Part shown: one piece after another, positions 1 through 64,000 of the stretch
Layout: every line of letters starts with the position of its first letter
How positions within the stretch are numbered: the first letter of the stretch is position 1
Assembly (NCBI RefSeq): GCF_034479375.1
Contig: NZ_CP140155.1
Coordinates: 868,001-932,000, forward strand
DNA: 64,000 nt
Direction: 5' to 3'
DNA from: Rhodopseudomonas palustris
Lineage (GTDB): Bacteria > Pseudomonadota > Alphaproteobacteria > Rhizobiales > Xanthobacteraceae
Position numbers and translations under genes: made by a program
Notes under the pieces: generated by a model
Databases searched by the model: none
Told to the model about the DNA's origin: nothing
The model's input: only the letters and a program-made list of their open reading frames with translations

Positions 1-540
1 TTCACCGGCGGCCCGTCGGTGACGATCAAGTCGCACCACAATGTCGGTGGCCTGCCCGAACGCATGAACATGAAGCTGGTCGAGCCCTTGCGCGAATTGT
101 TCAAGGACGAGGTGAGGGCGCTCGGCCGCGAGCTCGGCCTGCCCGACGTGTTCGTCGGCCGTCATCCGTTCCCGGGCCCCGGCCTCGCGATCCGCTGCCC
201 CGGCGAGATCACGGCCGAGAAGCTCGAGATCCTGCGCAATGCGGACGCCGTCTACATCGACCAGATCCGCAAGGCCGGACTCTACGACCAGATCTGGCAG
301 GCCTTCGCGGTGTTGCTGCCGGTCAAGACCGTCGGCGTGATGGGCGACGGCCGCACCTATGAGTACGTGGTTGGATTGCGGGCGGTGACTTCGACCGACG
401 GCATGACGGCCGACTTCTATTCCTTCGACATGAACTTCCTCGGCGCCACCGCGACCCGGATCATCAACGAGGTCAAGGGCGTCAACCGCGTGGTGTACGA
501 CGTCACGAGTAAGCCGCCGGGGACAATCGAGTGGGAATGA
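1..540 (+). CDS. guaA: GMP synthase (glutamine-hydrolysing), C-terminal part
   Basis: The frame is open from the first base, so this is the 3' end of a gene starting outside the window. The 179 visible residues are the end of the PP-loop ATPase domain and the dimerisation domain of GuaA. Characteristic segments are [25 protein letters not shown] and the C-terminal [13 protein letters not shown]. GuaA makes GMP from XMP, ATP and glutamine in the cytoplasm, the last step of guanine nucleotide synthesis. The end is intact and nothing in the sequence suggests an island insertion at this 3' end. Confidence 0.97.
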
Positions 541-696
541 TTTTGCCCATCTCTAGGGCTACTCGAAAACTGCGCCACGGCTCGATCCAACGGGCTCAAG
601 ACTAAAAACCGTTCTCCTCGATCGGGGCTGTCTGTCGATCATGGCTTGGAGCGGCGGTCGCACGCCCGGGCGCATCGTGATCCCGTCACACCGCCG

Positions 697-1572
697 TCAG
701 CCGCCTGCCGTGCCTTGCTCTGCCGTGAGCGTTTCGCTGATCTGCCACACCCGACGATTTGCGTCCGCGTCGAGCGCCTGGGCGGGGGCCGGAATGGTCT
801 TTCGGTCGCCGAAATACTGGCCGCTTACGTCGGCCAGTTCCGGTGCGTCGGCGAGATACAGCACGCGGCGCGCCGCCCGCTCCGCAGACGGGATCGCCCA
901 GCCTCCCAATCGGGCGAACAGCTTCAGAAAGAACCCCTGGGCGCCGTCGGTGCCGCCGAGGTTGGATTTGAACACGCCGGGGAAGACGCAATTGACCGTC
1001 ACGCCGCTGCCTTGCAGCCGTCGCGCCAGCTCGAAGGTGAAATGCAGATTGCCGAGCTTGGACTGGCCGTAGCCCTGCATCATGCGGTAGGGCCGCCGCT
1101 CCCAATTCAGATCGCCGAAATCCAGCGCGGTGCTGATCCGCGTGCCGACATTGACGATCCGCGCCGGGGCACTGGCTTTGAGGAGATCCAGCAGCAGGTT
1201 GGTGAGGAGGAAGGGGCCGAGATGGTTCACCGCCAGCGCGCACTCGATCCCCTGGGGGCTGAGCCGCCGCTCTGGGAAGGCGGTGCCGGCATTGTTCACC
1301 AGCAAGTGCAGGTGCTCGAAACGCTGCTGCACGGCTTGCGCCATTGCACGGATCGCCGACTGGTCGGCCAGATCGGCGACAAACAGATGCAGGTCGTCGT
1401 TGCCGGTGGCGGCCCTGATCTCTGCAAGCGCCGTCTCGCCCCGTTCGCGGTCGCGTACCACCAGGCCAACGCGCGTATTCTCCGCCGCCAATGCCGTCGC
1501 GATGGCTTTGCCCAGACCCGAATTGGCCCCGGTCACCAGAGCGGTTCGTTTCCCTTCACGGTTCGAAATCAT
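697..1572 (-). CDS. Short-chain dehydrogenase/reductase (retinol-dehydrogenase-like)
   Basis: A 291-residue SDR-fold oxidoreductase. The nucleotide-binding motif TGANSGLG is at residues 14-21, followed by the NNAG motif and the catalytic YGQSK (YxxxK). The layout resembles the retinol dehydrogenase/WWOX-like branch, which reduces or oxidises hydrophobic carbonyls and alcohols with NADP(H). The usual NVSS stretch holding the active-site Ser reads NVGT here, so the Ser may be replaced by Thr. The start is set at MISNREGKRTALVTG because the 13 upstream residues do not look coding. The gene is divergent from the alcohol dehydrogenase with 333 bp between. Substrate unknown. Confidence 0.85.
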   Translation of the reverse strand: MISNREGKRTALVTGANSGLGKAIATALAAENTRVGLVVRDRERGETALAEIRAATGNDDLHLFVADLADQSAIRAMAQAVQQRFEHLHLLVNNAGTAFPERRLSPQGIECALAVNHLGPFLLTNLLLDLLKASAPARIVNVGTRISTALDFGDLNWERRPYRMMQGYGQSKLGNLHFTFELARRLQGSGVTVNCVFPGVFKSNLGGTDGAQGFFLKLFARLGGWAIPSAERAARRVLYLADAPELADVSGQYFGDRKTIPAPAQALDADANRRVWQISETLTAEQGTAGG

Positions 1573-1905
1573 CGGCTCAACCTTCTGCAGGCAGCAGGGG
1601 CACCCCCGCACGGGTTCCAGATGTGAGCGAGTTCGCGAAAGATCGTGTTCCGGCGGATCGGTCAGGCGACGTCATCGAAGCTCCACCGGTCCGACGAACA
1701 ATCGAGATCGCGCGTCGAGGAACATTCTTCCGTCGCGCGTGGGCGACAGTCGAACGCGCCTGCTCATTGGGAGCAATGATCTTGCGCAAGTTTCCCGCCG
1801 GTCTGAACGACAGCTTCATTCGATGGCGCTGCAATCGTCGAGTCATTGAGGAACAACCATCACGTCTCGCGTTTCTCTCGCTGATGAACACGAGCGGAGG
1901 TAACG
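1573..1905. other. Divergent intergenic region between SDR and alcohol dehydrogenase
   Basis: 333 bp with no convincing gene. It must hold the promoters of both flanking genes. The only site recognised is the EcfG-type promoter motif for the rightward gene, listed separately. A strong ribosome binding site (GGAGG) lies just before the rightward ATG. Confidence 0.6.
1850..1873 (+). promoter_or_regulatory. EcfG (general stress response) sigma-factor promoter motif
   Basis: GGAAC at 1850-1854, a 16-base spacer, then GTT at 1871-1873. This matches the alphaproteobacterial EcfG/PhyR-regulon consensus GGAAC-N16/17-(C)GTT. It lies 33 bases before the alcohol dehydrogenase start, a plausible distance. 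The match is visible; control by EcfG is inferred. Confidence 0.6.
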
Positions 1906-3075
1906 ATGAAGGCGCTGACCTGGCACGGCAAGAGCGATATCCGCTGCGAAAGCGTGCCCGATCCCAAGATCGAACATGGACGTGACGCGATCATCCGGGT
2001 CACCGCGTGCGCGATTTGCGGTTCCGACCTGCATCTGTTCGACGGCGTGATGCCGTCGATGCAGAGCGGCGACGTGCTCGGTCACGAAACCATGGGCGAG
2101 GTGGTCGAGGTCGGCGCCGACAACAAGGCGCTGAAGGTCGGCGATCGCGTGGTGGTGCCGTTCACGATCTCCTGCGGCGAATGCTTCTTCTGCAAGCGCG
2201 GCTTCTTCAGCGGCTGCGAGCGCTCCAATCCGAATGCCGAGCAAGCCGCCAAACTCTGGGGCCATTCGCCCGCCGGTCTGTTCGGCTATTCGCATCTGCT
2301 CGGCGGCTTTGCCGGCGGGCAGGCGGAATATCTGCGCGTACCTTACGCCGATGTCGGTCCGATCAAGGTGCCGGATGGCATGACCGACGAGCAGGCGCTG
2401 TTCCTGTCGGACATTTTTCCGACCGGCTTCATGGCGGCCGATTTCTGCGATCTGCAAGGCGGCGAAACGGTTGCGATCTGGGGCTGCGGGCCGGTCGGAC
2501 AATTCGCCATCAAGAGCGCGTTCCTGCTCGGCGCCGAGCGCGTCATTGCCATCGACACCGTGCCGGAACGGCTGGAAATGGCTCGCGCATCCGGCGCGAT
2601 CACGATCGACTTCAAGCACGACGACGTCTACGACCGCATTCAGGAACTGACCCAGGGCCGCGGCGCCGACGCCTGCATCGACGCGGTCGGCACCGAGCCG
2701 GAGACCACCTCCGGCCTCGATGCCGTGGTCGATCGGATCAAGGTGGCGACCTTCATGGGCACCGATCGGCCGCACGTGCTGCGGCAGGCGATCCATTGCT
2801 GTCGCAATTTCGGGACCGTCTCCATCGTCGGCGTCTATGGCGGTCTGCTCGACAAGATCCCGATGGGGTCTGCGATCAATCGCGGCCTGACGTTCCGGAT
2901 GGCACAAACCCCGGTTCAGCGCTATCTGCCGCAGTTGCTGTCCCGCATCGAGAAGGGTGAGATCGACCCGACCTTCGTCATCACCCATCGCGCCACGCTG
3001 GACGAGGGCCCCGACCTCTACAAGACGTTTCGCGACAAGAAGGACGGCTGCATCAAGGTGGTGATGAAGCCCTAA
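1906..3075 (+). CDS. Zinc-dependent alcohol dehydrogenase (formaldehyde dehydrogenase-like)
   Basis: A 389-residue medium-chain dehydrogenase. Residue C38 lies in the ICGSDLH motif, and [12 protein letters not shown] follows, giving the catalytic zinc ligands. The structural zinc loop is visible as [15 protein letters not shown]. The NAD-binding motif is GCGPVGQFA. It belongs to the glutathione-independent formaldehyde dehydrogenase-like branch, and its substrate cannot be set from sequence. GGAGG precedes the ATG and an EcfG-type promoter lies upstream, suggesting a stress-induced detoxifying enzyme. Its TAA overlaps the stop codon of convergent cobA by two bases. Confidence 0.88.
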
Positions 3076-3821
3076 CTTTCTTCGAGCGCCAGCCCGTAGA
3101 TGATCATGCAAGCGCCGTGCGGGCGATCGGTGGTGAGCCGGGCCGCGGTCTCGGCGATCGTCCCGCGATAGATCCGCGTCTCCGGCGAGCCGAGGCTTTC
3201 GACGATCGCGGCCGGCGTTTGCGGGCTCATGCCGTGGGCGATCAGGCGTTCGACCAGTGCCGGAAAGGTCGCCTTGCCCATATAGATGCAGGTCGTCGCC
3301 GCCGGATCGGCCAGCGCCGCGATGTCGAGATCGCCCGGCAGACGGCCGTCGACGTCGTGGCCGGTGACGAGCTGGACGCGGCGGGCGACGCCGCGCTTGG
3401 TCAGCGATGCGCCGATCGCCGCGGCGGCCGCCGTCGCGGTGGTGACGCCGGGGACGATTTCGATATCGATGCCGGCGTCGCGGGCGGCGCGTAGTTCCTC
3501 GTCGGAGCGGGCGAACACGGCAGGGTCGCCGGCCTTCAGCCGCACCACGCGCTTGCCGCGCCCGGCATGGGCCACGATCAGCCGGCTGACCTCGTCCTGC
3601 CGCGGCGACGGATGTCCGGCGCGTTTGCCGACGGCGACCAGCTCGACGTCCGGCTTGAGGAACGACATGAAGTCTTCGCCGGCCAGATCGTCGTACAGCA
3701 CGACATCGGCTTGCTGCAGGCGCTTGACCGCGCGCAACGTCAGCAGGTCGGCATCGCCGGGGCCGGCGCCGACGAGGGCGACGCTGCCGGGGGTGAACCG
3801 GGAGGGAGGCGAGGTCGTCAT
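3072..3821 (-). CDS. cobA: Uroporphyrinogen-III C-methyltransferase
   Basis: A 249-residue SAM-dependent methyltransferase of the tetrapyrrole methylase fold. CobA methylates uroporphyrinogen III at C2 and C7 to give precorrin-2, the entry to B12 and sirohaem synthesis. Family features are [16 protein letters not shown] near the N-terminus, [10 protein letters not shown], and VTGHDVDG. The usual FGRGGEE loop reads FARSDEE, an unusual variant. The start ATG shares one base with the cobB stop (TGATG), so the two are translationally coupled. It is the last gene of the minus-strand cob operon. The upstream in-frame extension runs through cobB and is not coding. Confidence 0.9.
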
Positions 3822-5179
3822 CAACTGGCGAGCTCCTGCGCGACGTCGATCAGATGGAAAAACGTTCCGGTGACATGACCGCGGCGGCTTCCGGTCTCGC
3901 CGGTCGGCGCGCCGGCTGCGTCGCGGATGTCTGCGAGCGGGTCGTCGGCGACGCTGAGCACGCGGGCGTAGTGATATTCGTGGCCGCGCAGGACGCAGCC
4001 GGCGGGATGGCCGGCGGCGGGCGTCTGCAGGGTCGCGACGCGATAGCCGAGATGCAGCTTGCGCTCGGCGAAATCGGTTTCGAGGCCGAGGAGTCCCACC
4101 ATCGCGTGGCGATGCCCTTCGGCGTCGATCAGGCCTGCGCCGAGCGTCATGTAGCCTCCGCATTCGCCGTGCACCGGGCGCGTCTGCGCGAAGCGGGTCA
4201 GCGTCGACTTGAAGTGTGTGGCCGCGGCGAGCCTGCCGGCATGGAGTTCGGGATAGCCGCCCGGCAGCCAGGCCGCATCACAAGTATCATCGGGTCCTTC
4301 GTCAGCGAGCGGCGAGAACGGCACGATCTCGGCGCCGGCGGCGCGCCATCCGGTGAGCAGATGCGGATAGATGAAGGAGAAGGCATCGTCGCTGGCGAGC
4401 GCGATGCGCTGGCCGGGAGGCGCGATGCGCGGCGTCGCCGCGGTGTCGAACTGTGACGGAGCGGCGGCGCGTTCGAGCGCGTCGAGGTCGATGCCCTGTT
4501 CGGCGAGTGCGGCCAGTGCAGCGAGCCGCGCGTCGAGCTGCGTGTGTTCGCGCGCCTGCACCAGCCCGAGATGGCGGTTCTTGATCGTGCTGCCGGCATG
4601 TCGTGCGAGCGTGCCCAGCACAGGAATGCTCTGCATCGTGAAGCCGGCGCGGACCAGCGCCTCGTGCCGCGCGCTGGCGACGTTGTTGAGGATCACGCCG
4701 GCCAGCTTCACGTCGCTCCGGTAGTTCGCGAAGCCGAGCGCTAGCGCGGCGGCCGATTGCGACTGGCCGGCGACGTCGATCACCAGCACCACCGGCCAGC
4801 CGGTCGCCGCGGCGATATCGGCGGTTGCGCCGTTGCCCCACGCGCCTGTCGTGCTGCCGCCGTCGAACAGCCCCATCACGCCTTCGGCGATGCAGAGGTC
4901 CGCACCGCCGGCCTCATCGAGCAATGCGGCGATCCGGCCGCGCGTGACAGCGAACGAGTCGAGGTTGTAGGAAGGCCGGCCAGTGGCCGCGGCGTGGAAC
5001 GCCGGATCGATGTAGTCGGGGCCGCATTTGTAGGGCTGGACGATGCGGCCGCGGCGACGCAACGCGGCGAGCAGCGCTAACGTCACCGTGGTCTTGCCGC
5101 TGTTGGTCGACGGCGCCGCGATGATCAGCCCCTGCGGCCGCGCACGCGTCGCGGCATGATCGCGATCAGTCGCGGGCAC
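3821..5179 (-). CDS. cobB: Cobyrinate a,c-diamide synthase
   Basis: 452 residues. CobB amidates the a and c side chains of (hydrogeno)byrinate using glutamine and ATP. The N-terminal dethiobiotin-synthetase-like domain has the P-loop [12 protein letters not shown] at about residues 22-33. The C-terminal class I glutamine amidotransferase domain has its nucleophile in [11 protein letters not shown]. Length is normal. It overlaps cobM by 14 bases upstream and cobA by one base downstream, so the three are coupled. Confidence 0.95.
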
Positions 5180-5945
5180 GATCGTCCTCCGCGGAACGAC
5201 GATAGCGCCGGTCGTAGTCCGTGCTGTAGAGCGCGCTATTGCGGAAATCGCTCGCTGCGAGCGACGGCCCGACCAGGATTAGCGCGGTGCGATCGATGCC
5301 GGCCTCCGCCACCTGCGCGGCGATCGTCGCGAGCGTGCCGCGGATGATCTGCTCTTCGGGCCAGCTCGCGCGAACGACGACGGCCACGGCGCAATCGTTG
5401 CCGTAGTGCGGGCGCAGCTTGTCGACGACGGCGTCGAGCACGTGGATCGACAAATGGATCGCCAGCGTCGCGCCGGTCGCCGCATAGGCCTCGAGGTTTT
5501 CGCGAGGTGGCATCGCGGAAGCGCGGCCCGAGGTGCGCGTCAGCACCACGGTCTGGGCGACTTCGGGCAGTGTCAGTTCGCGCCCGAGCGCCGCCGCGGC
5601 GGCAGCGAATGACGGCACGCCGGGCGTGACGGTGTAGGGGATGCCGTGAGCCTCGAGCCGGCGGATCTGCTCGCCCATCGCGCTCCATACCGACAGATCG
5701 CCGGAATGCAATCGCGCGACGTCGTGGCCGGCCTCGGCGGCGGCGACGAATTCTTTGGTAATCGCGTCGAGATCGAGCGGCGCGGTGTCGACCACACGGG
5801 CATCCGGCGGGCACAGCGTGATCAGCTCGCGCGGCACCAGCGATCCCGCGTAGAGGCAGACCGGGCAGCGCATCACCAGATCGCGGCCGCGCACCGTGAT
5901 CAGGTCGGGCGCGCCGGGGCCGGCGCCGATGAAGTGGACCGTCAT
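5166..5945 (-). CDS. cobM: Precorrin-4 C11-methyltransferase
   Basis: A 259-residue tetrapyrrole methylase that methylates precorrin-4 at C11 to give precorrin-5 with SAM. The start [20 protein letters not shown] is typical of the family, followed by [12 protein letters not shown] and the LHSGDLSVW segment. The start overlaps the cobE stop as ATGA, and the end overlaps cobB by 14 bases. Confidence 0.95.
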
Positions 5946-6334
5946 TGCGGTGGCTCCTCGATGGCGACGGCGGCGGTCGCCTGGCGGTCGCTTGATATCA
6001 GCCGCGTCACCGCAAGGCGGGCGGCAGGCCCCGCCGCGGCGAGCGCCGCCGCTTCACAGACGCTGCCGACACCGCGGGCGCGTGCAACGCGCGGTGAGTT
6101 GGTCGCGATGCGACCGGCGACGCTCCGGATCGCAGCCGTACTGATCGCGAGGCAGGGCAATGCCGCTTCTGTCGCCGCTGCGATCAACGGCGGATGCACT
6201 GCTTTGTCGTCGGGCACGGCAAGATGCGTCGGTTGTGCGGGCATAGCGGCGCCGCGCGCAGCGGCGATGACTTCGGCGATCGACGCCTGAGGGGCGGCGG
6301 CGCGAAATCCGAGGCCGATCACGATGCGCGTCAT
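5942..6334 (-). CDS. cobE: Cobalamin biosynthesis protein CobE (CbiG C-terminal-like)
   Basis: A small 130-residue protein matching the CobE/CbiG C-terminal family: [15 protein letters not shown] at the start, then [14 protein letters not shown] and SVCEAAAL. In the aerobic pathway CobE is needed for B12 synthesis but its exact step is unsettled; the related CbiG opens the ring lactone in the anaerobic route. It sits between cobL and cobM with ATGA overlaps on both sides. Residues upstream of this ATG lie inside cobL and are rejected. Confidence 0.88.
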
Positions 6335-7554
6335 TTGCGGACGCTCCATTGCACCACCGGGATCGCGGCGCGCCAGGCGGTGAGCCCGCCGACCGGCGCG
6401 GCGCGTTCGACGCCGAGCCGCAGCAACTCGCCGCCGTGGCGGCCGTGCCAGGCGATCAGCAGCGCCTCGGTTTCGAGCGTCACGGCGTTGACGACCAGCC
6501 GTCCGCCGGACGGCAGCGCATGCCACACCGTATCGAGTACCCCGGGTCGCCCGGCGCCGCCGCCGATGAACACGGCGTCCGGCGTCGGCAGATCGGCGAG
6601 TGCGTCGGGTGCTTCACCCAGCCTGAGATCGAGATCGGGCACGCCGAGCGCATCGGCATTGGCGCGGGCGCAAGCCAGCCGGTCGGGTCGTGCCTCGATG
6701 CCGATGGCGCGATTGCCGCGCGCCGCCAGCAGCCACTCGATGCCGATCGACCCCGATCCAGCGCCGATATCCCACAACAATTCGCCGCCGCGCGGCGCCA
6801 GACTCGACAGCGTCACCGCGCGGATCGCGCGCTTGGTGAGTTGGCCGTCGTTCTGGAACAGCTCGTCCTGCAGGCCGCTCGCGCGCGGGATGATCGCGGA
6901 ATCGGGTTGCGCAACCACGTCGATGCCGATCGCGACCGGTGCGGCGACGTCGGTGAGTGCATAGTTCACCGCTGCTGCGCGGCGAATGCGCTCGCGCGGG
7001 CCGCCGAGCGCTTCGAGTACGGCGAGATCGGAGGCGCCAAATCCCAGCGATGCCAGATAGGCCGCGATCTGCGCGACGGCGGGACCGTCCCGAACCAGCA
7101 CGATCAGGCGGGCGCCGGATCGCAGATACGGTCGCAGCATCGACACCGGCTGCGCATGCAGGCCGAGCGTGACGGTCTCTTCCAGTCGCCAGCCGAGCCG
7201 CGTGGCGGCCCACGAGAACGTCGACGGCGCGGGCAGGGCGGTCCATTCGGTCGGTGCGAGATGCTCCGCGAGCACTGAGCCTGCGCCGTGCCAGAAAGGA
7301 TCGCCCGAGCACAGCACGACGACGTTGCGGCCGCGTTGCGCCAGCACATCGGGCAGCGACGCTGCGAACGGCACGCGCCACGGCAGCGTCGGCCTGCCAA
7401 GCGCGGCAACCATCGCGAGATGGCGCTCGCCGCCGATCACGAGATCGGCCTTCGCCAGCAGCGTGCGCGCTTTGTCGGACAGGCCCGCGAGGCCGTCCTC
7501 GCCGATTCCGACGATGGACAGCCACGGCGTCGTCGTGTCATCGGTGGCCGTCAT
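6331..7554 (-). CDS. cobL: Precorrin-6Y C5,15-methyltransferase (decarboxylating)
   Basis: A 407-residue two-domain enzyme that methylates C5 and C15 and decarboxylates the C12 acetate, giving precorrin-8. The N-terminal tetrapyrrole methylase domain has LSIVGIGEDGL and VVVLCSGDPFW. The C-terminal CbiT-like domain has the SAM motif DIGAGSGSIGIEW. The start at MTATDDTT is preceded by GGAG. The ATG is on the minus strand of a CATG palindrome whose plus strand supplies the cobK start, so the two start codons overlap by two bases. Confidence 0.93.
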   Translation of the reverse strand: MTATDDTTTPWLSIVGIGEDGLAGLSDKARTLLAKADLVIGGERHLAMVAALGRPTLPWRVPFAASLPDVLAQRGRNVVVLCSGDPFWHGAGSVLAEHLAPTEWTALPAPSTFSWAATRLGWRLEETVTLGLHAQPVSMLRPYLRSGARLIVLVRDGPAVAQIAAYLASLGFGASDLAVLEALGGPRERIRRAAAVNYALTDVAAPVAIGIDVVAQPDSAIIPRASGLQDELFQNDGQLTKRAIRAVTLSSLAPRGGELLWDIGAGSGSIGIEWLLAARGNRAIGIEARPDRLACARANADALGVPDLDLRLGEAPDALADLPTPDAVFIGGGAGRPGVLDTVWHALPSGGRLVVNAVTLETEALLIAWHGRHGGELLRLGVERAAPVGGLTAWRAAIPVVQWSVRK

Positions 7555-8335
7555 GACGCTCCACTCCGCCCAGCGCACCCGCCTGTTGATCCTCGGCGGC
7601 ACCGCCGATGCGACGCGGCTTGCGACGGCGATTGCCGCGGAGCCGCGCATCGAGGCCGTGCTGTCGTTCGCCGGGCGGACCGACAATCCCAAGCCGCCGC
7701 CGATCCCGTGGCGGGTCGGTGGCTTCGGCGGCGTGCGCGGATTGATCGATTACTTGCGCGCCGAGCGGATCGACCGCGTCGTCGATGCCACGCATCCATT
7801 CGCGGCCCAAATGAGCCGCCATGCAGCCGCGGCCTGTGATCTTGCCGGCGTGCCGCTGCTCGCACTCGAGCGCGCGCCATGGCAATCGGGTGAGGGCGAT
7901 CGCTGGATCGAGGTCGACGATCTGGTAGCGGCAGCGCAGGCGCTCGGCGCTGCGCCGCGTCGCGTGTTCCTCGGCACCGGCCGGCAGCATCTCGATGTCT
8001 TCGCCGCGCATCCGCAGCACGCTTATCTGGTCCGCCTGGTCGATCCGCCGCGCGCGGCGCTGCCGTTTCCGCAGGTCGAAGTCGTGGTCGCGCGTGGGCC
8101 GTTCGACCGGGTCAGTGACCGGGCGATGCTGCAGGCGCATCGCACCGAGATCGTCGTCGCCAAGAATGCCGGCGGCGATGCGGCGGTGGCCAAGATCGAG
8201 GCGGCGCGCGACCTCGGCTTGCCGGTGGTGATGGTCCGGCGTCCGGCTGTGCCTGCGCGGCTCACTGCGACCACGGTCGCCGAGGTGATGGCGTGGCTCG
8301 GTCATGACGCGGCCTTGGCAGAGCGCGGTGTGTAG
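7553..8335 (+). CDS. cobK: Precorrin-6A reductase
   Basis: A 260-residue NADPH-dependent reductase converting precorrin-6A to precorrin-6B. Recognisable segments are LLILGGTADATRL at the N-terminus, DATHPFAAQMS and VVAKNAGGD. It is on the opposite strand to the flanking cob genes. Its ATG overlaps the cobL ATG head-to-head, and its last 34 bases overlap the cobJ 3' end tail-to-tail. Its promoter and ribosome binding site must therefore lie inside cobL coding sequence, and no strong Shine-Dalgarno sequence is visible. In-frame residues before this ATG are antisense to cobL. Confidence 0.92.
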   Translation: MTLHSAQRTRLLILGGTADATRLATAIAAEPRIEAVLSFAGRTDNPKPPPIPWRVGGFGGVRGLIDYLRAERIDRVVDATHPFAAQMSRHAAAACDLAGVPLLALERAPWQSGEGDRWIEVDDLVAAAQALGAAPRRVFLGTGRQHLDVFAAHPQHAYLVRLVDPPRAALPFPQVEVVVARGPFDRVSDRAMLQAHRTEIVVAKNAGGDAAVAKIEAARDLGLPVVMVRRPAVPARLTATTVAEVMAWLGHDAALAERGV

Positions 8336-9063
8336 ACGTAGTTGCCGCCGTTGGCACGAGGAATGAGGCGCGTCTGCGACGAGCCGATCATCACCACGGT
8401 GCGCATGTCGGCACGGCTCGGAAGCGCATCGCCGAGCGGCACGACGTCGATGCGCTGGTGCGGCGCGCTCACTGCGGTCGCGAAGATCACCGGCACGGAC
8501 GCCGCATGGATGCCGCGCAGCAACTCGAACGCGCGGTCGAGCTGCCATTGCCGGGCCTTCGAGATCGGATTGTACAGCGCGATCACGAAGTCGGCTTCGG
8601 CGGCCGCGCGCAGCCGCTTCTCGACGGTCTCCCACGGCTTGAGATTGTCCGACAGATTGATCGCGCAGAAATCATGGCCGAGCGGCGCGCCGATCCGCGC
8701 CGCAGCGGCGAACATCGCGCTGATGCCGGGCAGCACCCGGATGTCGAGATCGCGCCAGGCCGGATCGCCGGCCTCGATCGCCTCGAACAGCGCAGCCGCC
8801 ATCGCGAACACGCCGGGATCGCCGGACGACACGATCACCACATGCCGACCCTCGCTCGCGAGCCGAAGCGCGAACGAGGCGCGATCGATCTCCTCGCGAT
8901 TATCGGAAGAGTGCCGGCGGACATCGTCGCGCGCGGCGACGCGGGCGACATAGGGTGCGTAGCCGACCAGATCGGTCGCGGCGTCCAGTGCCGCGGTCAC
9001 TTCGGGTGTGATCAGCTCCTGCGCGCCCGGGCCGAGGCCGGCAACGACGACCGAGCCGCTCAT
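8302..9063 (-). CDS. cobJ: Precorrin-3B C17-methyltransferase
   Basis: A 253-residue tetrapyrrole methylase that methylates C17 of precorrin-3B and contracts the ring to precorrin-4. Typical segments are VVVAGLGPGAQELITPE, VGYAPYV, VIVSSGDPGVFAMAAA and ALYNPISKAR. Its substrate would come from CobG or CobZ, and here only the CobZ-like pair is nearby. ATGA overlap with cobI; convergent 34-base overlap with cobK. Confidence 0.95.
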   Translation of the reverse strand: MSGSVVVAGLGPGAQELITPEVTAALDAATDLVGYAPYVARVAARDDVRRHSSDNREEIDRASFALRLASEGRHVVIVSSGDPGVFAMAAALFEAIEAGDPAWRDLDIRVLPGISAMFAAAARIGAPLGHDFCAINLSDNLKPWETVEKRLRAAAEADFVIALYNPISKARQWQLDRAFELLRGIHAASVPVIFATAVSAPHQRIDVVPLGDALPSRADMRTVVMIGSSQTRLIPRANGGNYVYTPRSAKAAS

Positions 9064-9788
9064 GGTCGTCGTCCCTGTCCATGGACGAGGATCATCGAGA
9101 AGTAGGGCGCCTGATCGTCGGGCTTGTCGGCGAGCCGCATCACCGTCTCGCCCTGCATCGCGCCGCGTTCGACATAGACCGCACGGTCGATCAGGCCGGC
9201 GGCTTCGAGCGAACGCCGCACTTTGGGAAGATTGCGGCCGAGCTTCATGATGACGATGGCGTCGCCGGTCTTCAGCGTTTCGGCGAGCCTTGTCGCATTC
9301 AGTGTTGCCGGCACGACGCACAGCACGTCGTCGCCGTAAGTAATCGGCGTGCCGCTCGCCGTCCAGCACGCCGCCATGCCGGAGATTCCCGGCACCACGA
9401 CCACCGGCACGTCGCCGATCAGCCGGGTGTAGAGGTGCATGAACGAGCCGTAGAGAAACGGGTCGCCCTCGCACAGCACGACGACGTCGCGGCCTTGCGC
9501 GACATGCGCCGACAACCGCGCGACGCAGTCCTCGTAGAAGCTGCGCAAGGTCGCGGCGTAGGCCGGATCGTCGAGCGGGATTTCGGTCGTCACCGGATAG
9601 TCGAGCGGCTCCTCGACGACGCCGTCGGCGAGCAGGCCTTCGACGATGGTGCGCGCGTGGCCGGCGCGGCCGGCCTTCCGGAAGTAAGCGACGACCTTGG
9701 CGGCGCCGACCAGCCGTGCGGCGCGCACGCTCATCAGGTCCGGATCGCCGGGGCCGACGCCCACGCCATAGACGGTCGGCCGGGTCAT
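9060..9788 (-). CDS. cobI: Precorrin-2 C20-methyltransferase
   Basis: A 242-residue SAM-dependent methylase that makes precorrin-3A from precorrin-2. Family features are VYGVGVGPGDPDLMSVRA, VVVLCEGDPFLYGSFMHLY and VVPGISGMAA. It overlaps cobH upstream and cobJ downstream, each as ATGA, showing tight translational coupling. Confidence 0.95.
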   Translation of the reverse strand: MTRPTVYGVGVGPGDPDLMSVRAARLVGAAKVVAYFRKAGRAGHARTIVEGLLADGVVEEPLDYPVTTEIPLDDPAYAATLRSFYEDCVARLSAHVAQGRDVVVLCEGDPFLYGSFMHLYTRLIGDVPVVVVPGISGMAACWTASGTPITYGDDVLCVVPATLNATRLAETLKTGDAIVIMKLGRNLPKVRRSLEAAGLIDRAVYVERGAMQGETVMRLADKPDDQAPYFSMILVHGQGRRP

Positions 9789-10414
9789 TCGACTTCGCTC
9801 GCCAGCGCGTTGATCGCCGCCGCCGTCATCGCGCTGCCGCCGCGGCGGCCGCGGACGATGACGCACGGTGTTGGCGAGGCCTCGAGCAGCGCCTCTTTGG
9901 ATTCCGCTGCGCCGACGAAACCGACCGGAATGCCGACGATCGCAGCAGGCCGCGGCGCGCCGGGCTCGCCGAGGATTTCGAGCAGCCGAAACAGCGCGGT
10001 CGGCGCGTTGCCGATCGCCACCACGGCGCCGTCGAGCCGCTCGCGCCACAATTCGAGCGCGGCGGCGGAGCGCGTGGTTCCCAGCTTGGCCGCCAACTCG
10101 GGGACGCGGGGATCGCCGAGCGTGCAGATTACTTCGTTGTCGGCCGGCAGCCGCTTGCGGGTCACGCCATTGGCGACCATCTGCGCATCGCACAGGATCG
10201 GCGCGCCGGCCTGCAGTGCCGCGCGGCCCGCGGTGACGAAACCGGAGGTGAAGACGATGTCGCTCGCCACCTCGACCATGCCGCTGGCGTGAATGATCCG
10301 CACCGCGACCGTCTCTTCGTCGCGGTCGAAGCGATCGAGCTCGGCTTCTGCGCGAATGATCGCGAACGACTGCCGATAGATCGCGTCGCCGTTGGTTTCG
10401 TAGGTGTAGTTCAT
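9785..10414 (-). CDS. cobH: Precorrin-8X methylmutase
   Basis: A 209-residue enzyme that moves the C11 methyl group to C12, forming hydrogenobyrinate. Recognised by RIIHASGMVE (with the family's catalytic His), DAQMVANGV, AIGNAPTALF and GIPVGFVGAAESKEAL. The start ATG overlaps the TGA of the upstream CobN-like fragment (ATGA), and the end overlaps cobI. Confidence 0.95.
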   Translation of the reverse strand: MNYTYETNGDAIYRQSFAIIRAEAELDRFDRDEETVAVRIIHASGMVEVASDIVFTSGFVTAGRAALQAGAPILCDAQMVANGVTRKRLPADNEVICTLGDPRVPELAAKLGTTRSAAALELWRERLDGAVVAIGNAPTALFRLLEILGEPGAPRPAAIVGIPVGFVGAAESKEALLEASPTPCVIVRGRRGGSAMTAAAINALASEVE

Positions 10415-10947
10415 CGTACCGCCTCGCGGTTCTGATCGGAGATCGGCGGCACCGGCTGGTCCAGCCAGGGCTCGATGGTGAGGCCGGCCGCGAGCGACAA
10501 TTGCGTCAGCACCGCGCGCGCGGCCGCCTCGTCGCTGCCTTTGCAGAGCGAGGCCAGTCGGCGCAGCGTCGAACGCGGCAGATTGGACATCGCGTCGAGT
10601 CGCGGGTCGGGCTGATCGGCGACGACGGCGAGCGCGATCCGCCGGTCCCGGGCGACCGCGGTGAGGGTGTCGATGCCGTCGCGCCATTCAGTGGCGCTGT
10701 GCGCCAGATGGATCAGCATGCCGCGCGCCGCCACGGCTGCGGAGAGAAAGTGCTGATCGAGCGACAGCCGAGCGAGGTTTGCGAGATACAGCTTCGGCAG
10801 TGTTTGGCCGGCGTTGAACCACGCGCGCGCGTAGCGCGCGAGCTCGGCGTCGGAGAGCGACAGCACGACGAGATCGGCGGACAAAGGGGAGCAGTCGGAC
10901 GCGTCGAGGGCGTCGGGCCCATCGGAGCGAACAATCGAGAGCGGCAT
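10411..10947 (-). CDS. CobN N-terminal-domain fragment, first gene of the cob operon
   Basis: 178 residues resembling only the first part of the large cobaltochelatase subunit CobN: SADLVVLSLSDAELARYARA, then LPKLYLANLARLS, then ALAVVADQPDPRLDAMS. The rest of CobN, over 1,000 residues, is absent, and so is cobG, which often follows. The frame is intact and its TGA overlaps the cobH ATG. The start MPLSIVRSDG is chosen because the upstream in-frame residues are translated riboswitch. It may be a deletion remnant kept for coupling or a stand-alone domain; a full CobN should be elsewhere. Assignment is by eye. Confidence 0.6.
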   Translation of the reverse strand: MPLSIVRSDGPDALDASDCSPLSADLVVLSLSDAELARYARAWFNAGQTLPKLYLANLARLSLDQHFLSAAVAARGMLIHLAHSATEWRDGIDTLTAVARDRRIALAVVADQPDPRLDAMSNLPRSTLRRLASLCKGSDEAAARAVLTQLSLAAGLTIEPWLDQPVPPISDQNREAVR

Positions 10948-11074
10948 CGTGCCAAGTCCGTCGGTTGACCATCGCGCGATGCGATGATGCGAAACCGGCG
11001 AACGGACCTGCACTCCGAACGGCCGAACTTCACCCCGGAACATCCCGCCCGGAATGGCGTCAATCAGCAGGCGA

Positions 11075-11252
11075 CGGCAGGTCTCCTGGCTCACGGGTCA
11101 CGGCCAGCGCAGCCTTCCCGGACGACGTCCAGTGGCGTGTTGCGGTGGCTCGCCGTTCACAGTTGCGGGAGCAGCTTCGGCTCCGTCATCATCCTGCGCA
11201 GGGCGATGACTTCCGATATTCCCTCTTAGTCCCGTCCGAAGACAGGAACCGT
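11075..11252 (-). ncRNA. Cobalamin (AdoCbl) riboswitch
   Basis: On the minus strand the segment ends in GCCAGGAGACCTGCC (11076-11090), the classic B12-riboswitch 3' strand. It also contains CTCCCGCAACTGT (about 11159-11171), GCCACTGG and GGGAAGGC in the right order, and the P1-side CGGTTCCTGTC (about 11242-11252). It heads the cob operon, ending about 130 bases before the CobN-fragment start, and should repress downstream genes when coenzyme B12 is abundant. No clear intrinsic terminator follows, so the mode could be translational or Rho-dependent. Confidence 0.95.
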
Positions 11253-11345
11253 CGGCAGCGCGATGTTTGGTCCGAAAACGCAGATGTGTCAATCGAGCTT
11301 GCGTCGCGCAGAAGCCCGCCGGGATGCAATAAAATCAGCCAGTGC

Positions 11346-11359
11346 TTGAGCTGGATCAA
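11346..11359 (-). promoter_or_regulatory. FNR/FixK-type binding site upstream of the B12 riboswitch
   Basis: Read on the minus strand, TTGATCCAGCTCAA matches the FNR-family consensus TTGAT-N4-ATCAA at 9 of 10 informative bases. It lies about 94 bases upstream of the riboswitch 5' end and between that element and the Fe-S gene, so it is well placed to control the cob operon by oxygen through an FnrL, FixK or AadR type regulator. No good -10 box was identified at the usual spacing. Confidence 0.6.
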
Positions 11360-11410
11360 GACGGATTGGCCGGGTTGCGGCAGCGGCTGGCCCGTTGCGA
11401 TCAAGGCCGG

Positions 11411-12550
11411 TCAGCCGCGATCGCGTTTGCTCCTTGCACCCGCCGCGGCCTTCTCGGCTGCCGCGCGCAGTAATGCGGCGGCCCGGAACGGGGCGTGGAC
11501 GGCCTTCGAGAACGGCAGCACGACGAAGAACCCGAACACGAGGCCCAGATGGCCGGCCAGCAGCAGCCCCATCGCCGGCGTTTCGCGGAACGCCAGCACC
11601 GCCAGACCGCTGAGGGTGACCAGGCCGAGCAGAATCAGGAAGGTGACGTTGAGTGCGACTTCGGTCCGGTCGGAAGGCTCGGTGTCGGCGCGATGTTCGA
11701 TCCAGAGCAGGCCGGCGATGCCGGCCAGCATGACGACCCCGCCGACGAGGCCGAGCAGCACCGGCAGGCTGGCGAGCGGATAGGGCGCGGCGACGCCGAG
11801 CGCGTGATGATAGATCGCAGCCGAGACCGTCGACAGCGCGGTGCCGGCGAAGCCCGCGACCATGACGTGGTGAAACAGCCTGCGGTGATGCGACGTGCGT
11901 TCGCCGACATCGTTGCAGCCCGGCCCGCCGCCGCCGAGATGGCGCAGCGTGACGATGTCGCGTAACGCGGGCGCCAGCGCGCGCAGCAGCGCGCCGCGCG
12001 GGACGTCGGGGGCCATCGTGCGCCAGAACCGCAGCGTCGCCAGTCCGATACACGCCACCGCCCACAGCAGCGACGCGCCGGCGGCGCCGGCCATGATCGA
12101 CCACGGCAGCACGCGATAGAACGCGCCCTCGCTGTCGTCGGCGCCGAACAGCGCCGCAGGCGGGCTCGACAGCAGCACGAAAGCCAGCGTGGCGAGCACG
12201 ATGAGGCTCACGATCGCCGCAATGCCCGTGACCGGCGAGCCGAAAGCGCGGCCGAGCACGGGCGGCCACAGATGGTCGGCATAGGAGCGTCGTCGGACGG
12301 CGGCTAGCGTGGCGGGGAGATTGACCGCGAACGGATGCGGCGGCGCATACTGGCACGCGTACCAGCAGCCGCGGCAGTTGTGGCAGAGATTGGAGAGATA
12401 GTTCAGATCGCTGAGCCGGAATTCATGCTTGTCGTCGATTGCCGGGAACACCGGGCACAGCCCGTCGCAATACATGCAGGCCGTGCAGATCCGCAGCACG
12501 CGCTCGGCCTCCGCGGTCAGTTCGTCCGTCGACGTATCAGCCGTGGACAT
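11411..12550 (-). CDS. CobZ-like/TcuB-like Fe-S membrane protein (CobZ C-terminal half)
   Basis: 379 residues. The N-terminal part carries two [4Fe-4S] cysteine groups, CTACMYCDGLCP and CHNCRGCWYAC. Several membrane segments follow, from about residue 95 to the end. This matches TcuB, the electron-transfer partner of the tricarballylate dehydrogenase TcuA, and the C-terminal half of Rhodobacter CobZ, a precorrin-3B synthase. With the flavoprotein gene upstream, overlapping by 14 bases, and cob genes all round, a split CobZ is the best reading. GGAGG precedes the chosen ATG. True tricarballylate metabolism is the alternative. Confidence 0.8.
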   Translation of the reverse strand: MSTADTSTDELTAEAERVLRICTACMYCDGLCPVFPAIDDKHEFRLSDLNYLSNLCHNCRGCWYACQYAPPHPFAVNLPATLAAVRRRSYADHLWPPVLGRAFGSPVTGIAAIVSLIVLATLAFVLLSSPPAALFGADDSEGAFYRVLPWSIMAGAAGASLLWAVACIGLATLRFWRTMAPDVPRGALLRALAPALRDIVTLRHLGGGGPGCNDVGERTSHHRRLFHHVMVAGFAGTALSTVSAAIYHHALGVAAPYPLASLPVLLGLVGGVVMLAGIAGLLWIEHRADTEPSDRTEVALNVTFLILLGLVTLSGLAVLAFRETPAMGLLLAGHLGLVFGFFVVLPFSKAVHAPFRAAALLRAAAEKAAAGARSKRDRG

Positions 12551-13862
12551 GACGCGCCGCCTCCGTTCCGGCAAGCCGCCCGAACACCGCCGCGAGCGTG
12601 AGGCCTAGGCCGGCGAGATAGCCGCGTCCGATCACATTGGCCGCCATGATCATGCCCGCCGCGAACAGAGTGTCGTTGCGGCGATCGTCGGCCCAGACAA
12701 TTCGCATGTGGTCGTCGACCGCGACGCCATGGTGGACGAAGGTGACGCCGGGGCGCATCGGATAGGCAGCGAACGTTGCGGACGCGATCGGGTGAGCGCC
12801 TGCGGGCAGTGCGGCGTTGAAGGCGTTCACACTCTGCGCGAGCGTCGCCGGATCGAGCCCGAGCGCTTCGGCGAGGTCGGCGATGGTCGCGCCGCTGATC
12901 GGCGGAAAGGCTTGCGGCGCGGCGCGCTGCAGGCCATCGGCGTCGAGGATCAGATAGGCCGTCTGACCGGCGCAGGCGGCGATCCGCGGTCCCCAGCGGG
13001 CATAGTGGGTCGGTTCGGCGCCGGCGCCGGTGGCGTCGATCCGCCTCGCCGAACCATCGACGACCATTCCATACGGGATCGCGGTGATCCGGGTGACGAT
13101 GCCGCCGTCGAACCGGGGTCCACGCGCATCCACCGCCACCATGTGGCAGATCGTCGGATCGCCGACGGTGCCCGCGCCGGCCGCGATCAGATCGGCCAGC
13201 ATGCGCCCGTTCGCGTAGGGCGTGCCGCGGACCATGAAGCCGTCGGCGGCGTCTCCATAGTGGGATCGCAGCCAGGCCGGATCGGCGCCGGCGCCGCCCG
13301 CGCAGACCACAATGGTGCGGGCGTCGATCGACGACGGGCTTGAAGTCGCCGTCGTGAGGTCGATGCTCCAATTGCCGTTCGAGGATTGCCGTGACAAACG
13401 AGCTTCGCTGTCGGTGCTGATCGCGACTCCGATGTCGGTCGCCGTGGAGTAGAGCGCGTTGATCATCGCCTTGCCGCCACCAAGCGGAAACACGGTGCGG
13501 CGGGAATACGGCACGACGCCGACATTCGGCTGCTGCAACGGAACCCCGTTGGCCATCAGCCACGCTGCGATCGTTTCCGACTCCGCGACAAGACGTTGGG
13601 CAAGGCACGGATTGGAGTCACCCTGGGTCACGCGGGCGAGGTCATCGAGAAACTCTCGCGCCTGATAGGCGTCGGGTACGTAGCGTGTGGGCGCTTCGTG
13701 CACGACGCGGAAATTGCGGGCATGGCGGGCATTGCCGCCGCGGAACGCGCTGGGCGCGCATTCCAGCAGACGAACCGAGACACCGGCGCGGCGCGCGGCG
13801 ATCGCTGCGCACAGCCCTGCGAGACCGCCTCCAATCACCACGACATCCCACGTCGAACTCAA
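12537..13862 (-). CDS. CobZ-like/TcuA-like flavoprotein (CobZ N-terminal half)
   Basis: About 441 residues of an FAD-dependent fumarate-reductase/TcuA-type flavoprotein. The dinucleotide fold VVVIGGGLAGLCAAIAAR lies at the N-terminus, and the C-terminal FAD-binding end reads LFAAGMIMAANVIGRGYLAG. In Rhodobacter capsulatus one protein, CobZ, joins this domain to a TcuB domain and makes precorrin-3B in place of CobG. The start is uncertain: no ATG is suitably placed, and TTG at 13862 fits the family N-terminus, while another TTG lies at 13946. It is divergent from cobF. Confidence 0.8.
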   Translation of the reverse strand: MSSTWDVVVIGGGLAGLCAAIAARRAGVSVRLLECAPSAFRGGNARHARNFRVVHEAPTRYVPDAYQAREFLDDLARVTQGDSNPCLAQRLVAESETIAAWLMANGVPLQQPNVGVVPYSRRTVFPLGGGKAMINALYSTATDIGVAISTDSEARLSRQSSNGNWSIDLTTATSSPSSIDARTIVVCAGGAGADPAWLRSHYGDAADGFMVRGTPYANGRMLADLIAAGAGTVGDPTICHMVAVDARGPRFDGGIVTRITAIPYGMVVDGSARRIDATGAGAEPTHYARWGPRIAACAGQTAYLILDADGLQRAAPQAFPPISGATIADLAEALGLDPATLAQSVNAFNAALPAGAHPIASATFAAYPMRPGVTFVHHGVAVDDHMRIVWADDRRNDTLFAAGMIMAANVIGRGYLAGLGLTLAAVFGRLAGTEAARHVHG

Positions 13863-14100
13863 TTCACCGCGACTCCCGACGGACTTCGTCGATTGAGGTT
13901 GCCACCGCCGGGCTCGCCGGTTCCGGTCGGCGCGACGCTTGCTCAATTCGTCTTAGGACCCGCGTTGCGCCGCTTGTCAATCGCGCCGAAGCTTGCGCCT
14001 GGCGAGTCCTCGTGCTTTTCTGGCTTCATCTTCCCAAGCCTCTCTTCGTCGTGACGGTCGCGGCTCTCCGGCCGATGAGAGCGCACGAGCGACATCAGTC

Positions 14101-14862
14101 ATGCGCAAGATTCTTCTGATCGGAATGGGGCCGGGCGGCCCGGATTTCCTCACCGTGCAGGCGATCGACGCGCTCAATCGCGCAACCGTGTTCTTCCTGC
14201 CGGACAAGGGCGCCGAAAAGGCCGAACTGCGCGAGGTTCGCGAGCAGATCTGCCGGCGCTTCATCACGCGGCCGGAGATTCGCTTCGTCACCATCGACAT
14301 CCCACAGCGTGACGCGCCCGCGGGCGATTATCGCGCGACCGTCGACGACTGGCATGCGCAGATCGCCGCGCGCTACCGGCAGGTGCTGATCGACGAGCTT
14401 CCCGACGATGGTTGCGGAGCGTTTCTGGTCTGGGGCGATCCGACGCTTTACGACAGCTCGTTGCGAATTCTGGATCGGCTGCGCGCGGACGGGCTGCCGA
14501 TCGAATACGAGATCATCCCCGGCATCAGCGCCGTGCAGGTGCTGACGGCGCGGCATCGCATCCCGCTCAACCGCATCGGCGAGTCCGTCACGATCACGAC
14601 GGGACGAAAGCTAGGCGCAGCGCATCACGCCGCCGAGGATACGGTGGTGATGCTGGACGGCGACGAGACCTTTGCCAAGATCGACGCCGGCGACACCTAT
14701 ATCTATTGGGGCGCTTATCTCGGCATGGCGGACGAGATCCTGATCGCCGGAAAACTCGCCGATGTCGCGTCCGACATTCAGCGCGTTAGGCGCGAAGCCC
14801 GCGAGGCCAAGGGCTGGATCATGGATGCCTATCTGCTGCGGCGTTCCGACGGCGGCGCGTAG
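14101..14862 (+). CDS. cobF: Precorrin-6A synthase (deacetylating), C1-methyltransferase
   Basis: A 253-residue tetrapyrrole methylase. It starts MRKILLIGMGPGGPDFLTVQ and has FFLPDKGAEK, FLVWGDPTLYDSSLRI and EIIPGISAVQVLTARH, typical of CobF. CobF removes the extruded acetyl unit and methylates C1, giving precorrin-6A. It is specific to the oxygen-dependent pathway, which supports the CobZ reading of the neighbouring divergent pair. An in-frame extension to 13993 does not look coding. Confidence 0.92.
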   Translation: MRKILLIGMGPGGPDFLTVQAIDALNRATVFFLPDKGAEKAELREVREQICRRFITRPEIRFVTIDIPQRDAPAGDYRATVDDWHAQIAARYRQVLIDELPDDGCGAFLVWGDPTLYDSSLRILDRLRADGLPIEYEIIPGISAVQVLTARHRIPLNRIGESVTITTGRKLGAAHHAAEDTVVMLDGDETFAKIDAGDTYIYWGAYLGMADEILIAGKLADVASDIQRVRREAREAKGWIMDAYLLRRSDGGA

Positions 14863-15265
14863 CGCGTCTTCGGAGATTCCGGGCGGCTGGAATGTGGCAA
14901 GCAGATGCAGACTTTCGTCGCATCTGCTCCGTCGTGCGTGCTCGACGTGGTATTCCGGCACCTAGGAATGATCGTGACGCATCAGATTCATTGCGCGGCG
15001 TCACGTCGAGCCTCTGGATCCGGACGTTCGCCGGTATTCGCGAAGCGGGTTCGACGCGCTTAGTTAGCAGGCAGAGATGCTCCACCGAGTTAGTTTGGAA
15101 TTAGTATAGCAATAGTCTGATCAAAACTTGCGCAGAAGATGCATTTTTGAATTTGAGACGGGAATAGCGAGACAGTAGGGTCCGATTGTTTCGACTCCAC
15201 AGAGAGCCGCGGGACATCATTGCGATGCCGGCTTCTCGTTTTTTCCTCGAGCTGTCCAGAGACCC
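14863..15265. other. Structured intergenic region between cobF and flavodoxin
   Basis: 403 bp without a gene. Inverted repeats are visible: 14900-14908 with 14920-14928 (9 bp), 14940-14948 with 15003-15011 (9 bp), and 14973-14980 with 14998-15005 (8 bp). The last two share three bases, so they are partly alternative pairings. No T-run follows, so this is not a plain terminator. From about 15085 the sequence becomes AT-rich and probably holds the flavodoxin promoter. No known riboswitch consensus was recognised. Confidence 0.45.
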
Positions 15266-15748
15266 ATGAGCGTGAACATCATTTTCGGCTCCGATGCCGG
15301 AGCCACGAAAGCGGTCGCGAACCGCATCGCGAAACACACCAATGGCCGGGCGATCGATATCAAGGCCGCGAGCGTTGCTGATTTCGAGAATTGCACTTTG
15401 CTGATTCTCGGATCGCCGACTTACGGCGCCGGCGATCTGCAGACCGATTGGGAGGCTCATCTCGACAAGCTTCAGCAAGCTAGGCTGGCCGGAAAGAAAG
15501 TAGCGCTGTTCGGCACCGGCGACCAGGTCAGCTATCCGGACTGCTTCGTCGATGCGATGGGCGTTCTGTACGACCTCGTCACCGAGCAGGGCGCGACCGT
15601 GGTGGGGTTCACCGCGACCGCCGGCTACGACCACACCGGCTCGCGGGCGGAGCGGGACGGTCAGTTCGTCGGGTTGCCGCTGGACCAGGACAACCAGTCA
15701 TCGAAGACCGAGAAGAGGATCACCGAATGGGTCAGTCGGCTGAGCTGA
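15266..15748 (+). CDS. Flavodoxin
   Basis: 160 residues, a normal long-chain flavodoxin length. The FMN phosphate loop reads FGSDAGATKAVA near the N-terminus, and LGSPTYGAGDLQTDWE and FGTGDQVSYPDCF are the two flavin-contacting loops. Flavodoxins are soluble one- or two-electron carriers that replace ferredoxin under iron limitation or feed nitrogenase and other reductases. The gene overlaps the downstream DUF2023 gene by 22 bases. No Fur or Irr site could be assigned. Confidence 0.95.
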   Translation: MSVNIIFGSDAGATKAVANRIAKHTNGRAIDIKAASVADFENCTLLILGSPTYGAGDLQTDWEAHLDKLQQARLAGKKVALFGTGDQVSYPDCFVDAMGVLYDLVTEQGATVVGFTATAGYDHTGSRAERDGQFVGLPLDQDNQSSKTEKRITEWVSRLS

Positions 15749-16158
15749 ACTGCGCGGCGCTGCAGATCTTCAATCATCATCTGTACGAACTCTCGAAAGG
15801 GATACGGCCGCTGGCGCTGATGACCATGACGGTCGAAGCCGCCGCTCCGGTGCTCGGGCGCCTTCAGGGGCGGGGCATCGCGCACTACGTCCACGAGGCG
15901 TGCCCCGATCGGGTGAACGTGGTGTTCGGCAGCAGGCTGGCCGTCAAGGCGGTCCGCCGCTTCCTGGTGGGGCCGCTGTGCGAATTGTCGGCCGAGCATG
16001 ATTTCATGCTCGGCATCCTGCTCGGCTACGATCGCGAAATGCAGTGCGAACGTTTTCTCGGGCGTTGCGGGGACGCGGTCGAGACGGAGACCCCACTCGC
16101 AGTGACTGCCGAAACGCCGCTGGCGCTCGCTGCGGATCACAACGCGCTGGCGCTTTAG
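15727..16158 (+). CDS. DUF2023 family protein, flavodoxin partner
   Basis: 143 residues matching the small DUF2023 family: NHHLYELSKGIRPLALMT, GRGIAHYVHEACPDRVNVVFG and DFMLGILLGYDREMQCERF. The family is uncharacterised and is typically found beside flavodoxin genes, as here, where the two overlap by 22 bases. This suggests a role in flavodoxin use or maturation, possibly under low iron. No signal peptide or membrane segment. Confidence 0.75.
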   Translation: MGQSAELNCAALQIFNHHLYELSKGIRPLALMTMTVEAAAPVLGRLQGRGIAHYVHEACPDRVNVVFGSRLAVKAVRRFLVGPLCELSAEHDFMLGILLGYDREMQCERFLGRCGDAVETETPLAVTAETPLALAADHNALAL

Positions 16159-16269
16159 CTCAATTCGCGGCGTCCGGCATCGTCATTCCATTGCTGGATG
16201 AGGATGACAACGACGCCGCCATTGCGGCTGGGCCGCGTCCGCCGGTTGGCCGCGGCCCCGCACGTGTGC

Positions 16270-18072
16270 TCATTTCAGATGATGCACCGCTTGCCGCCCG
16301 TAGACCGGCGTCGGGATGCCCTCCATCCGCGCCTTGAGCTGCAACGCCAGGAATTGCGAGTAGTGCCGCGACTGGTGCAGATTGCCGCCGTGGAACCAGA
16401 GTCCCTCTTGTTGCGTCGGCTTCCACATGTTGCGCTGCTCGCCCTCCCAGGGTCCCGGGTCCTTGGTGGTGTTCGAGCCGAGCCCCCAGACTTTGCCGAC
16501 TTTGTCGGCGACGTCCTGCGAGATCAGATCGGCGGCGAAGCCGTTCATCGAGCCGTAGCCGGTGGCGTAGACGACGAGATCAGCGGGAAGTTCGGTGCCA
16601 TCGCTGAGGATGACCGCATGTTCGGTGAGCCGCGTCACGCCGACGCCGCTCTTCAGCTTGATGCGGCCGTCGGCGATCAATTCGCAGGCGCCGACGTCGA
16701 TGTAGTAGCCGGAGCCGCGGCGCAGATATTTCATGAACAGGCCTGAATCGTCGTCGCCGTAGTCGAGCATGAAGCCGGCGGCTTCGAGTCGCCTGTAGAA
16801 GTCGGCGTCGCGTTCGCGAATCGCGTTGTAGACCGGGATCTGGAATTCGTGGAGGATCTTGTAGGGCAGCGAGGCGAAGATCAGATCGGCCTTCGCCGTA
16901 GTGATGCCGTTCTTTACCGCCTGTTCGGAATACAGCGCGGACAGGCCCAATTCCATCAGCGAGTCCGACTTCACGACGTGGGTCGACGAGCGCTGCACCA
17001 TGGTGACGTCGGCGCCGGCCTCCCACAGCGCCGCGCAGATGTCGTGCGCGGAATTGTTGGAGCCGATCACCACCGCCTTCTTGCCCTTGTAGGCGTCCGG
17101 GCCGGGATGCTGCGAGGAGTGGTGCTGGTCGCCCTTGAAGAGATCCATGCCCTCGAAGTGCGGCATATTCGGCTTCGCCGACATGCCGGTGGCGAGCACG
17201 AGCTGTTTCGGCGTCAGGGTGATCTCCTGGCCGTCGCGCTCGACCACCACGGTCCATTGCTGCTTCGCTTCGTCGTACGAAGCGCGCTTGCAGACCGTGG
17301 AGCCCCAGTAGTTCAGCTCCATTACCTTGGCGTACATTTCCAGCCAGTCGCCGATCTTGTCCTTCGGGGCGAAAACCGGCCAGTTCGGCGGGAACGGCAG
17401 ATAGGGCAGGTGGTCGTACCAGACCGGATCGTGCAGGCAGAGCGACTTGTAGCGCTTGCGCCAGCTATCGCCGGGCCGCTCGTTCTTCTCGATGATGATG
17501 GTCGGCACGCCGAGCTGGCGCAGCCGGGCGGCGAGTCCGATGCCGCCCTGGCCGCCGCCGATGATGACGCAATAGGGCTGGCGGCTGTTGCCGAGTTCGG
17601 CCGTCTCGGCGTCGCGCTCTTCCTTCCAGGTCTTGCGCGTCGGATCGACGCCGTGCTTGGCGCCCATCGGGCGATCGAAGCCGAGCGGCTCCTCGAAGCC
17701 CTTCAGCTCCGCCATGGTGGTGAGCAGCGTCCAGATCCGGCCGTCCTTCAGTCGCAGATGACCGAAGCCGCGCGCCACCGCGGTGTCGAACTGAACCCAG
17801 CTTTCGACGATGCCGTCGGCTTCGGTGGCGTCCTCGCCGTCTGCAATCCGCCAGTTCGATGGACGCGTATCGGCGAGCCTCGCAGCGAGCATGTCGCGAA
17901 CCTGATCCTTGCCCTCCATCGTCTTGATGTTCCAGGTGAAGGAGACGAGGTCGCGCCAGTAGCAATCGGTTTGAAACAGCTCGACCGCGCGGTCGGGATC
18001 GTTGGCGCTCAGCGCTTCATCCAGCAGGGCGAGCAGGGTCGTGACTTTGCCGTTCGGCGCGGTGTCGAGCAT
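16270..18072 (-). CDS. Flavin-dependent monooxygenase with N-terminal NTF2-like domain
   Basis: 600 residues. Residues 1 to about 140 look like an NTF2/SnoaL-like domain (FQTDCYWRDLVSFTWN). The remainder is an FAD- and NAD(P)H-dependent monooxygenase of the FMO/Baeyer-Villiger-like group, with the FAD motif VIIGGGQGGIGLAARL, the NADPH motif VIGSNNSAHDICAALW and the late motif LVVYATGYGSMNG. It probably oxygenates a small organic substrate at N, S or a carbonyl. Single gene, convergent with DUF2023 upstream. Substrate unknown. Confidence 0.85.
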   Translation of the reverse strand: MLDTAPNGKVTTLLALLDEALSANDPDRAVELFQTDCYWRDLVSFTWNIKTMEGKDQVRDMLAARLADTRPSNWRIADGEDATEADGIVESWVQFDTAVARGFGHLRLKDGRIWTLLTTMAELKGFEEPLGFDRPMGAKHGVDPTRKTWKEERDAETAELGNSRQPYCVIIGGGQGGIGLAARLRQLGVPTIIIEKNERPGDSWRKRYKSLCLHDPVWYDHLPYLPFPPNWPVFAPKDKIGDWLEMYAKVMELNYWGSTVCKRASYDEAKQQWTVVVERDGQEITLTPKQLVLATGMSAKPNMPHFEGMDLFKGDQHHSSQHPGPDAYKGKKAVVIGSNNSAHDICAALWEAGADVTMVQRSSTHVVKSDSLMELGLSALYSEQAVKNGITTAKADLIFASLPYKILHEFQIPVYNAIRERDADFYRRLEAAGFMLDYGDDDSGLFMKYLRRGSGYYIDVGACELIADGRIKLKSGVGVTRLTEHAVILSDGTELPADLVVYATGYGSMNGFAADLISQDVADKVGKVWGLGSNTTKDPGPWEGEQRNMWKPTQQEGLWFHGGNLHQSRHYSQFLALQLKARMEGIPTPVYGRQAVHHLK

Positions 18073-18243
18073 GATGTCCTCCCGTTGATAGTTGTCGCGA
18101 CGTGACGCTGCGGTCTCGTTGCGCCGATCCTATCACCGCGCGCCGGGAGTGCGAGCGCGAAGCGGGACGATGTTGAATTCGTGATGATGCGTAGTTGTGC
18201 GCCGCACTCAGTGCGGCGCCGCAGCGGTCCGGCGACGCTGGCG

Positions 18244-19722
18244 CTAGCCCCAGCTCTGCAGCTTGCGGAGCTGCGGCGTCTTCTTGTGCTGGTGGTCGGC
18301 CATCCGGCCGAGCAGGGTGTCGAGCTCGGTGATTGCCTTGAACAGATAGGGGCCCTTGTTGAGCATCACGCATTCGGCGCGCGCAGCCATCGCCGCGTCG
18401 GTCATCTCGCCACGCGAGGGCGTGCCCTTCTTGACCAGTTGTTCGAGCACCTGCGTGGCCCAGATCACCGGGATGTGCGCGGCTTCGCCGAGCCACAGAA
18501 TTTCCTCCTGCATTTCGGCGAGGCGCGCGAAGCCGATCTCGACGGCGAGATCGCCGCGCGCGATCATCACCGCAGTCGGCTGCTGGCCTGCCGCCTGCAC
18601 CAGAATGTCGGGCAGGTTGGCGACCGCCTCCGGCGTCTCGATCTTCAGCACCAGCGACAGCTTGCGCCAATCGTCCGGCCGGCGTTCGGCGAGCGCCGTC
18701 TGAAGCGTCTCGACGTCGGCGACCGATTGCACGAAGGAGAATTCGATGCCGTCGGCGTGGTCGGCGACGAAATCGAGATCGGTGCGGTCCTTGGCGGTGA
18801 GCGCCGGGATATCGAGCAGCGTGTCGGGGAAGTTGAGACCCTTTTCCGGCTTCAGCCGCAGGCCCTTGTCCGAGGTCGAGGTGACGCGCCCGACCAGTCC
18901 CCACGGCGTCTTGCGCTCGATGCGGATGCAGAGCTTGCCGTCGTCGACGAACACGCGCGCGCCGACCGCGCTGTTGATCAGCGGGTCGCTCAGGGTACAT
19001 TCGACCGCGAAGTGATCCTCGGCGACGTCGATGCGGTGCAGCGAACCTGCGGCGACAATTGCGATCAGGTCTCCGGTGAGGATGCGTTCGCGCCCCTCGG
19101 GGGCGCGCGCGGCGCCGGTGCGGATCTTCGGACCGGCGATGTCCATCAGGATCTTCATCCGATGTCCGGTGGCTTCCTCGGCGACGTGCAGGTGGTTGAT
19201 CATGCGCTGCCACGCATCGGCATCGTCGTGGGCGCAATTGATCCGCACCGCCTCGACCTTGCGCTCGGCGAGCCGCAGCATGAACGACGGATCGTCGGCG
19301 GCTTCGCTCGGGCAGGTCACCAGTAACGCAGTGGCGCGGCCGCTCGATGGTGCGCCGAACAGTTCCTCGCTGCGCTGGGCGAGGTCGTGCTCGCCCGCGA
19401 AGAACTGCCGCGGCGACGGTCGCAGCGCCTCCGGCTCGCCGCACAAGGCGGCCAGCGTGGCGCGCACCGCGAGCAGCGTCGGCATCACCCGGCTTTCCAG
19501 CCGGCCGAGCGACGACAGCCCGAGCGTCATCAGCGTGCGCTGCAGCGGCCGCAGATCGTGCCGGCGCAGCGCCAGATAATGCGCGAGATTGGCGGCGCTG
19601 GCGGCGAAGCCGGGGCGTTCGATCCGTTCGGCCCAGCCGGTGGTGCGCGGCCGGCTGTCGGCCTCGATCTCGGCGATCAGCCGGTCGAGTTTCTGCTTCA
19701 GGCGGACGATTTCGGTCGACAT
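18244..19722 (-). CDS. Pyruvate kinase-like protein lacking the C-terminal domain
   Basis: 492 residues. About 130 N-terminal residues are not part of the normal enzyme. The pyruvate kinase barrel follows, with MDIAGPKIRTG, the signature LVLKIETPEAVANL, MIARGDLAVEIG and WATQVLEQLVKKGTPSRGEM. The protein ends soon after the barrel, so the usual ~110-residue regulatory domain is missing. It may make ATP and pyruvate from PEP without the normal allostery. The start at MSTEIVRLKQKL fits the protein; longer in-frame sequence upstream is non-coding. Confidence 0.8.
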   Translation of the reverse strand: MSTEIVRLKQKLDRLIAEIEADSRPRTTGWAERIERPGFAASAANLAHYLALRRHDLRPLQRTLMTLGLSSLGRLESRVMPTLLAVRATLAALCGEPEALRPSPRQFFAGEHDLAQRSEELFGAPSSGRATALLVTCPSEAADDPSFMLRLAERKVEAVRINCAHDDADAWQRMINHLHVAEEATGHRMKILMDIAGPKIRTGAARAPEGRERILTGDLIAIVAAGSLHRIDVAEDHFAVECTLSDPLINSAVGARVFVDDGKLCIRIERKTPWGLVGRVTSTSDKGLRLKPEKGLNFPDTLLDIPALTAKDRTDLDFVADHADGIEFSFVQSVADVETLQTALAERRPDDWRKLSLVLKIETPEAVANLPDILVQAAGQQPTAVMIARGDLAVEIGFARLAEMQEEILWLGEAAHIPVIWATQVLEQLVKKGTPSRGEMTDAAMAARAECVMLNKGPYLFKAITELDTLLGRMADHQHKKTPQLRKLQSWG

Positions 19723-19948
19723 GGCGGCGCTCTTGAATCGCGGGCGGCCGAACCATCGACCGCATCCAGCCCGTCTAGGGGCCGTCCATGTAACTCCTGT
19801 GACAGCGTCGTGGCCGCGGGCTGCGACCTTATGCTCATCCGCTGTCCCGGCCGTCCTGCGCCGTCCACAGCGGTCTGAATTCGATTGCTTGACGGGGACG
19901 TGGTGGCCGCTCTGAATGCGTCTGTTCAACTCGTATGCGAGGCCCGTA

Positions 19949-20296
19949 TTGTCCGTCACCGTCTTCGGCATCAAGAACTGCGACACCATGAAGAAGGCAC
20001 GCGCCTGGCTCGACGGGCACGGCGTCGCCTACGTCTTCCATGACTACAAGGCCGCAGGCATCGACAAGGCGCAACTCGTGCGTTGGGCAGAGCAGGTCGG
20101 CTGGGAGAATTTGCTCAATCGCGCCGGCACGACCTTTCGGAAGCTGCCCGATGCCGACAAGGCGGAACTCACCGAAGCCAAGGCGATCGCGCTGATGCTG
20201 GCGCAGCCATCGATGATCAAGCGGCCCGTGCTGGAGACAAGCGCGACTCTGCTCGTTGGGTTTCGGCCCGAGGCCTATGCAAAGGCGTTCGGATGA
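19949..20296 (+). CDS. ArsC/Spx-family reductase-like protein (YffB type)
   Basis: 115 residues from the preferred TTG start, with GAGG in front and the family-like beginning LSVTVFGIKNCDTMKKA. An ATG at 19916 would add 11 residues. The single Cys in NCDTMKKA and the KRPVLET motif are typical of the YffB branch, which resembles arsenate reductase but is probably a glutathione-dependent thiol reductase. The gene stands alone, divergent from the pyruvate kinase-like gene. Confidence 0.8.
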   Translation: MSVTVFGIKNCDTMKKARAWLDGHGVAYVFHDYKAAGIDKAQLVRWAEQVGWENLLNRAGTTFRKLPDADKAELTEAKAIALMLAQPSMIKRPVLETSATLLVGFRPEAYAKAFG

Positions 20297-20531
20297 GCGA
20301 CGGCGCGTCGCCTTCATCGCGCGTTTGTGTGCGGGTGCCGGATTGTTTTCCACACCCGGGTGCTCATAAACGCTTGCCTGCATTGCATCTTGCGCGCGGC
20401 TTGGGAATAGCGGCATAGTCTGCCGAGAAAGACGGGCCAGCAGCACCTGCCAGGGTGCCCGGCACCGGATAGCAACAAAAAGTCGGCCGTGCGCGTGCCT
20501 TCGCCGCGGGACCGACAGGGGGACGATTTTC

Positions 20532-21287
20532 TTGGCTGATGATATCATCCTGGAAACGCACGGATTGACCAAGGAGTTTGCCGGCTTCTTCGCCGTCCGC
20601 GACGTCAATCTGCGTGTGCGACGTGGGCACATTCACGCACTGATTGGTCCGAACGGCGCCGGCAAGACCACCTGCTTCAACCTGCTCACCAAATTCCTGC
20701 ACCCGTCGGCCGGCCAGATTCTCTACAAGGGGCAGGACATTACCGCGATGGCGCCGGCCGATGTGGCGCGGCTCGGGCTGGTGAGGTCGTTTCAGATTTC
20801 GGCGGTGTTTCCCCATCTGACAGCGCTGGAGAACGTTCGTGTGGCGCTGCAGCGCCAGCACGGCAGTTCGTTCGATTTCTGGCGCTCCAAGAACGTGCTC
20901 GACCGCTACAACCATCGGGCGCGCGAATTGCTCGACGACGTCGGCCTGAGCGAGTTCTCCGACACGCCGGCGGTCGAGATGCCCTACGGCCGCAAGCGCG
21001 CGCTGGAGATCGCCACCACGCTGGCGCTCGATCCGGAAATGATGCTGCTCGACGAGCCGATGGCCGGCATGGGCCACGAGGACATCGACAAGATCGCCGC
21101 GCTGATCAAGCGGATCTCGGCGAAATACACCATCCTGATGGTCGAACACAATCTCAGCGTCGTCGCCCATCTTTCGGATGTCATCACCGTGCTCACCCGC
21201 GGCCAGGTGCTGGCCGAAGGCCATTACAACGACCTGACCCAGGACGAGCGTGTCAAGGAAGCTTATCTCGGAGCTGGGCATGGCTGA
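20532..21287 (+). CDS. ABC transporter ATP-binding protein (LivG type)
   Basis: 251 residues from a TTG start preceded by a G-rich Shine-Dalgarno (AGGGGGAC). It has Walker A GPNGAGKTTC and Walker B MMLLDEP. The signature, normally SYGxQR in LivG, reads PYGRKRALE. It energises import by the hydrophobic amino acid (HAAT) class of ABC transporters. It is the first gene of a four-gene operon with LivF-, LivH- and LivM-type genes; its end overlaps the next start. No binding protein is present. In Rhodopseudomonas such transporters often carry aromatic acids, but the substrate is unknown here. Confidence 0.88.
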   Translation: MADDIILETHGLTKEFAGFFAVRDVNLRVRRGHIHALIGPNGAGKTTCFNLLTKFLHPSAGQILYKGQDITAMAPADVARLGLVRSFQISAVFPHLTALENVRVALQRQHGSSFDFWRSKNVLDRYNHRARELLDDVGLSEFSDTPAVEMPYGRKRALEIATTLALDPEMMLLDEPMAGMGHEDIDKIAALIKRISAKYTILMVEHNLSVVAHLSDVITVLTRGQVLAEGHYNDLTQDERVKEAYLGAGHG

Positions 21288-22026
21288 GACGACGACTCTG
21301 GACCGCGCCGCCTCGGCGCCCGCTGGCACCGCGCTGCTGAGCGTGCGCGATTTGCAGGCGTGGTACGGCGAATCCCACATCCTGCACGGCATGAATTTCG
21401 AGGTCCGCACCGGCGAGGTGGTGACGCTGCTCGGCCGCAACGGCGCCGGCAAGACCACGACGCTGAAATCGGTGATGGGCATCATCGGCAAGCGCACCGG
21501 CACGATCACTTTCGACGGCCACGACATCAGCCGGGCTTCGTCGGACAAGATCGCGCGTCGCGGCATTGCGTTCTGCCCCGAGGAGCGCGGCATCTTCGCC
21601 AGCCTCGACGTCCGCGAGAACCTGATGCTGCCGCCGCAGGTGCGGCCGGGCGGCTTGTCGCTCGACCAGATCTTCGAACTGTTTCCCAACCTGCGCGAAC
21701 GACTGAAGAGCCAGGGCACCAAACTGTCCGGCGGCGAGCAGCAGATGCTGGCGATCGCGCGCATCCTGCGCACCGGCGCGCGCTTCCTGATGCTCGACGA
21801 GCCGACCGAAGGTCTGGCGCCGGTGATCATCCAGCAGATCGGGCAAACCATCGCGCGGCTCAAGAAGGAAGGCTTCACCATTCTCCTGGTCGAGCAGAAC
21901 TTCCGCTTCGCCGCGACGGTGGCCGATCGCTACTACGTGGTCGAGCACGGCAAGATCATCGACGGCTTCGCCAATTCGGAGCTCGAGGCCAACATGGACA
22001 AGCTTCACACCTATCTCGGCGTGTGA
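21280..22026 (+). CDS. ABC transporter ATP-binding protein (LivF type)
   Basis: 248 residues. The start MAETTTL is inside the end of the LivG-type gene (ATGGCTGA overlap), with GGAG ten bases before it. Walker A is GRNGAGKTTT, signature LSGGEQQMLA, Walker B FLMLDEPTEGL. It forms the ATPase heterodimer with the preceding gene product at the inner membrane. Confidence 0.93.
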   Translation: MAETTTLDRAASAPAGTALLSVRDLQAWYGESHILHGMNFEVRTGEVVTLLGRNGAGKTTTLKSVMGIIGKRTGTITFDGHDISRASSDKIARRGIAFCPEERGIFASLDVRENLMLPPQVRPGGLSLDQIFELFPNLRERLKSQGTKLSGGEQQMLAIARILRTGARFLMLDEPTEGLAPVIIQQIGQTIARLKKEGFTILLVEQNFRFAATVADRYYVVEHGKIIDGFANSELEANMDKLHTYLGV

Positions 22027-22069
22027 GCGCCGTGCCCTTCTTCTGATATCGCTGAGAGCTGGGAACCCT

Positions 22070-22945
22070 ATGTCGATCAATATCCAGGCCCTGTTGGCGC
22101 AGCTTCTGGTCGGGCTGATCAACGGCTCGTTCTATGCACTTCTGAGTCTGGGCCTCGCCGTGATCTTCGGCATGCTCAACATCATCAACTTCGCCCACGG
22201 CGCGCTGTACATGATGGGCGCGTTCTGCGCCTATTTCCTGCTGAACCTGTTCGGCATCGGCTATTGGTGGGCGCTGATCCTGGCGCCGCTGATCGTCGGC
22301 GCGTTCGGCATGCTGATGGAACGAACGCTGCTGCAATGGCTGTCCGGGCTCGACCATCTCTACGGTCTGCTGCTCACTTTCGGCGTCGCGCTGATCATCC
22401 AGGGCCTGTTTCAGAACTATTTCGGCTCCTCCGGCCTGCCTTACGCGATCCCCGACGAACTCCGGGGCGGGATGAATCTGGGCTTCATGTTCCTGCCGAT
22501 CTATCGCGGCTGGGTGGTGGTGTTCTCGCTGGTGGTGTGTTTGCTCACCTGGTACCTGATCGAGCGCACCCGGCTCGGCGCCAATCTGCGCGCTGCGACC
22601 GAAAATCCGACGCTGGTGCGCGCTTTCGGCATCAACGTGCCGCGGATGATCACGCTGACCTACGGGCTCGGCGTCGGTCTCGCCGCGCTCGCCGGCGTGC
22701 TGTCGGCGCCGATCAATCAGGTCCGGCCGCTGATGGGCGCGGACCTGATCATCGTGGTGTTCGCGGTGGTGGTGATCGGCGGCATGGGCTCGATCATGGG
22801 CTCGATCATCACCGGTTTCGCGCTCGGCGTGATCGAGGGCTTGACCAAATATTTCTACCCCGAGGCCTCCAACACCGTCGTATTCGTCCTGATGGTGCTG
22901 GTGCTCTTGGTCAAACCCTCGGGACTGACGGGACGGGCGACCTGA
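22070..22945 (+). CDS. Branched-chain amino acid-type ABC transporter permease (LivH type)
   Basis: 291 residues with about eight hydrophobic segments. The start LLVGLINGSFYALLSLGLA and the NIINFAHGALYMMGAF motif are typical of LivH-type permeases. It forms the channel with the LivM-type protein encoded one base downstream of its stop codon. Confidence 0.93.
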   Translation: MSINIQALLAQLLVGLINGSFYALLSLGLAVIFGMLNIINFAHGALYMMGAFCAYFLLNLFGIGYWWALILAPLIVGAFGMLMERTLLQWLSGLDHLYGLLLTFGVALIIQGLFQNYFGSSGLPYAIPDELRGGMNLGFMFLPIYRGWVVVFSLVVCLLTWYLIERTRLGANLRAATENPTLVRAFGINVPRMITLTYGLGVGLAALAGVLSAPINQVRPLMGADLIIVVFAVVVIGGMGSIMGSIITGFALGVIEGLTKYFYPEASNTVVFVLMVLVLLVKPSGLTGRAT

Positions 22946-22946
22946 C

Positions 22947-23921
22947 ATGAGCACGATCACGCAAAACTCCGTTCCGGCCCCGTCGACGCGCCGCCCGGTG
23001 CGCGACGAGATGATCGCTTTCGCGCTGATGACGGTCGTGCTCGCGGTGGTGCCGTTCACCGGCGTCTATCCGTTCTTCGTGATGCAGGGCTTGTGCTTCG
23101 CGCTGCTGGCTTGCGCCTTCAATCTGCTGATCGGCTATGGCGGCCTGCTGTCGTTCGGTCACGCCATGTTCCTCGGCACCGCCGGCTACGTCACCGCCCA
23201 CGCGCTGAAGGTGTGGGAGCTGCCGCCCGAACTGGGAATCGTCGTCGGCACCGCGGCGGCCTTCGGGCTCTCCGTCATCACCGGCCTGATCGCGATCCGC
23301 CGCCAGGGCATCTATTTCGCGATGATCACGCTCGCCCTGTCCCAACTGCTGTACTTCATCTATCTGCAGGCGCCCTTCACCCACGGCGAAGACGGCATCC
23401 AGGGCATTCCGCAGGGCAAGATGTTCGGCTTCATCGATCTGCAGAACTCCACCACGCTCTATTTCGTGGTGCTGGTCGGCTTCCTGCTCGGCTTTCTGAT
23501 CATCTACCGCGCCATCAACTCGCCGTTCGGCGAGGTGCTGAAGGCGATCCGCGAGAACGAACCGCGCGCGATCTCGCTCGGCTACAAGACCGACCACTAC
23601 AAGCTCCTGGCCTTCATCCTGTCGGGCACGCTGGCCGGCTTCGCCGGCGCGCTGAAAGTGTTCGTGGCGCAGAACGCCTCGCTGACCGACGTGCACTGGT
23701 CGATGTCCGGCGAAATCGTGCTGATGACGCTGGTCGGTGGCCTCGGCACCGTGTTCGGTCCGGTGGTCGGCGCCTTCGTGATCATCGCCATGCAGCAATA
23801 TCTCGCGGGCTTCGGCCAGTGGGTCACGGTGATCCAGGGTGTGATCTTCGTCGCCTGCGTGCTGACCTTCCGCCGCGGCATCGTCGGCGAGATCGGGCAC
23901 TACTTCAAGCGGTCGCTGTAA
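22947..23921 (+). CDS. Branched-chain amino acid-type ABC transporter permease (LivM type)
   Basis: 324 residues, polytopic. LLIGYGGLLSFGHAMFLG and the cytoplasmic coupling loop AIRENEPRAISLGY identify the LivM family. The C-terminal stretch ends VGEIGHYFKRSL. Last gene of the transporter operon, and no periplasmic binding protein gene follows, so the ligand receptor must be encoded elsewhere. A strong hairpin terminator lies 46 bases after the stop. Confidence 0.93.
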   Translation: MSTITQNSVPAPSTRRPVRDEMIAFALMTVVLAVVPFTGVYPFFVMQGLCFALLACAFNLLIGYGGLLSFGHAMFLGTAGYVTAHALKVWELPPELGIVVGTAAAFGLSVITGLIAIRRQGIYFAMITLALSQLLYFIYLQAPFTHGEDGIQGIPQGKMFGFIDLQNSTTLYFVVLVGFLLGFLIIYRAINSPFGEVLKAIRENEPRAISLGYKTDHYKLLAFILSGTLAGFAGALKVFVAQNASLTDVHWSMSGEIVLMTLVGGLGTVFGPVVGAFVIIAMQQYLAGFGQWVTVIQGVIFVACVLTFRRGIVGEIGHYFKRSL

Positions 23922-23967
23922 GCGGACCACCGGGCGCGGGATCGATCGGCGCTACCCTCCTGACAAA

Positions 23968-23997
23968 ACCGCCGCGCAATCATCGTTGCGCGGCGGT
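23968..23997. terminator. Bidirectional intrinsic terminator
   Basis: A perfect 12-bp stem (ACCGCCGCGCAA paired with its complement, 23968-23979 and 23986-23997) around a 6-base loop. On the minus strand it is followed by TTTT, making a good intrinsic terminator for the DUF4407 gene, which ends 48 bases away. It can also stop plus-strand transcription from the ABC operon. Confidence 0.75.
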
Positions 23998-24044
23998 CTG
24001 TCGTTGATGCTTAACCGAAGCGGCTATGCCTTCGGAAATATCTC

Positions 24045-26618
24045 TTATTTTGGCGTGGGCCCGAGCGGCAGCTCGGCCTCGCTGGCATGTTCCGCGGTGA
24101 CCGCTTGGTCGCGCCGGATGCGGGCGGCCTTCTTTCGCGCTTTGGACAGTTCGACCGCTTCGCTCATCAGCTTCTCGACATCGGCGCTGAATTTCAGTGT
24201 CGGGTTCCCGGTGACGCTGAGCTGGCCGTCGTGCCCGGTTGGGTCGGCTTCGCCATGCATCGTCTCTGCCGGATGCGTGGCCGGGTCAATCAACGCGGTC
24301 GGAACGGATGCTTGCGGCGGGGCGTTTTCGATTGCGCCGCTGGTCGCATCGGGAGTCGCACCGACCGCTACGACTTTGTTGGCCGCCACCGGGGCCGATG
24401 GGGCGAGGGCTTCGCCGGTGTCGGCTTGCATGGCGCCCGGTTCGATCGTCCCGGCGTCAGGCGTCGCATCGGCGTCGACGGCGGTCTGGATCGGATCCGG
24501 CTGGGCCGCCGTTGCGGGGGGCAGAGCGGCTGCTGCGCGCGGCGGCATCGGCGGCAGATCGTCGATCACAGCAGCCTCGATCGGCCGCGTCGCTGGTTCG
24601 GCCAGCACCTGCCGGACCAACTCGCTGGTTTGCAGATCAGCGGCAATTGAAGAGGGCGGCGCGGGACGTTCGGCGACAGTTTCCTGCACGATTGGGGCGG
24701 CGGTTCGGACACCGAAGCTCTCGCGCGCTGCCTCGGGGTGCATCGTCTCGCGGCGCGGCGCGCCCCGCCGCGGCATGATCAGGTCGCGGACGTCGATCTC
24801 GCTGGTATTGAACTCGCTGGCGTTGAATTCCGGCTCGTCATGTTCCGGCGCAAAGAAGTCGCCGACCCTGACGTTCCGGGCGGTATGGTCGCGGGCGACG
24901 ACCTGCGCGGCGCGCCGGCGTGGCATCTCGTGTCGCGGCATCTCGTCGTCACGGCTGCGATAGTCCCGGCGGTCGACATCACGCCGGTCGAAGTCGCGGC
25001 GATGCAGATCGCGGCGGTCGTAACCGTCGCGGTCGTCATGGGCGTAGCTGCGGCGGTCAAGGTCACGGGCGTAGGTCTGCGCCGGATAGTCCCGGCGGTC
25101 GAAGTCGCCGTCGAAATCGCGCGCATATTCGCGCCGGCCATCGTCGCGTTCGCGCGATCGATCGATCCGGTCGTCGGCGGGCGCGCGCCTCGGTTCGGTG
25201 CGCCGCCGTTCAGGCTGCACGGGCTGCTTCATCTCGACGGCGCCGAGGCTCATGGCGGGCAGGGTGATCGCGGCGATCGCCGGAGCAGGCGCCGGTTCGG
25301 CCGGCTTGTCGTCGTCGAGGTCTTCGTTGTTCTCGATCCGCTGCCGCGCGCGCTCGACCTGAGCCTGAATCTTGGCGGCATAAACGCTGGGCGGCGAGAA
25401 GAAGATCTTCGCGATCACCGGAACGATTTCGAGGAAAATGATGAACATCCGCGTCATCCACGAGAACAGCGTCATGGTGGCGCCGTCCTTCGGATCGTTC
25501 TTCAATTCCTGATAGGCGGCGATCCGGGTCAGCGGATCGATCCTGTCCTTCTTCTCCTGGTAGTAGGATTCGGCCAGCGCCTTGCTGCGGAAATCGGCGA
25601 TGCTGGTGACCTTTTCGGCTTCGAACGATTTGAGGTCCGCGCGGGCGGCGTCGATCCGGGCCTGCAGCGCATCGGCCTTGGCCTTGATCGCGACGCGCTC
25701 CTGATCTCGCACCAGCAGCGCCTCGGCTGCGATCTTCGATTGCGCCGCGCGCAACTCGTCGCGTTTGGCTTGGAGTTGCACGATCTCGGCCTCGCGCGTC
25801 GCCCGCTGGGCGATGAAAGAGTCCCTCTGCTTCTTGGCGAATTCATAGCGCGGGCCGGCGCCGGGGCGGCCGGAATTGTTTGGTGCGGCTTTCTGGCCAA
25901 ACTCCTCGGCGTTCATGTCGGCGGTGTAGCGCTGGATGGTGCGGTCGATCTGGCCGATGTCGGCGCGGATATCGGCCTCGCGCGCGACCAGCGCCTTGAT
26001 CTGCTGCTCCATGTCGTCGTTGCGGGTCTGAAGGTTGGGCTCCGCTGCCGGATTTTCGGTGAGGGCGTCGCGGTGCAGTGCCTGCAGGGCGTCGATGCCG
26101 GCCTGACGGCGAGCGGCCTCGGCGTTCAGCCCGGCCTCGTATTGGGCGATCTTGGTGTAGATCGGCTGATTGGCGGCGACGCGATCCGCCTCGATCTTCT
26201 CGTTGATGGTGCCGGAGAAGATCGCGAGTTCGAGAAACATCGCGATCACCCAGGCCAGCCCGAACGACATCAACAGGCGTATGCCGACCCGGACGAAGCG
26301 CCACGCCGTCTGCTTGGCTTCGGCGCTCGACTGAATCGGCGCGGTGTTCCACAGCGTGCCCTGATAGAACCAGTCCGACTGGCACAGGGCGCGGTCGAAC
26401 ATCAGCACGGTGAGGGCGATCACGCCGGACACCAGAAGCCGCGTCCAGACGCTCGCGATCATGTAGCCGGTGGCGTGGTACGAGACGCCGAGCACGACGA
26501 TGAAGGACAGGCAGAGCGAGGCGCCGAGATGCGCGGCCCACAGCTTGTCGGAGGCCGGGCAGGTCGAGAGCGTCTTGCGATCGACGCCGGCGATGACACC
26601 AAGTGCGCGTTGAATCAT
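24045..26618 (-). CDS. DUF4407 domain-containing membrane protein
   Basis: 857 residues. The N-terminal 420 residues fit DUF4407: membrane segments at about 33-55, 60-78 and 110-135, a long region of probable coiled coil with many Ala, Glu, Gln and Arg residues, and a further membrane segment near 395-415. Residues ~470-560 are extremely rich in Arg and Asp with repeated DRRD/RRDY units, and the tail is Ala/Pro rich. The domain's role is unknown; a large membrane-anchored scaffold with a charged disordered tail is what can be seen. A terminator lies downstream. Confidence 0.7.
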   Translation of the reverse strand: MIQRALGVIAGVDRKTLSTCPASDKLWAAHLGASLCLSFIVVLGVSYHATGYMIASVWTRLLVSGVIALTVLMFDRALCQSDWFYQGTLWNTAPIQSSAEAKQTAWRFVRVGIRLLMSFGLAWVIAMFLELAIFSGTINEKIEADRVAANQPIYTKIAQYEAGLNAEAARRQAGIDALQALHRDALTENPAAEPNLQTRNDDMEQQIKALVAREADIRADIGQIDRTIQRYTADMNAEEFGQKAAPNNSGRPGAGPRYEFAKKQRDSFIAQRATREAEIVQLQAKRDELRAAQSKIAAEALLVRDQERVAIKAKADALQARIDAARADLKSFEAEKVTSIADFRSKALAESYYQEKKDRIDPLTRIAAYQELKNDPKDGATMTLFSWMTRMFIIFLEIVPVIAKIFFSPPSVYAAKIQAQVERARQRIENNEDLDDDKPAEPAPAPAIAAITLPAMSLGAVEMKQPVQPERRRTEPRRAPADDRIDRSRERDDGRREYARDFDGDFDRRDYPAQTYARDLDRRSYAHDDRDGYDRRDLHRRDFDRRDVDRRDYRSRDDEMPRHEMPRRRAAQVVARDHTARNVRVGDFFAPEHDEPEFNASEFNTSEIDVRDLIMPRRGAPRRETMHPEAARESFGVRTAAPIVQETVAERPAPPSSIAADLQTSELVRQVLAEPATRPIEAAVIDDLPPMPPRAAAALPPATAAQPDPIQTAVDADATPDAGTIEPGAMQADTGEALAPSAPVAANKVVAVGATPDATSGAIENAPPQASVPTALIDPATHPAETMHGEADPTGHDGQLSVTGNPTLKFSADVEKLMSEAVELSKARKKAARIRRDQAVTAEHASEAELPLGPTPK

Positions 26619-27139
26619 GGCCGCCCAATTCTGCGGTGATAAGCGCCGCGGTTGGAAATGACAAGGTTAACGCGAGTCTAACAGAGCCTCCGACAATTCA
26701 ATACGCAGTGCGTCGGACAGGCCGCGTCGAGCGGCTCTGAATTCGGCTCAGCAGTGGCTGCTAAGTTGTGATAGTCAGGCGAGAAGTTAGCTGTCGCGGC
26801 GGGTCGCATCGCGGTTTCCGCCAGCCTCAAAAAATTCCCGTAAGGTGTCGTTGACAGGATCGCGTTCTGTCCTCCGATACCACTGCGAATCACTTGGCTC
26901 GGCGAGCGGCCCGGCCCGACGGCTGCAGTGATTCGCGCGTGGCGCCGCCGGGTCTGCGCTGCGCTGAGACGCCATCGTCGCGCCTGCAATTCGTTGAAAG
27001 GCCCGAGCGGCCTGCAGCCCGCCGACGCGGTGCATGTTGCGGAATGGGCGGTTGCCTGCCAGCGCTCGAAATGATTTATGACGCGGATGTGACGCGGGCC
27101 GACGCCCGATCCCCAGTCCCGTCAATCGGATAACTCCAT
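26619..27139. other. Divergent intergenic region upstream of phosphate genes
   Basis: 521 bp with no supported gene. It should hold the promoters of DUF4407 (leftward) and the DUF47/Pit operon (rightward). The notable feature is an 11-bp-period direct repeat near its right end, listed separately. Nothing else definite was seen. Confidence 0.5.
27079..27097 (+). promoter_or_regulatory. 11-bp-period direct repeat before the phosphate operon
   Basis: TGACGCGG occurs at 27079-27086 and again at 27090-27097, exactly 11 bases apart, with a weaker GACGCCCG just after. An 11-bp period is the geometry of PhoB boxes, but the half-site differs from the usual TGTCA, so PhoB binding is only a suggestion. 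It ends 42 bases before the DUF47 start. Confidence 0.35.
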
Positions 27140-27784
27140 ATGCTGCGTTACTTTCGAGCCCTTCTGCCGCGGGAGGAGAGGTTCTTCGACCTGTTCGCCC
27201 TGCATATCCAGACCGTGGTCCAAGGTGCGGAGGCGCTTCAGGATATGCTGCGGGGCGGGGACGAGACGCTGGTACACTGCCAGCGCGTCAGCCATTTCGA
27301 GGCCGAGGCGGACGGCATCACCCGGGAGGTGCTGACCGCGGTGCGCCGCACCTTCATCACGCCGTTCGACCGCGTCGACATCAAGAACCTGATCACCTCG
27401 ATGGACGACGCCATCGACCAGATGCAGCAGACCGCCAAGGCGGTGATCCTGTTCGAGGTCCGCGAGTTCGAGCCGCCGATGCGCGAGATCGGCACGCTCC
27501 TGGTCGAGAGTGCCAATCTGGTCGGCAAGGCGCTGCCGCTGATGAAGTCGATCGGGCCCAATCTGCAGATGCTGACGGCGATGACCGAGGAAATCACCAA
27601 GCTCGAGGGGCGGGTCGACGATCTGCACGATATCGGGCTGAAGGAACTGTTCCTCAAGCACCGCGACGCCAACACCATGGACTTCATCGTCGGCGCTGAA
27701 ATCTACGACCATCTCGAGAAAGTCGCCGACCGGTTCGACGACGTCGCCAACGAGATCAATTCGATCGTCATCGAGCAAGTCTAG
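27140..27784 (+). CDS. DUF47 family (PhoU-like) protein, Pit accessory
   Basis: 214 residues, all-helical, similar to the PhoU-related DUF47 family: RYFRALLPREERFFDLF at the start, then FEAEADGITREVL and FITPFDRVDIKNLI, and the C-terminal HLEKVADRFDDVANEIN, with the conserved acidic metal-binding pattern ExxxD. Such proteins are encoded next to Pit phosphate carriers and are thought to adjust their activity. The Pit gene starts 14 bases downstream. Confidence 0.9.
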   Translation: MLRYFRALLPREERFFDLFALHIQTVVQGAEALQDMLRGGDETLVHCQRVSHFEAEADGITREVLTAVRRTFITPFDRVDIKNLITSMDDAIDQMQQTAKAVILFEVREFEPPMREIGTLLVESANLVGKALPLMKSIGPNLQMLTAMTEEITKLEGRVDDLHDIGLKELFLKHRDANTMDFIVGAEIYDHLEKVADRFDDVANEINSIVIEQV

Positions 27785-27798
27785 GGCAGGGCCGCATT

Positions 27799-28809
27799 GT
27801 GGATGCCTCGATTGGACTGCCGATTCTGGTCGGATTGATCGCCGTCGCGTTGTTGTTCGACTTTCTGAACGGCCTGCACGACGCCGCAAATTCGATCGCC
27901 ACCATCGTCTCGACCCGGGTGCTGCGTCCGCAATACGCCGTGTTCTGGGCGGCGTTCTTCAATTTCATCGCCTTTCTGGTGTTCGGCCTGCACGTCGCCA
28001 ACACCATCGGCACCGGCATCATCGATCCCAGCGTGATCGACGCGTCGGTGATCTTTGCGGCGCTGGTCGGCGCGATCGTCTGGAACATCGTCACCTGGGC
28101 GCTCGGGATTCCGTCGAGTTCGTCGCATGCGCTGATCGGCGGGCTGCTCGGCGCCGGCCTCGCCAAGGCCGGGCTGTCGGCTGCGGTGTGGGGCGGGCTG
28201 ACCAAGGCGCTGCTGGCGATCGTGCTGTCGCCGCTGGTCGGCTTTCTGCTGGCGCTGGTGCTGGTCGCGATCGTGTCCTGGGCCGCGGTGCGCTCGACGC
28301 CATTCGCGGTGGATCGCGCCTTCCGCATTCTGCAGTTCGTCTCCGCCTCGCTGTATTCGCTCGGCCATGGCGGCAACGACGCGCAGAAGACGATGGGGAT
28401 CATCGCGGTGCTTTTGTATTCGCAGGGCTATCTCGGCAGCGAGTTTTCGGTGCCGTTCTGGGTGGTGCTGTCGTGCCAGGCGGCGATGGCGCTGGGCACG
28501 CTGATGGGCGGCTGGCGGATCGTGCGCACCATGGGCCTGCGGATCACCAAGCTGACGCCGATGCAGGGCTTCTGCGCCGAAACCGGGGGCGCGGCGACGC
28601 TGTTCATGGCCACCTTCCTCGGCGTGCCGGTGTCGACCACCCACACCATCACCGGCGCGATCGTCGGCGTCGGCGCGGCGCGGCGGATGTCGGCGGTGAA
28701 TTGGAACGTGGCCAGCTCGATCGTCTATGCCTGGGTGATCACGATCCCGGCCTCGGCGATCGTCGCGGCGGCGGCCTATTGGGCGACGCGGCTGCTGCCG
28801 GCGTTCTGA
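27799..28809 (+). CDS. Low-affinity inorganic phosphate transporter (Pit family)
   Basis: 336 residues with about ten membrane segments, starting at GTG. The two family repeats are visible: FDFLNGLHDAANSIATIVSTRVL in the first half and SLGHGGNDAQKTMGII in the second, with SSSSHALIGG and STTHTITGAIVG. Pit carriers import metal-phosphate complexes with protons. It is the second gene of the DUF47-Pit operon, and its length is short but usual for the bacterial group. Confidence 0.93.
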   Translation: MDASIGLPILVGLIAVALLFDFLNGLHDAANSIATIVSTRVLRPQYAVFWAAFFNFIAFLVFGLHVANTIGTGIIDPSVIDASVIFAALVGAIVWNIVTWALGIPSSSSHALIGGLLGAGLAKAGLSAAVWGGLTKALLAIVLSPLVGFLLALVLVAIVSWAAVRSTPFAVDRAFRILQFVSASLYSLGHGGNDAQKTMGIIAVLLYSQGYLGSEFSVPFWVVLSCQAAMALGTLMGGWRIVRTMGLRITKLTPMQGFCAETGGAATLFMATFLGVPVSTTHTITGAIVGVGAARRMSAVNWNVASSIVYAWVITIPASAIVAAAAYWATRLLPAF

Positions 28810-28820
28810 ACCGTCCCTCG

Positions 28821-28904
28821 CCATTGCGAGGAGGCGAAGCCGACGAAGCAATCCAGAAGCTCCGTGCACAACGCCCTGGATTGCTTCGCTTCGCTCGCAA
28901 TGAC
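28821..28904. repeat. Palindromic intergenic repeat (REP-like)
   Basis: An imperfect inverted repeat: CCATTGCGAGGAGGCGAAGC...GAAGCAATCCAG at 28821-28856 and the matching CTGGATTGCTTCGC...GCAATGACG at 28875-28904. Units of this CATTGCGAGCGAAGCGAAGCAATCCAG type are, from general knowledge, scattered between genes in Rhodopseudomonas and Bradyrhizobium. It lies between convergent genes and can fold into a long hairpin. Confidence 0.75.
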
Positions 28905-28922
28905 GGAATCGAGGACTTGCGC

Positions 28923-29237
28923 TTACGTCACCACCTTGAGCCCGATGATGCCGGCGACGATCAGGCCGATGCAGGACAGCCGGGCCGCCGTCGCCGGATC
29001 GCCGAACAGCACGATGCCGAGCACGGCGGTGCCGACCGCGCCGATTCCGGTCCAGATCGCATAGGCGGTGCCGATCGGCAGCGTCTTCAGCGCCAGCCCG
29101 AGGAGTCCGATGCTGACGATCATCGCCGCGATGGTCAGCACCGAGGGCACCAGGCGGGTGAAACCTTCGGTGTATTTCAGGCCGATCGCCCAGCCCACTT
29201 CCATCAGCCCGGCGATGACCAATAACCCCCACGCCAT
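28923..29237 (-). CDS. Small multidrug resistance family exporter (SugE-like)
   Basis: 104 residues with four membrane segments, the standard SMR length. The conserved Glu is in [18 protein letters not shown], and [18 protein letters not shown] is the family signature. The WAIGLK/KYTEGF pattern points to the SugE/Gdx side, whose known members export guanidinium and quaternary ammonium ions. The ATG has AGGAG eight bases upstream; a GTG nine bases earlier is rejected because it touches that site. Confidence 0.9.
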
Positions 29238-29390
29238 TCGATCCACTCCTGTAGAGATTTCAGATGCTTGGAAACTGCTCCTGCGATCCTATATGAGGCT
29301 GTGAAGGCGCTTCAGCAACTCCGTGCGCCGCTGGATGTTCGAAGCCTTCGCCCTTGATTGCGCCGGCTTTCTTTGTCACAGCCTCAATCC

Positions 29391-31016
29391 ATGTCCGACA
29401 TTGCCACTTCGACCGACGCGCCGTCCCAGCCCCCGTCTTCGCTCGCCCATGAAGTGGCGCGGCGGCGCACCTTTGCGATCATCTCGCATCCCGACGCCGG
29501 CAAGACCACGCTGACCGAAAAGCTGCTGCTGTTCGGCGGCGCGATCAATCTCGCCGGCCAGGTCAAGGCCAAGGGCGAGCGCCGCAACACCCGCTCGGAC
29601 TGGATGAAGATCGAACGCGACCGCGGCATCTCGGTGGTCACCTCGGTGATGACCTTCGAATTCGAGGACCTCGTGTTCAACCTGCTCGACACGCCGGGCC
29701 ACGAGGACTTCTCGGAGGACACCTACCGCACGCTGACCGCGGTCGATTCCGCCGTGATGGTGATCGACGCCGCCAAGGGCATCGAGGCGCGGACGCGAAA
29801 GCTGTTCGAGGTCTGCCGGCTGCGCGACATTCCGATCATCACCTTCATCAACAAGATGGACCGCGAAAGCCGCGACACCTTCGACATTCTCGACGAGATC
29901 GAGAAGACGCTGGCGCTCGACACCACGCCGATGACCTGGCCGGTCGGGCGCGGCCGCGACTTCCTCGGCACCTACGATGTGCTCACCGGCGGCGTGCGGC
30001 TGCTCGAAGGCGGCGGCGCCAAGACCGGCGCGGCCGAGCAGATCGCGATCGAGGATCTCGGCAAGCGCAACGCCAATCTCGACGTCGGCGCGGTGAAGGA
30101 AGAGCTGGAACTCGCCACCGAGGCCTGCAAGCCGTTCGATCTGGAGGCGTTTCGCGAGGGCCATCTGACGCCGGTGTATTTCGGCTCGGCGCTGCGCAAT
30201 TTCGGCGTCGGCGATCTGTTGCAAGGCCTCGGCCGCTACGCGCCGCCGCCGCGCGCGCAGGAGAGCAATCTGCGCAAAATCGAGGCCGACGAGCCGAAGA
30301 TGAGCGCCTTCGTCTTCAAGATCCAGGCCAACATGGATCCCAACCACCGCGATCGCATCGCCTTCGCAAGGCTTTGCTCCGGCAAGCTGACCCGCGGCAT
30401 GAAGGCCAAGCTGGTCCGCACTGGCAAGAACATGAGCCTGTCGGCGCCGCAATTCTTCTTCGCGCAGGACCGCTCGGTAGCGGACGAAGCCTTCGCCGGC
30501 GACGTCGTCGGCATCCCCAACCACGGCACGCTGCGGATCGGCGACACCCTGACCGAGGGCGAGGACGTCACCTTCGTCGGCGTGCCGTCATTCGCGCCGG
30601 AAATCGTCCGCCGCGTCCGGCTCGGCGACGCGATGAAGGCCAAGAAGCTGAAAGAGGCGCTGCAGCAGATGTCCGAAGAGGGCGTCGTGCAGGTGTTCCG
30701 CCCGCGCGACGGCGCGCCAGCGCTGGTCGGCGTCGTCGGCCCGCTGCAGCTCGACGTGCTGAAGGCGCGGCTGGAAGCCGAGTATCAGCTCCCGGTGGAT
30801 TTCGAGGTCTCCGAATTCCAGCTCGCGCGCTGGATCTCCGCCGAGGACCGCAAAAAGCTCGACAGCTTCATCACGGCGAACAACTCCTCGATCGCCGACG
30901 ACGTCGACGGCGACCCGGTGTATCTGGCCAAGAACGAATTCTATCTCGGCTACACCAGAGACCGCGCCGAAGGCATCGTGTTCTCCGAGATCAAGGACGT
31001 GAAGAAGGTGGCGTGA
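29391..31016 (+). CDS. prfC: Peptide chain release factor 3
   Basis: 541 residues. RF3 is a GTPase that removes RF1 and RF2 from the ribosome after termination. The G1 motif is SHPDAGKTTL, switch II region DTPGHEDFSEDTYR, G4 NKMD, followed by the EF-G-like domains and the family C-terminus. The start MSDIATSTD is preferred to an in-frame ATG 33 bases upstream. Single gene, with a repeat element right after the stop. Confidence 0.96.
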   Translation: MSDIATSTDAPSQPPSSLAHEVARRRTFAIISHPDAGKTTLTEKLLLFGGAINLAGQVKAKGERRNTRSDWMKIERDRGISVVTSVMTFEFEDLVFNLLDTPGHEDFSEDTYRTLTAVDSAVMVIDAAKGIEARTRKLFEVCRLRDIPIITFINKMDRESRDTFDILDEIEKTLALDTTPMTWPVGRGRDFLGTYDVLTGGVRLLEGGGAKTGAAEQIAIEDLGKRNANLDVGAVKEELELATEACKPFDLEAFREGHLTPVYFGSALRNFGVGDLLQGLGRYAPPPRAQESNLRKIEADEPKMSAFVFKIQANMDPNHRDRIAFARLCSGKLTRGMKAKLVRTGKNMSLSAPQFFFAQDRSVADEAFAGDVVGIPNHGTLRIGDTLTEGEDVTFVGVPSFAPEIVRRVRLGDAMKAKKLKEALQQMSEEGVVQVFRPRDGAPALVGVVGPLQLDVLKARLEAEYQLPVDFEVSEFQLARWISAEDRKKLDSFITANNSSIADDVDGDPVYLAKNEFYLGYTRDRAEGIVFSEIKDVKKVA

Positions 31017-31027
31017 GGGCTTTGTTC

Positions 31028-31160
31028 CTCATGGTGAGGAGCCCGGCGTAGCGCAGCGCAGCCGGGCGTCTCGAACCATGAGGTGGCACGGCCTCGCTAC
31101 GCATCCTTCGAGACGCGCAGCTTCGCCCTGCGGGCTTCGCAGCGCTCCTCAGGATGAGGC
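31028..31160. repeat. Long intergenic repeat with paired inverted motifs
   Basis: The left part reads CTCATGGTGAGGAGC ... GCGTCTCGAACCATGAGG and the right part CATCCTTCGAGACGC ... GCTCCTCAGGATGAGG. Each part forms its own hairpin, and the two also pair through the TCTCGAA/TTCGAGA core. From general knowledge this composite element recurs in many copies in Bradyrhizobium and Rhodopseudomonas. It follows the prfC stop by about ten bases and may act as a transcript end. Confidence 0.75.
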
Positions 31161-31726
31161 CTGTGCGGGGTGAATGGTCGCGTCCTGGCGGCGCATCCGA
31201 TCTTCGAGCAACAGCTTCAAACAGCCACACATCCGCAGCCTCGCGGCGCGTCCGCGCCCGAGTTGTGCCCGGAGAGCCGCCCCAAAGTGAGGGGCGGCGG
31301 CGCGCCGCAAAGCGCGGCGTTGGTTAGTGTCGCGATCCGGCCTTCGCCCGCGCGAGGGACGAAGATCGCGAACCGCGCGTCGCCTTGCGGCGCGCCACCC
31401 CGGCGGTTTTAGGCGAGGGGACCGTTCTTCCGGGGACGTGGCCAGAGCGCCTCGGCGCTCCATCCCGGCGGTTTCCCGCCGTTCGCCTGTCCCGCGTCCA
31501 GCCGACGATAGCGGCAGAGCCCCGTAGTGGGCCCGGACGGGAACCCCAAGCCTCCGGGAGCGAGGGTGCGAACCCCGCGCGCGGACGCCGTATCCCGCTC
31601 CGCCTCGCAAGCGCCCTCGAGAAGCGCCCCTCGCGAACGGGATGGATAGGAATATAATCTGAAGTTCGATGACTGTCAAGTCGCCGGGAAAGATCATTTC
31701 CGGCACTCAGCCGGCAACAGATTTCG

Positions 31727-31757
31727 TTGAACTCGATTATACAAATAACTATATAAT
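31727..31757 (+). promoter_or_regulatory. Toxin-antitoxin promoter with overlapping operator-like palindrome
   Basis: A -35-like TTGAAC is at 31727-31732 and a consensus -10 TATAAT at 31752-31757, with TATATA overlapping it at 17-base spacing. ATTATA (31736-31741) and TATAAT (31752-31757) form an inverted repeat across the core promoter, a likely site for antitoxin autorepression. The toxin GTG at 31764 sits where transcription would be expected to start, suggesting a leaderless mRNA. Confidence 0.55.
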
Positions 31758-31763
31758 GCTCGC

Positions 31764-32126
31764 GTGACCAAACCGGCACCCAAGCGACTGGTGTGGATCG
31801 CGTCCACCCGGCGCGACATGCGAGCTTTGCCGCAAGCGGTCCGTCGCAGCTTCGGCACCGCTCTGTTCGCAGCTCAGATGGGAGTTGTGCCGCCGATCGC
31901 CAAAGTGCTGAGCGGCTTTGGCGGGGCAGGCGTGCTCGAACTGATCGAGGACGACCGAAGCGGCACTTACCGTGCCGCCTATACCGTCCGTTTCGAAACG
32001 GTCGTCTACGTGCTGCACGTGTTTCAGAAGAAGTCGAAACGAGGAATTGCTACTCCGCGACACGACATGGAGTTGATCAAGACGCGGTTGAAACTGGCTG
32101 AGTCTCTCCACAAGGAAACGAAATGA
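31764..32126 (+). CDS. RelE/HigB-type toxin (phage Gp49-like family)
   Basis: 120 residues from a GTG start. The pattern KRLVWIASTRRDMRALPQ, then VRRSFGTALFAAQMG, GVLELIEDDRSGTYRAAYTVRF and VYVLHVFQKKSKRGIATP is that of the DUF891/Gp49-like HigB group, ribosome-dependent mRNA endonucleases of type II toxin-antitoxin systems. The antitoxin gene overlaps the stop codon. Gene order toxin-first is typical of higBA. Confidence 0.88.
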   Translation: MTKPAPKRLVWIASTRRDMRALPQAVRRSFGTALFAAQMGVVPPIAKVLSGFGGAGVLELIEDDRSGTYRAAYTVRFETVVYVLHVFQKKSKRGIATPRHDMELIKTRLKLAESLHKETK

Positions 32127-32473
32127 TGAAGACCCACGAAGACAGCAGCGGCAATGTGTTCGCCGATTTGGGCTTCAAAGAGTCCGAGCAGGAATTGCTG
32201 AAGGCCAAGCTGACGATACAGATCTACAGACTACTCTCCGAGCGCGCCATGACGCAGGCGGCTGCGGCGAAGTTGCTCGGCACGACGCAGCCTCAGGTGT
32301 CGGCGCTGATGCGATGTAAGCCGACTTCGATTTCCGTCGGTCGGCTCATGGAGTTTCTGACCATTCTTGGTCAGGACGTGGAGGTCACGGTCAAGCCGGC
32401 CTCGCGTCGAAAGACGAAGGTGGGAGCCGGCCGAATGTCGGTGGTCGTTCATGCCGGAGCTGCTCGTAGCTGA
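32123..32473 (+). CDS. HigA-like XRE-family antitoxin
   Basis: 116 residues. The helix-turn-helix is visible as MTQAAAAKLLGTTQPQVSAL, followed by SVGRLMEFLTILGQDVEVTVKPA, typical of antitoxins paired with Gp49-like toxins. It should neutralise the toxin and repress the shared promoter. Two adjacent ATGs (32123, 32126) both fit behind AAGGAAAC; the first overlaps the toxin stop as ATGA. Confidence 0.88.
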   Translation: MMKTHEDSSGNVFADLGFKESEQELLKAKLTIQIYRLLSERAMTQAAAAKLLGTTQPQVSALMRCKPTSISVGRLMEFLTILGQDVEVTVKPASRRKTKVGAGRMSVVVHAGAARS

Positions 32474-32478
32474 TCAGC

Positions 32479-32964
32479 TCACCCCGCCACAAGCCCCGCG
32501 ATGAACATCCCGCACGCCACGGTCGACGCGACCGTACGCACGTGATTCCACCACGTCCAATCGCGCACATACGTCGCCCATAGCTCAGCTGCCGCTGCGC
32601 TCTCCGGATCAGCCGGAGCCAATGCGTTGTTGAGCGGGACGTTACGCGCGATCGTCACGACGAACATGCCGAGCACGTAGATCGCGCCGCCGGCGGCCAT
32701 CGCGGTGGCGCCTGGTTCGCCCCAAAGCAGCGCGCCGATCACCGCCAGCGCGGCTGCGGCCAGCGTGGTGCCGAAGAACAGCGGCAGGAACAGCGAGCGG
32801 ACGATGTCGGCGTTGATCGCGTTCATCGCGGCGATGCCGGTGGCCTGCGGCAGCCGCGCCAGCGCGGTCATTACGAACGTCGAGAACGCGAAATACACGC
32901 CGGCCATCAGGCCGCAGCCGATCGCGCCGAACCACAGCAGGGCGGTGACGAGGGGCTGCGTCAT
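32479..32964 (-). CDS. DUF1772 (anthrone oxygenase-like) membrane protein
   Basis: 161 residues with four membrane segments. GLMAGVYFAFSTFVM near the N-terminus, ARNVPLNNAL and the C-terminal WTWWNHVRTVAS are the hallmarks of the DUF1772/anthrone oxygenase family. The family includes fungal anthrone oxygenases, but bacterial members are uncharacterised. GGGAG lies ten bases before the chosen ATG. It is convergent with the antitoxin gene (5 bases apart). Confidence 0.8.
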   Translation of the reverse strand: MTQPLVTALLWFGAIGCGLMAGVYFAFSTFVMTALARLPQATGIAAMNAINADIVRSLFLPLFFGTTLAAAALAVIGALLWGEPGATAMAAGGAIYVLGMFVVTIARNVPLNNALAPADPESAAAAELWATYVRDWTWWNHVRTVASTVACGMFIAGLVAG

Positions 32965-33091
32965 GGCGACATCTCCCTTTGGCGAGGCCGGGCTTTGCGG
33001 CGCCGCCTTGCTCTGCCTGACTTTCAACCGAATTGAAGCGTCGATACAATCCTGCGCCGCGCGGCGTCCCGCGCGGACGAGGAGATTTTAA

Positions 33092-33808
33092 ATGCACGGA
33101 CCTGACATGCCACCTCGCCCGGTTTCCCTCGTCGTCGCGGTTGCCGCCGCGTTGGCCGTCCTGGCGGCGCTGCCACCAGCGGTGCAGGCGCAGGGCCTCG
33201 TCAAGGGCGTCGAGCAGGGCGCGCGCGAAGGCAACAAGGCGGCAGGTCCCGTTGGCGGCGTGCTGGGCGGCGCGATCGGCGGCGTCGTGGGGGTGGTCGG
33301 CGGGGTGCTGACCGGGGTCACCGGCGGCAACACCGCGCGCGGGCCGGTCGGGGCGAAACAGCAGCCGGCGGAGCGGCCCAAATCGGCGACGCAGACGCGC
33401 AAGGAGGCGCGGGACGCCAAGGCCGGCAAGGGCAAGGCGGCGCCGGCGGAACTCACCCCGGAGCAGATCGTCGCCAATTCCGACGCCAATATCGAACGCA
33501 TCAAGAGCGAGCTGAAGCTCACGCCGGAGCAGGACAAGCACTGGGGACAGTTCTCCAGCGCGATGCACTATCTCGGCCAGCACGGCGCCGAACGGCTGAC
33601 GCTGCGCAAGGCGCGCGCGCAGCGTGATCCGCCCGACGACATCGTCGAGCAGATGCGCAACGAGGCGCAATTCCTGTACGACCGCGGCGCCGACCAGCGC
33701 GCCGTCGCCGACGCCGCCGAGCCGCTGTTCGCCACGCTCGACGACAAGCAGAAAGCGATCTTCGTCACAGAGATGGTGCGGCTCAGCACCGAACGCGGGC
33801 TCGACTGA
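33092..33808 (+). CDS. LTXXQ-motif (Spy/CpxP-like) periplasmic protein
   Basis: 238 residues. A signal peptide (hydrophobic residues ~13-28, ending VQAQ) is followed by a Gly-rich stretch at about 50-80, then Lys/Ala-rich sequence and an all-helical region holding LKLTPEQDKHWGQF, the LTXXQ motif. Relatives of Spy and CpxP are periplasmic chaperones or stress sensors. It precedes the SLAM-like gene in the same direction with a 221-base gap, so co-transcription is possible but unproven. Confidence 0.75.
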   Translation: MHGPDMPPRPVSLVVAVAAALAVLAALPPAVQAQGLVKGVEQGAREGNKAAGPVGGVLGGAIGGVVGVVGGVLTGVTGGNTARGPVGAKQQPAERPKSATQTRKEARDAKAGKGKAAPAELTPEQIVANSDANIERIKSELKLTPEQDKHWGQFSSAMHYLGQHGAERLTLRKARAQRDPPDDIVEQMRNEAQFLYDRGADQRAVADAAEPLFATLDDKQKAIFVTEMVRLSTERGLD

Positions 33809-33881
33809 GCCGGCGCTGCTGCTCAATCCCGCGGCGTTTTATGTGACGTCGTTCGATTTCAGGACGTTTCCATGCTCCCGG

Positions 33882-33925
33882 CGTGACACAAAAGTCACGG
33901 CGGGGGGCAAACGCGGTCCGTTTGC
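33882..33925 (+). promoter_or_regulatory. Two successive palindromes upstream of the SLAM-like gene
   Basis: CGTGAC-N6-GTCACG at 33882-33899, then GCAAACG-N5-CGTTTGC at 33907-33925, about 105 bases before the GTG start. The first resembles a CRP/FNR-family site but with two extra spacer bases. They may be operators or the end of the LTXXQ transcript; the sequence does not decide. Confidence 0.35.
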
Positions 33926-34029
33926 GCAAAAAATGGTACCGCTGGCCGAACGTTGCCCGCAAAATCCCGACCAATTGACTTGAACGATCGAACAATCGGT
34001 TTCGAGACTATTGATTTCGGGGTGCAGGC

Positions 34030-35358
34030 GTGACGTTTCGGGCAATCATCTTCGGCTCGCTGGCGGCGATCGGCGTCGCCGTGTCGGGAGCTGCGGCGCA
34101 GCAAAGCGGGCCGGTTCCGGTCTCCGCGACGCAGCCGGACTACGATGCGCTGTTCGCGCAGATGTATCAGCAGCCGGCCGATCTCGACGTCAGCTTCAAA
34201 TTCGCGCGCGCGGCGGTCGAGCGCGGCGACTACGAGGCGGCGATCGGCGCGCTGGAGCGGATGCTGTTCTTCAATCCCGATCTGCCGCGGGTGAAGCTCG
34301 AACTCGGCGTGCTGTATTTCAAGCTCGCGTCCTACGAGATCGCGCGCGGCTATCTGATCGACGCGATCAAGGGCGGCAACGTGCCCGACGACATCCGCGT
34401 CCAGGTGATGGCCTATCTCGCCGAGATCGATCGCCGGCTGTCGAAATACGAGTACAGCGTGTTCCTGCACGCCGGCATGCGCTATCAGACCAACGCCAAT
34501 ATCGGCCCGAACGGCTTGCAGGTGCGCGCGCTCGGGCAGGAGGCGATTCTCGATCCGAGCTTCGGCCGCAAGCCGGACTGGAGCACGTTCCAGACCGTCG
34601 CGGCGAGCTACGCCTACAAGCTCAATCTGCGCGGCGACGCGATCGAGACGACGTTCCTGGGCCTGAATTCGCGGCAGATGACGCTGAGCCAGTTCAACCT
34701 GGGCTTTGTCGAGATCACCGCCGGCCATCGCGTCGGCCTCGGTCAGAATTCGTCGTTCAAGTATTACGGCATCGGCGACAAGGTCTGGCTCGGCAATTAC
34801 AGCTACTTCAACGCGCTCGGCGGCGGCCTGTCGGCGCGCACGCAGCTCGGCGGCCTCGGCATGGTCGAGGGCTATGTCGAGACGCGGCACCGCCGCTTCA
34901 GCGATTCGACCTATTTCCCGACCGCCGGCAGCCAGACCGGCGACCTGCTGACAGCGGCGGTGCTGACCGATTTCCGCTGGGGCGGGGTGCACTGGACCAC
35001 CCGCGCCGGCTTCGACGGCAACAAGGCGATCGCCGACTACAACAGCTACAAGCGCTATTCGATCGACGTCGCGTTGCCGATCGAGTTCGTCGCGACGGTG
35101 TTCGGCGCGCAGCGCGCTTTCGTGTTCGCGCCGACGGCGGGGTTCAGCCAGGCCAATTACGAAGCGCCGAATTTCATCGTCGATCCGGTGATCGTGCGGC
35201 GTGACCAGGAATATCGCTACGGCGCGATCTTCGATGCGCAACTGATCGACAATATCGGGCTGCGCACGCAGGTGACCTACACCAAGATCGACTCCAATCT
35301 GCCCAACTACCGCACCAACAATCTGTCGGCCTCGATCGGCCCGACGCTGCGTTTCTGA
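34030..35358 (+). CDS. SLAM-like outer-membrane translocator (TPR plus beta-barrel)
   Basis: 442 residues from a GTG start. A signal peptide ends SGAAAQ at about residue 24. Residues ~40-135 form TPR-like helices (ARAAVERGDYEAAIGALERM, LGVLYFKLASYEIARGYL). From about 140 on the protein is an amphipathic beta-barrel ending in the outer-membrane signature SIGPTLRF. This architecture is that of the surface lipoprotein assembly modulator (Slam, type XI secretion) family, which moves proteins with TbpB-like barrels to the cell surface. The next gene, 11 bases away, encodes just such a barrel. Confidence 0.7.
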   Translation: MTFRAIIFGSLAAIGVAVSGAAAQQSGPVPVSATQPDYDALFAQMYQQPADLDVSFKFARAAVERGDYEAAIGALERMLFFNPDLPRVKLELGVLYFKLASYEIARGYLIDAIKGGNVPDDIRVQVMAYLAEIDRRLSKYEYSVFLHAGMRYQTNANIGPNGLQVRALGQEAILDPSFGRKPDWSTFQTVAASYAYKLNLRGDAIETTFLGLNSRQMTLSQFNLGFVEITAGHRVGLGQNSSFKYYGIGDKVWLGNYSYFNALGGGLSARTQLGGLGMVEGYVETRHRRFSDSTYFPTAGSQTGDLLTAAVLTDFRWGGVHWTTRAGFDGNKAIADYNSYKRYSIDVALPIEFVATVFGAQRAFVFAPTAGFSQANYEAPNFIVDPVIVRRDQEYRYGAIFDAQLIDNIGLRTQVTYTKIDSNLPNYRTNNLSASIGPTLRF

Positions 35359-35369
35359 GGAGATCGGCG

Positions 35370-37109
35370 ATGCGACGGATTTTGCGACAGCGGATCGGGC
35401 AGGGGACGATGGCGGCGCTGGCCGCGGCCATGCTGTCCGGCAGCGCGCTCGCGCAGGAAGTCGGCAAGGCTTCGGCGGTCAATCCCAACGCCACCGCCAA
35501 CATGCGGACCATCACCATCGGCGCGTCGATCACCCACAAGGAGCGGATCCGGACCACCAATGCGGGCTCGGTGCAGTTGCTGTTCATCGACAAGACCTCG
35601 ATGACGATCGGCCCGAACAGCGATCTGACGATCGACGAATACGTCTATGATCCGAACGCCGGCAGCGGCAAGCTGGCGGCGACGCTCGGCAAAGGCGCGC
35701 TGCGCTTCGTCGGCGGCCAGATCAGCCACACCGGCGACGCCGAGATCAAGACCGCGTCCGCCACCGTCGGCATCCGCGGCGGCGTGGCGCTGATCGGCGC
35801 CAACCACGTCTATGCCGGCTACGGCTCTTCGACGGTCAGCTCCGGCGGATCGACCGTGACGCTCGGGGCCGGCGAATACACCTCGCTGCAGGGCGGCCAG
35901 CCGCCGTCGCCGCCCGGCCCGCCGCCGCCGAACTTCGTTCTGAACCAGATCCAGATGTTCCAGAGCGGCAGCGGCCAGACCGGCGGCGTCGCCCGCGGCG
36001 CAGCGTCCCCGGGCAACGTCCAGCGCGCCGAGAACCGCGCCACCGGCACGCCGGGCGGTGCGGTGGCCGGCTCGCTGACGCCGACGCCTCCGCCGCCGGC
36101 GATCCCGCCGATCAACCAGGCGGCGTCGACGCTGAATCAGTCGGTGCAGAATTCGACGCAGACCGCGGCGGCCGAGCGGACGGCGCGGGACATTTCGCCG
36201 GACGCCGGCAATCCGCGGCCGTCGCTGACGCTGTCGGGCTTCCTCGGCGGGCTGATGCACACCGTCGTCAATGGATCGACCTACAACACGCCGGCTTCGA
36301 CCGGCACCGCGGTCGGGACCGCCACGATCGCGCTCGACGCGGCCGGAAACCGCGTGCAGGCGAATCTCAGCGGCGAGGTCGCGCATGGCCCGAACACATA
36401 CTATCTGCCGACGACCTTCGACTATCAGTTCGGCTCGACGGATCCGAGCCTCGATGCCCAGAGCGCCTACGGCGACTACAACAATTTCGGCGCGGCGGCG
36501 GCGCATGACAAGAGCGGCCATCCGCTGTCCAAGATCAACGATCTTCCGATCACCAATCAGACCGGCGCCATGCTCACCGTCACCCGCGAGCAGGCGCGCT
36601 ATTACGCGACCGAGAACGGCTCGACGACGACGAATTTCTGCGAGTGCGACTACACCCGCTGGGGGCTATGGGCGAGCCAGAGCACGCAATATTCCTATTT
36701 CGACAGCATCGTCGGCTTCTGGGTCGCCGGCCGTCCGACCACCGCGGGCGAGGTCCCGCTGAGCGGGCAGGCGACCTACAGCGGCCACGTTGTCGCGGCG
36801 ATCGAGAACCAGAGCGATACCTACGTCGCGACCGGCAATTTCCAAAACACGGTGAATTTCGGCAACCGCACCGGCGCCGTCACCGTGACTGGCCTCGACA
36901 ACACCAACTATGCGGGCCAGGTGCAGTTCATGCAGGATCCGCGAAATTTCGCCGGCTCGCTCGCCGGCGATGCGGGCGCGCGGCAGATGGCGCTGACCGG
37001 CAGCTTCTTCCGCGGCGTGGCCGGGCCGGCCAGCGAGATGGGCGGCAGCGTGTCGATCACCGGCACCAACTATCTCGGCGGCGGCATCTTCGCCGCGCAG
37101 GTGAAGTAA
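35370..37109 (+). CDS. Exported FecR-domain protein with C-terminal TbpB-like barrel (putative Slam substrate)
   Basis: 579 residues. A signal peptide ends SGSALAQ (~29). A FecR domain covers ~45-155 (RIRTTNAGSVQLLFIDKTSM, TASATVGIRGGVALI). A Pro-rich linker is at ~175-250. The C-terminal third matches the transferrin-binding-protein barrel: ATYSGHVVAAI, NFGNRTGAVTV, LTGSFFRGVAGPASEMGG and the end GGGIFAAQVK. There is no membrane anchor and no lipobox, so it would be a soluble secreted protein. Directly follows the SLAM-like gene, so the pair is probably translocator plus cargo. FecR domains otherwise act in surface signalling; its ligand here is unknown. Confidence 0.7.
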   Translation: MRRILRQRIGQGTMAALAAAMLSGSALAQEVGKASAVNPNATANMRTITIGASITHKERIRTTNAGSVQLLFIDKTSMTIGPNSDLTIDEYVYDPNAGSGKLAATLGKGALRFVGGQISHTGDAEIKTASATVGIRGGVALIGANHVYAGYGSSTVSSGGSTVTLGAGEYTSLQGGQPPSPPGPPPPNFVLNQIQMFQSGSGQTGGVARGAASPGNVQRAENRATGTPGGAVAGSLTPTPPPPAIPPINQAASTLNQSVQNSTQTAAAERTARDISPDAGNPRPSLTLSGFLGGLMHTVVNGSTYNTPASTGTAVGTATIALDAAGNRVQANLSGEVAHGPNTYYLPTTFDYQFGSTDPSLDAQSAYGDYNNFGAAAAHDKSGHPLSKINDLPITNQTGAMLTVTREQARYYATENGSTTTNFCECDYTRWGLWASQSTQYSYFDSIVGFWVAGRPTTAGEVPLSGQATYSGHVVAAIENQSDTYVATGNFQNTVNFGNRTGAVTVTGLDNTNYAGQVQFMQDPRNFAGSLAGDAGARQMALTGSFFRGVAGPASEMGGSVSITGTNYLGGGIFAAQVK

Positions 37110-37134
37110 TCGCGCCGCCGGCCGGACCGCCGGT

Positions 37135-37560
37135 TCAGAACCGATGCCCCAGCGGGGTGGCGGAGTTGGACACGGAAGCGGCCTGTTGCGGGGCCAGCCC
37201 CATGCTCGGCGGCACGTAGCGAGCGGTGGCGGTGGCCTCGGCCCTTGTCGCCGGATCGACCAGCTCGACCGCGACTTTCAACTCGTCGGGCGACGGCGTG
37301 ACCGCGCGGATCGTGGCGGAGCGATCGCCGATTACGCGCCGGGCGGCTGCGGTCGAAACCGCGGCGCGGCCTGCCGGGGTCTGGTGATTGCTGGCGGCGA
37401 GAGCGTGGACACCGGCGATCGCGGCTTCGTCGGCAATCTGCTGCAATGGCGGATGGCCGGTCGCCCGCGTCGTGCCGGCATAGATCGTGATGGCGGCCAG
37501 CGGCAGCGCCAGCAGTACGGCCAGCGGGGCCATAAGCCGTTTGGAGCCGATCCGACGCAT
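37135..37560 (-). CDS. Small membrane-anchored protein, TadG-like N-terminal region
   Basis: 141 residues from an ATG with GGAGG seven bases upstream. An N-terminal membrane segment (APLAVLLALPLAAITIYAG) precedes DEAAIAGVHALAASNHQ, which resembles the start of TadE/TadG-like Flp pilus pseudopilins. The remainder is extracytoplasmic with beta-strand-like sequence. No other tad genes are nearby. It is convergent with the FecR-domain gene. Function unknown. Confidence 0.55.
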   Translation of the reverse strand: MRRIGSKRLMAPLAVLLALPLAAITIYAGTTRATGHPPLQQIADEAAIAGVHALAASNHQTPAGRAAVSTAAARRVIGDRSATIRAVTPSPDELKVAVELVDPATRAEATATARYVPPSMGLAPQQAASVSNSATPLGHRF

Positions 37561-37842
37561 CGCATGACCTCCGTTGTCGCGCAACTGCCCGGACGATGCT
37601 AGGCGTCGTCCAGTTCGCGCCGGTTAAAGCGGTGGCGGGCCGTGACTGATCTTTCTAAACATCGCCACGGGCCGGTAACGGCCCGTGATGCAAATTTCAC
37701 GGACCCGTCCACGATCAGGTAACGTTCCGTCGATGCGCCAGTTCCCGGATAGCTCACTCCTCTCGTTGTTGCGCCGCCGCAGACTGCGTTGCGAAGACGC
37801 GGGCGTGAGCAGCGGCCGCGGGCTTTGCGGGGAGGCGCTGCG

Positions 37843-40131
37843 ATGCGCCGCCTGAACGCTTCGACGCAGCCGATCTGGAACGGGTTGCTACGTGGCCGGG
37901 CGCGGCTGCGCCGCTGGATGCGCAGTAAATCCATGCGCGCGGTGGCCGCGGCGCTGCTGACGCTGCTGGCGCTGACCGCGTTGCGCGCCTACGACCCGCG
38001 GCTGGTCCACGAAACCAAGGAACGCGCCTTCGACGCCTATCAGCGGCTGTCGCCGCGGCCGCATGCCGATCTGCCGGTGCGCATCGTCGATATCGACGAG
38101 GCTTCGCTCGCCGCCTTCGGGCAATGGCCGTGGCCGCGCACCCGGCTCGCCGCGCTGACCAAGCGGCTCGGCGACCTCGGCGCCGGCGTGGTCGCCTACG
38201 ACATCATCTTCTCGGAGCCGGACCGCACCACGCCGGGCCGCCTCGCAACCGAGCTCGGCGACGCCGATCTGCCGGACCGCGATCTCACCGTGGCGCTGCT
38301 GAAGAGCCTGCCGGATCACGATGCGAGCTTCGCCCAGGCGATGCAGAAGACGCCGACGGTGCTCGGCTTCGCCGCGATCCGATTGGCCAACGCCACGCGG
38401 CCGTCGGTGAAGGCGGGCCTCGCCGCGGTCGGCGTGACGCCCGCCGCCGTGCTGCCGCCGTTCCGGGGCGCGGTCTCCAATCTTCCGCTGCTCGACGAGG
38501 CCGCCGCCGGAATCGGCGCGATCAATCTGTCGGCGCGCGACCGGTCCGGCGTGGTCCGCCGGCTGCCGATGCTGATGTCCGACGGCGCGCGCGTCTATCC
38601 GAGCCTGGCGATCGAGGCGCTGCGCGTGGTGCAGAACCAGAAGGGCATCGTGGTGCGCGGCACCGGCGCCAGCGGCGACGCCGACACCGGCCGCGCCGCG
38701 CTGCTCGACATGCGGGTCGGCCAGTTCAAGCTGCCGCTGACGCATGACGGCGAGGCCTGGGTGTATTTCAACCGCGACCGCCCCGACCGTTACGTGTCGG
38801 TCAAGGACGTGCTCGACCCGGCGAAGGAGGCCGAGATGCGCGAGCAGCTCGAGGGCATGATCGTGCTCGTCGGCACCTCCGCCGCCGGCCTTCTGGATGC
38901 GCGGGCGACGCCGCTCGGCCAGGTGGTGCCGGGCGTCGCGATCCAGGCGCAGATGATCGAGCAGATCATCGCGCAGGATTTCATCGAGCGGCCGGACTGG
39001 GCCGACGGCTTCGAGATTGTGCTGACGCTGCTGCTCGGCTCGCTGGTCGCGGCGCTGCTGCTGATCGCCGGCGCGCGGTTCTCGCTGATCGCCTGCGGCG
39101 TGGTGTTTCTCGCCGCGATCGGTGGATCGTGGATCGCGTTCTCGCAGTTCCGGCTGCTGATCGATCCGGTGTATCCGTCGCTGGCGACGCTGCTGACCTA
39201 TGTGGCGGTCGAGCGCGTGCTGCACATGGCGTCCGACCGCGAGAAGAGATTCGCGCGTCAGGCGTTCGGGCAATATCTCGCCCCCGAGCTGCTGGCCAAG
39301 CTCGAGCAGGCGCCCGACGCGATGCGGCTCGGCGGCGAGACCCGCGACCTCAGCGTGATGTTCATGGACGTGCGCGGCTTCACGCCGATCTCGGAGACGC
39401 TGAGCGCGACCGAGTTGGTGGATTTCATCAACACGCTGCTGTCGCCATTGTCGGATGCGATCCAGGACGAGCTCGGCACCATCGACAAATACATCGGCGA
39501 CTCGATCATGGCGTTCTGGAACGCGCCGGTCGACGTGCCGGATCACGCCGCACGCGCCTGCCGCGCCGCGCTGAAGATGCGGGCGGTGGTCGAACAGCTC
39601 AACGACGCCGACGCGTTCGGCTTCGCCGCGCGCGGGCTCGCCGATCCGGTGGTGCGGATCGGTGTCGGCATCAACACCGGCGCGGCCTGCGTCGGAAACA
39701 TGGGCTCGGCCAAACGGTTCAACTATTCGGCGATGGGCGACGTGGTCAACGTCGCGGCACGGATCGAGAGCGCGTCGAAGAGCTTCGGCACCGACCTGTT
39801 AGTCTCCGAGGACGTCGCCCGCGCCGCACCGAACATCGCGCTGCTCGAAGCCGGCGAGATCATGCTGAAAGGCAAATCCCGCCCGACGCGGCTCTACGCG
39901 CTCGCCGGCGACGAGACGTTCGCCGCGACGGCGCAATGCGCCGAACTGAAGCGGCGGCACCGGCTGCTGCTGGAGGCGCTGGCCGCAGCCGACGCGACGG
40001 CCGCGGCCGACGCAGTCGCGGCCTGCCGCACCGCCGCGCCGCCGACGCTGGCGGGGCTGTATGATCACTTCGCGGAACGGGTGGGAGCGATCGGTGGGGT
40101 GCAGGCAACGGCCGCAATGCGGGCGCGGTGA
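37843..40131 (+). CDS. Adenylate/guanylate cyclase with CHASE2 sensor domain
   Basis: 762 residues. After an N-terminal membrane segment the extracytoplasmic CHASE2 domain covers ~60-385 (VRIVDIDEASLAAFGQWPWPR, VAYDIIFSEPD). Three membrane segments at ~390-470 lead to a class III cyclase domain (VMFMDVRGFTPISETLS, TIDKYIGDSIMAFWNAP, YSAMGDVVNVAARIES). Metal-binding Asp residues are present in both usual positions. It should make cAMP or cGMP in response to an outside signal. GGGGAGG precedes the ATG. CHASE2 cyclases and FecR-domain proteins often co-occur, as here. Confidence 0.9.
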   Translation: MRRLNASTQPIWNGLLRGRARLRRWMRSKSMRAVAAALLTLLALTALRAYDPRLVHETKERAFDAYQRLSPRPHADLPVRIVDIDEASLAAFGQWPWPRTRLAALTKRLGDLGAGVVAYDIIFSEPDRTTPGRLATELGDADLPDRDLTVALLKSLPDHDASFAQAMQKTPTVLGFAAIRLANATRPSVKAGLAAVGVTPAAVLPPFRGAVSNLPLLDEAAAGIGAINLSARDRSGVVRRLPMLMSDGARVYPSLAIEALRVVQNQKGIVVRGTGASGDADTGRAALLDMRVGQFKLPLTHDGEAWVYFNRDRPDRYVSVKDVLDPAKEAEMREQLEGMIVLVGTSAAGLLDARATPLGQVVPGVAIQAQMIEQIIAQDFIERPDWADGFEIVLTLLLGSLVAALLLIAGARFSLIACGVVFLAAIGGSWIAFSQFRLLIDPVYPSLATLLTYVAVERVLHMASDREKRFARQAFGQYLAPELLAKLEQAPDAMRLGGETRDLSVMFMDVRGFTPISETLSATELVDFINTLLSPLSDAIQDELGTIDKYIGDSIMAFWNAPVDVPDHAARACRAALKMRAVVEQLNDADAFGFAARGLADPVVRIGVGINTGAACVGNMGSAKRFNYSAMGDVVNVAARIESASKSFGTDLLVSEDVARAAPNIALLEAGEIMLKGKSRPTRLYALAGDETFAATAQCAELKRRHRLLLEALAAADATAAADAVAACRTAAPPTLAGLYDHFAERVGAIGGVQATAAMRAR

Positions 40132-40228
40132 CCAACACACCAACACTGACGTGCAAGTATAGAATTCTGAGCGGTCCCGCCGATGGAATGCTGCCTAACC
40201 AGGGGTGGCGGGATCGATGATGATAGGA

Positions 40229-41110
40229 TCAGCCGGCCGGCCACAGGGCCCAGCCGCAAGCAACTCCCCAAAGCAATACCGTGACCAGCAATTGCCAGTC
40301 GGTAAGCAGAGCATCAGTAGGGGACTCGCCGCCATCGAACGCTTCAACGACGAACCAGTAGCGAAACAGGCCGAACAGGACCAGAGGGACCGTGATCACT
40401 AGCGCTGGCTTGGCCGACATCACGAACATGCTGTAGAACAACAGCGCTCCGGTTGCGGACATCTCAGCATATCGATCTACCAGCGCCACGGAATATCTTT
40501 CAAGCACCTTGCGCCCTTCCGTTCCGCTTCGACTGAGTTCTTGACGTCGCTTTACAGCGGCGAGGTACAACGCGAGACAGAGCGTGGTGATGAACATCCA
40601 TGATGATACTGGAACATCCAGCGCCATCGCTCCCGCGTATACCCGCAGGACAAAGCCGATAGCGATGACGAAGATGTCGACAACAGGCTGATGTTTCAGG
40701 ACGAACGTGTAAGCAAGATTGAGTGCGAGATAAGCAGCAATAACCAGTATGACTTTAGGCGCAACAAGCCATCCGAATACCAAGATGCAATAAAGGCATC
40801 CAAGCAGGATGAAGGCTGCGGCCGTCGAGACGCTTCCCGCGGCCAAAGGTCTGCTCTTGCACTTCGTCGGATGACGACGGTCGCGCTGAACGTCGTGCAT
40901 ATCGTTGATGATGTAGGTTGCCGACGAAGCCACGCAGAACAGCAGAAAGGCCGACAGCGCCTGGCTGATCGCTGTCGGATTCAAGAACTCTCCCGCAAAA
41001 ATCAGCGGTGCCAGAACGAAGCCGTTCTTCACCCACTGCTTCAGCCGCATCAGCTTGATCAGACCTAATATCTGCGCTACTGGCGGGTGAGCTGGAATGG
41101 CATTGTGCAT
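40229..41110 (-). CDS. UbiA-family prenyltransferase, DPPR synthase-like
   Basis: 293 residues with eight or nine membrane segments. The first Asp-rich motif is NDMHDVQRDRRHPTKCKSRP and the second region reads YTFVLKHQPVVDIFVIAIGF, both closer to decaprenyl-phosphate phosphoribosyltransferase (Rv3806c, also NoeC of Azorhizobium) than to quinone-synthesis UbiA. It would attach phosphoribose to polyprenyl phosphate. The divergent DprE1- and DprE2-like genes support this. The start MHNAIPAHP avoids overlap with gtrA. No ring-hydroxybenzoate or haem genes are near. Confidence 0.75.
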   Translation of the reverse strand: MHNAIPAHPPVAQILGLIKLMRLKQWVKNGFVLAPLIFAGEFLNPTAISQALSAFLLFCVASSATYIINDMHDVQRDRRHPTKCKSRPLAAGSVSTAAAFILLGCLYCILVFGWLVAPKVILVIAAYLALNLAYTFVLKHQPVVDIFVIAIGFVLRVYAGAMALDVPVSSWMFITTLCLALYLAAVKRRQELSRSGTEGRKVLERYSVALVDRYAEMSATGALLFYSMFVMSAKPALVITVPLVLFGLFRYWFVVEAFDGGESPTDALLTDWQLLVTVLLWGVACGWALWPAG

Positions 41111-41130
41111 CGTAAAATCACTTTGGATAA

Positions 41131-41158
41131 AGTTGCCGGTAAATTGATGCCGGCAACT
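41131..41158. promoter_or_regulatory. Perfect palindrome in the UbiA/GtrA divergent promoter
   Basis: AGTTGCCGG (41131-41139) and CCGGCAACT (41150-41158) form a 9-bp inverted repeat with a 10-base spacer. It sits midway in the 86-bp gap between two divergent starts, where an operator would be expected. No regulator family is indicated. Confidence 0.45.
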
Positions 41159-41196
41159 GAGATTGATAAGACAATTACTGCGAACAGATATGGTCA

Positions 41197-41610
41197 ATGG
41201 AAGCTTCAACAAAACTAGCCATTAGTTACGCCATATTTGCCGTGATGGCCACCGCAATCAACATCGCTGCGCAAGACGCTGTTGTTCGCCTGTTTGAAGG
41301 TGCGATCGCGGTCGCGGCTTCAGTGGTCGTGGGTACTGCAGCCGGGCTGATGGCAAAATACCTTCTCGACAAGCGTTATATTTTTCGATTTCGGACCCGC
41401 GGTGCGGCCGACGACGCGCGGATATTCGCCCTTTATAGTGCGATGGGTGTAGCGACGACCCTCGTGTTCTGGCTGGTGGAGTTCGGCTTTCACGTTGCCT
41501 TCGGATCCAAGGAGATGCGCTACGTCGGCGGCGTCATCGGATTGGCAATTGGCTATATTGCGAAATACCACCTCGACAAGCGCTTTGTCTTCCGTGCGGA
41601 GGCTCCATGA
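41197..41610 (+). CDS. GtrA-like membrane protein
   Basis: 137 residues with four membrane segments. The paired motifs AKYLLDKRYIFRF and AKYHLDKRFVF are the GtrA-family (PF04138) signature. GtrA proteins are linked to flipping or presenting polyprenyl-phosphate-linked sugars; the mycobacterial relative Rv3789 works with the arabinan pathway. Its TGA overlaps the DprE1-like ATG (ATGA), so the two are coupled. Confidence 0.85.
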   Translation: MEASTKLAISYAIFAVMATAINIAAQDAVVRLFEGAIAVAASVVVGTAAGLMAKYLLDKRYIFRFRTRGAADDARIFALYSAMGVATTLVFWLVEFGFHVAFGSKEMRYVGGVIGLAIGYIAKYHLDKRFVFRAEAP

Positions 41611-42908
41611 TCCCGGTCTCCTCTTGGGGGCGTCTCAGTGCGGACCCACATCATGTCATCGCTCTGAAAGACCCATTTCAGATACAGTCCGTCGTTAGCC
41701 GGGAGCCGCTCCCCGGAATCGCTCACGGGATGGGACGGAGCTATGGCGATGTCTGCTTGAATCCCGAGGGGGCGCTCTGGACGACAACGGGTCTCGATCA
41801 TCTCGTTTCGTTCGACATCGCCACCGGTCGTCTGGTTTGCGAAGCAGGGGTTCTGCTTCGGGACATCCAGCGCCTTGCGATACCGCGTGGATGGAGCTTG
41901 CCGGTTACACCTGGCACGCAGATGGTGACCGTTGGGGGGGGCATCGCCAACGACGTGCATGGCAAGAACCATCACCTCTGCGGGACATTCGGCGACCACG
42001 TCCAGCGCATTACGCTGATCCGGACCAATGGCGAGATCGTCCAATGCGGTCCGGTCACGAACCCGGAGTGGTTTTCGGCATCGGTGGGAGGTTTGGGGTT
42101 GACGGGGGTCATTGCGCAAGCCGAGATCCAACTGCGTCCTGTTGCTGGCCCATGGTTGGAAACCGAGACCGTTCCCTATGGGAGCTTGGATGAATTCTTT
42201 CAGCTTGCCGAGGAATCCGAGTCCGGCTGGGAGCATGCGGTGTCGTGGGTCGACTGCGTTGCGGGGGACAACACTCGTGGATTGTTCATGCGCGGAAGCA
42301 GTGTCGCGAGCAGTCACGGCCCGCCCCCCAAGCCGCGCTCACTGACCATGCCCGTCGTCCCGCCGGTATCACTGGTCAATCGGCTGACTCTGCGGGCGTT
42401 CAACAATGGCTATCATTATCTGAATATGCGAAAGCCCGGCCGGAAGATCGCTCACTATGAGACCTTCTTCTATCCGCTCGATAATCTGCAGGGTTGGAAC
42501 CGGATGTATGGCCCCACAGGCTTCTTCCAGTACCAGAGCGTATTTCCCCCGGAGAGCGGTCGGGATGCAGTGCAGGCGATGCTGAAAGATATTGCCGGTG
42601 CAGGAGAGGGTTCCTTTCTCGCAGTCCTGAAGACCTTCGGCGACCGCGCGCCTGCAGGGATGCTCAGCTTCCCGAAGTCCGGCGTGACCCTCGCGCTGGA
42701 CTTTCCGAACAATGGTCCGCGGACGCACAAGCTCTTCGAACGTCTCGATGCGATCGTCCGCGAAGCCAAGGGACGGATCTACCCGGCCAAGGATGCGCGC
42801 ATGCCGCGTGACCTGTTCGAGGTGGGCTACCCCCGCCTCTCGGAATTTCTGGAGTATCGGGACCCCGGCATCAGTTCCGCACTGTCACGTCGGTTGATGG
42901 GAAGTTGA
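41607..42908 (+). CDS. FAD-linked oxidase, DprE1-like (decaprenylphosphoryl-ribose 2'-oxidase)
   Basis: 433 residues of the vanillyl-alcohol-oxidase fold. GMGRSYGDVCLN and GGGIANDVHGKNHHLCGTFGDH are close to the FAD-binding loops of mycobacterial DprE1, and TGFFQYQSVFP, then FPKSGVTLALDFP, match its substrate side with the catalytic-type Lys. DprE1 oxidises the 2'-OH of decaprenylphosphoryl ribose. From memory of the family, the position equivalent to DprE1 Cys387 falls in TLALDFP and is Ala. The DprE2-like gene starts right after the stop. Confidence 0.8.
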   Translation: MIPVSSWGRLSADPHHVIALKDPFQIQSVVSREPLPGIAHGMGRSYGDVCLNPEGALWTTTGLDHLVSFDIATGRLVCEAGVLLRDIQRLAIPRGWSLPVTPGTQMVTVGGGIANDVHGKNHHLCGTFGDHVQRITLIRTNGEIVQCGPVTNPEWFSASVGGLGLTGVIAQAEIQLRPVAGPWLETETVPYGSLDEFFQLAEESESGWEHAVSWVDCVAGDNTRGLFMRGSSVASSHGPPPKPRSLTMPVVPPVSLVNRLTLRAFNNGYHYLNMRKPGRKIAHYETFFYPLDNLQGWNRMYGPTGFFQYQSVFPPESGRDAVQAMLKDIAGAGEGSFLAVLKTFGDRAPAGMLSFPKSGVTLALDFPNNGPRTHKLFERLDAIVREAKGRIYPAKDARMPRDLFEVGYPRLSEFLEYRDPGISSALSRRLMGS

Positions 42909-43661
42909 ATGAGCAGTAGGAAACGAATTGTCATCGTGGGCGCGACATCGGCGATTGCCGAGAACTGCGCCAGATTGTGGGTCGAGAGCGGGCCGGCCGA
43001 TCTTATCCTGCTCGGTCGAGACCCGCAGCGCCTGCAGAGGACAGCGACGGATCTAGGTGTTCGCAGCCCGCAATCCGACATCCGGACGGTGCCGGCCGAA
43101 TTTCTCGACGTCGTCGCCATCGAGGCGGCCGTGGATGACATCATCGCACTGGGCGAGGTGGACCTCGTGCTGATCGCGCACGGCTCTTTGCCGGACCAAA
43201 ACGGATGCCAGAGCGATCTGAAGGCCTGTCGCGACGCTCTCGAGATCAACGGCGTGTCGCCAGTTCTCTTTGCGGAGGCGTTTGCCAGACGTATGGCCAA
43301 GGCCGATCGCGGCACGATCGCTCTGATCGGATCTGTGGCGGGCGACCGCGGACGCAAATCGAACTATGTCTACGGCGCGGCCAAGGGATTGGTCACACGC
43401 TACGCTCAAGGGCTGCAGCACCGCTTCGCCGGGACGGGGCTCAACGTCGTGCTGATCAAACCCGGTCCCACTGATACGCCCATGACGGCGCACCTCAAGG
43501 GGCAGGGCGCAAAGCTGGCATCTGTGGAGAGCGTGGCTAGCGAGATTGTCGCGGGGATAGACGCCGGAAGGGCGACTATCTATGCGCCGGGCAAATGGAA
43601 AATCATCATGAACATCGTGCGGCACATTCCGTCGGTGATCTTCAATAGATTGGAGATCTGA
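42909..43661 (+). CDS. SDR reductase, DprE2-like (decaprenylphosphoryl-2-keto-ribose reductase)
   Basis: 250-residue short-chain dehydrogenase. The NAD(P) motif is VGATSAIAENCARLW, and the DprE2-typical stretch SVAGDRGRKSNYVYGAAKG contains the active-site Ser, Tyr and Lys. With the DprE1-like oxidase it would epimerise polyprenyl-phospho-ribose to the arabinose form. The start codon directly follows the DprE1-like stop. The C-terminus (KWKIIMNIVRHIPSVIF) is hydrophobic/basic as in DprE2 proteins, suggesting membrane contact. Confidence 0.8.
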   Translation: MSSRKRIVIVGATSAIAENCARLWVESGPADLILLGRDPQRLQRTATDLGVRSPQSDIRTVPAEFLDVVAIEAAVDDIIALGEVDLVLIAHGSLPDQNGCQSDLKACRDALEINGVSPVLFAEAFARRMAKADRGTIALIGSVAGDRGRKSNYVYGAAKGLVTRYAQGLQHRFAGTGLNVVLIKPGPTDTPMTAHLKGQGAKLASVESVASEIVAGIDAGRATIYAPGKWKIIMNIVRHIPSVIFNRLEI

Positions 43662-43780
43662 GGGGCTTCATTAATGCGTCGGACCGGTCGAGACTGGTGA
43701 GGGGCAGTGGTTTTTGGTCGATAGCCTCGTTCTGCCAGCTGGAGTACCCGTGGGTGGGGCTAAATTAAGGAATTGAGGAC

Positions 43781-45802
43781 GTGAATTCATCGCTTTCGCT
43801 TCGAAAGAACCCCATCGCGTTGGCAGTCGCTGCTATGGCGTGGATTGTACTGATATGCTTTGTATCGTATCTTTATGTCTTTGATCACGTGTCACTTTTG
43901 CCTTATTTGGTGGATGATTCGTTCTTCTATCTGCAATCGGCGAAGATGTTCGTTCAGCTTGGCGTCCCCTCGCTCGATGGCGTGGCGCAGACGAACGGAT
44001 TTCACCCGTTGTGGTTTCTGATCGTAGCGGCTTTGACGTATATGTGGACCGGGTTTTTGCACATTCATGTTGTGCAGATAACGCTTCATATTTCTGCGCT
44101 CTTGCTGCTCTTCAAGCTGTCTTTGCGAGTACAAGACACAATCAATCCATACTACCTTCTGATTCTTCTAATCTGTTATCCGCCATTGCTGATTACGAGT
44201 TTCAACAATCTCGAAACCTCGATTTTCATCTTTCTAATGGCAATCAATTTGATGGTGTTTGCGTCGTCATCCTTCGACAGGCGTCTTGACTATTTCACGC
44301 AAGGCGTTCTTTTTGGCCTGCTATTCCTCGCCAGGACGGACAGTGTCTTTTTTACCCTCGCATTTTCGGTGGCGATTGTTGCGCGGACTGGATTGCATCG
44401 TCGAGTATTTGGCTTTTCTTTGTTTGGGGTTGTTGGTGCTTTGATCGTGATTGCGCCGTACCTATTACTCAATCTGAGTTCATTTGGCGGAATACTTCAA
44501 AGTTCTGGCAAGACATTTCTGCTGTTTGAGCAGGCATACCAGTCATTTCATGGATCACCGCACGCTGTCTGGACGCGCAGGATCGCTGCATTTGGCGACT
44601 TTATATGGAGACTGATGGGAGAACGCCTAGGTGTCCATCCATCTCTGTTCTATTCGACTTGGATGGCAGTCGGTTGGATATTGTTCCGCGGTCGGTCGTG
44701 TGATGGTGGTAAGATAGTTCTAACCGTATGGCTTGCGTTTTCGGCCTACTTGGCAATGCTGTGCGGTTCCAATGCGTTCAGATTAGTTTGGCGCGAATGG
44801 TACTCGACTCCATTCTATCTAATGTTCATTTTCAACATTGGAGCGTTGCTGACGTTACTTGACTCGGTGGTGAGGCCGTGGTTCGGGCGAATAGCGCTCG
44901 TGGTAGTGGTGACTCTGGCCTGGTTTACGTCAGGCAGCATAGTGCGAAACGGCTTGTGGCCCTTGCAGAAAATTGCACTCCGAGATCTCGCGCTGTTGAC
45001 CTCGTCGTTCCCGCCGGGCTCCCGCATCGGGTACACGGACGCCGGCATCGCCGCCTATTATTCCCCTCATCTGAAAATCACCAACTTGGATGGCGCTGCC
45101 AACAATGAAGTCCAGCCGTTTATCGCGCGGGGAAGACTGTTCGACTACATTTCTTCGCGAGGCATCGACGACTTCGTCTCAGGTCGCCCGTGGCATTGGC
45201 GCAATTGGCTGATGGGATTTGGCTCGGGCTTCCAATACGCACATCGTGGCGGTGGATTGCACCACGTTCTTAAAACCAATGAGGAGGTGGTAGCGAACTA
45301 CTATCGGTCGTCGATCGGAATTGCCGATTTTGACTTCGAACGATGGCTGGGAGCGGGATGGTCTTATCCGGTGCCGAGACGAGACCCCTCGGTGGATGGC
45401 GCGTGGAGCAGCCCGTCGTACTCCGAACCTCCGACCGCCGAGTTCCTACGGGATGGGGTCTGGACGGATGGAAGCGAGGCGCACATCTACCTTCCGATTG
45501 CGCGCAACGTGAACTACGAGATGTCGCTGATGATGAAATCTGCGCCGATGATTGAAGGAGGGGTTCCTGTCCAGATTTACGTAGCGGATCGGCTGGTGCT
45601 CGATGCGAAGGTGACTGCGGTATCCGAGTGGTCGCCACTGAAAGTCAGAATTCAGGGGCAGCCGTCCGGCCTCATGACGGAGGTGACGCTGAAGATCGGA
45701 AAGACGGCAAATCCGAACAAGCTTGGACTGTCGAAAGATGCGCGCGATCTCGGCCTGAATATCGAGAGCATCTCGCTTCGGAAGATGGATGACGTCGACT
45801 AG
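43781..45802 (+). CDS. Large polytopic GT-C-like glycosyltransferase, candidate arabinosyltransferase
   Basis: 673 residues from a GTG start. About ten membrane segments fill the first 420 residues. The first extracytoplasmic loop carries D45-D46 (YLVDDSFFYLQSA) and TNGFHPLWF, a pattern of GT-C enzymes using polyprenyl-phosphate sugars. The last 250 residues are soluble and periplasmic with a beta-rich end. The gene is clearly more AT-rich than its surroundings. Position after the DprE1/DprE2-like genes suggests it uses the lipid-linked pentose, but the acceptor is unknown. Family assignment is by topology and motif only. Confidence 0.6.
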   Translation: MNSSLSLRKNPIALAVAAMAWIVLICFVSYLYVFDHVSLLPYLVDDSFFYLQSAKMFVQLGVPSLDGVAQTNGFHPLWFLIVAALTYMWTGFLHIHVVQITLHISALLLLFKLSLRVQDTINPYYLLILLICYPPLLITSFNNLETSIFIFLMAINLMVFASSSFDRRLDYFTQGVLFGLLFLARTDSVFFTLAFSVAIVARTGLHRRVFGFSLFGVVGALIVIAPYLLLNLSSFGGILQSSGKTFLLFEQAYQSFHGSPHAVWTRRIAAFGDFIWRLMGERLGVHPSLFYSTWMAVGWILFRGRSCDGGKIVLTVWLAFSAYLAMLCGSNAFRLVWREWYSTPFYLMFIFNIGALLTLLDSVVRPWFGRIALVVVVTLAWFTSGSIVRNGLWPLQKIALRDLALLTSSFPPGSRIGYTDAGIAAYYSPHLKITNLDGAANNEVQPFIARGRLFDYISSRGIDDFVSGRPWHWRNWLMGFGSGFQYAHRGGGLHHVLKTNEEVVANYYRSSIGIADFDFERWLGAGWSYPVPRRDPSVDGAWSSPSYSEPPTAEFLRDGVWTDGSEAHIYLPIARNVNYEMSLMMKSAPMIEGGVPVQIYVADRLVLDAKVTAVSEWSPLKVRIQGQPSGLMTEVTLKIGKTANPNKLGLSKDARDLGLNIESISLRKMDDVD

Positions 45803-45836
45803 ACGCTAAACGGCGCTTCACAATTCAATGCGTCGC

Positions 45837-47258
45837 TCACAACACCGAAACCGCCGCGGGGCGGGGGTCGTGCGCGCTGGGATCGGCGCAGGGAAGGGTG
45901 AAGCGGAACATCGTGCCGCCGGCGGGGGCGGGTTCGGCGTTGATCGAGCCGCCATGGGCCTGGATGATGGTCTGGGAGATCGACAGGCCGATACCCATGC
46001 CTTCGGGCTTGGTGGTCTCGAACGGCTGGAACATCCGGTCGGCGATCTGCGGATCGAGGCCGGGACCGGAATCGGCGACCACGACCTCGATCATGCAGTC
46101 CTCGACCGCCCGGCTGGTGATGGAGAGCATCCGTTCCGGCAGTTCGTGCATCGCCTCGAAGGCGTTGCGGATCAAATTGAGGAAGACCTGCTGCACCTGC
46201 ACCTTGTCGACCAGGACGCGATCGACCGCGGGATCGAGCGTCAGCGCGACGTCGACAGGGCGGTCGCGGGTGACAACGGAGGCGAGCGCCAGCGCGTCCT
46301 CGGCGATCGCGCGCAGGCTCTCGACGGTCTTGTCGGTCTCGCCGCGGCCGACGAATTCGCGTAGCCGCTGGATCACCGCGCCGGCACGCAGCGTCTGCTG
46401 CGCGGCCTTGTCGAGCGCGGCGCCGATCTTCGCCTTGTCGGGATGGCTGCTGGCCTCGACCAGCCGGCGCGAGCCCTGCACGTAGTTGGTGATCGCGCCG
46501 AGCGGCTGGTTGAGCTCGTGCGCCAGCGCGCTCGACATCTCGCCCATGGTGCTGAGACGCGCCACCCGCATCAATTCGGCCTGCAGGCTCTGCAGCCGCT
46601 GGTCGGCCTCCCGCTGGCGCGCCGCCGCGCGTTGATGCTCGAGCAGAAACGCCGCGATCGCGGCGCTGGCGACGGCGAGGATCAGCAGACATGCGGTGAT
46701 CAGCGCCGCGGCGAGGCTCTCGTGGTCGTGCCGCGACATGCGCTCGGCGAGCAGGGCCTGTTCGACGCGGGTCAGCGCTGACAGACTCGCTTCGACGCGT
46801 TCGGTGAGGCGGTCGGTGCGGGCCTGTTCGAGAATGTCGAGCGCCTCGCGGACACGCTCCGGCCCCAGTTCGATGACCCGCCCGAGCTGCGCGGTGCGCA
46901 TGTCGATCAACTGACGGAGATCGTCGACCTTGGCGACATGGTCGGGGTTGTCGGTGACGATCGAGCGCAGGCTGTCGAGCCGTGATGCCAGTGTGTCCCG
47001 CGTATGGTTGTAATTCTCGCGGTAGCTGTCGATGCCGGTGAGCAGATAGCCGCGCTCATTGGTCTCGGCTTCCAGCACCTCGCGCTGGATGCCTGAAATC
47101 GCCAGCAGGGCATCGTTGGTGTGCTGCACCCACGAGAAGCTGTCGCGCAGCCGCATCAGGTTCAGGATCAGCGCACCGGCGATGACAATGAACAGCAGCA
47201 GGGTGATGCCGAGCAGCCAGGGCGCGAGAGTTGAGTTTGAGAATGGTTTGCGGGTCAT
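45837..47258 (-). CDS. Sensor histidine kinase with CHASE3-like domain
   Basis: 473 residues. Membrane segments at about 14-35 and 180-205 flank a periplasmic helical domain with ETNERGYLLTGIDSYRENY, typical of CHASE3. The kinase core has the phospho-acceptor His in ALAHELNQPLGAITNYVQG, the N box NLIRNAFEAM, and the ATP-lid motifs DSGPGLDP and GMGIGLSIS; it is the FixL-like HisKA type. No PAS domain and no response regulator gene adjoins it, so its partner is unlinked. The ATG is chosen over a GTG two codons upstream. Confidence 0.9.
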   Translation of the reverse strand: MTRKPFSNSTLAPWLLGITLLLFIVIAGALILNLMRLRDSFSWVQHTNDALLAISGIQREVLEAETNERGYLLTGIDSYRENYNHTRDTLASRLDSLRSIVTDNPDHVAKVDDLRQLIDMRTAQLGRVIELGPERVREALDILEQARTDRLTERVEASLSALTRVEQALLAERMSRHDHESLAAALITACLLILAVASAAIAAFLLEHQRAAARQREADQRLQSLQAELMRVARLSTMGEMSSALAHELNQPLGAITNYVQGSRRLVEASSHPDKAKIGAALDKAAQQTLRAGAVIQRLREFVGRGETDKTVESLRAIAEDALALASVVTRDRPVDVALTLDPAVDRVLVDKVQVQQVFLNLIRNAFEAMHELPERMLSITSRAVEDCMIEVVVADSGPGLDPQIADRMFQPFETTKPEGMGIGLSISQTIIQAHGGSINAEPAPAGGTMFRFTLPCADPSAHDPRPAAVSVL

Positions 47259-47418
47259 CGGCACTGTTGTGAGCTGGGCTGGTCACCCTAGAGCGCGCGC
47301 GCGCCGAGCTCAATTGGAACCGCTGCGGCAACAGCCATCCGCGACGGAAGCGGGAGGTTGTCCCGCTCGCGTGGCATCCGCAGTGGCGAAAGCGACGCGT
47401 TTGCAGAGATGTGTGGTG

Positions 47419-48000
47419 CTAAAGCGGCTTGTTCAGCGTGAAGGCGCCGCGCATCTCGCCAGGTGTGAAGCCGGTGGCCTGATCGTCAGGGTAGAGCGCG
47501 CGGATCTTCGCGGCGACATCCGGCTTGATGGCGCCGCCGTGGCAGCCGAGGCAGAGTTCGCCGGTCGGGATCGCCTGAACGTAGCGGAAGCTGCGTCGGC
47601 CGTCGTGCTCGACGATCTCGGCGTGGCGGAGCGAGGCGACCGGCTCGCCGGCGGCGATACGGCCGACAAACTCCGACATCGCCTTGCGCTCGAAATCGTC
47701 CGGCGCCGCCGCCGGATTGCGCGGCTTCAGGCTGGTGCGGGACACCGTCCATCCGCTTTGGTGCGACGCCTGCGCGGCGATCTCCGGCGCTTCCTTATTG
47801 CAGAATGCGACGGCCTCGACCGGCCCCGAACTGTCGATCGCGCCCTTGAGCGCGCCGAGCAGCGACCCGCCGAAATCCTTGATCAATGCTTGCGCCTGCG
47901 CCTCGAGCGCGGCCTTGTCCTCGCCCCGCCCGCGCAGCACCAACGCCGCTGCCACCACAACAGCGGCGGCGACGATCGCAAGAAAAACCCTGGTCGGCAT
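47419..48000 (-). CDS. DUF3365 (Tll0287-like) haem-binding sensor-type protein
   Basis: 193 residues. An N-terminal membrane anchor or signal (VFLAIVAAAVVVAAALVL) is followed by a periplasmic domain with the c-type haem motif CLGCHG near residue 168 and FCNKEAPEIA, FRYVQAIPTGELC, as in the DUF3365/Tll0287-like family. Relatives are single c-haem domains fused to, or encoded by, signalling genes; they may sense redox state or gas ligands. It lies between a sensor kinase and a Crp/Fnr gene, all on the minus strand. Confidence 0.8.
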   Translation of the reverse strand: MPTRVFLAIVAAAVVVAAALVLRGRGEDKAALEAQAQALIKDFGGSLLGALKGAIDSSGPVEAVAFCNKEAPEIAAQASHQSGWTVSRTSLKPRNPAAAPDDFERKAMSEFVGRIAAGEPVASLRHAEIVEHDGRRSFRYVQAIPTGELCLGCHGGAIKPDVAAKIRALYPDDQATGFTPGEMRGAFTLNKPL

Positions 48001-48075
48001 GGCGAGCCCGCACTGGTTGATATGACTATACGGGCTGAGCGTTAGGGGAGGCATGGCCCAGCGTCTGTGACCAAG

Positions 48076-48834
48076 TCACCGGGGCATGCGACGCGAAGCG
48101 CCGCCGCCGTCGGCCGCGGAGGCGACCGTTTTCATCTGCTCCAGCCGCGGCTCTGCAATCTCCGAAATCCGGGGCATGTTCAGGATCGTCAGCCGATGAC
48201 GGCCGCTCTTCACCAGGCCCTGCTTCTGCCACGCGCTCAACGTGCGGCTGACGGTGAAATAGGTGAGACCGGCCATCGAAGCGAGATCGGTGCGGGTGAC
48301 CGGCGATTCGATGTGCAGCCCTTCCTTCGTTTCGACTCCAGCCTGCGCGGACAGCCGGAGCAGGCATGCGGCGATTCTCTGTGAGACGCACTTTCCGGTC
48401 ATCTCGGTGGCCCGTTGCAGCATCTCGTGCGCGCGGTTGCCGACGATCGCCAGGACGTTGTTGGCGATCGCCGGGTGCCGATTGGTGATTTCGATGAAGG
48501 TGCAGCCGCGCCATGCCAGCACGGTGGTATCTTTGAGAGCCGTCGCCGTCGCCGGATAGGCATTCTGTCGAATCGCGGCCACGCAGCAGAGATCGCCCGG
48601 CCCCATGATCCTGAGCGTGATCTGCTCGCCCTCGGTGTTGATCTGGGTGACTCTGATCAGTCCCTCGACGATCTGGAAAAGGTTTTCCGGGGCGTCGCCC
48701 TGATGGAAGAGGGCGCTGCCCGGCTGGACCTGCCGGACGATCGACGATTTCAGCAGCAAGGCCGCGTCCGTCTCCGAGAGATGCGAGAACAATGCGCTGT
48801 GCGCCACGGCTTCACGTCGAACACCCATTTCCAT
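48076..48834 (-). CDS. Crp/Fnr-family transcriptional regulator, candidate nos/denitrification regulator
   Basis: 252 residues. The cyclic-nucleotide-binding-like fold covers the first ~150 residues (LFHQGDAPENLFQIVEGLIRV). The winged helix has RTDLASMAGLTYFTVSRTLS as recognition region. There is no N-terminal FNR-type cysteine cluster, so it is not a direct oxygen sensor. Similar NnrR/DNR-type proteins control denitrification genes. It is divergent from the TonB receptor gene at the edge of the nos block, with an FNR-type palindrome between. Confidence 0.82.
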   Translation of the reverse strand: MEMGVRREAVAHSALFSHLSETDAALLLKSSIVRQVQPGSALFHQGDAPENLFQIVEGLIRVTQINTEGEQITLRIMGPGDLCCVAAIRQNAYPATATALKDTTVLAWRGCTFIEITNRHPAIANNVLAIVGNRAHEMLQRATEMTGKCVSQRIAACLLRLSAQAGVETKEGLHIESPVTRTDLASMAGLTYFTVSRTLSAWQKQGLVKSGRHRLTILNMPRISEIAEPRLEQMKTVASAADGGGASRRMPR

Positions 48835-49208
48835 TCCAGACCTGCCACTGTTTCCAAGGGTGGACGCTTCCTCCTGTTGCTGACCTATCAGCCGAAATGA
48901 CGCGTTGTATTTTGAAGCCCTCTAAGTACCGCGCACATATTTGTCACAGTGCCCACCAATCAGATCCATCGCATGTCGGGAATGGGAGTTGTTTGCGTCA
49001 AAGCAAAAAACTCCGGCGACCGATCTGTATGGTCGGCCGCGATCGAGAAAGCCCGGTTGCCATCGAGATCAAATCCGAAAAGTCAAACTCGTCGCTGGGC
49101 CGCGCAGGCGTCTTCGTTCTGCGGGCGAGGGCGGCTTTTCATTTTTGAAGCAGTGGAACGGCATCGCGGCGGGGACACGCCGCGTCATGCACGATGAGGG
49201 GCATTCCG
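48835..49208. other. Divergent regulatory region between Crp/Fnr regulator and TonB receptor
   Basis: 374 bp without a supported gene. It contains the FNR/NNR-type palindrome listed separately and the Shine-Dalgarno AGGGG before the receptor start. The sequence is moderately AT-rich, as expected of a promoter region. Confidence 0.55.
48993..49006. promoter_or_regulatory. FNR/NnrR-type palindrome
   Basis: TTGCGTCAAAGCAA has the 14-base length and the TTG...CAA ends of Crp/Fnr-family sites, and is close to the NnrR-type form TTGCG-N4-NGCAA. It lies 159 bases from the regulator start and about 200 from the receptor start, a natural place for autoregulation. Confidence 0.45.
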
Positions 49209-51575
49209 ATGAACGTAGCTGGGCAGACGCAGACCGAAGGAGTGATCAGCGCAATTCGGCGAGCCGGTCGCCGAGGATCTGTGCGCACATTCACCGCCGC
49301 CGTGTTGTTGTCGTCGACCAGCCAGGCCTGCTTCGCGCAATCGGCGACGCCCGGGTCGACGATCACGCTGGAGCCGGTCGTCGTTCAAGCGCCACGGCAG
49401 CCGGTGCGCTCCGTCGTCCGGCAGCGCCCGTCGGCTCCGCGTTCGGCGGCGACCGATGTGACGCCTGCGGCCCCGGCGGCGGCTCCGTTGGTGACGCCTG
49501 CGGATGTCGTCCGTCAGCGCTTCGAGGTGCTGCCCGGCGGCGTTGCGCTGGTGTCCCGGCAGGAGATGGCTGATCGCGGCAATCCGACGCTCGCCAACAG
49601 CCTGAGCGGGGTCCCCGGACTGATCGTGCAGAATTTCCTCGGCTCCAACGATCAGCCGCGGATTCAGATGCGCGGCTCCGCCCAGCAGAATCCGGCCGAA
49701 CGCGGCGTTCTCGTGCTCAGCAACGGCTTGCCGATCAACCGCGCCGACGGCTCCTACATCATCGGCTTCGCCAACGCGCGACAGGCCGAATCGATCGAGG
49801 TGTATCGCGGCTATATGGCCAATCGGCTCGGCGCCACGGTGCTGAGCGGCGCGATCAACTTCGTGTCGCCGACCGGATCGAGCCAGCCCGGCACCCAGAT
49901 CGGCGTGAGCGGCGGCAGCTTCGGCCAGATCAACACCAGCGGGCAGGTCGGCGGCAAGAAGGACAATGTCGACGCGTTCATCCAATTCGACACCAGCCGC
50001 CGCGACGGCTATCGCGGCTACAATTCGTCGGAGCGCGTCAGCGTCAACGGCAATGTCGGCGTCGCGCTGTCGGAGAACGTCAAGACGCGGTTCTTCATGG
50101 GCTATACCGATCTCGGCTTCGACGTCCCGGGGCCGGTGAACAAAACCACGCTGTACGCCAATCCGAAGCAGGTCAACGCCGGCCCGACGGTGGTCGGAGG
50201 CGTCGCGGTCAATCCCGGTCCCAACGCCGTGCGCGACAAGCCGCGGCGGGAGGCAAGTCAGTTCATGGTCGGCAACCGCACCACGGCTGTGTTCGACGCG
50301 CATCTGTTCGACGTCGCGATGGGCTACACCTACACCGACGACATGTTCCGCTTCCCGATCTCCTCGGGTGTGCGCACCACGCAGGGCGGCGACTTCACCG
50401 GCGTGGCACGCTACGCCTACAATCCGGCGGCCGCACTGCTGCCGCTGTTCGAGACCACCGCGCAATACACCGTCGGCTCGGCCGATCGCAGCTATTATCT
50501 CAATCAAAGCGGCCAGACCGGGTCGCAATTCGGCGCCAACCGGCTGAACGCCCAGACGCTGTCGCTGTACGCCGGCGCCAACGTTCCGGTCTGGCAGCAA
50601 TTCGTGGTGTCGCCTTCGATCTCCTACGCCTATGCGACGCGGGACAGCGACGATGTCTACGGTTCGGCGCGCCGGCCGACGATCGCGTACAATCCGGCGA
50701 AACCCACGGTGCTGCTGCCGAACGGGTCTGTGGCGACGCAAAGCACCAGCTATTCGCGCAACTATTCAGGCTGGAGTCCGAGCCTCGCCTTGAGCTATCG
50801 GCCGGACGCGGTGCAGACCTTCTTCATCGCCGGCAGCCACAGCTTCGAGCCGCCGACCCATGACGATCTGATCGCGACGATCAACGGAACGCCGAATTCG
50901 AGCCCCGGCCGGCCGACGCCGGGCAACCCGTCGCTGGCGGCGGCGGCGTTCGCGACGCCGAATCTGAGCGCGCAGACGGCGAACACGGTGGAGGGCGGCT
51001 GGCGCGGTCGCGCCGATCGCTTCTCCTGGGATGTCGTGACTTACTACTCGTGGGTCGACAACGAGTTGCTCACGCTGCGGGACGTCACCGGTGCGCTGCT
51101 CGGGGCGGTCAACGCCGACCGCACGACGCATTTCGGTGTCGAACTCGGCGCCGGGATGAAGTTCACCGATCGGTTGTCCGGCCGCATCGCCTACACCTAT
51201 CAGGATTTCCGTTTCGTCGACGACCGGACCCGCGGCAACAACCGGCTGGGCGGTGTGGTGCCGCACCTGATCTATGCGCAATTGCAATTGCAGGCGACCG
51301 ACGCCTGGATGGTGCAGGGCGCGGTGCGCTGGAGCCCGTCCGAGGTGGCGGTCGACAATGCGAACACGCTGTTCGCCGACCCCTATGCGGTGGTCGACAT
51401 GCGCAGCGAGTACCAGATCGACAAGACCTTCCGGGTGTTCGGCGAGATCACCAATCTGTTCGACAAGACCTATGCGGCCACCACCCTGGTGGTCGATCAG
51501 GCGTCGGCCGGCCAGGCGGCCTTCCTGCCCGCCGACGGGCGGGGCTTCTACGCGGGTATCAAGGCAAGGTTCTGA
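49209..51575 (+). CDS. TonB-dependent outer-membrane receptor, probable copper receptor (NosA/OprC-like role)
   Basis: 788 residues. A Tat/Sec-like signal region ends SQACFAQ, followed by a TonB-box-like ITLEPVVVQA. The plug domain holds LANSLSGVPGLIVQN and QIRMRG-type RIQMRGSAQQNPAERG, then VEVYRG-like SIEVYRGYMANRLGATVLSG. A 22-strand barrel ends GFYAGIKARF. Because it is next to the nos cluster, whose enzyme needs twelve copper atoms per dimer, copper is the likely substrate, as for NosA in Pseudomonas stutzeri; this is inference from context. The second in-frame ATG is used because AGGGG precedes it. Confidence 0.85.
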   Translation: MNVAGQTQTEGVISAIRRAGRRGSVRTFTAAVLLSSTSQACFAQSATPGSTITLEPVVVQAPRQPVRSVVRQRPSAPRSAATDVTPAAPAAAPLVTPADVVRQRFEVLPGGVALVSRQEMADRGNPTLANSLSGVPGLIVQNFLGSNDQPRIQMRGSAQQNPAERGVLVLSNGLPINRADGSYIIGFANARQAESIEVYRGYMANRLGATVLSGAINFVSPTGSSQPGTQIGVSGGSFGQINTSGQVGGKKDNVDAFIQFDTSRRDGYRGYNSSERVSVNGNVGVALSENVKTRFFMGYTDLGFDVPGPVNKTTLYANPKQVNAGPTVVGGVAVNPGPNAVRDKPRREASQFMVGNRTTAVFDAHLFDVAMGYTYTDDMFRFPISSGVRTTQGGDFTGVARYAYNPAAALLPLFETTAQYTVGSADRSYYLNQSGQTGSQFGANRLNAQTLSLYAGANVPVWQQFVVSPSISYAYATRDSDDVYGSARRPTIAYNPAKPTVLLPNGSVATQSTSYSRNYSGWSPSLALSYRPDAVQTFFIAGSHSFEPPTHDDLIATINGTPNSSPGRPTPGNPSLAAAAFATPNLSAQTANTVEGGWRGRADRFSWDVVTYYSWVDNELLTLRDVTGALLGAVNADRTTHFGVELGAGMKFTDRLSGRIAYTYQDFRFVDDRTRGNNRLGGVVPHLIYAQLQLQATDAWMVQGAVRWSPSEVAVDNANTLFADPYAVVDMRSEYQIDKTFRVFGEITNLFDKTYAATTLVVDQASAGQAAFLPADGRGFYAGIKARF

Positions 51576-51598
51576 TCAGTAAGGAAATCGAGTTCGAC

Positions 51599-52030
51599 AT
51601 GAGCATGCTTGCAAGATTGGCGGCGTTGACCGTCGCCACCATTCTCTCCACGTCGGCGGCGGCGGAGTCGCCGAGCCTGGAGCATTTCCTGGAACAGTGG
51701 GACACCAACGGCGACCGCGCCGTTACCCTGGCCGAGATCCGGCAGGGACGCGAGCAGCGGTTCTTCGCGTTCGACGCCGACGCCAACGGCTATATCGATC
51801 CGCAGGAGTACGACCGTTTTGACAAGGTGCGGGAGGCGGGCATCGCGCGTTTTGCGCCGGAAGACCAGGACAAGATCCGGCAGGTGGCCAAGGGGCTCAC
51901 GCGGGCGTGGAACGACACCGATGGCGACGGCCGGGTTTCCCGCGCCGAGTTTCTCGATGGCGGCGAAACCTGGCTGAAGGCGCTCGACAAGGACGGCGAC
52001 GGTCGCGTGACGATCAAGGACCTGTCGTAG
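51599..52030 (+). CDS. Exported EF-hand protein
   Basis: 143 residues. A signal peptide (LAALTVATILSTSAAAE) precedes four EF-hand loops: DTNGDRAVTLAE, DADANGYIDPQE, DTDGDGRVSRAE and DKDGDGRVTIKD, each with the calcium-binding DxDxDG-type pattern (the first two less regular). It starts 23 bases after the TonB receptor stop, so the pair is probably co-transcribed. A periplasmic calcium-binding or metal-buffering role is likely. Convergent with nosX. Confidence 0.85.
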   Translation: MSMLARLAALTVATILSTSAAAESPSLEHFLEQWDTNGDRAVTLAEIRQGREQRFFAFDADANGYIDPQEYDRFDKVREAGIARFAPEDQDKIRQVAKGLTRAWNDTDGDGRVSRAEFLDGGETWLKALDKDGDGRVTIKDLS

Positions 52031-52140
52031 AGGGAACGTCGGCGACCGGGGCGGGGATGGTCGCGGCCTTCGTCGTTCGTCGTCCCGGATAGGCCGATGC
52101 TACTATTGCGGCTGCGATGATCGGCGGAATCGACGCGTCG

Positions 52141-53175
52141 TCACGACGCGGAGCGGTGTCCACTCCATCCGGAATCCGTCTGTATGTGGAGCCTCTGACC
52201 GGTGAGGTCGAGAATGCGCGCCTCCACGCCATGAGATTCATGGACGATGCGCCGGATGACCGGCAGCGGCAGCAGGCTGAAGCCCGTCGACAGCGCGTCC
52301 GCTTCGGTCGCCGTCGGCGCGATCACGCTGACAGAACCGTACAAGCGCGGGCTGCGGCCGGTCCGCGGGTCGAGCAGATGGGTGAAGCGGCCTGCCGGAT
52401 CGAACCGGAAGCCGGCGCCCGCAGAGGTCGCCACGGCTCGGTCGGCGATTTCCACGATCTCGCCGGATCGGCCGGGCTGGTCCGGATCGGCGAGGCCGAC
52501 ACGCCACGGCGTGCCGTCCGGCCGTCCGCCGATCGCGCGGATTTCGCCCATATCCACAAGCGTCGTCGACAGCCCTGCGTTCCGGAGCAATTCGACGACG
52601 CGGTCGGTCGCATAGCCTTGCGCGATGCCGTTCAACGTGATGGCGGCGCCGCGCTCGAGCAACACGATGCGGTCCGGCGTGACGCGCAGACCATCGCGTC
52701 CGACCGTCTCCAGCGCCTGTTCGAGTTTCGCCGGAGACGGACCTGCGGGATCGGGCCGGTCGGACGAGAAGTGCCGCTGATACAGGCGCCACAACGGTTG
52801 CACCGTCGGATCGAACGCCCCGCCGGTCCGCTCGGCATAGCCGAGCGAGGCTTGCAGCAGAACCACCATGTCGGGATCGGGCGCAATCAGTATGCCGCTG
52901 CGGTTGAGCTCGCAGATCGCGGAGTCCGGCTGATACAGGCTGAACTGCCGCTCCAGCCGCCGCACTTCGGCGATCGAGCGGCTGACCAGTTCGGCGGCGG
53001 CGGCGCGATCCGGATGGTGAATTTCAATCGACACCTGTGCGCCGAGCGCGGAGCCCTGCCAGCGGACAGGCTCGGACACCGGCGCCGCGCGCAATCGGCC
53101 GGGCCACAGCGATCCTGCAGCCGCCGCGGCGGCAATTGTGATCATCCGACGGCGCGTGAGAGAGCGGGGTATCAT
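52141..53175 (-). CDS. nosX: FAD:protein FMN transferase NosX (ApbE family)
   Basis: 344 residues. A Tat-type signal (RRRMITIAAAAAAG) is followed by the ApbE domain: FSLYQPDSAICELNRSG, GAFDPTVQPLW, TLNGIAQGYATDRV and LVDMGEIRAIGG. NosX covalently attaches FMN to NosR in the periplasm. It is the last gene of the nos operon, 12 bases after nosL. The order nosRZDFYLX is the usual one. Confidence 0.93.
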   Translation of the reverse strand: MIPRSLTRRRMITIAAAAAAGSLWPGRLRAAPVSEPVRWQGSALGAQVSIEIHHPDRAAAAELVSRSIAEVRRLERQFSLYQPDSAICELNRSGILIAPDPDMVVLLQASLGYAERTGGAFDPTVQPLWRLYQRHFSSDRPDPAGPSPAKLEQALETVGRDGLRVTPDRIVLLERGAAITLNGIAQGYATDRVVELLRNAGLSTTLVDMGEIRAIGGRPDGTPWRVGLADPDQPGRSGEIVEIADRAVATSAGAGFRFDPAGRFTHLLDPRTGRSPRLYGSVSVIAPTATEADALSTGFSLLPLPVIRRIVHESHGVEARILDLTGQRLHIQTDSGWSGHRSAS

Positions 53176-53187
53176 CGGCGGTCCTCG

Positions 53188-53733
53188 TCAGTTGGTGCGC
53201 ACGCCGGAATCGTCCAGGTTGCTGGCGGCGCCGGGCGGCTCGCTGCCGAGGACGTAGTCGGCCGGAATCTGGTCGAGCATTACGACCTGTCCTCCGTTGG
53301 TGGCGGCGAACCCTTCCGCCGCCGTGCGCTCGCCGAACGGCACCGCTTCGGCCGCACCCATGCCGCCCTGCTTGCGGCTGCCGATCACGAAGAACGCCTT
53401 GCGGGCGTCGATCCAGTTGGCATCGCCGGGGCTTTCCCAACTCGGCGCGCGTGCCATGTCGGAGACGTAGATCGCGCGGATGTCGCGCGGCTGGTCCGGC
53501 ATCAGCGTGAAGGCGACGGTGTCGCGCACCGAGGAGAACCAGAACGGATCGATCCGGCTCGCGGTGATGATCTGGCCCTTGGGCCCGGGATGCTCCATCA
53601 GATTCATGCCGCAGAACACGCCCATCGCCTCGGCATTCAGCGCGACCGGCAGCGGCGCCGGGGCGCCTGCTTTCGGCTCGCATCCGGTGAGTAGAACGAG
53701 GGCGACCAGCGCCGCCGATACACGCAGTCTCAT
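53188..53733 (-). CDS. nosL: Copper chaperone lipoprotein NosL
   Basis: 181 residues. The lipobox LVLLTGC marks it as an outer-membrane lipoprotein. The copper(I)-binding motif CGMNLMEHPGPKGQI and the late segment DQIPADYVLGSE are typical. NosL passes Cu(I) to apo-NosZ with NosDFY. Its ATG overlaps the nosY stop as ATGA. Confidence 0.93.
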   Translation of the reverse strand: MRLRVSAALVALVLLTGCEPKAGAPAPLPVALNAEAMGVFCGMNLMEHPGPKGQIITASRIDPFWFSSVRDTVAFTLMPDQPRDIRAIYVSDMARAPSWESPGDANWIDARKAFFVIGSRKQGGMGAAEAVPFGERTAAEGFAATNGGQVVMLDQIPADYVLGSEPPGAASNLDDSGVRTN

Positions 53734-54557
53734 AATTCCCTCCGTGCGAACGACAGTATCGACAGTCCCAGCGGCAGTGCGATCCACAGCGACAGCCCGA
53801 GCAGCAGCGCCGCGAGGCCGGGATTGGTGTTCGCGGCGAGGCCGGCCATGCCGGAAAACTGGCTGACGTTGAAGCCGGTCAGGTTGGTCAGGCGATAGAG
53901 GTCGGTCGGATTGAGAAACAGCAGGGCATTCAGCACCGTCCCGGAAATCGTCCGTCCCTGATCCACCACCAGAATGCCGAGAAGCGCCATGTCGAACACC
54001 AGCACCATCAGCAGCCAGACGCCGATCGACAATCCCGCCGCCGTGCCGCGGTCGCGGACTAGGCTGGAGATCAGATAGCCGATCGCCACGAACACGGCGC
54101 CGAGCATGATCGAAGTGCCGAGCATCGCCGCGAAGGCGTACCAGCTCGCGGCCAGCGTCGAGGCGCCCGTCAGCACCAGGGCGACGCCGGCGGCGCCGTA
54201 GCCGATCACGGTGGCGAAAGCGAGGATCAGCACGTGCCCCACGAACTTGCCAAGAATCACCTGGCCGCGGCCGACCGGATAGCTGAGCAGCAGGTTCATC
54301 GTGCCGCGTTCCATCTCGCCGACGACGGCGTCGTGCGAGATCAATAGCGCAATCAGCGGCAACAGGAAGATCGTCAAGCTCGACAGGCTGACGACCACGA
54401 CGTCGAGCGCGCCGACACCGACCTGGCCGGTGGGCGCGCTGCCGAGGAAGGTGAGCGACAGCGCCAGCGCCGCCAGCAGCAACGTGGTCGCCAGCACCCA
54501 GCGATTGCGCAAGCCCTCCTGGATTTCCTTGGCGGCGATGATGGCGATGGTCCTCAT
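53730..54557 (-). CDS. nosY: NosY, ABC permease for NosZ copper-site assembly
   Basis: 275 residues with six membrane segments. It starts MRTIAIIAAKEIQEGLRNRW and has VGEMERGTMNLLLSYPVGRGQ, diagnostic of NosY. It forms the membrane part of the NosDFY complex, which powers copper delivery to the CuZ site. Overlaps nosF and nosL by ATGA on either side. Confidence 0.95.
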   Translation of the reverse strand: MRTIAIIAAKEIQEGLRNRWVLATTLLLAALALSLTFLGSAPTGQVGVGALDVVVVSLSSLTIFLLPLIALLISHDAVVGEMERGTMNLLLSYPVGRGQVILGKFVGHVLILAFATVIGYGAAGVALVLTGASTLAASWYAFAAMLGTSIMLGAVFVAIGYLISSLVRDRGTAAGLSIGVWLLMVLVFDMALLGILVVDQGRTISGTVLNALLFLNPTDLYRLTNLTGFNVSQFSGMAGLAANTNPGLAALLLGLSLWIALPLGLSILSFARREL

Positions 54558-55459
54558 GCCGCGCGCTCCTGATCCTTCAGGAAATGCGCGTAGAGCTCGT
54601 CCAGCGTCGGCGATGCGATCTCGACATTGCGCACGTTCGGATCGGCGGCGGCCGCGCGCAGCAGCGCCATCTTCTGTGCGTCGTCCTGCACCAGCATGAC
54701 ATGGCCGCGTGACGCCGCACAGCGCGGGCCGCTCATCCAGGCCGGCGTCGCCGCCTCCGGCGCGAGATCGATCGCGATGCGGATCGGCAGTCGGGAGATG
54801 GTGCGGAGTTCGGTCATGGTGCCCTGAGCGACGAGCTGACCGCGGTTCATGATCAGCACGTGCTCGGCGCGATCCTCGAGTTCGTTCAGCGCGTGCGAGG
54901 AGATCAGCACGGTGGCGCCGTCGTCGCGCAATTCGTCGAGGATCTCGTAGAAAGTCTGGCGCAGCGCCGGGTCGAGCCCGGTGGTCGGTTCGTCGAGCAG
55001 CAGCACGCGGGGGCGGCCGAGCAGGGCCTGCGCCAGGCCGAGGCGCTGCCGCATCCCCTTGGAGTAGGTGCCGACCTTGCGATCGGCGGCGGCCGCGAGC
55101 CCGACCCGCTCGAGCAACGGCCATGCCGTCGCGGGCTTGATGCTCTTCAGCCTGGCGTAGAATGCCAGCGTCTCGCGCCCGGTCAGCGCGGCGTTGAAGG
55201 CGACGTTCTCGGGCAGATAGCCCAGCAGCCGTCGGCCTGCGAATTCGCCGGCGGCGGGATCTTCGCCGAGCACGCGGATGTCGCCGCGATCGGGACGGAT
55301 CAGCCCGAGCATCAGCTTGATCAGTGTGGTCTTGCCGGCGCCGTTGTGGCCGACCAGCGCGCTGAGCCGGCCCGACGCGAGTTCGAACGAGACGCCGCGC
55401 AGCGCGCGCACCGCGCGATAGCTCTTCTCGACGTCGCTGATTGAGACGGTCGCTGTCAT
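54554..55459 (-). CDS. nosF: NosF, ABC ATPase for NosZ copper-site assembly
   Basis: 301 residues. Walker A GHNGAGKTT, signature YSKGMRQRLGLA, Walker B VLLLDEPTTGLDPA, and a C-terminal extension typical of NosF. It hydrolyses ATP to drive the NosDFY complex. ATGA overlaps with nosD upstream and nosY downstream. Confidence 0.95.
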   Translation of the reverse strand: MTATVSISDVEKSYRAVRALRGVSFELASGRLSALVGHNGAGKTTLIKLMLGLIRPDRGDIRVLGEDPAAGEFAGRRLLGYLPENVAFNAALTGRETLAFYARLKSIKPATAWPLLERVGLAAAADRKVGTYSKGMRQRLGLAQALLGRPRVLLLDEPTTGLDPALRQTFYEILDELRDDGATVLISSHALNELEDRAEHVLIMNRGQLVAQGTMTELRTISRLPIRIAIDLAPEAATPAWMSGPRCAASRGHVMLVQDDAQKMALLRAAAADPNVRNVEIASPTLDELYAHFLKDQERAA

Positions 55460-56814
55460 GGTGAGCTCCTCGACGCCGAGGGTTTCGGCGGCGGCGCGAT
55501 CAGGGGGCGGCTGTCGACCACGCCGCCGGGATACAGCGCCGGGAACTGGCTCTGGGCCCAACGTAGCACCTGCACAGCCGGGCTGTTGATCAGCACCTTG
55601 GCGGAGGGCGCGGTCCACAACACGCGGTCGACAAGATCGTTCGGCCGATAGGCGGTGTCGGCGATCCCGTCGCCGTCGAGATCGAACGCCGGGTTATCGC
55701 TCCAGTAGTTGCCGCGACCGCCCTTCGACCAATCGAGATCGCGGGTCCCGACATATTTTACCTGGGTGCGGTTGCCGACGAAGGCGTTGCCGGTGATCTC
55801 GTTGCCTTCGGAGCCCGCGGTGAAATGCACGCCGATGCCGCAGCGCTCGAACCAGTTGTCGCGGAACTTGTTGTGGTTCGCGTTGTAGATGAACACGCAT
55901 TTGCCGGGGCCTTCGTCGCTCGGCTGCGCTGCGCGCGGCTCCGGCAGCATGCCCTTCTCGTCGTCGGCGGCATCCTCGCGGTCCGCCAGATCGCGGCGTG
56001 GACCGCCGGTGACGCGGTTGCCCTCGATCGCGGCATAATTGGCGTAGTTGAACAGAAAGCCGTGATCGCGGTCGCGCTCCGACACGTTGCCGCGGATGAT
56101 CAGCCGATTGGAGAACATGATGGCGTAGCCGACGTGATTGCCGATCGAGACGTTGCCGGAGATCTCGCTGTCGTTGGTGTACATGTAGTGCACCGCGAAC
56201 CGGACGTTCTCGAAGCGATTGTCGATGAAACGGTCCTTGCGGCTGGTGATGCTGAAGATGCCGTCCCGGCCGTAGCGAAAAATGTTCTCGGCGATGACGA
56301 CGTCGGGCGCATTCCACACCGAGACGCCGTTGCCGGCCTCGTTGAGCCGGACATTGCGCAGACCTTCGACCACGTTGCGCTGGACCCGCGATCCGGACGC
56401 GCCGTGGACGTAGATACCGAACAGGTTGCCTTCGAGCCGGTTGTTCTCGACCAGCGCGCGGGCCGCGTCCTTGGTGAGGAAAATTCCCGAGTCCATCGTC
56501 TGCAGGTCGCGGCCTGAGCCCTTGATGGTGAGGCCGCGGATGGTGACGTCCGGAACCGTGACCGTGATGACGCTGCCGCTGCCGTTGCCGACGAGGTTCG
56601 CCCCGGGCTTGCCGCCGATCACGACGCGTCGATCGATCCGGATCGGGCCGCGATGATCGCCCGGTGCGAGTTCGAGGACGTCGCCCTGCTGCGCACGCTC
56701 CAGCGCCGCCTGCAGCGACTGCGTCGGCGCGATGCCGATCGTCTCCGCCAGAGCGGGGCCGCAGGCTCCGGCGGCGAACAACGCCGCCGGAAACAGACGC
56801 AGCAGGAAAGACAC
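55456..56814 (-). CDS. nosD: NosD, periplasmic copper-delivery protein
   Basis: 452 residues. Starts at GTG, with GAGGAG seven bases upstream; no nearby ATG gives a proper signal peptide, whereas here FLLRLFPAALFAAGACGPALAE follows at once. The body is a right-handed parallel beta-helix (repeated SGNVSIGNHVGYAIM-like rungs), ending near AFDLDGDGIADTAYRP. NosD receives copper from NosL and passes it to NosZ. It begins 11 bases after the nosZ stop. Confidence 0.94.
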   Translation of the reverse strand: MSFLLRLFPAALFAAGACGPALAETIGIAPTQSLQAALERAQQGDVLELAPGDHRGPIRIDRRVVIGGKPGANLVGNGSGSVITVTVPDVTIRGLTIKGSGRDLQTMDSGIFLTKDAARALVENNRLEGNLFGIYVHGASGSRVQRNVVEGLRNVRLNEAGNGVSVWNAPDVVIAENIFRYGRDGIFSITSRKDRFIDNRFENVRFAVHYMYTNDSEISGNVSIGNHVGYAIMFSNRLIIRGNVSERDRDHGFLFNYANYAAIEGNRVTGGPRRDLADREDAADDEKGMLPEPRAAQPSDEGPGKCVFIYNANHNKFRDNWFERCGIGVHFTAGSEGNEITGNAFVGNRTQVKYVGTRDLDWSKGGRGNYWSDNPAFDLDGDGIADTAYRPNDLVDRVLWTAPSAKVLINSPAVQVLRWAQSQFPALYPGGVVDSRPLIAPPPKPSASRSSP

Positions 56815-56825
56815 CTTCGTACTCC

Positions 56826-58772
56826 TCAGGCCGTCTTCGGCTCGACGAACATCCGGCCCTTCATCTCCATGTGCATGGCGTGGCAGAACCAGGAGCAGTA
56901 GTACCAATACACCCCGGCCTTGTCGGCCGAGAACGACACCGAGGCCGTGGCCTGCGGCGCTACCTCCATGTTGATGCCGTAGTTGATGATCGAGAAGCCG
57001 TGGGTGAGATCCTCGACGGAATCGATGTTGGTGACGTAGACGGTGACCTGATCGCCTTGCTTGACCTGGAAGTGCTCGAGCCCGAACGACGGCGCCTGCG
57101 AGGTCATGTAGACCCGCACGATGTTGCCGTCGCGGATCACCTTGGACTCCTCTTCCAGCTTGATGCCGTCGGCCTTGGCCTGCTTGATCGCGTCGGAGAA
57201 CATCGGATCGGCGCGGTCCCAGATCGAGATCGGGTTGATCTTGGAACGATGCACGATGGTGGCGTCATGCGGCTCGGCGAAGCTCGGGCCGTCGTGCACC
57301 AGCTTCATCTTGTCGCCGGAGATGTCGATGAGCTGGTCGTTCTCCGGCTTCAGCGGCCCGACATTGAGGAATCGGTCCTTCGAGAACTTGTTCAGCGAGA
57401 TCAGCCATTTCCCGTCGGCTTCCTTGGTCTGTCCCATCGACGTGTGGTTGTGGCCCGGCTGATAGTGGACGTCGAGCTTCTGCAGGATCGGATCGACCTT
57501 TTCGCCCTTGAAGGCGCGCTTCGCCAGATCGATGTTCCATTTGCAGACCTGGCTGTCGATGAACAGCGTGGTGTAGGCGTTGCCCCTGCCGTCATAGGCG
57601 GTGTGCAACGGGCCGAGGCCGAGCTCCGGCTCGGCGACCACGACCTCGCGCGGCTTGATCTTGTCGTCGAACAACTGATCGAACAGCCGTACGTCCATCA
57701 CCGTCGCGGTCGGCGACAGTTTGCCGTTGGCGACGATGTGAATGCCGTCCGGAGCGGTGTTCATGCCGTGCGGGCTGTTGGAGATCGGGACATAGCGGGT
57801 GTAGGGCGAGCCTTTGCGGCCGTCGAGCACCGGAACGCCGCCCATCTCCTTGAAGTCGCCCTTCTTCACGCCCTCTTCGATCCGCTTGAGATTGAAGATG
57901 ACGACCCAATCCTGCTCGCTGGCGGTCATTTCCGCGGCGTTGACGCCTTCCTCCGAATTGTAGCAGGTCGCGAACGCGTATTTGCCCTGATAGTCGGCGT
58001 CGACATTGTCGAGATTGCCGTCGACCATCACCTGCCAGGCCACCTTCATGGTGTCGCCGTCGACCGCGGTGAAGATCGCGTGATATTCTTTCGGCTTGTC
58101 GAGGATCTTGCCGTCGTTGACCAGCGGCACACGGTCCTCGCCGTTGCAGAACACGTAGCCGGTGCGTGGATATTTCTGCACGCGCAGGCCGTGCACGGTG
58201 TGCTGGTTCGGCAACTGGATGATCTTGTCGCACTTCATCACGTCGAGCCGGACGCGGGCGACGCGGGTGTTGGCCTTGTCGTTCATGAAGGCGTAGCGGC
58301 CGTCATAGGTGCCGTCGGTGAACGACAGATGCGGGTGGTGCAAATCGCCGTTCACATAGGTGCCGCCGCGGGTCTTGAGGAATTCGCGGGTCTCGGGCAG
58401 CAGGCCTTCAGTCAGAACCTTGAGGCTTTCGTTGGTTTGGCCCCAGCCGGTGGCGCTGCAGCGGTTGAACACCGGGACGCGCATCAATTCGCGCATCGAC
58501 GGCAGGCCGACGATGCGCAGTTCGCCGGTCTGGCCGCTGGAGAAGAACACGTAGTATTCGTCGAGTTCGCCGGGAGCGATTTCGACTTTCTGGATCGCCG
58601 GGCGTGCGGGAAGCGTCGGCGCCGCCTTGGTCTGGGCGTCGGCGGTCCCGATCAGCCGATTGCCATCGGTGCTGAACGCCATGCCGCCGGCGAGGCCGAC
58701 GCCGGCCGCTGCGGCCGTGCTTCCGAGCAAGGTGCGTCGGCTGACGCCGCGGTCCTTGGTAGTGTCGGTCAT
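56826..58772 (-). CDS. nosZ: Nitrous-oxide reductase (clade I)
   Basis: 648 residues. NosZ reduces N2O to N2 in the periplasm. The N-terminal Tat signal ([14 protein letters not shown]) marks the clade I type. The CuZ histidines begin in DLHHPHLSF and continue through [13 protein letters not shown] and EPHDATI; the C-terminal cupredoxin domain has the CuA ligands in [12 protein letters not shown]. Length and all visible copper ligands look complete. It follows nosR by 17 bases. A 753-residue antisense open frame over it is a shadow. Confidence 0.98.
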
Positions 58773-58789
58773 CGTTTGCTCCTTGGCTT

Positions 58790-61066
58790 TCAGGGTGAGG
58801 GTGGGGAGGTCGTCAGGCCGGCGATCGGCCGGCCGCCGGCGGTGATCAGCGTGTCGGGGCCTTTGCCGCTGCGCATCGCGGGCGAAGCCAGCGCGGCGCG
58901 CTTCTCGCGCTTCAGCCGCACCTGAATTTGGTGCGGGCAGCGGTGGTCGTCGAAGTACAATTCCTGGCAGTGCATGCAGTAGATGCACTCGTTGACGTTG
59001 ATGTGCCCTTCCGGATGGATCGCCTGCACCGGGCATTCGTTGGCGCAGCGCTGGCAGGGCGAGCCGCATTCGGGCCAGCGCCGCAGCCATTCGAACATCC
59101 GGATCCGGCCGGGGATCGCCAAGGCGGCGCCGAGCGGACACAGGTAGCGGCAGAAGAAGCGTTCGACGAACAGGCCGACGGCCAGCAGGGTCAGCGCGTA
59201 CACCACGTAGGGCCATTCGCGCGCGAATTTGAGCACGATCGAGGTCTTGAACGGCTCGATTTCGGCGAGGTGCTCGGCGAGGGCGGTGGAGTACAGCGAC
59301 ATCCCGAACAGCACGAGGAAGATGATGTATTTGAGCGGCCACAGCCGTTCGTGCAGTCCCCACGGCAGCCGATATTGCGGTACCTTGAACGCCTGGGCGA
59401 TGTTGTTGAGCAATTCCTGCAGCGCGCCGAACGGGCACAGCCAGCCGCAGAACGGCCCGCGCCCCCAGAACAGCAGGCCTGCGGCGGTGGACGCCCACAG
59501 CAGGAAGATCAGCGGCGCCGACAGGAAGTACTCCCAACTGAAGCCGGAGATCAGCGAGTTGGCGAAAGTCAGCACGTTGACGACGGATAGCTGGGCGTTG
59601 GCGTACCAGCCGAGCCAGACCAGGATGAAGGTCAGATAGCCGCGACGCACCCAGGTGTAGAGCCTGGGTCGCCGCACCAGCGCGTTCTGGAAGAAGAAGA
59701 TCACGACCAGCGTGCCGAGCGCGGCGATTGTGATGCCGATCTTGACGAGGTCGCCCTGCCAGATCCGCATCCACAGCGGCTGTTCGCCGTCGGCGACGGC
59801 GCTGGGTGATATCGCCGGGACGGTGGACGAGGCCGGCGTCCCGGCCGCCGCGACATCGCTGACCGTCGCGGCCCGCTGCTCCCGTTTGGTGAGCACCTCC
59901 GGCAGCGTGTAGCCGAGATCGAACGTCAGGATCGCCTTGTCGCGCACGCTGATGACGCGTTGCACCAGTAGTTGCAGCGTCCACGGTGCGGTGGGGTCGA
60001 AGCTGAAATCGGTCGGCACCACGAACAGCGCGATTTCGGGAAAGTCCGGGGCGCCGTCTGCGGCAAGACTCCCCAGCCGGGTGTGATGGCGGTCGCGAAA
60101 CCGCATGCTGTTACCGTCCTGAATCAGCTCGATGCGGTCGAAGATGCCGCCGCGCACGTAGCCGGAACCCTTGAACGAGTATTTGCCGGCGCCGGCGACC
60201 ACCAGCGCCTGCTGCCCCGGCTTCAGCCGGGCGGCCAGGCGGTTGTAGCCGTCGTCGCCGAGCAGGCTGCGGCCGATCGTCGGCACCGCGACGTCGGAGG
60301 CGTAGAGATCGACGAACGGTTCGTCGGGATTGCCGTCCTCGGGGTGCTCTGCAGCCGCGCTGTTGCCGGATTTTTCGAAGGCCCGGTTGACCTCGCCGAC
60401 GGTGACCAGCAGCCGTCGCACGGCGCCGTCTGCGAGCAGTCCCTGCCAGTCGCGGATTTCGCTCTTGTCGAGGTCGATGGTTCTGATGACCGGCGGCACG
60501 GTCGCGGCTGCGACGACGCCGCCACCGCCGATGCGGCCGCTGCGGATCAGCTTGGTGGCGGAGCGGACGATGCTGTCGCCCATCACCAGCACGGTGACAG
60601 TTGCGCCGCTGACGATATCGACCTGCGGGGCGGGCGCCGTGCCGCGCGCCACGCTCGCCATGTCGGCGCCGATCAGCTTGTTGACGACATCGAGGATGCG
60701 CTGCACCGGAATCCCGACCAGCACGATCGGCTCCTTGTGCTCGACCAGCTTGATCCCCTTGATGACGCCGGTTGGATCGATGCCGACCAGCACCTGGATC
60801 GGCTTCCCGGAATATCCGGTTGCATTGGCGAAATCCGAGGTGAGATAGGCGAAACCGAGCAGCCGGTCTTGCTGATACACCGGCGCGATGGCCGGCTCGC
60901 CCTGCATTGGACCGAATCTGTCGGCGCCCGGCAGCAGCTCGCCCGGCTGAGCCTTGCCGATGAAATCGCCGAGGGCTGCTGCGTGCACACCGCTGCCGCC
61001 GCACACGATCAGCAACGTCGCGAGCACCACGGATACGAAAGCGGATATGGCTTGTAATCCCCGCAA
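58790..61066 (-). CDS. nosR: NosR, membrane flavo-iron-sulfur protein for N2O reduction
   Basis: About 758 residues. A signal/membrane segment is followed by a periplasmic FMN domain with the flavinylation motif SGATVT, then membrane segments, the cysteine motifs [11 protein letters not shown] and [11 protein letters not shown], and a C-terminal ferredoxin domain ([24 protein letters not shown]). It transfers electrons from quinol toward NosZ and is needed for nosZ expression. No ATG is well placed; TTG at 61066 gives a normal N-terminus. Start uncertain. Confidence 0.92.
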
Positions 61067-61225
61067 GATGATTCCATCGTTTTCGATCGGTGGAGTGCGG
61101 GAAATTGCGCGATGCCTGTCCGGTGTCGAGACACACAGTTCCCGTGACTCACCGACGGCATTGTCGAGCGTGCTGAAGTGATGTTCTCCGCAGCAGCTCA
61201 AGTCAACCTCCGTAGGAGCCCTCAT

Positions 61226-62116
61226 ATGGCCAGAGCGTCGCTTCTCACCGCGGTTCCACCAGCGGCGATCACCGAGCTGTTCGCGCTCTATGCGGTCGCA
61301 CTCGATCTCGCCCAGCGCGCTCATCGGCACTACGGCGCGCTCGCCGCTCGGGTCGACGAGAACTTCCGTCCGGTCCGCTGCGTGTTCGAGGTGTTGACGG
61401 CGCGCGAACGCGAGCGCGTCCGATCGCTGACTGCGGTTTGCGAGCAAACCTGCGACCGCGTGCCGTCGCCGCGCGATCGACCGTGGGTGGCGCCGGACCT
61501 CGTGCCGGAATACGAGCTCTCCGACATCGAACAGTCCAGCCTGTCCACGCCCTACACGGCCTGGGCGATTGCGGTACAGCACCGGCAGCGCGCCTTCGTG
61601 TTCTGGACCTACGTGATCGCGCTGGCGACGGACGGCGAGGTCCGATCCGCGGCCGAAGGATTTGCGCGGGAAGCGCTGGCCGACGGCAATCTGCTGCGGC
61701 GCGAGCGGCGATTGGCCTGGCGGGCGGCCCGCGACGGGCGTGCGCCGGACAGCGAATCCTTCTCCGAGCCCGCCTCGGCTGCGTTGCTCGAGAGTCTGTT
61801 GCTCAAGGACATCGTGGCATGGGCGCAGCATTTGACGGACCGGGAGCGCGAGTTCCTGGCGACGCTTGCGCCATCGCCGCTGCCGCCATCCGGCGAGCCG
61901 CACGAGGCGGTCGTGGAGGCGGGGCCTGTCGATCAGATCAGCAGCCGTGCGTTGCATCGGGCGGAACAATTGTCGGACCTTTATCTCGAGGACGCCGATC
62001 GCGCGGTCGATCAGGCGAGCCTCGAATTGGCGCAGAAGCTCGCGGCGCAATCGATTGTGCGTTTGGCCGGCCTGCGCCGGGTCGCCGCCGCTTCCGCCGC
62101 AGTCGACCGGCGCTGA
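61226..62116 (+). CDS. Ferritin-like/rubrerythrin-like protein with degenerate metal ligands
   Basis: 296 residues, divergent from nosR, with AGGAG seven bases before the ATG. The repeated helical pattern (RHYGALAARV ... CVFEVLTARERERV; IAVQHRQRAFVFWTYVIALA ... EGFAREALADGNLLRRERR) resembles rubrerythrin-fold proteins, but the expected ligand positions are mostly lost (for example, ExxH reads EALADGN). It may be a non-metal member of the fold. Function unknown; the divergent position could mean shared control with nos. Confidence 0.45.
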   Translation: MARASLLTAVPPAAITELFALYAVALDLAQRAHRHYGALAARVDENFRPVRCVFEVLTARERERVRSLTAVCEQTCDRVPSPRDRPWVAPDLVPEYELSDIEQSSLSTPYTAWAIAVQHRQRAFVFWTYVIALATDGEVRSAAEGFAREALADGNLLRRERRLAWRAARDGRAPDSESFSEPASAALLESLLLKDIVAWAQHLTDREREFLATLAPSPLPPSGEPHEAVVEAGPVDQISSRALHRAEQLSDLYLEDADRAVDQASLELAQKLAAQSIVRLAGLRRVAAASAAVDRR

Positions 62117-63032
62117 TCGTGCGCTGTCAGTTCGCGCGGCGACGGCCTCGACGATCACGCTGAAGCCAGCAGAGTTCCATCGTGATCTCCGACCGGTGGT
62201 ACGTTGTTGGACGCCGACAGCTATAGTAGCTGGCGAAATGGCGAGGTTGTGCCAGCGCAAACTCGCGGCAGACTTCAGGCAGGCCGTCCGTCTTCGCGGA
62301 CGTATCGAGGCTGTTCTCGCGGCCGTTCACCTCTATCCAAAGCGTAGCGAATTCCGCCGGAGTGACGCGCAGTGCGTTGCGGTCGGTGCCGAGCAGGATG
62401 ACGGAGCCGCCGCCGCTGGTCACGGTCTTGGGCGCAGCGGTCGTGATCAGCGCGCCGGCTCGTCCGGCCTATGCGGCCGACCTGCGCCCCGGCGCCTCGA
62501 TCGCGCTGCTCGCCGGCGCCGGCAGCAGCGGCACCAACTACGCAGCGGTGGCGGCGCTCTATCTCGATCCCGCTAACCGCGCGGTCGCCGGAACGCCGCT
62601 GACGACCAGCCGGGCAAGGTCGCCAAGACCTACGAGGTGGAGCTGAGAGAGTTGCTGGCCCAGCGTTGCGGCTACGCTGCCCAAGACGAGCCGATGCGCG
62701 CGCTTACTGCGGCGTTCTCAATCTCCGCACCATTCTGACACGCGGCAATATCGGGGAGCCGCCGCCGCCCGAAATACTGCAGCCGCTGAATCTCCGGTTG
62801 TCGCTCAACCTCAAAAGGTAGGCGGAGAGCCCGCGGATCGGCGAGCTCTCGCGTGGCTGCTGGGGCCGACGGAATGGTCGTGGCGAGGTCTGACGGATGG
62901 CTCCCTCCGATCGTTATCGAATCGTCATCCCGTTGACATAGGAAGCGGCGATGTAGCCGGTTGGCAGTGGCCGGGTGGATCGCCGAGGCGCCGACTGCCG
63001 TTCCAGCCCCGATTGATGAGATTGTTGCCGTG
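62117..63032. other. Mostly non-coding region with decayed coding sequence
   Basis: 916 bp with no intact gene I can support. Its middle third holds the frameshifted candidate pseudogene listed separately; open frames on the other strand (for example 62127-62423) look unsupported. The right end must hold the promoter of the STN-domain gene. Confidence 0.45.
62392..62821 (+). pseudogene. Candidate frameshifted remnant of an exported protein
   Basis: A signal-peptide-like start (VTVLGAAVVISAPARPAYAAD) leads to GASIALLAGAGSSGTNYAAV and AALYLDPANRAVAGTPL. Protein-like sequence then continues only after frame changes: DDQPGKVAKTYEVELRELLA in one frame, and NLRTILTRGNIGEPPPPEIL up to a TAG at 62821 in another. 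Two frameshifts in 430 bp suggest decay. The family was not recognised, so this remains a weak call. Confidence 0.3.
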
Positions 63033-63788
63033 ATGGTGTGGAGCAACGCCAACCTGACGACTGCCGGAGAGGCGAGGGCAAGTCGATGGACCTTGTCACC
63101 GGCCGGCCGCGTGGTGTGCGCGCTGGCGTTGATCCTGAGTGCCGCAATCGCAACCGGAGAGGAAGCTGCAGTCCCGGTGGGACCGATCGCTTTTCGGATT
63201 CGCGCGCAACCGCTGATCGAGGCGCTGCAGGCCTTCAGCCAGCAGAGCGGCGTGCAGGTGATGTTCGAAACCGCAGCCGCTGCAGGTTTCAGGGCCCCTT
63301 CAGTCGAAGGTGACTTTTCGCCGGACGTCGCATTGCGTCTGTTGCTCGCCGAGACCGATCTCAAGGTCCGCTACAGCCGGTCGCGCGCCGTCACACTGGC
63401 GCCGGCGAGCGCGCCCGATCCGGACTTGCCGCCGATGCTGTCGCTGGGGGCAGGGGCGGATATGGCACTCGAGACCCTCCACGTCAGCGGTAAGGACACC
63501 ACGGACCGAAATCAGCTGGGGGAGTATGTCGCCGCGGTTCAGTCGGACATCCAGAAGGCTCTGAAGCGGGTCAATCAGTCCAGGCGCGGTGAGTATCGGA
63601 TCGCGGTGCGGCTGTGGGTCGATCCGGCGTCGCGTGGCATCGACCGCGCAGAACTCGACGGCTCGACCGGCGACCCCGTTCGCGACGCCAGCATCGCCGA
63701 TATGCTGCACATGATGACGCTGAGCCGGCAGCCTCCGCCGAATCTGCCGCGGCCGATCCGGTTCATGATATCGATCAAAGCGCTATAG
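63033..63788 (+). CDS. STN-domain protein with TonB C-terminal-like domain
   Basis: 251 residues. An N-terminal signal or anchor (VVCALALILSAAIATG) precedes an STN domain (FRIRAQPLIEALQAFSQQSGVQVMFE, VEGDFSPDVALRLLLAETDLKVRYSR). The C-terminal ~90 residues match the TonB C-terminal domain (YRIAVRLWVDPASRGIDRAELDGSTGD ... PRPIRFMI). Both domains belong to TonB-dependent transport or signalling; the fusion lacks the usual Pro-rich spacer. An upstream TTG (62961) is an alternative start. Confidence 0.65.
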   Translation: MVWSNANLTTAGEARASRWTLSPAGRVVCALALILSAAIATGEEAAVPVGPIAFRIRAQPLIEALQAFSQQSGVQVMFETAAAAGFRAPSVEGDFSPDVALRLLLAETDLKVRYSRSRAVTLAPASAPDPDLPPMLSLGAGADMALETLHVSGKDTTDRNQLGEYVAAVQSDIQKALKRVNQSRRGEYRIAVRLWVDPASRGIDRAELDGSTGDPVRDASIADMLHMMTLSRQPPPNLPRPIRFMISIKAL

Positions 63789-63810
63789 CCACGAAGGTCG
63801 GCCAAACGTC

Positions 63811-64000
63811 ATGTGGGATATTCTGCGCCGCGCCCCGCCGGAGCCCAATGCCGCGCCGGACTGGCGGGCTACCGCGTCCGGCATCGACTTGCGCTGGCTG
63901 GCGATCGCCGCCCTCGCGGTGCCGCTGCTGCTGGCGGCCGGCGTGTATTGGCTGCATCGGCTGCCGCCCGGTCCCAACCTGCGCGCCGATGACAATCTGA
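63811..64000 (+). CDS. Membrane-anchored protein, N-terminal part (runs off the window)
   Basis: 63 residues are visible. About 30 cytoplasmic residues (MWDILRRAPPEPNAAPDW) lead to one membrane segment (WLAIAALAVPLLLAAGVYWL) and the start of a periplasmic part (RLPPGPNLRADDNL). This is the topology of a TonB-like energy transducer N-terminus, and the preceding STN-TonB gene, 22 bases upstream, fits; too little is present for a firm call. Confidence 0.5.
   Translation, partial: MWDILRRAPPEPNAAPDWRATASGIDLRWLAIAALAVPLLLAAGVYWLHRLPPGPNLRADDNL

Follow-up and report, generated by a model that had tools for sequence, protein, structure and literature searches.

The window analysed here, a 64-kb stretch (64,000 nucleotides) of the Rhodopseudomonas palustris genome, holds a block of five genes at 40229-45802 in which all frames are open (Table 1). 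The initial annotation had claimed that a UbiA-type synthase, a GtrA protein, DprE1-like and DprE2-like enzymes and a GT-C-like membrane protein lie together here, and all five are indeed present. From the assignments below we favor the possibility that the block is a horizontally spread cassette, comprising donor genes and a transferase, that makes undecaprenyl-phosphate-D-arabinofuranose and places arabinofuranose on a surface glycan in the periplasm; we regard this reading as probable.

Table 1. Genes of the block, the island that carries them and the flanking genes, in window coordinates
Feature	Position	Strand	Basis
ubiA-type polyprenyl-phosphate phosphoribosyltransferase (DPPR/PPPR synthase), stand-alone form	40229..41110	-	NF008978 above cut-off; PDB 8j8j; motif NDMHDVQRDRRHPTK
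GtrA-family small membrane protein, putative lipid-linked-pentose flippase	41197..41610	+	PF04138, NF037976; flippase role by analogy
DprE1-type FAD oxidase (polyprenylphosphoryl-ribose 2'-oxidase)	41607..42908	+	NCBIfam score, PDB match, tree, M. smegmatis alignment
DprE2-type short-chain reductase (2-keto intermediate to arabinose)	42909..43661	+	PRK07102, NF053786 (both below cut-off); PDB DprE2
GT-C membrane glycosyltransferase with C-terminal CBM-like beta domain; probable arabinofuranosyltransferase	43781..45802	+	Model fold, motifs, relatives behind dprE2
Island, 5705 bp, bounded by the stop codons of two flank genes	40132..45836		GC; empty site in congeners
Adenylate-cyclase-like flank gene	37789-40131	+	Name by recognition
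Histidine-kinase-like flank gene	45837-47264	-	Name by recognition

In a comparison with the PDB, mycobacterial enzymes were the nearest solved structures for the UbiA protein, the oxidase and the reductase. The UbiA protein, whose start we took as the ATG at 41110 (the listed ORF opens at a TTG at 41212), scored 214.7 bits with the decaprenyl-phosphate phosphoribosyltransferase model NF008978, above the curated cut-off of 207, and fell below the cut-off in the sister models NF008977 (233.4 versus 234) and NF008976 (166.9 versus 474). It matched 8j8j with an E-value of 1.4e-40, its NDMHDVQRD stretch aligning with NDVRDVEAD of that protein, and it carries the ND..D...D synthase motif of three-component systems. 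For the oxidase, DprE1 was the best PDB match (E 1.1e-69, with the next at 7.6e-11), and alignment with the M. smegmatis enzyme showed that the HGKNHH and AKD(A/S)R stretches are kept while the cysteine of the C-V-D-F-P stretch is replaced by alanine 363. In a tree lacking both gulonolactone oxidase and a mycobacterial DprE1 row, a 100/100 branch divided 19 DprE1-type rows from the four further FAD oxidases of the genome. We rejected a gulonolactone-type identity on the profile and PDB scores; the oxidase scored 44 bits with a sugar-lactone-oxidase model. With the NCBIfam DprE1 equivalog NF053785 it reached 332.4 bits against a cut-off of 500. It is homologous to DprE1 and probably performs the same chemistry, but does not rank as an equivalog under the NF053785 rule. 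For the reductase, DprE2 was the sole PDB match at E<=1e-15, and a YxxxK motif falls at Y155 and K159. Its score with the DprE2 equivalog NF053786 was 160.1 bits (cut-off 250) and rose to 242.9 bits with PRK07102, itself below the cut-off of 267. The donor pathway originally proposed for this block is well supported, both by the nearest solved structures, DprE1 and DprE2, and by the branch that separates the oxidase from the genome's other FAD enzymes.

These sub-threshold scores, together with the fact that a generic SDR model outscores the DprE2 model, could indicate that the enzymes act on a different pentose or go no further than ribose or a keto-sugar, such that the sugar transferred is not arabinose. 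Consistent with this idea, Kelly et al. show that the epimerase determines the pentose and that their GT-C enzyme accepts ribose or xylose (PMC11127046). We nevertheless think this quite unlikely, as the DprE1-type and DprE2-type enzymes are adjacent and keep their motifs, and the reductase has no second PDB match at the above threshold. The likely product is polyprenyl-phosphate-D-arabinofuranose for periplasmic use.

The GtrA protein (PF04138, 35.9 bits; NF037976, 181 bits) is, by analogy, the probable flippase for the lipid-linked pentose. The last protein of the block has no Pfam or NCBIfam family and its sequence profile found no meaningful match in the PDB; its structural model, however, matches the GT-C glycosyltransferase fold well, and the modelled tail (about residues 560-670) resembles a CBM-like beta domain with middling Z and confidence. 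Its DDSFFY and TNGFHPLW motifs are common to distant relatives, and a related GT-C gene sits behind dprE2 in two other loci (L032 and L044). It is a probable arabinofuranosyltransferase.

The favored scenario is that UbiA transfers ribose-5-phosphate from PRPP to undecaprenyl phosphate, that an unlinked phosphatase takes off the 5'-phosphate, and that inversion at C2 by DprE1 and DprE2 yields undecaprenyl-phosphate-D-arabinofuranose, whose passage across the membrane would be aided by GtrA. On the periplasmic side the GT-C enzyme would then add arabinofuranose to a glycan of the cell surface, most likely the LPS O-antigen or another polysaccharide, and its C-terminal carbohydrate-binding-like domain may hold the acceptor glycan. 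Of this scenario, the identity and linkage of the genes, their conserved motifs, the modelled GT-C and CBM-like folds and the nature of the island are observations, and the carrier lipid, the phosphatase, flipping, the product sugar and the acceptor are predictions. The initial annotation's broader proposal that D-arabinose is placed on a surface molecule is a sensible inference, and a glycan is probably that molecule. The block would thereby add a purple photosynthetic alphaproteobacterium to those bacteria in which D-arabinofuranose is a probable surface decoration.

There is precedent for such a system in the three-component pentofuranose glycosylation systems, whose prototype is that of Citrobacter youngae O1/O2 (Kelly et al. 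2024, PMC11127046). The prototype has a UbiA-type synthase, a small membrane flippase and a GT-C enzyme with a C-terminal sugar-binding domain, to which correspond in R. palustris the UbiA protein, the putative flippase GtrA and the predicted GT-C enzyme with its CBM-like tail. It differs in that a HAD phosphatase is fused to UbiA, whereas the R. palustris UbiA stands alone with no linked phosphatase; in that its flippase is called MATE family by the authors rather than GtrA; and in that it lacks DprE1/E2 and uses a GT136 transferase. No entry named GT136 occurs among the fold matches of the R. palustris GT-C model, an observation that carries no weight either way. Candidate Araf three-component systems do carry DprE1/E2 homologues (PMC11127046). 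The same enzyme activities are predicted as in the mycobacterial pathway (Rv3806c, Rv3807c, Rv3789, Rv3790, Rv3791 and Emb/Aft). The R. palustris sequences, in contrast, score under the DprE1 and DprE2 equivalog cut-offs, the carrier is presumably undecaprenyl, and the block has a single transferase and no linked phosphatase.

The Pseudomonas D-Araf pathway is said, after Harvey's work of 2011, to hold homologues of Rv3806c, Rv3790 and Rv3791. In Pseudomonas (para)aeruginosa this island-encoded pathway (PSPA7_6245-6251 with TfpW) serves the arabinosylation of type IV pilins (PMC12369383). By description it resembles ours in being Gram-negative and on an island, and it raises the possibility that the same donor pathway in R. 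palustris serves a protein acceptor, either pilin or flagellin. Protein-acting GT-C enzymes are among the top fold matches of our model, and in G011, a second cassette-bearing genome of the genus, a 969-aa flagellin-like ORF and a FlbT-like ORF (named by eye) lie just past the histidine kinase gene (L094 4816-8399). This flagellin-like neighbour, however, occurs in just one of the two cassette genomes, the ORFs at 34-52 kb around the island include none that we recognised as pilin or flagellin, and the CBM-like tail resembles polysaccharide-acting enzymes. We therefore consider a protein acceptor unlikely, if worth keeping in view. TfpW itself sits at the pilin locus (PMC12369383), whereas the R. 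palustris GT-C lies within the donor cassette. A small lipid or secreted signal, such as a hopanoid or a Nod-factor-like molecule, seems to us a very unlikely acceptor. In Azorhizobium, also an alphaproteobacterium and compared here by description, noeC, noeH and noeO are proposed to supply the D-arabinose precursor with which the Nod factor is arabinosylated (PMC2443382); those genes belong to a nodulation locus, whereas the block has no nod-like genes, and such an acceptor would not need a polysaccharide-binding-like tail. As Gram-negative arabinose cassettes are already in print (PMC11127046, PMC12369383 and PMC2443382), the block is less novel than first proposed. What is new is a transferase outside Pfam and NCBIfam families and the DUF212/phosphatase pattern described below.

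The genes of the island have 52-62% GC, compared with 65.4% for the window. The flanking cyclase and kinase genes are convergent, and in 8 of 11 cassette-free congeners their stops lie within 31 bp; gaps in G008, G013 and G005 gave only short chance-level matches to the island. This version was found in 2 of 16 genus genomes, the other being G011, where it occupies the same site. Such patchiness, together with the lack of a linked phosphatase, might suggest that the island is functionless, being silent or in decay. We think this most improbable given the five open frames and the retention of the island in G011 at 70-86% protein identity, comparable to the 77-85% of three flank genes. In a quick tree the window's DprE1 grouped among beta- and gammaproteobacterial enzymes with bootstrap 95; in a more careful tree the relevant forks had 82-86, a moderate support, and the smallest starred set comprised the window and G011 alone. 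The enzyme stands apart from the HAD-UbiA version in the host's own family. The island was probably acquired from other bacteria, and the label "mycobacterial-type" given to it earlier, while fitting the chemistry, is misleading as to origin because the nearest cassettes are in beta- and gammaproteobacteria. The donor genes appear to be a portable module with interchangeable transferases.

As the initial annotation had correctly remarked, the block contains no phosphatase, either fused or linked; there is no DUF212 gene in the genome, and its two PAP2 genes (G000:C1:1164724 and 3687268) both lie beyond the window. This lack fits the distribution of phosphatases across cassettes. A DUF212 (divergent PAP2) gene adjoins ubiA in 18 of 30 stand-alone-UbiA cassettes, all 18 in beta- or gammaproteobacteria, with Sideroxydans and Microbulbifer among them, while the alternative architecture has a HAD-like domain fused to UbiA. 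The HAD domain was identified in seven representatives from its D-L-D-G-T-L motif, and these served as tblastn queries for the rest. A 485-aa frame at G000:C1:2309473 was dropped as a source of the fused phosphatase, its sequence reading by eye as 4-hydroxybenzoate-prenyltransferase-like. From this distribution, DUF212 is the likely 5'-phosphatase where UbiA stands alone, although it is not exclusive to the pathway: 4 of 35 HAD-type genomes also have a DUF212 gene, and in these no ubiA match falls closer to it than about 1.5 kb. The other 12 cassettes, apparently alphaproteobacterial, had no DUF212 gene beside ubiA and none was found in their genomes; no conserved phosphatase gene stood out near ubiA in alphaproteobacterial loci, where crude gene calling (GC-rich, frames often wrong) could miss one. 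It is conceivable, if very improbable, that the alphaproteobacterial phosphatase is missing, probably by repeated loss, and that the 5-phosphate stays on; the UbiA product would then be epimerised in phosphorylated form and the GT-C enzyme would add arabinofuranose-5-phosphate as a charged glycan decoration, in which case it would represent a new transferase family.

All five frames of the gene block proposed in the initial annotation are open, and the assignments made there stood up to model and structure searches. The UbiA, described as DPPR-synthase-like, passed the decaprenyl-phosphate phosphoribosyltransferase model NF008978, fell slightly below the cut-off of NF008977 and matched the solved enzyme 8j8j (E 1.4e-40); the GtrA passed its family cut-off. 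For the DprE1-like oxidase, DprE1 was nearest by a wide margin in both NCBIfam (332 bits; next model 46 bits) and the PDB (E 1.1e-69; runner-up 7.6e-11). The sole PDB match of the DprE2-like reductase at E<=1e-15 was DprE2, and in NCBIfam the generic SDR model PRK07102 outscored the DprE2 model (243 versus 160 bits). Both enzymes score under the equivalog cut-offs of the DprE1 and DprE2 models, and these names are therefore given by homology. The oxidase is the only one of its type in the genome: the remaining four matches to the DprE1 model reach at most 55.2 bits and lie across a 100/100 branch from 19 DprE1-type rows. In an alignment to the M. smegmatis enzyme its HGKNHH and AKD stretches are conserved and alanine replaces the cysteine to which benzothiazinone drugs bind.

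Coordinates of the cassette and of features discussed with it
Feature	Location	Strand	Remark
TPR-like, FecR-like and CHASE2-type adenylate cyclase genes, in a row	window:34030-40131		before the island; recognition only
Adenylate-cyclase-like gene	window:37789-40131	+	flank
UbiA (-), GtrA, DprE1-type, DprE2-type, GT-C (+)	window:40229-45802		island
Histidine-kinase-like gene	window:45837-47264	-	flank
FlbT-like ORF	L094:4816-5466		congener G011, past the kinase adjoining the island; by eye
Flagellin-like ORF, 969 aa	L094:5490-8399		as above; by eye
Multi-helix protein after dprE2	L013:4280-6253		

Given the published Gram-negative systems, this kind of cassette is already known. Kelly et al. 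(2024, PMC11127046) describe a Citrobacter system whose UbiA-type synthase is fused to a phosphatase and which also has an epimerase and a GT-C bearing a sugar-binding domain; they further note a separate phosphatase from another structural family in Pseudomonas and report DprE1/E2 homologues in candidate systems for Araf-containing glycans. Other published accounts describe PSPA7_6245-6251 as serving arabinosylated pilins (PMC12369383) and propose noeC, noeH and noeO as D-arabinose precursor genes (PMC2443382). The only literature match for DprE1 with Rhodopseudomonas concerned fungal VAO oxidases, and by title none on Rhodopseudomonas arabinose, lipopolysaccharide or O-antigen dealt with such a pathway. 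The fresh parts are the phosphatase pattern and the unclassified transferase.

We assigned the UbiA partner by tblastn at 80 DprE1 loci, the best 80 of at least 581 confirmed. A stand-alone UbiA resembling that of the window (>=55% identity, strand opposite dprE1) was found at 30 loci, and 37 loci had a UbiA bearing a HAD-like domain at its N terminus (36 on the dprE1 strand, L081 on the other); 13, including contig edges and actinobacteria, had neither by these criteria. Of the 30 stand-alone cassettes, 18 have a DUF212 gene (divergent PAP2, PF02681; Pfam was run on two) next after ubiA; the other 12 lack one there, and two of these (L043, L057) lie close to contig ends. Whole-genome searches detected DUF212 in exactly these 18 genomes and in none of the 12 others, several genomes being MAGs of unstated completeness; none was found in the window's own genome or four congeners. 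DUF212 occurred in 0 of 37 HAD-type loci and, without an adjoining ubiA, elsewhere in 4 of 35 HAD-type genomes (the 37 minus L063 and L071). Our reading is that the 5'-phosphatase would be supplied either by the HAD-like domain or by DUF212. By titles and abstract beginnings, none of the matches listed ties DUF212 to arabinose; an earlier proposal in Harvey 2011 is possible.

The 18 DUF212-bearing genomes are beta- and gammaproteobacteria by title. Of the 12 lacking it, titles place seven in the Alphaproteobacteria; the other five, four of them labelled Enhydrobacter and one just Proteobacteria, are so assigned from their tree position among the alphaproteobacterial Reyranella, Rhodospirillales and Asaia rows. 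Fisher's test on 18/0 versus 0/12 gave 1e-8, a figure overstated by relatedness among rows. In the careful tree, and across bootstrap trees, the 14 alphaproteobacterial stand-alone rows require three changes (one for a clade of 11 rows, one for the window plus G011, one for Pseudochelatococcus), though well-supported branches force just one. DUF212 absence therefore probably, but not certainly, arose repeatedly. We read these alphaproteobacteria as employing an unlinked phosphatase, for which two PAP2 genes in the window's genome are candidates. In five HAD-type loci (L015, L033, L036, L056, L064) three genes stand behind the GT-C, with products of about 312-327, 428-450 and 132-135 aa; the first is NAD-epimerase-like by eye and the last GtrA-sized, and they could modify the pentose further.

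The window DprE1 groups with Microbulbifer, Sideroxydans, Delftia, Serpentinimonas and Pseudochelatococcus (support 95 in a quick tree, 82/82 in the careful one) and, in a third tree of 23 rows, with L005, L007, L010, L014, L020, L036 and G011 (99/98), apart from the HAD-type enzymes found in its own family. GC content of the cassette genes is 52-62% (window 65.4%). Of 200 genomes searched, including the window's own, 37 have a DprE1 match at E<=1e-60. In the genus, whose photosynthetic nature (reaction-centre genes in 16/16) fits Rhodopseudomonas, 4 of 16 genomes have one: that of the window, G011 at 80% identity, and G008 and G013 both near 50%. At 20 further loci, drawn from the 35 matching genomes outside G000 (the window's) and G011, the HAD-UbiA version was nearby in all 20 (weak in L147; L138 without a dprE2 match). 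The genus thus has two versions of the pathway, as G008 (L132) and G013 (L141) carry this different DprE1/DprE2 cassette at another genomic position.

In 8 of 11 cassette-free congeners with both flanks found, the cyclase and kinase stops lie at most 31 bp apart (113, 317 and 550 bp in the other three); with the island the distance is 5705 bp in the window and 5692 bp in G011. The stretches examined in G009 and G014 gave no cyclase match, and that in G007 only a weak partial one. The genome nearest by kinase identity, G012 (97%), has no island, yet G011, from another clade, does; therefore the island was either lost several times or moved within the genus through recombination at its flanks. 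No integrase is among its five genes. The FecR-like and cyclase genes adjoin in G011 and in 11 of 14 further congener stretches. The G011 flagellin-like protein is a possible acceptor.

By a simple frame rule (>=200 aa, <=400 bp behind dprE2, >=5 hydrophobic stretches), 30 of the 80 loci encode a multi-helix protein immediately after dprE2. That of L013 matches hexapeptide-repeat acyltransferases within its C-terminal half, unlike any of the six other such proteins in the same scan. Together with the window's, the proteins from the 30 loci form 12 clusters at E 1e-6, which indicates that a single donor module is combined with many transferases. The window GT-C shares a cluster with the L032 and L044 proteins, but the DprE1 enzymes of these two loci are placed elsewhere in the tree, which argues that this transferase type was joined to the donor module at least twice, or exchanged.
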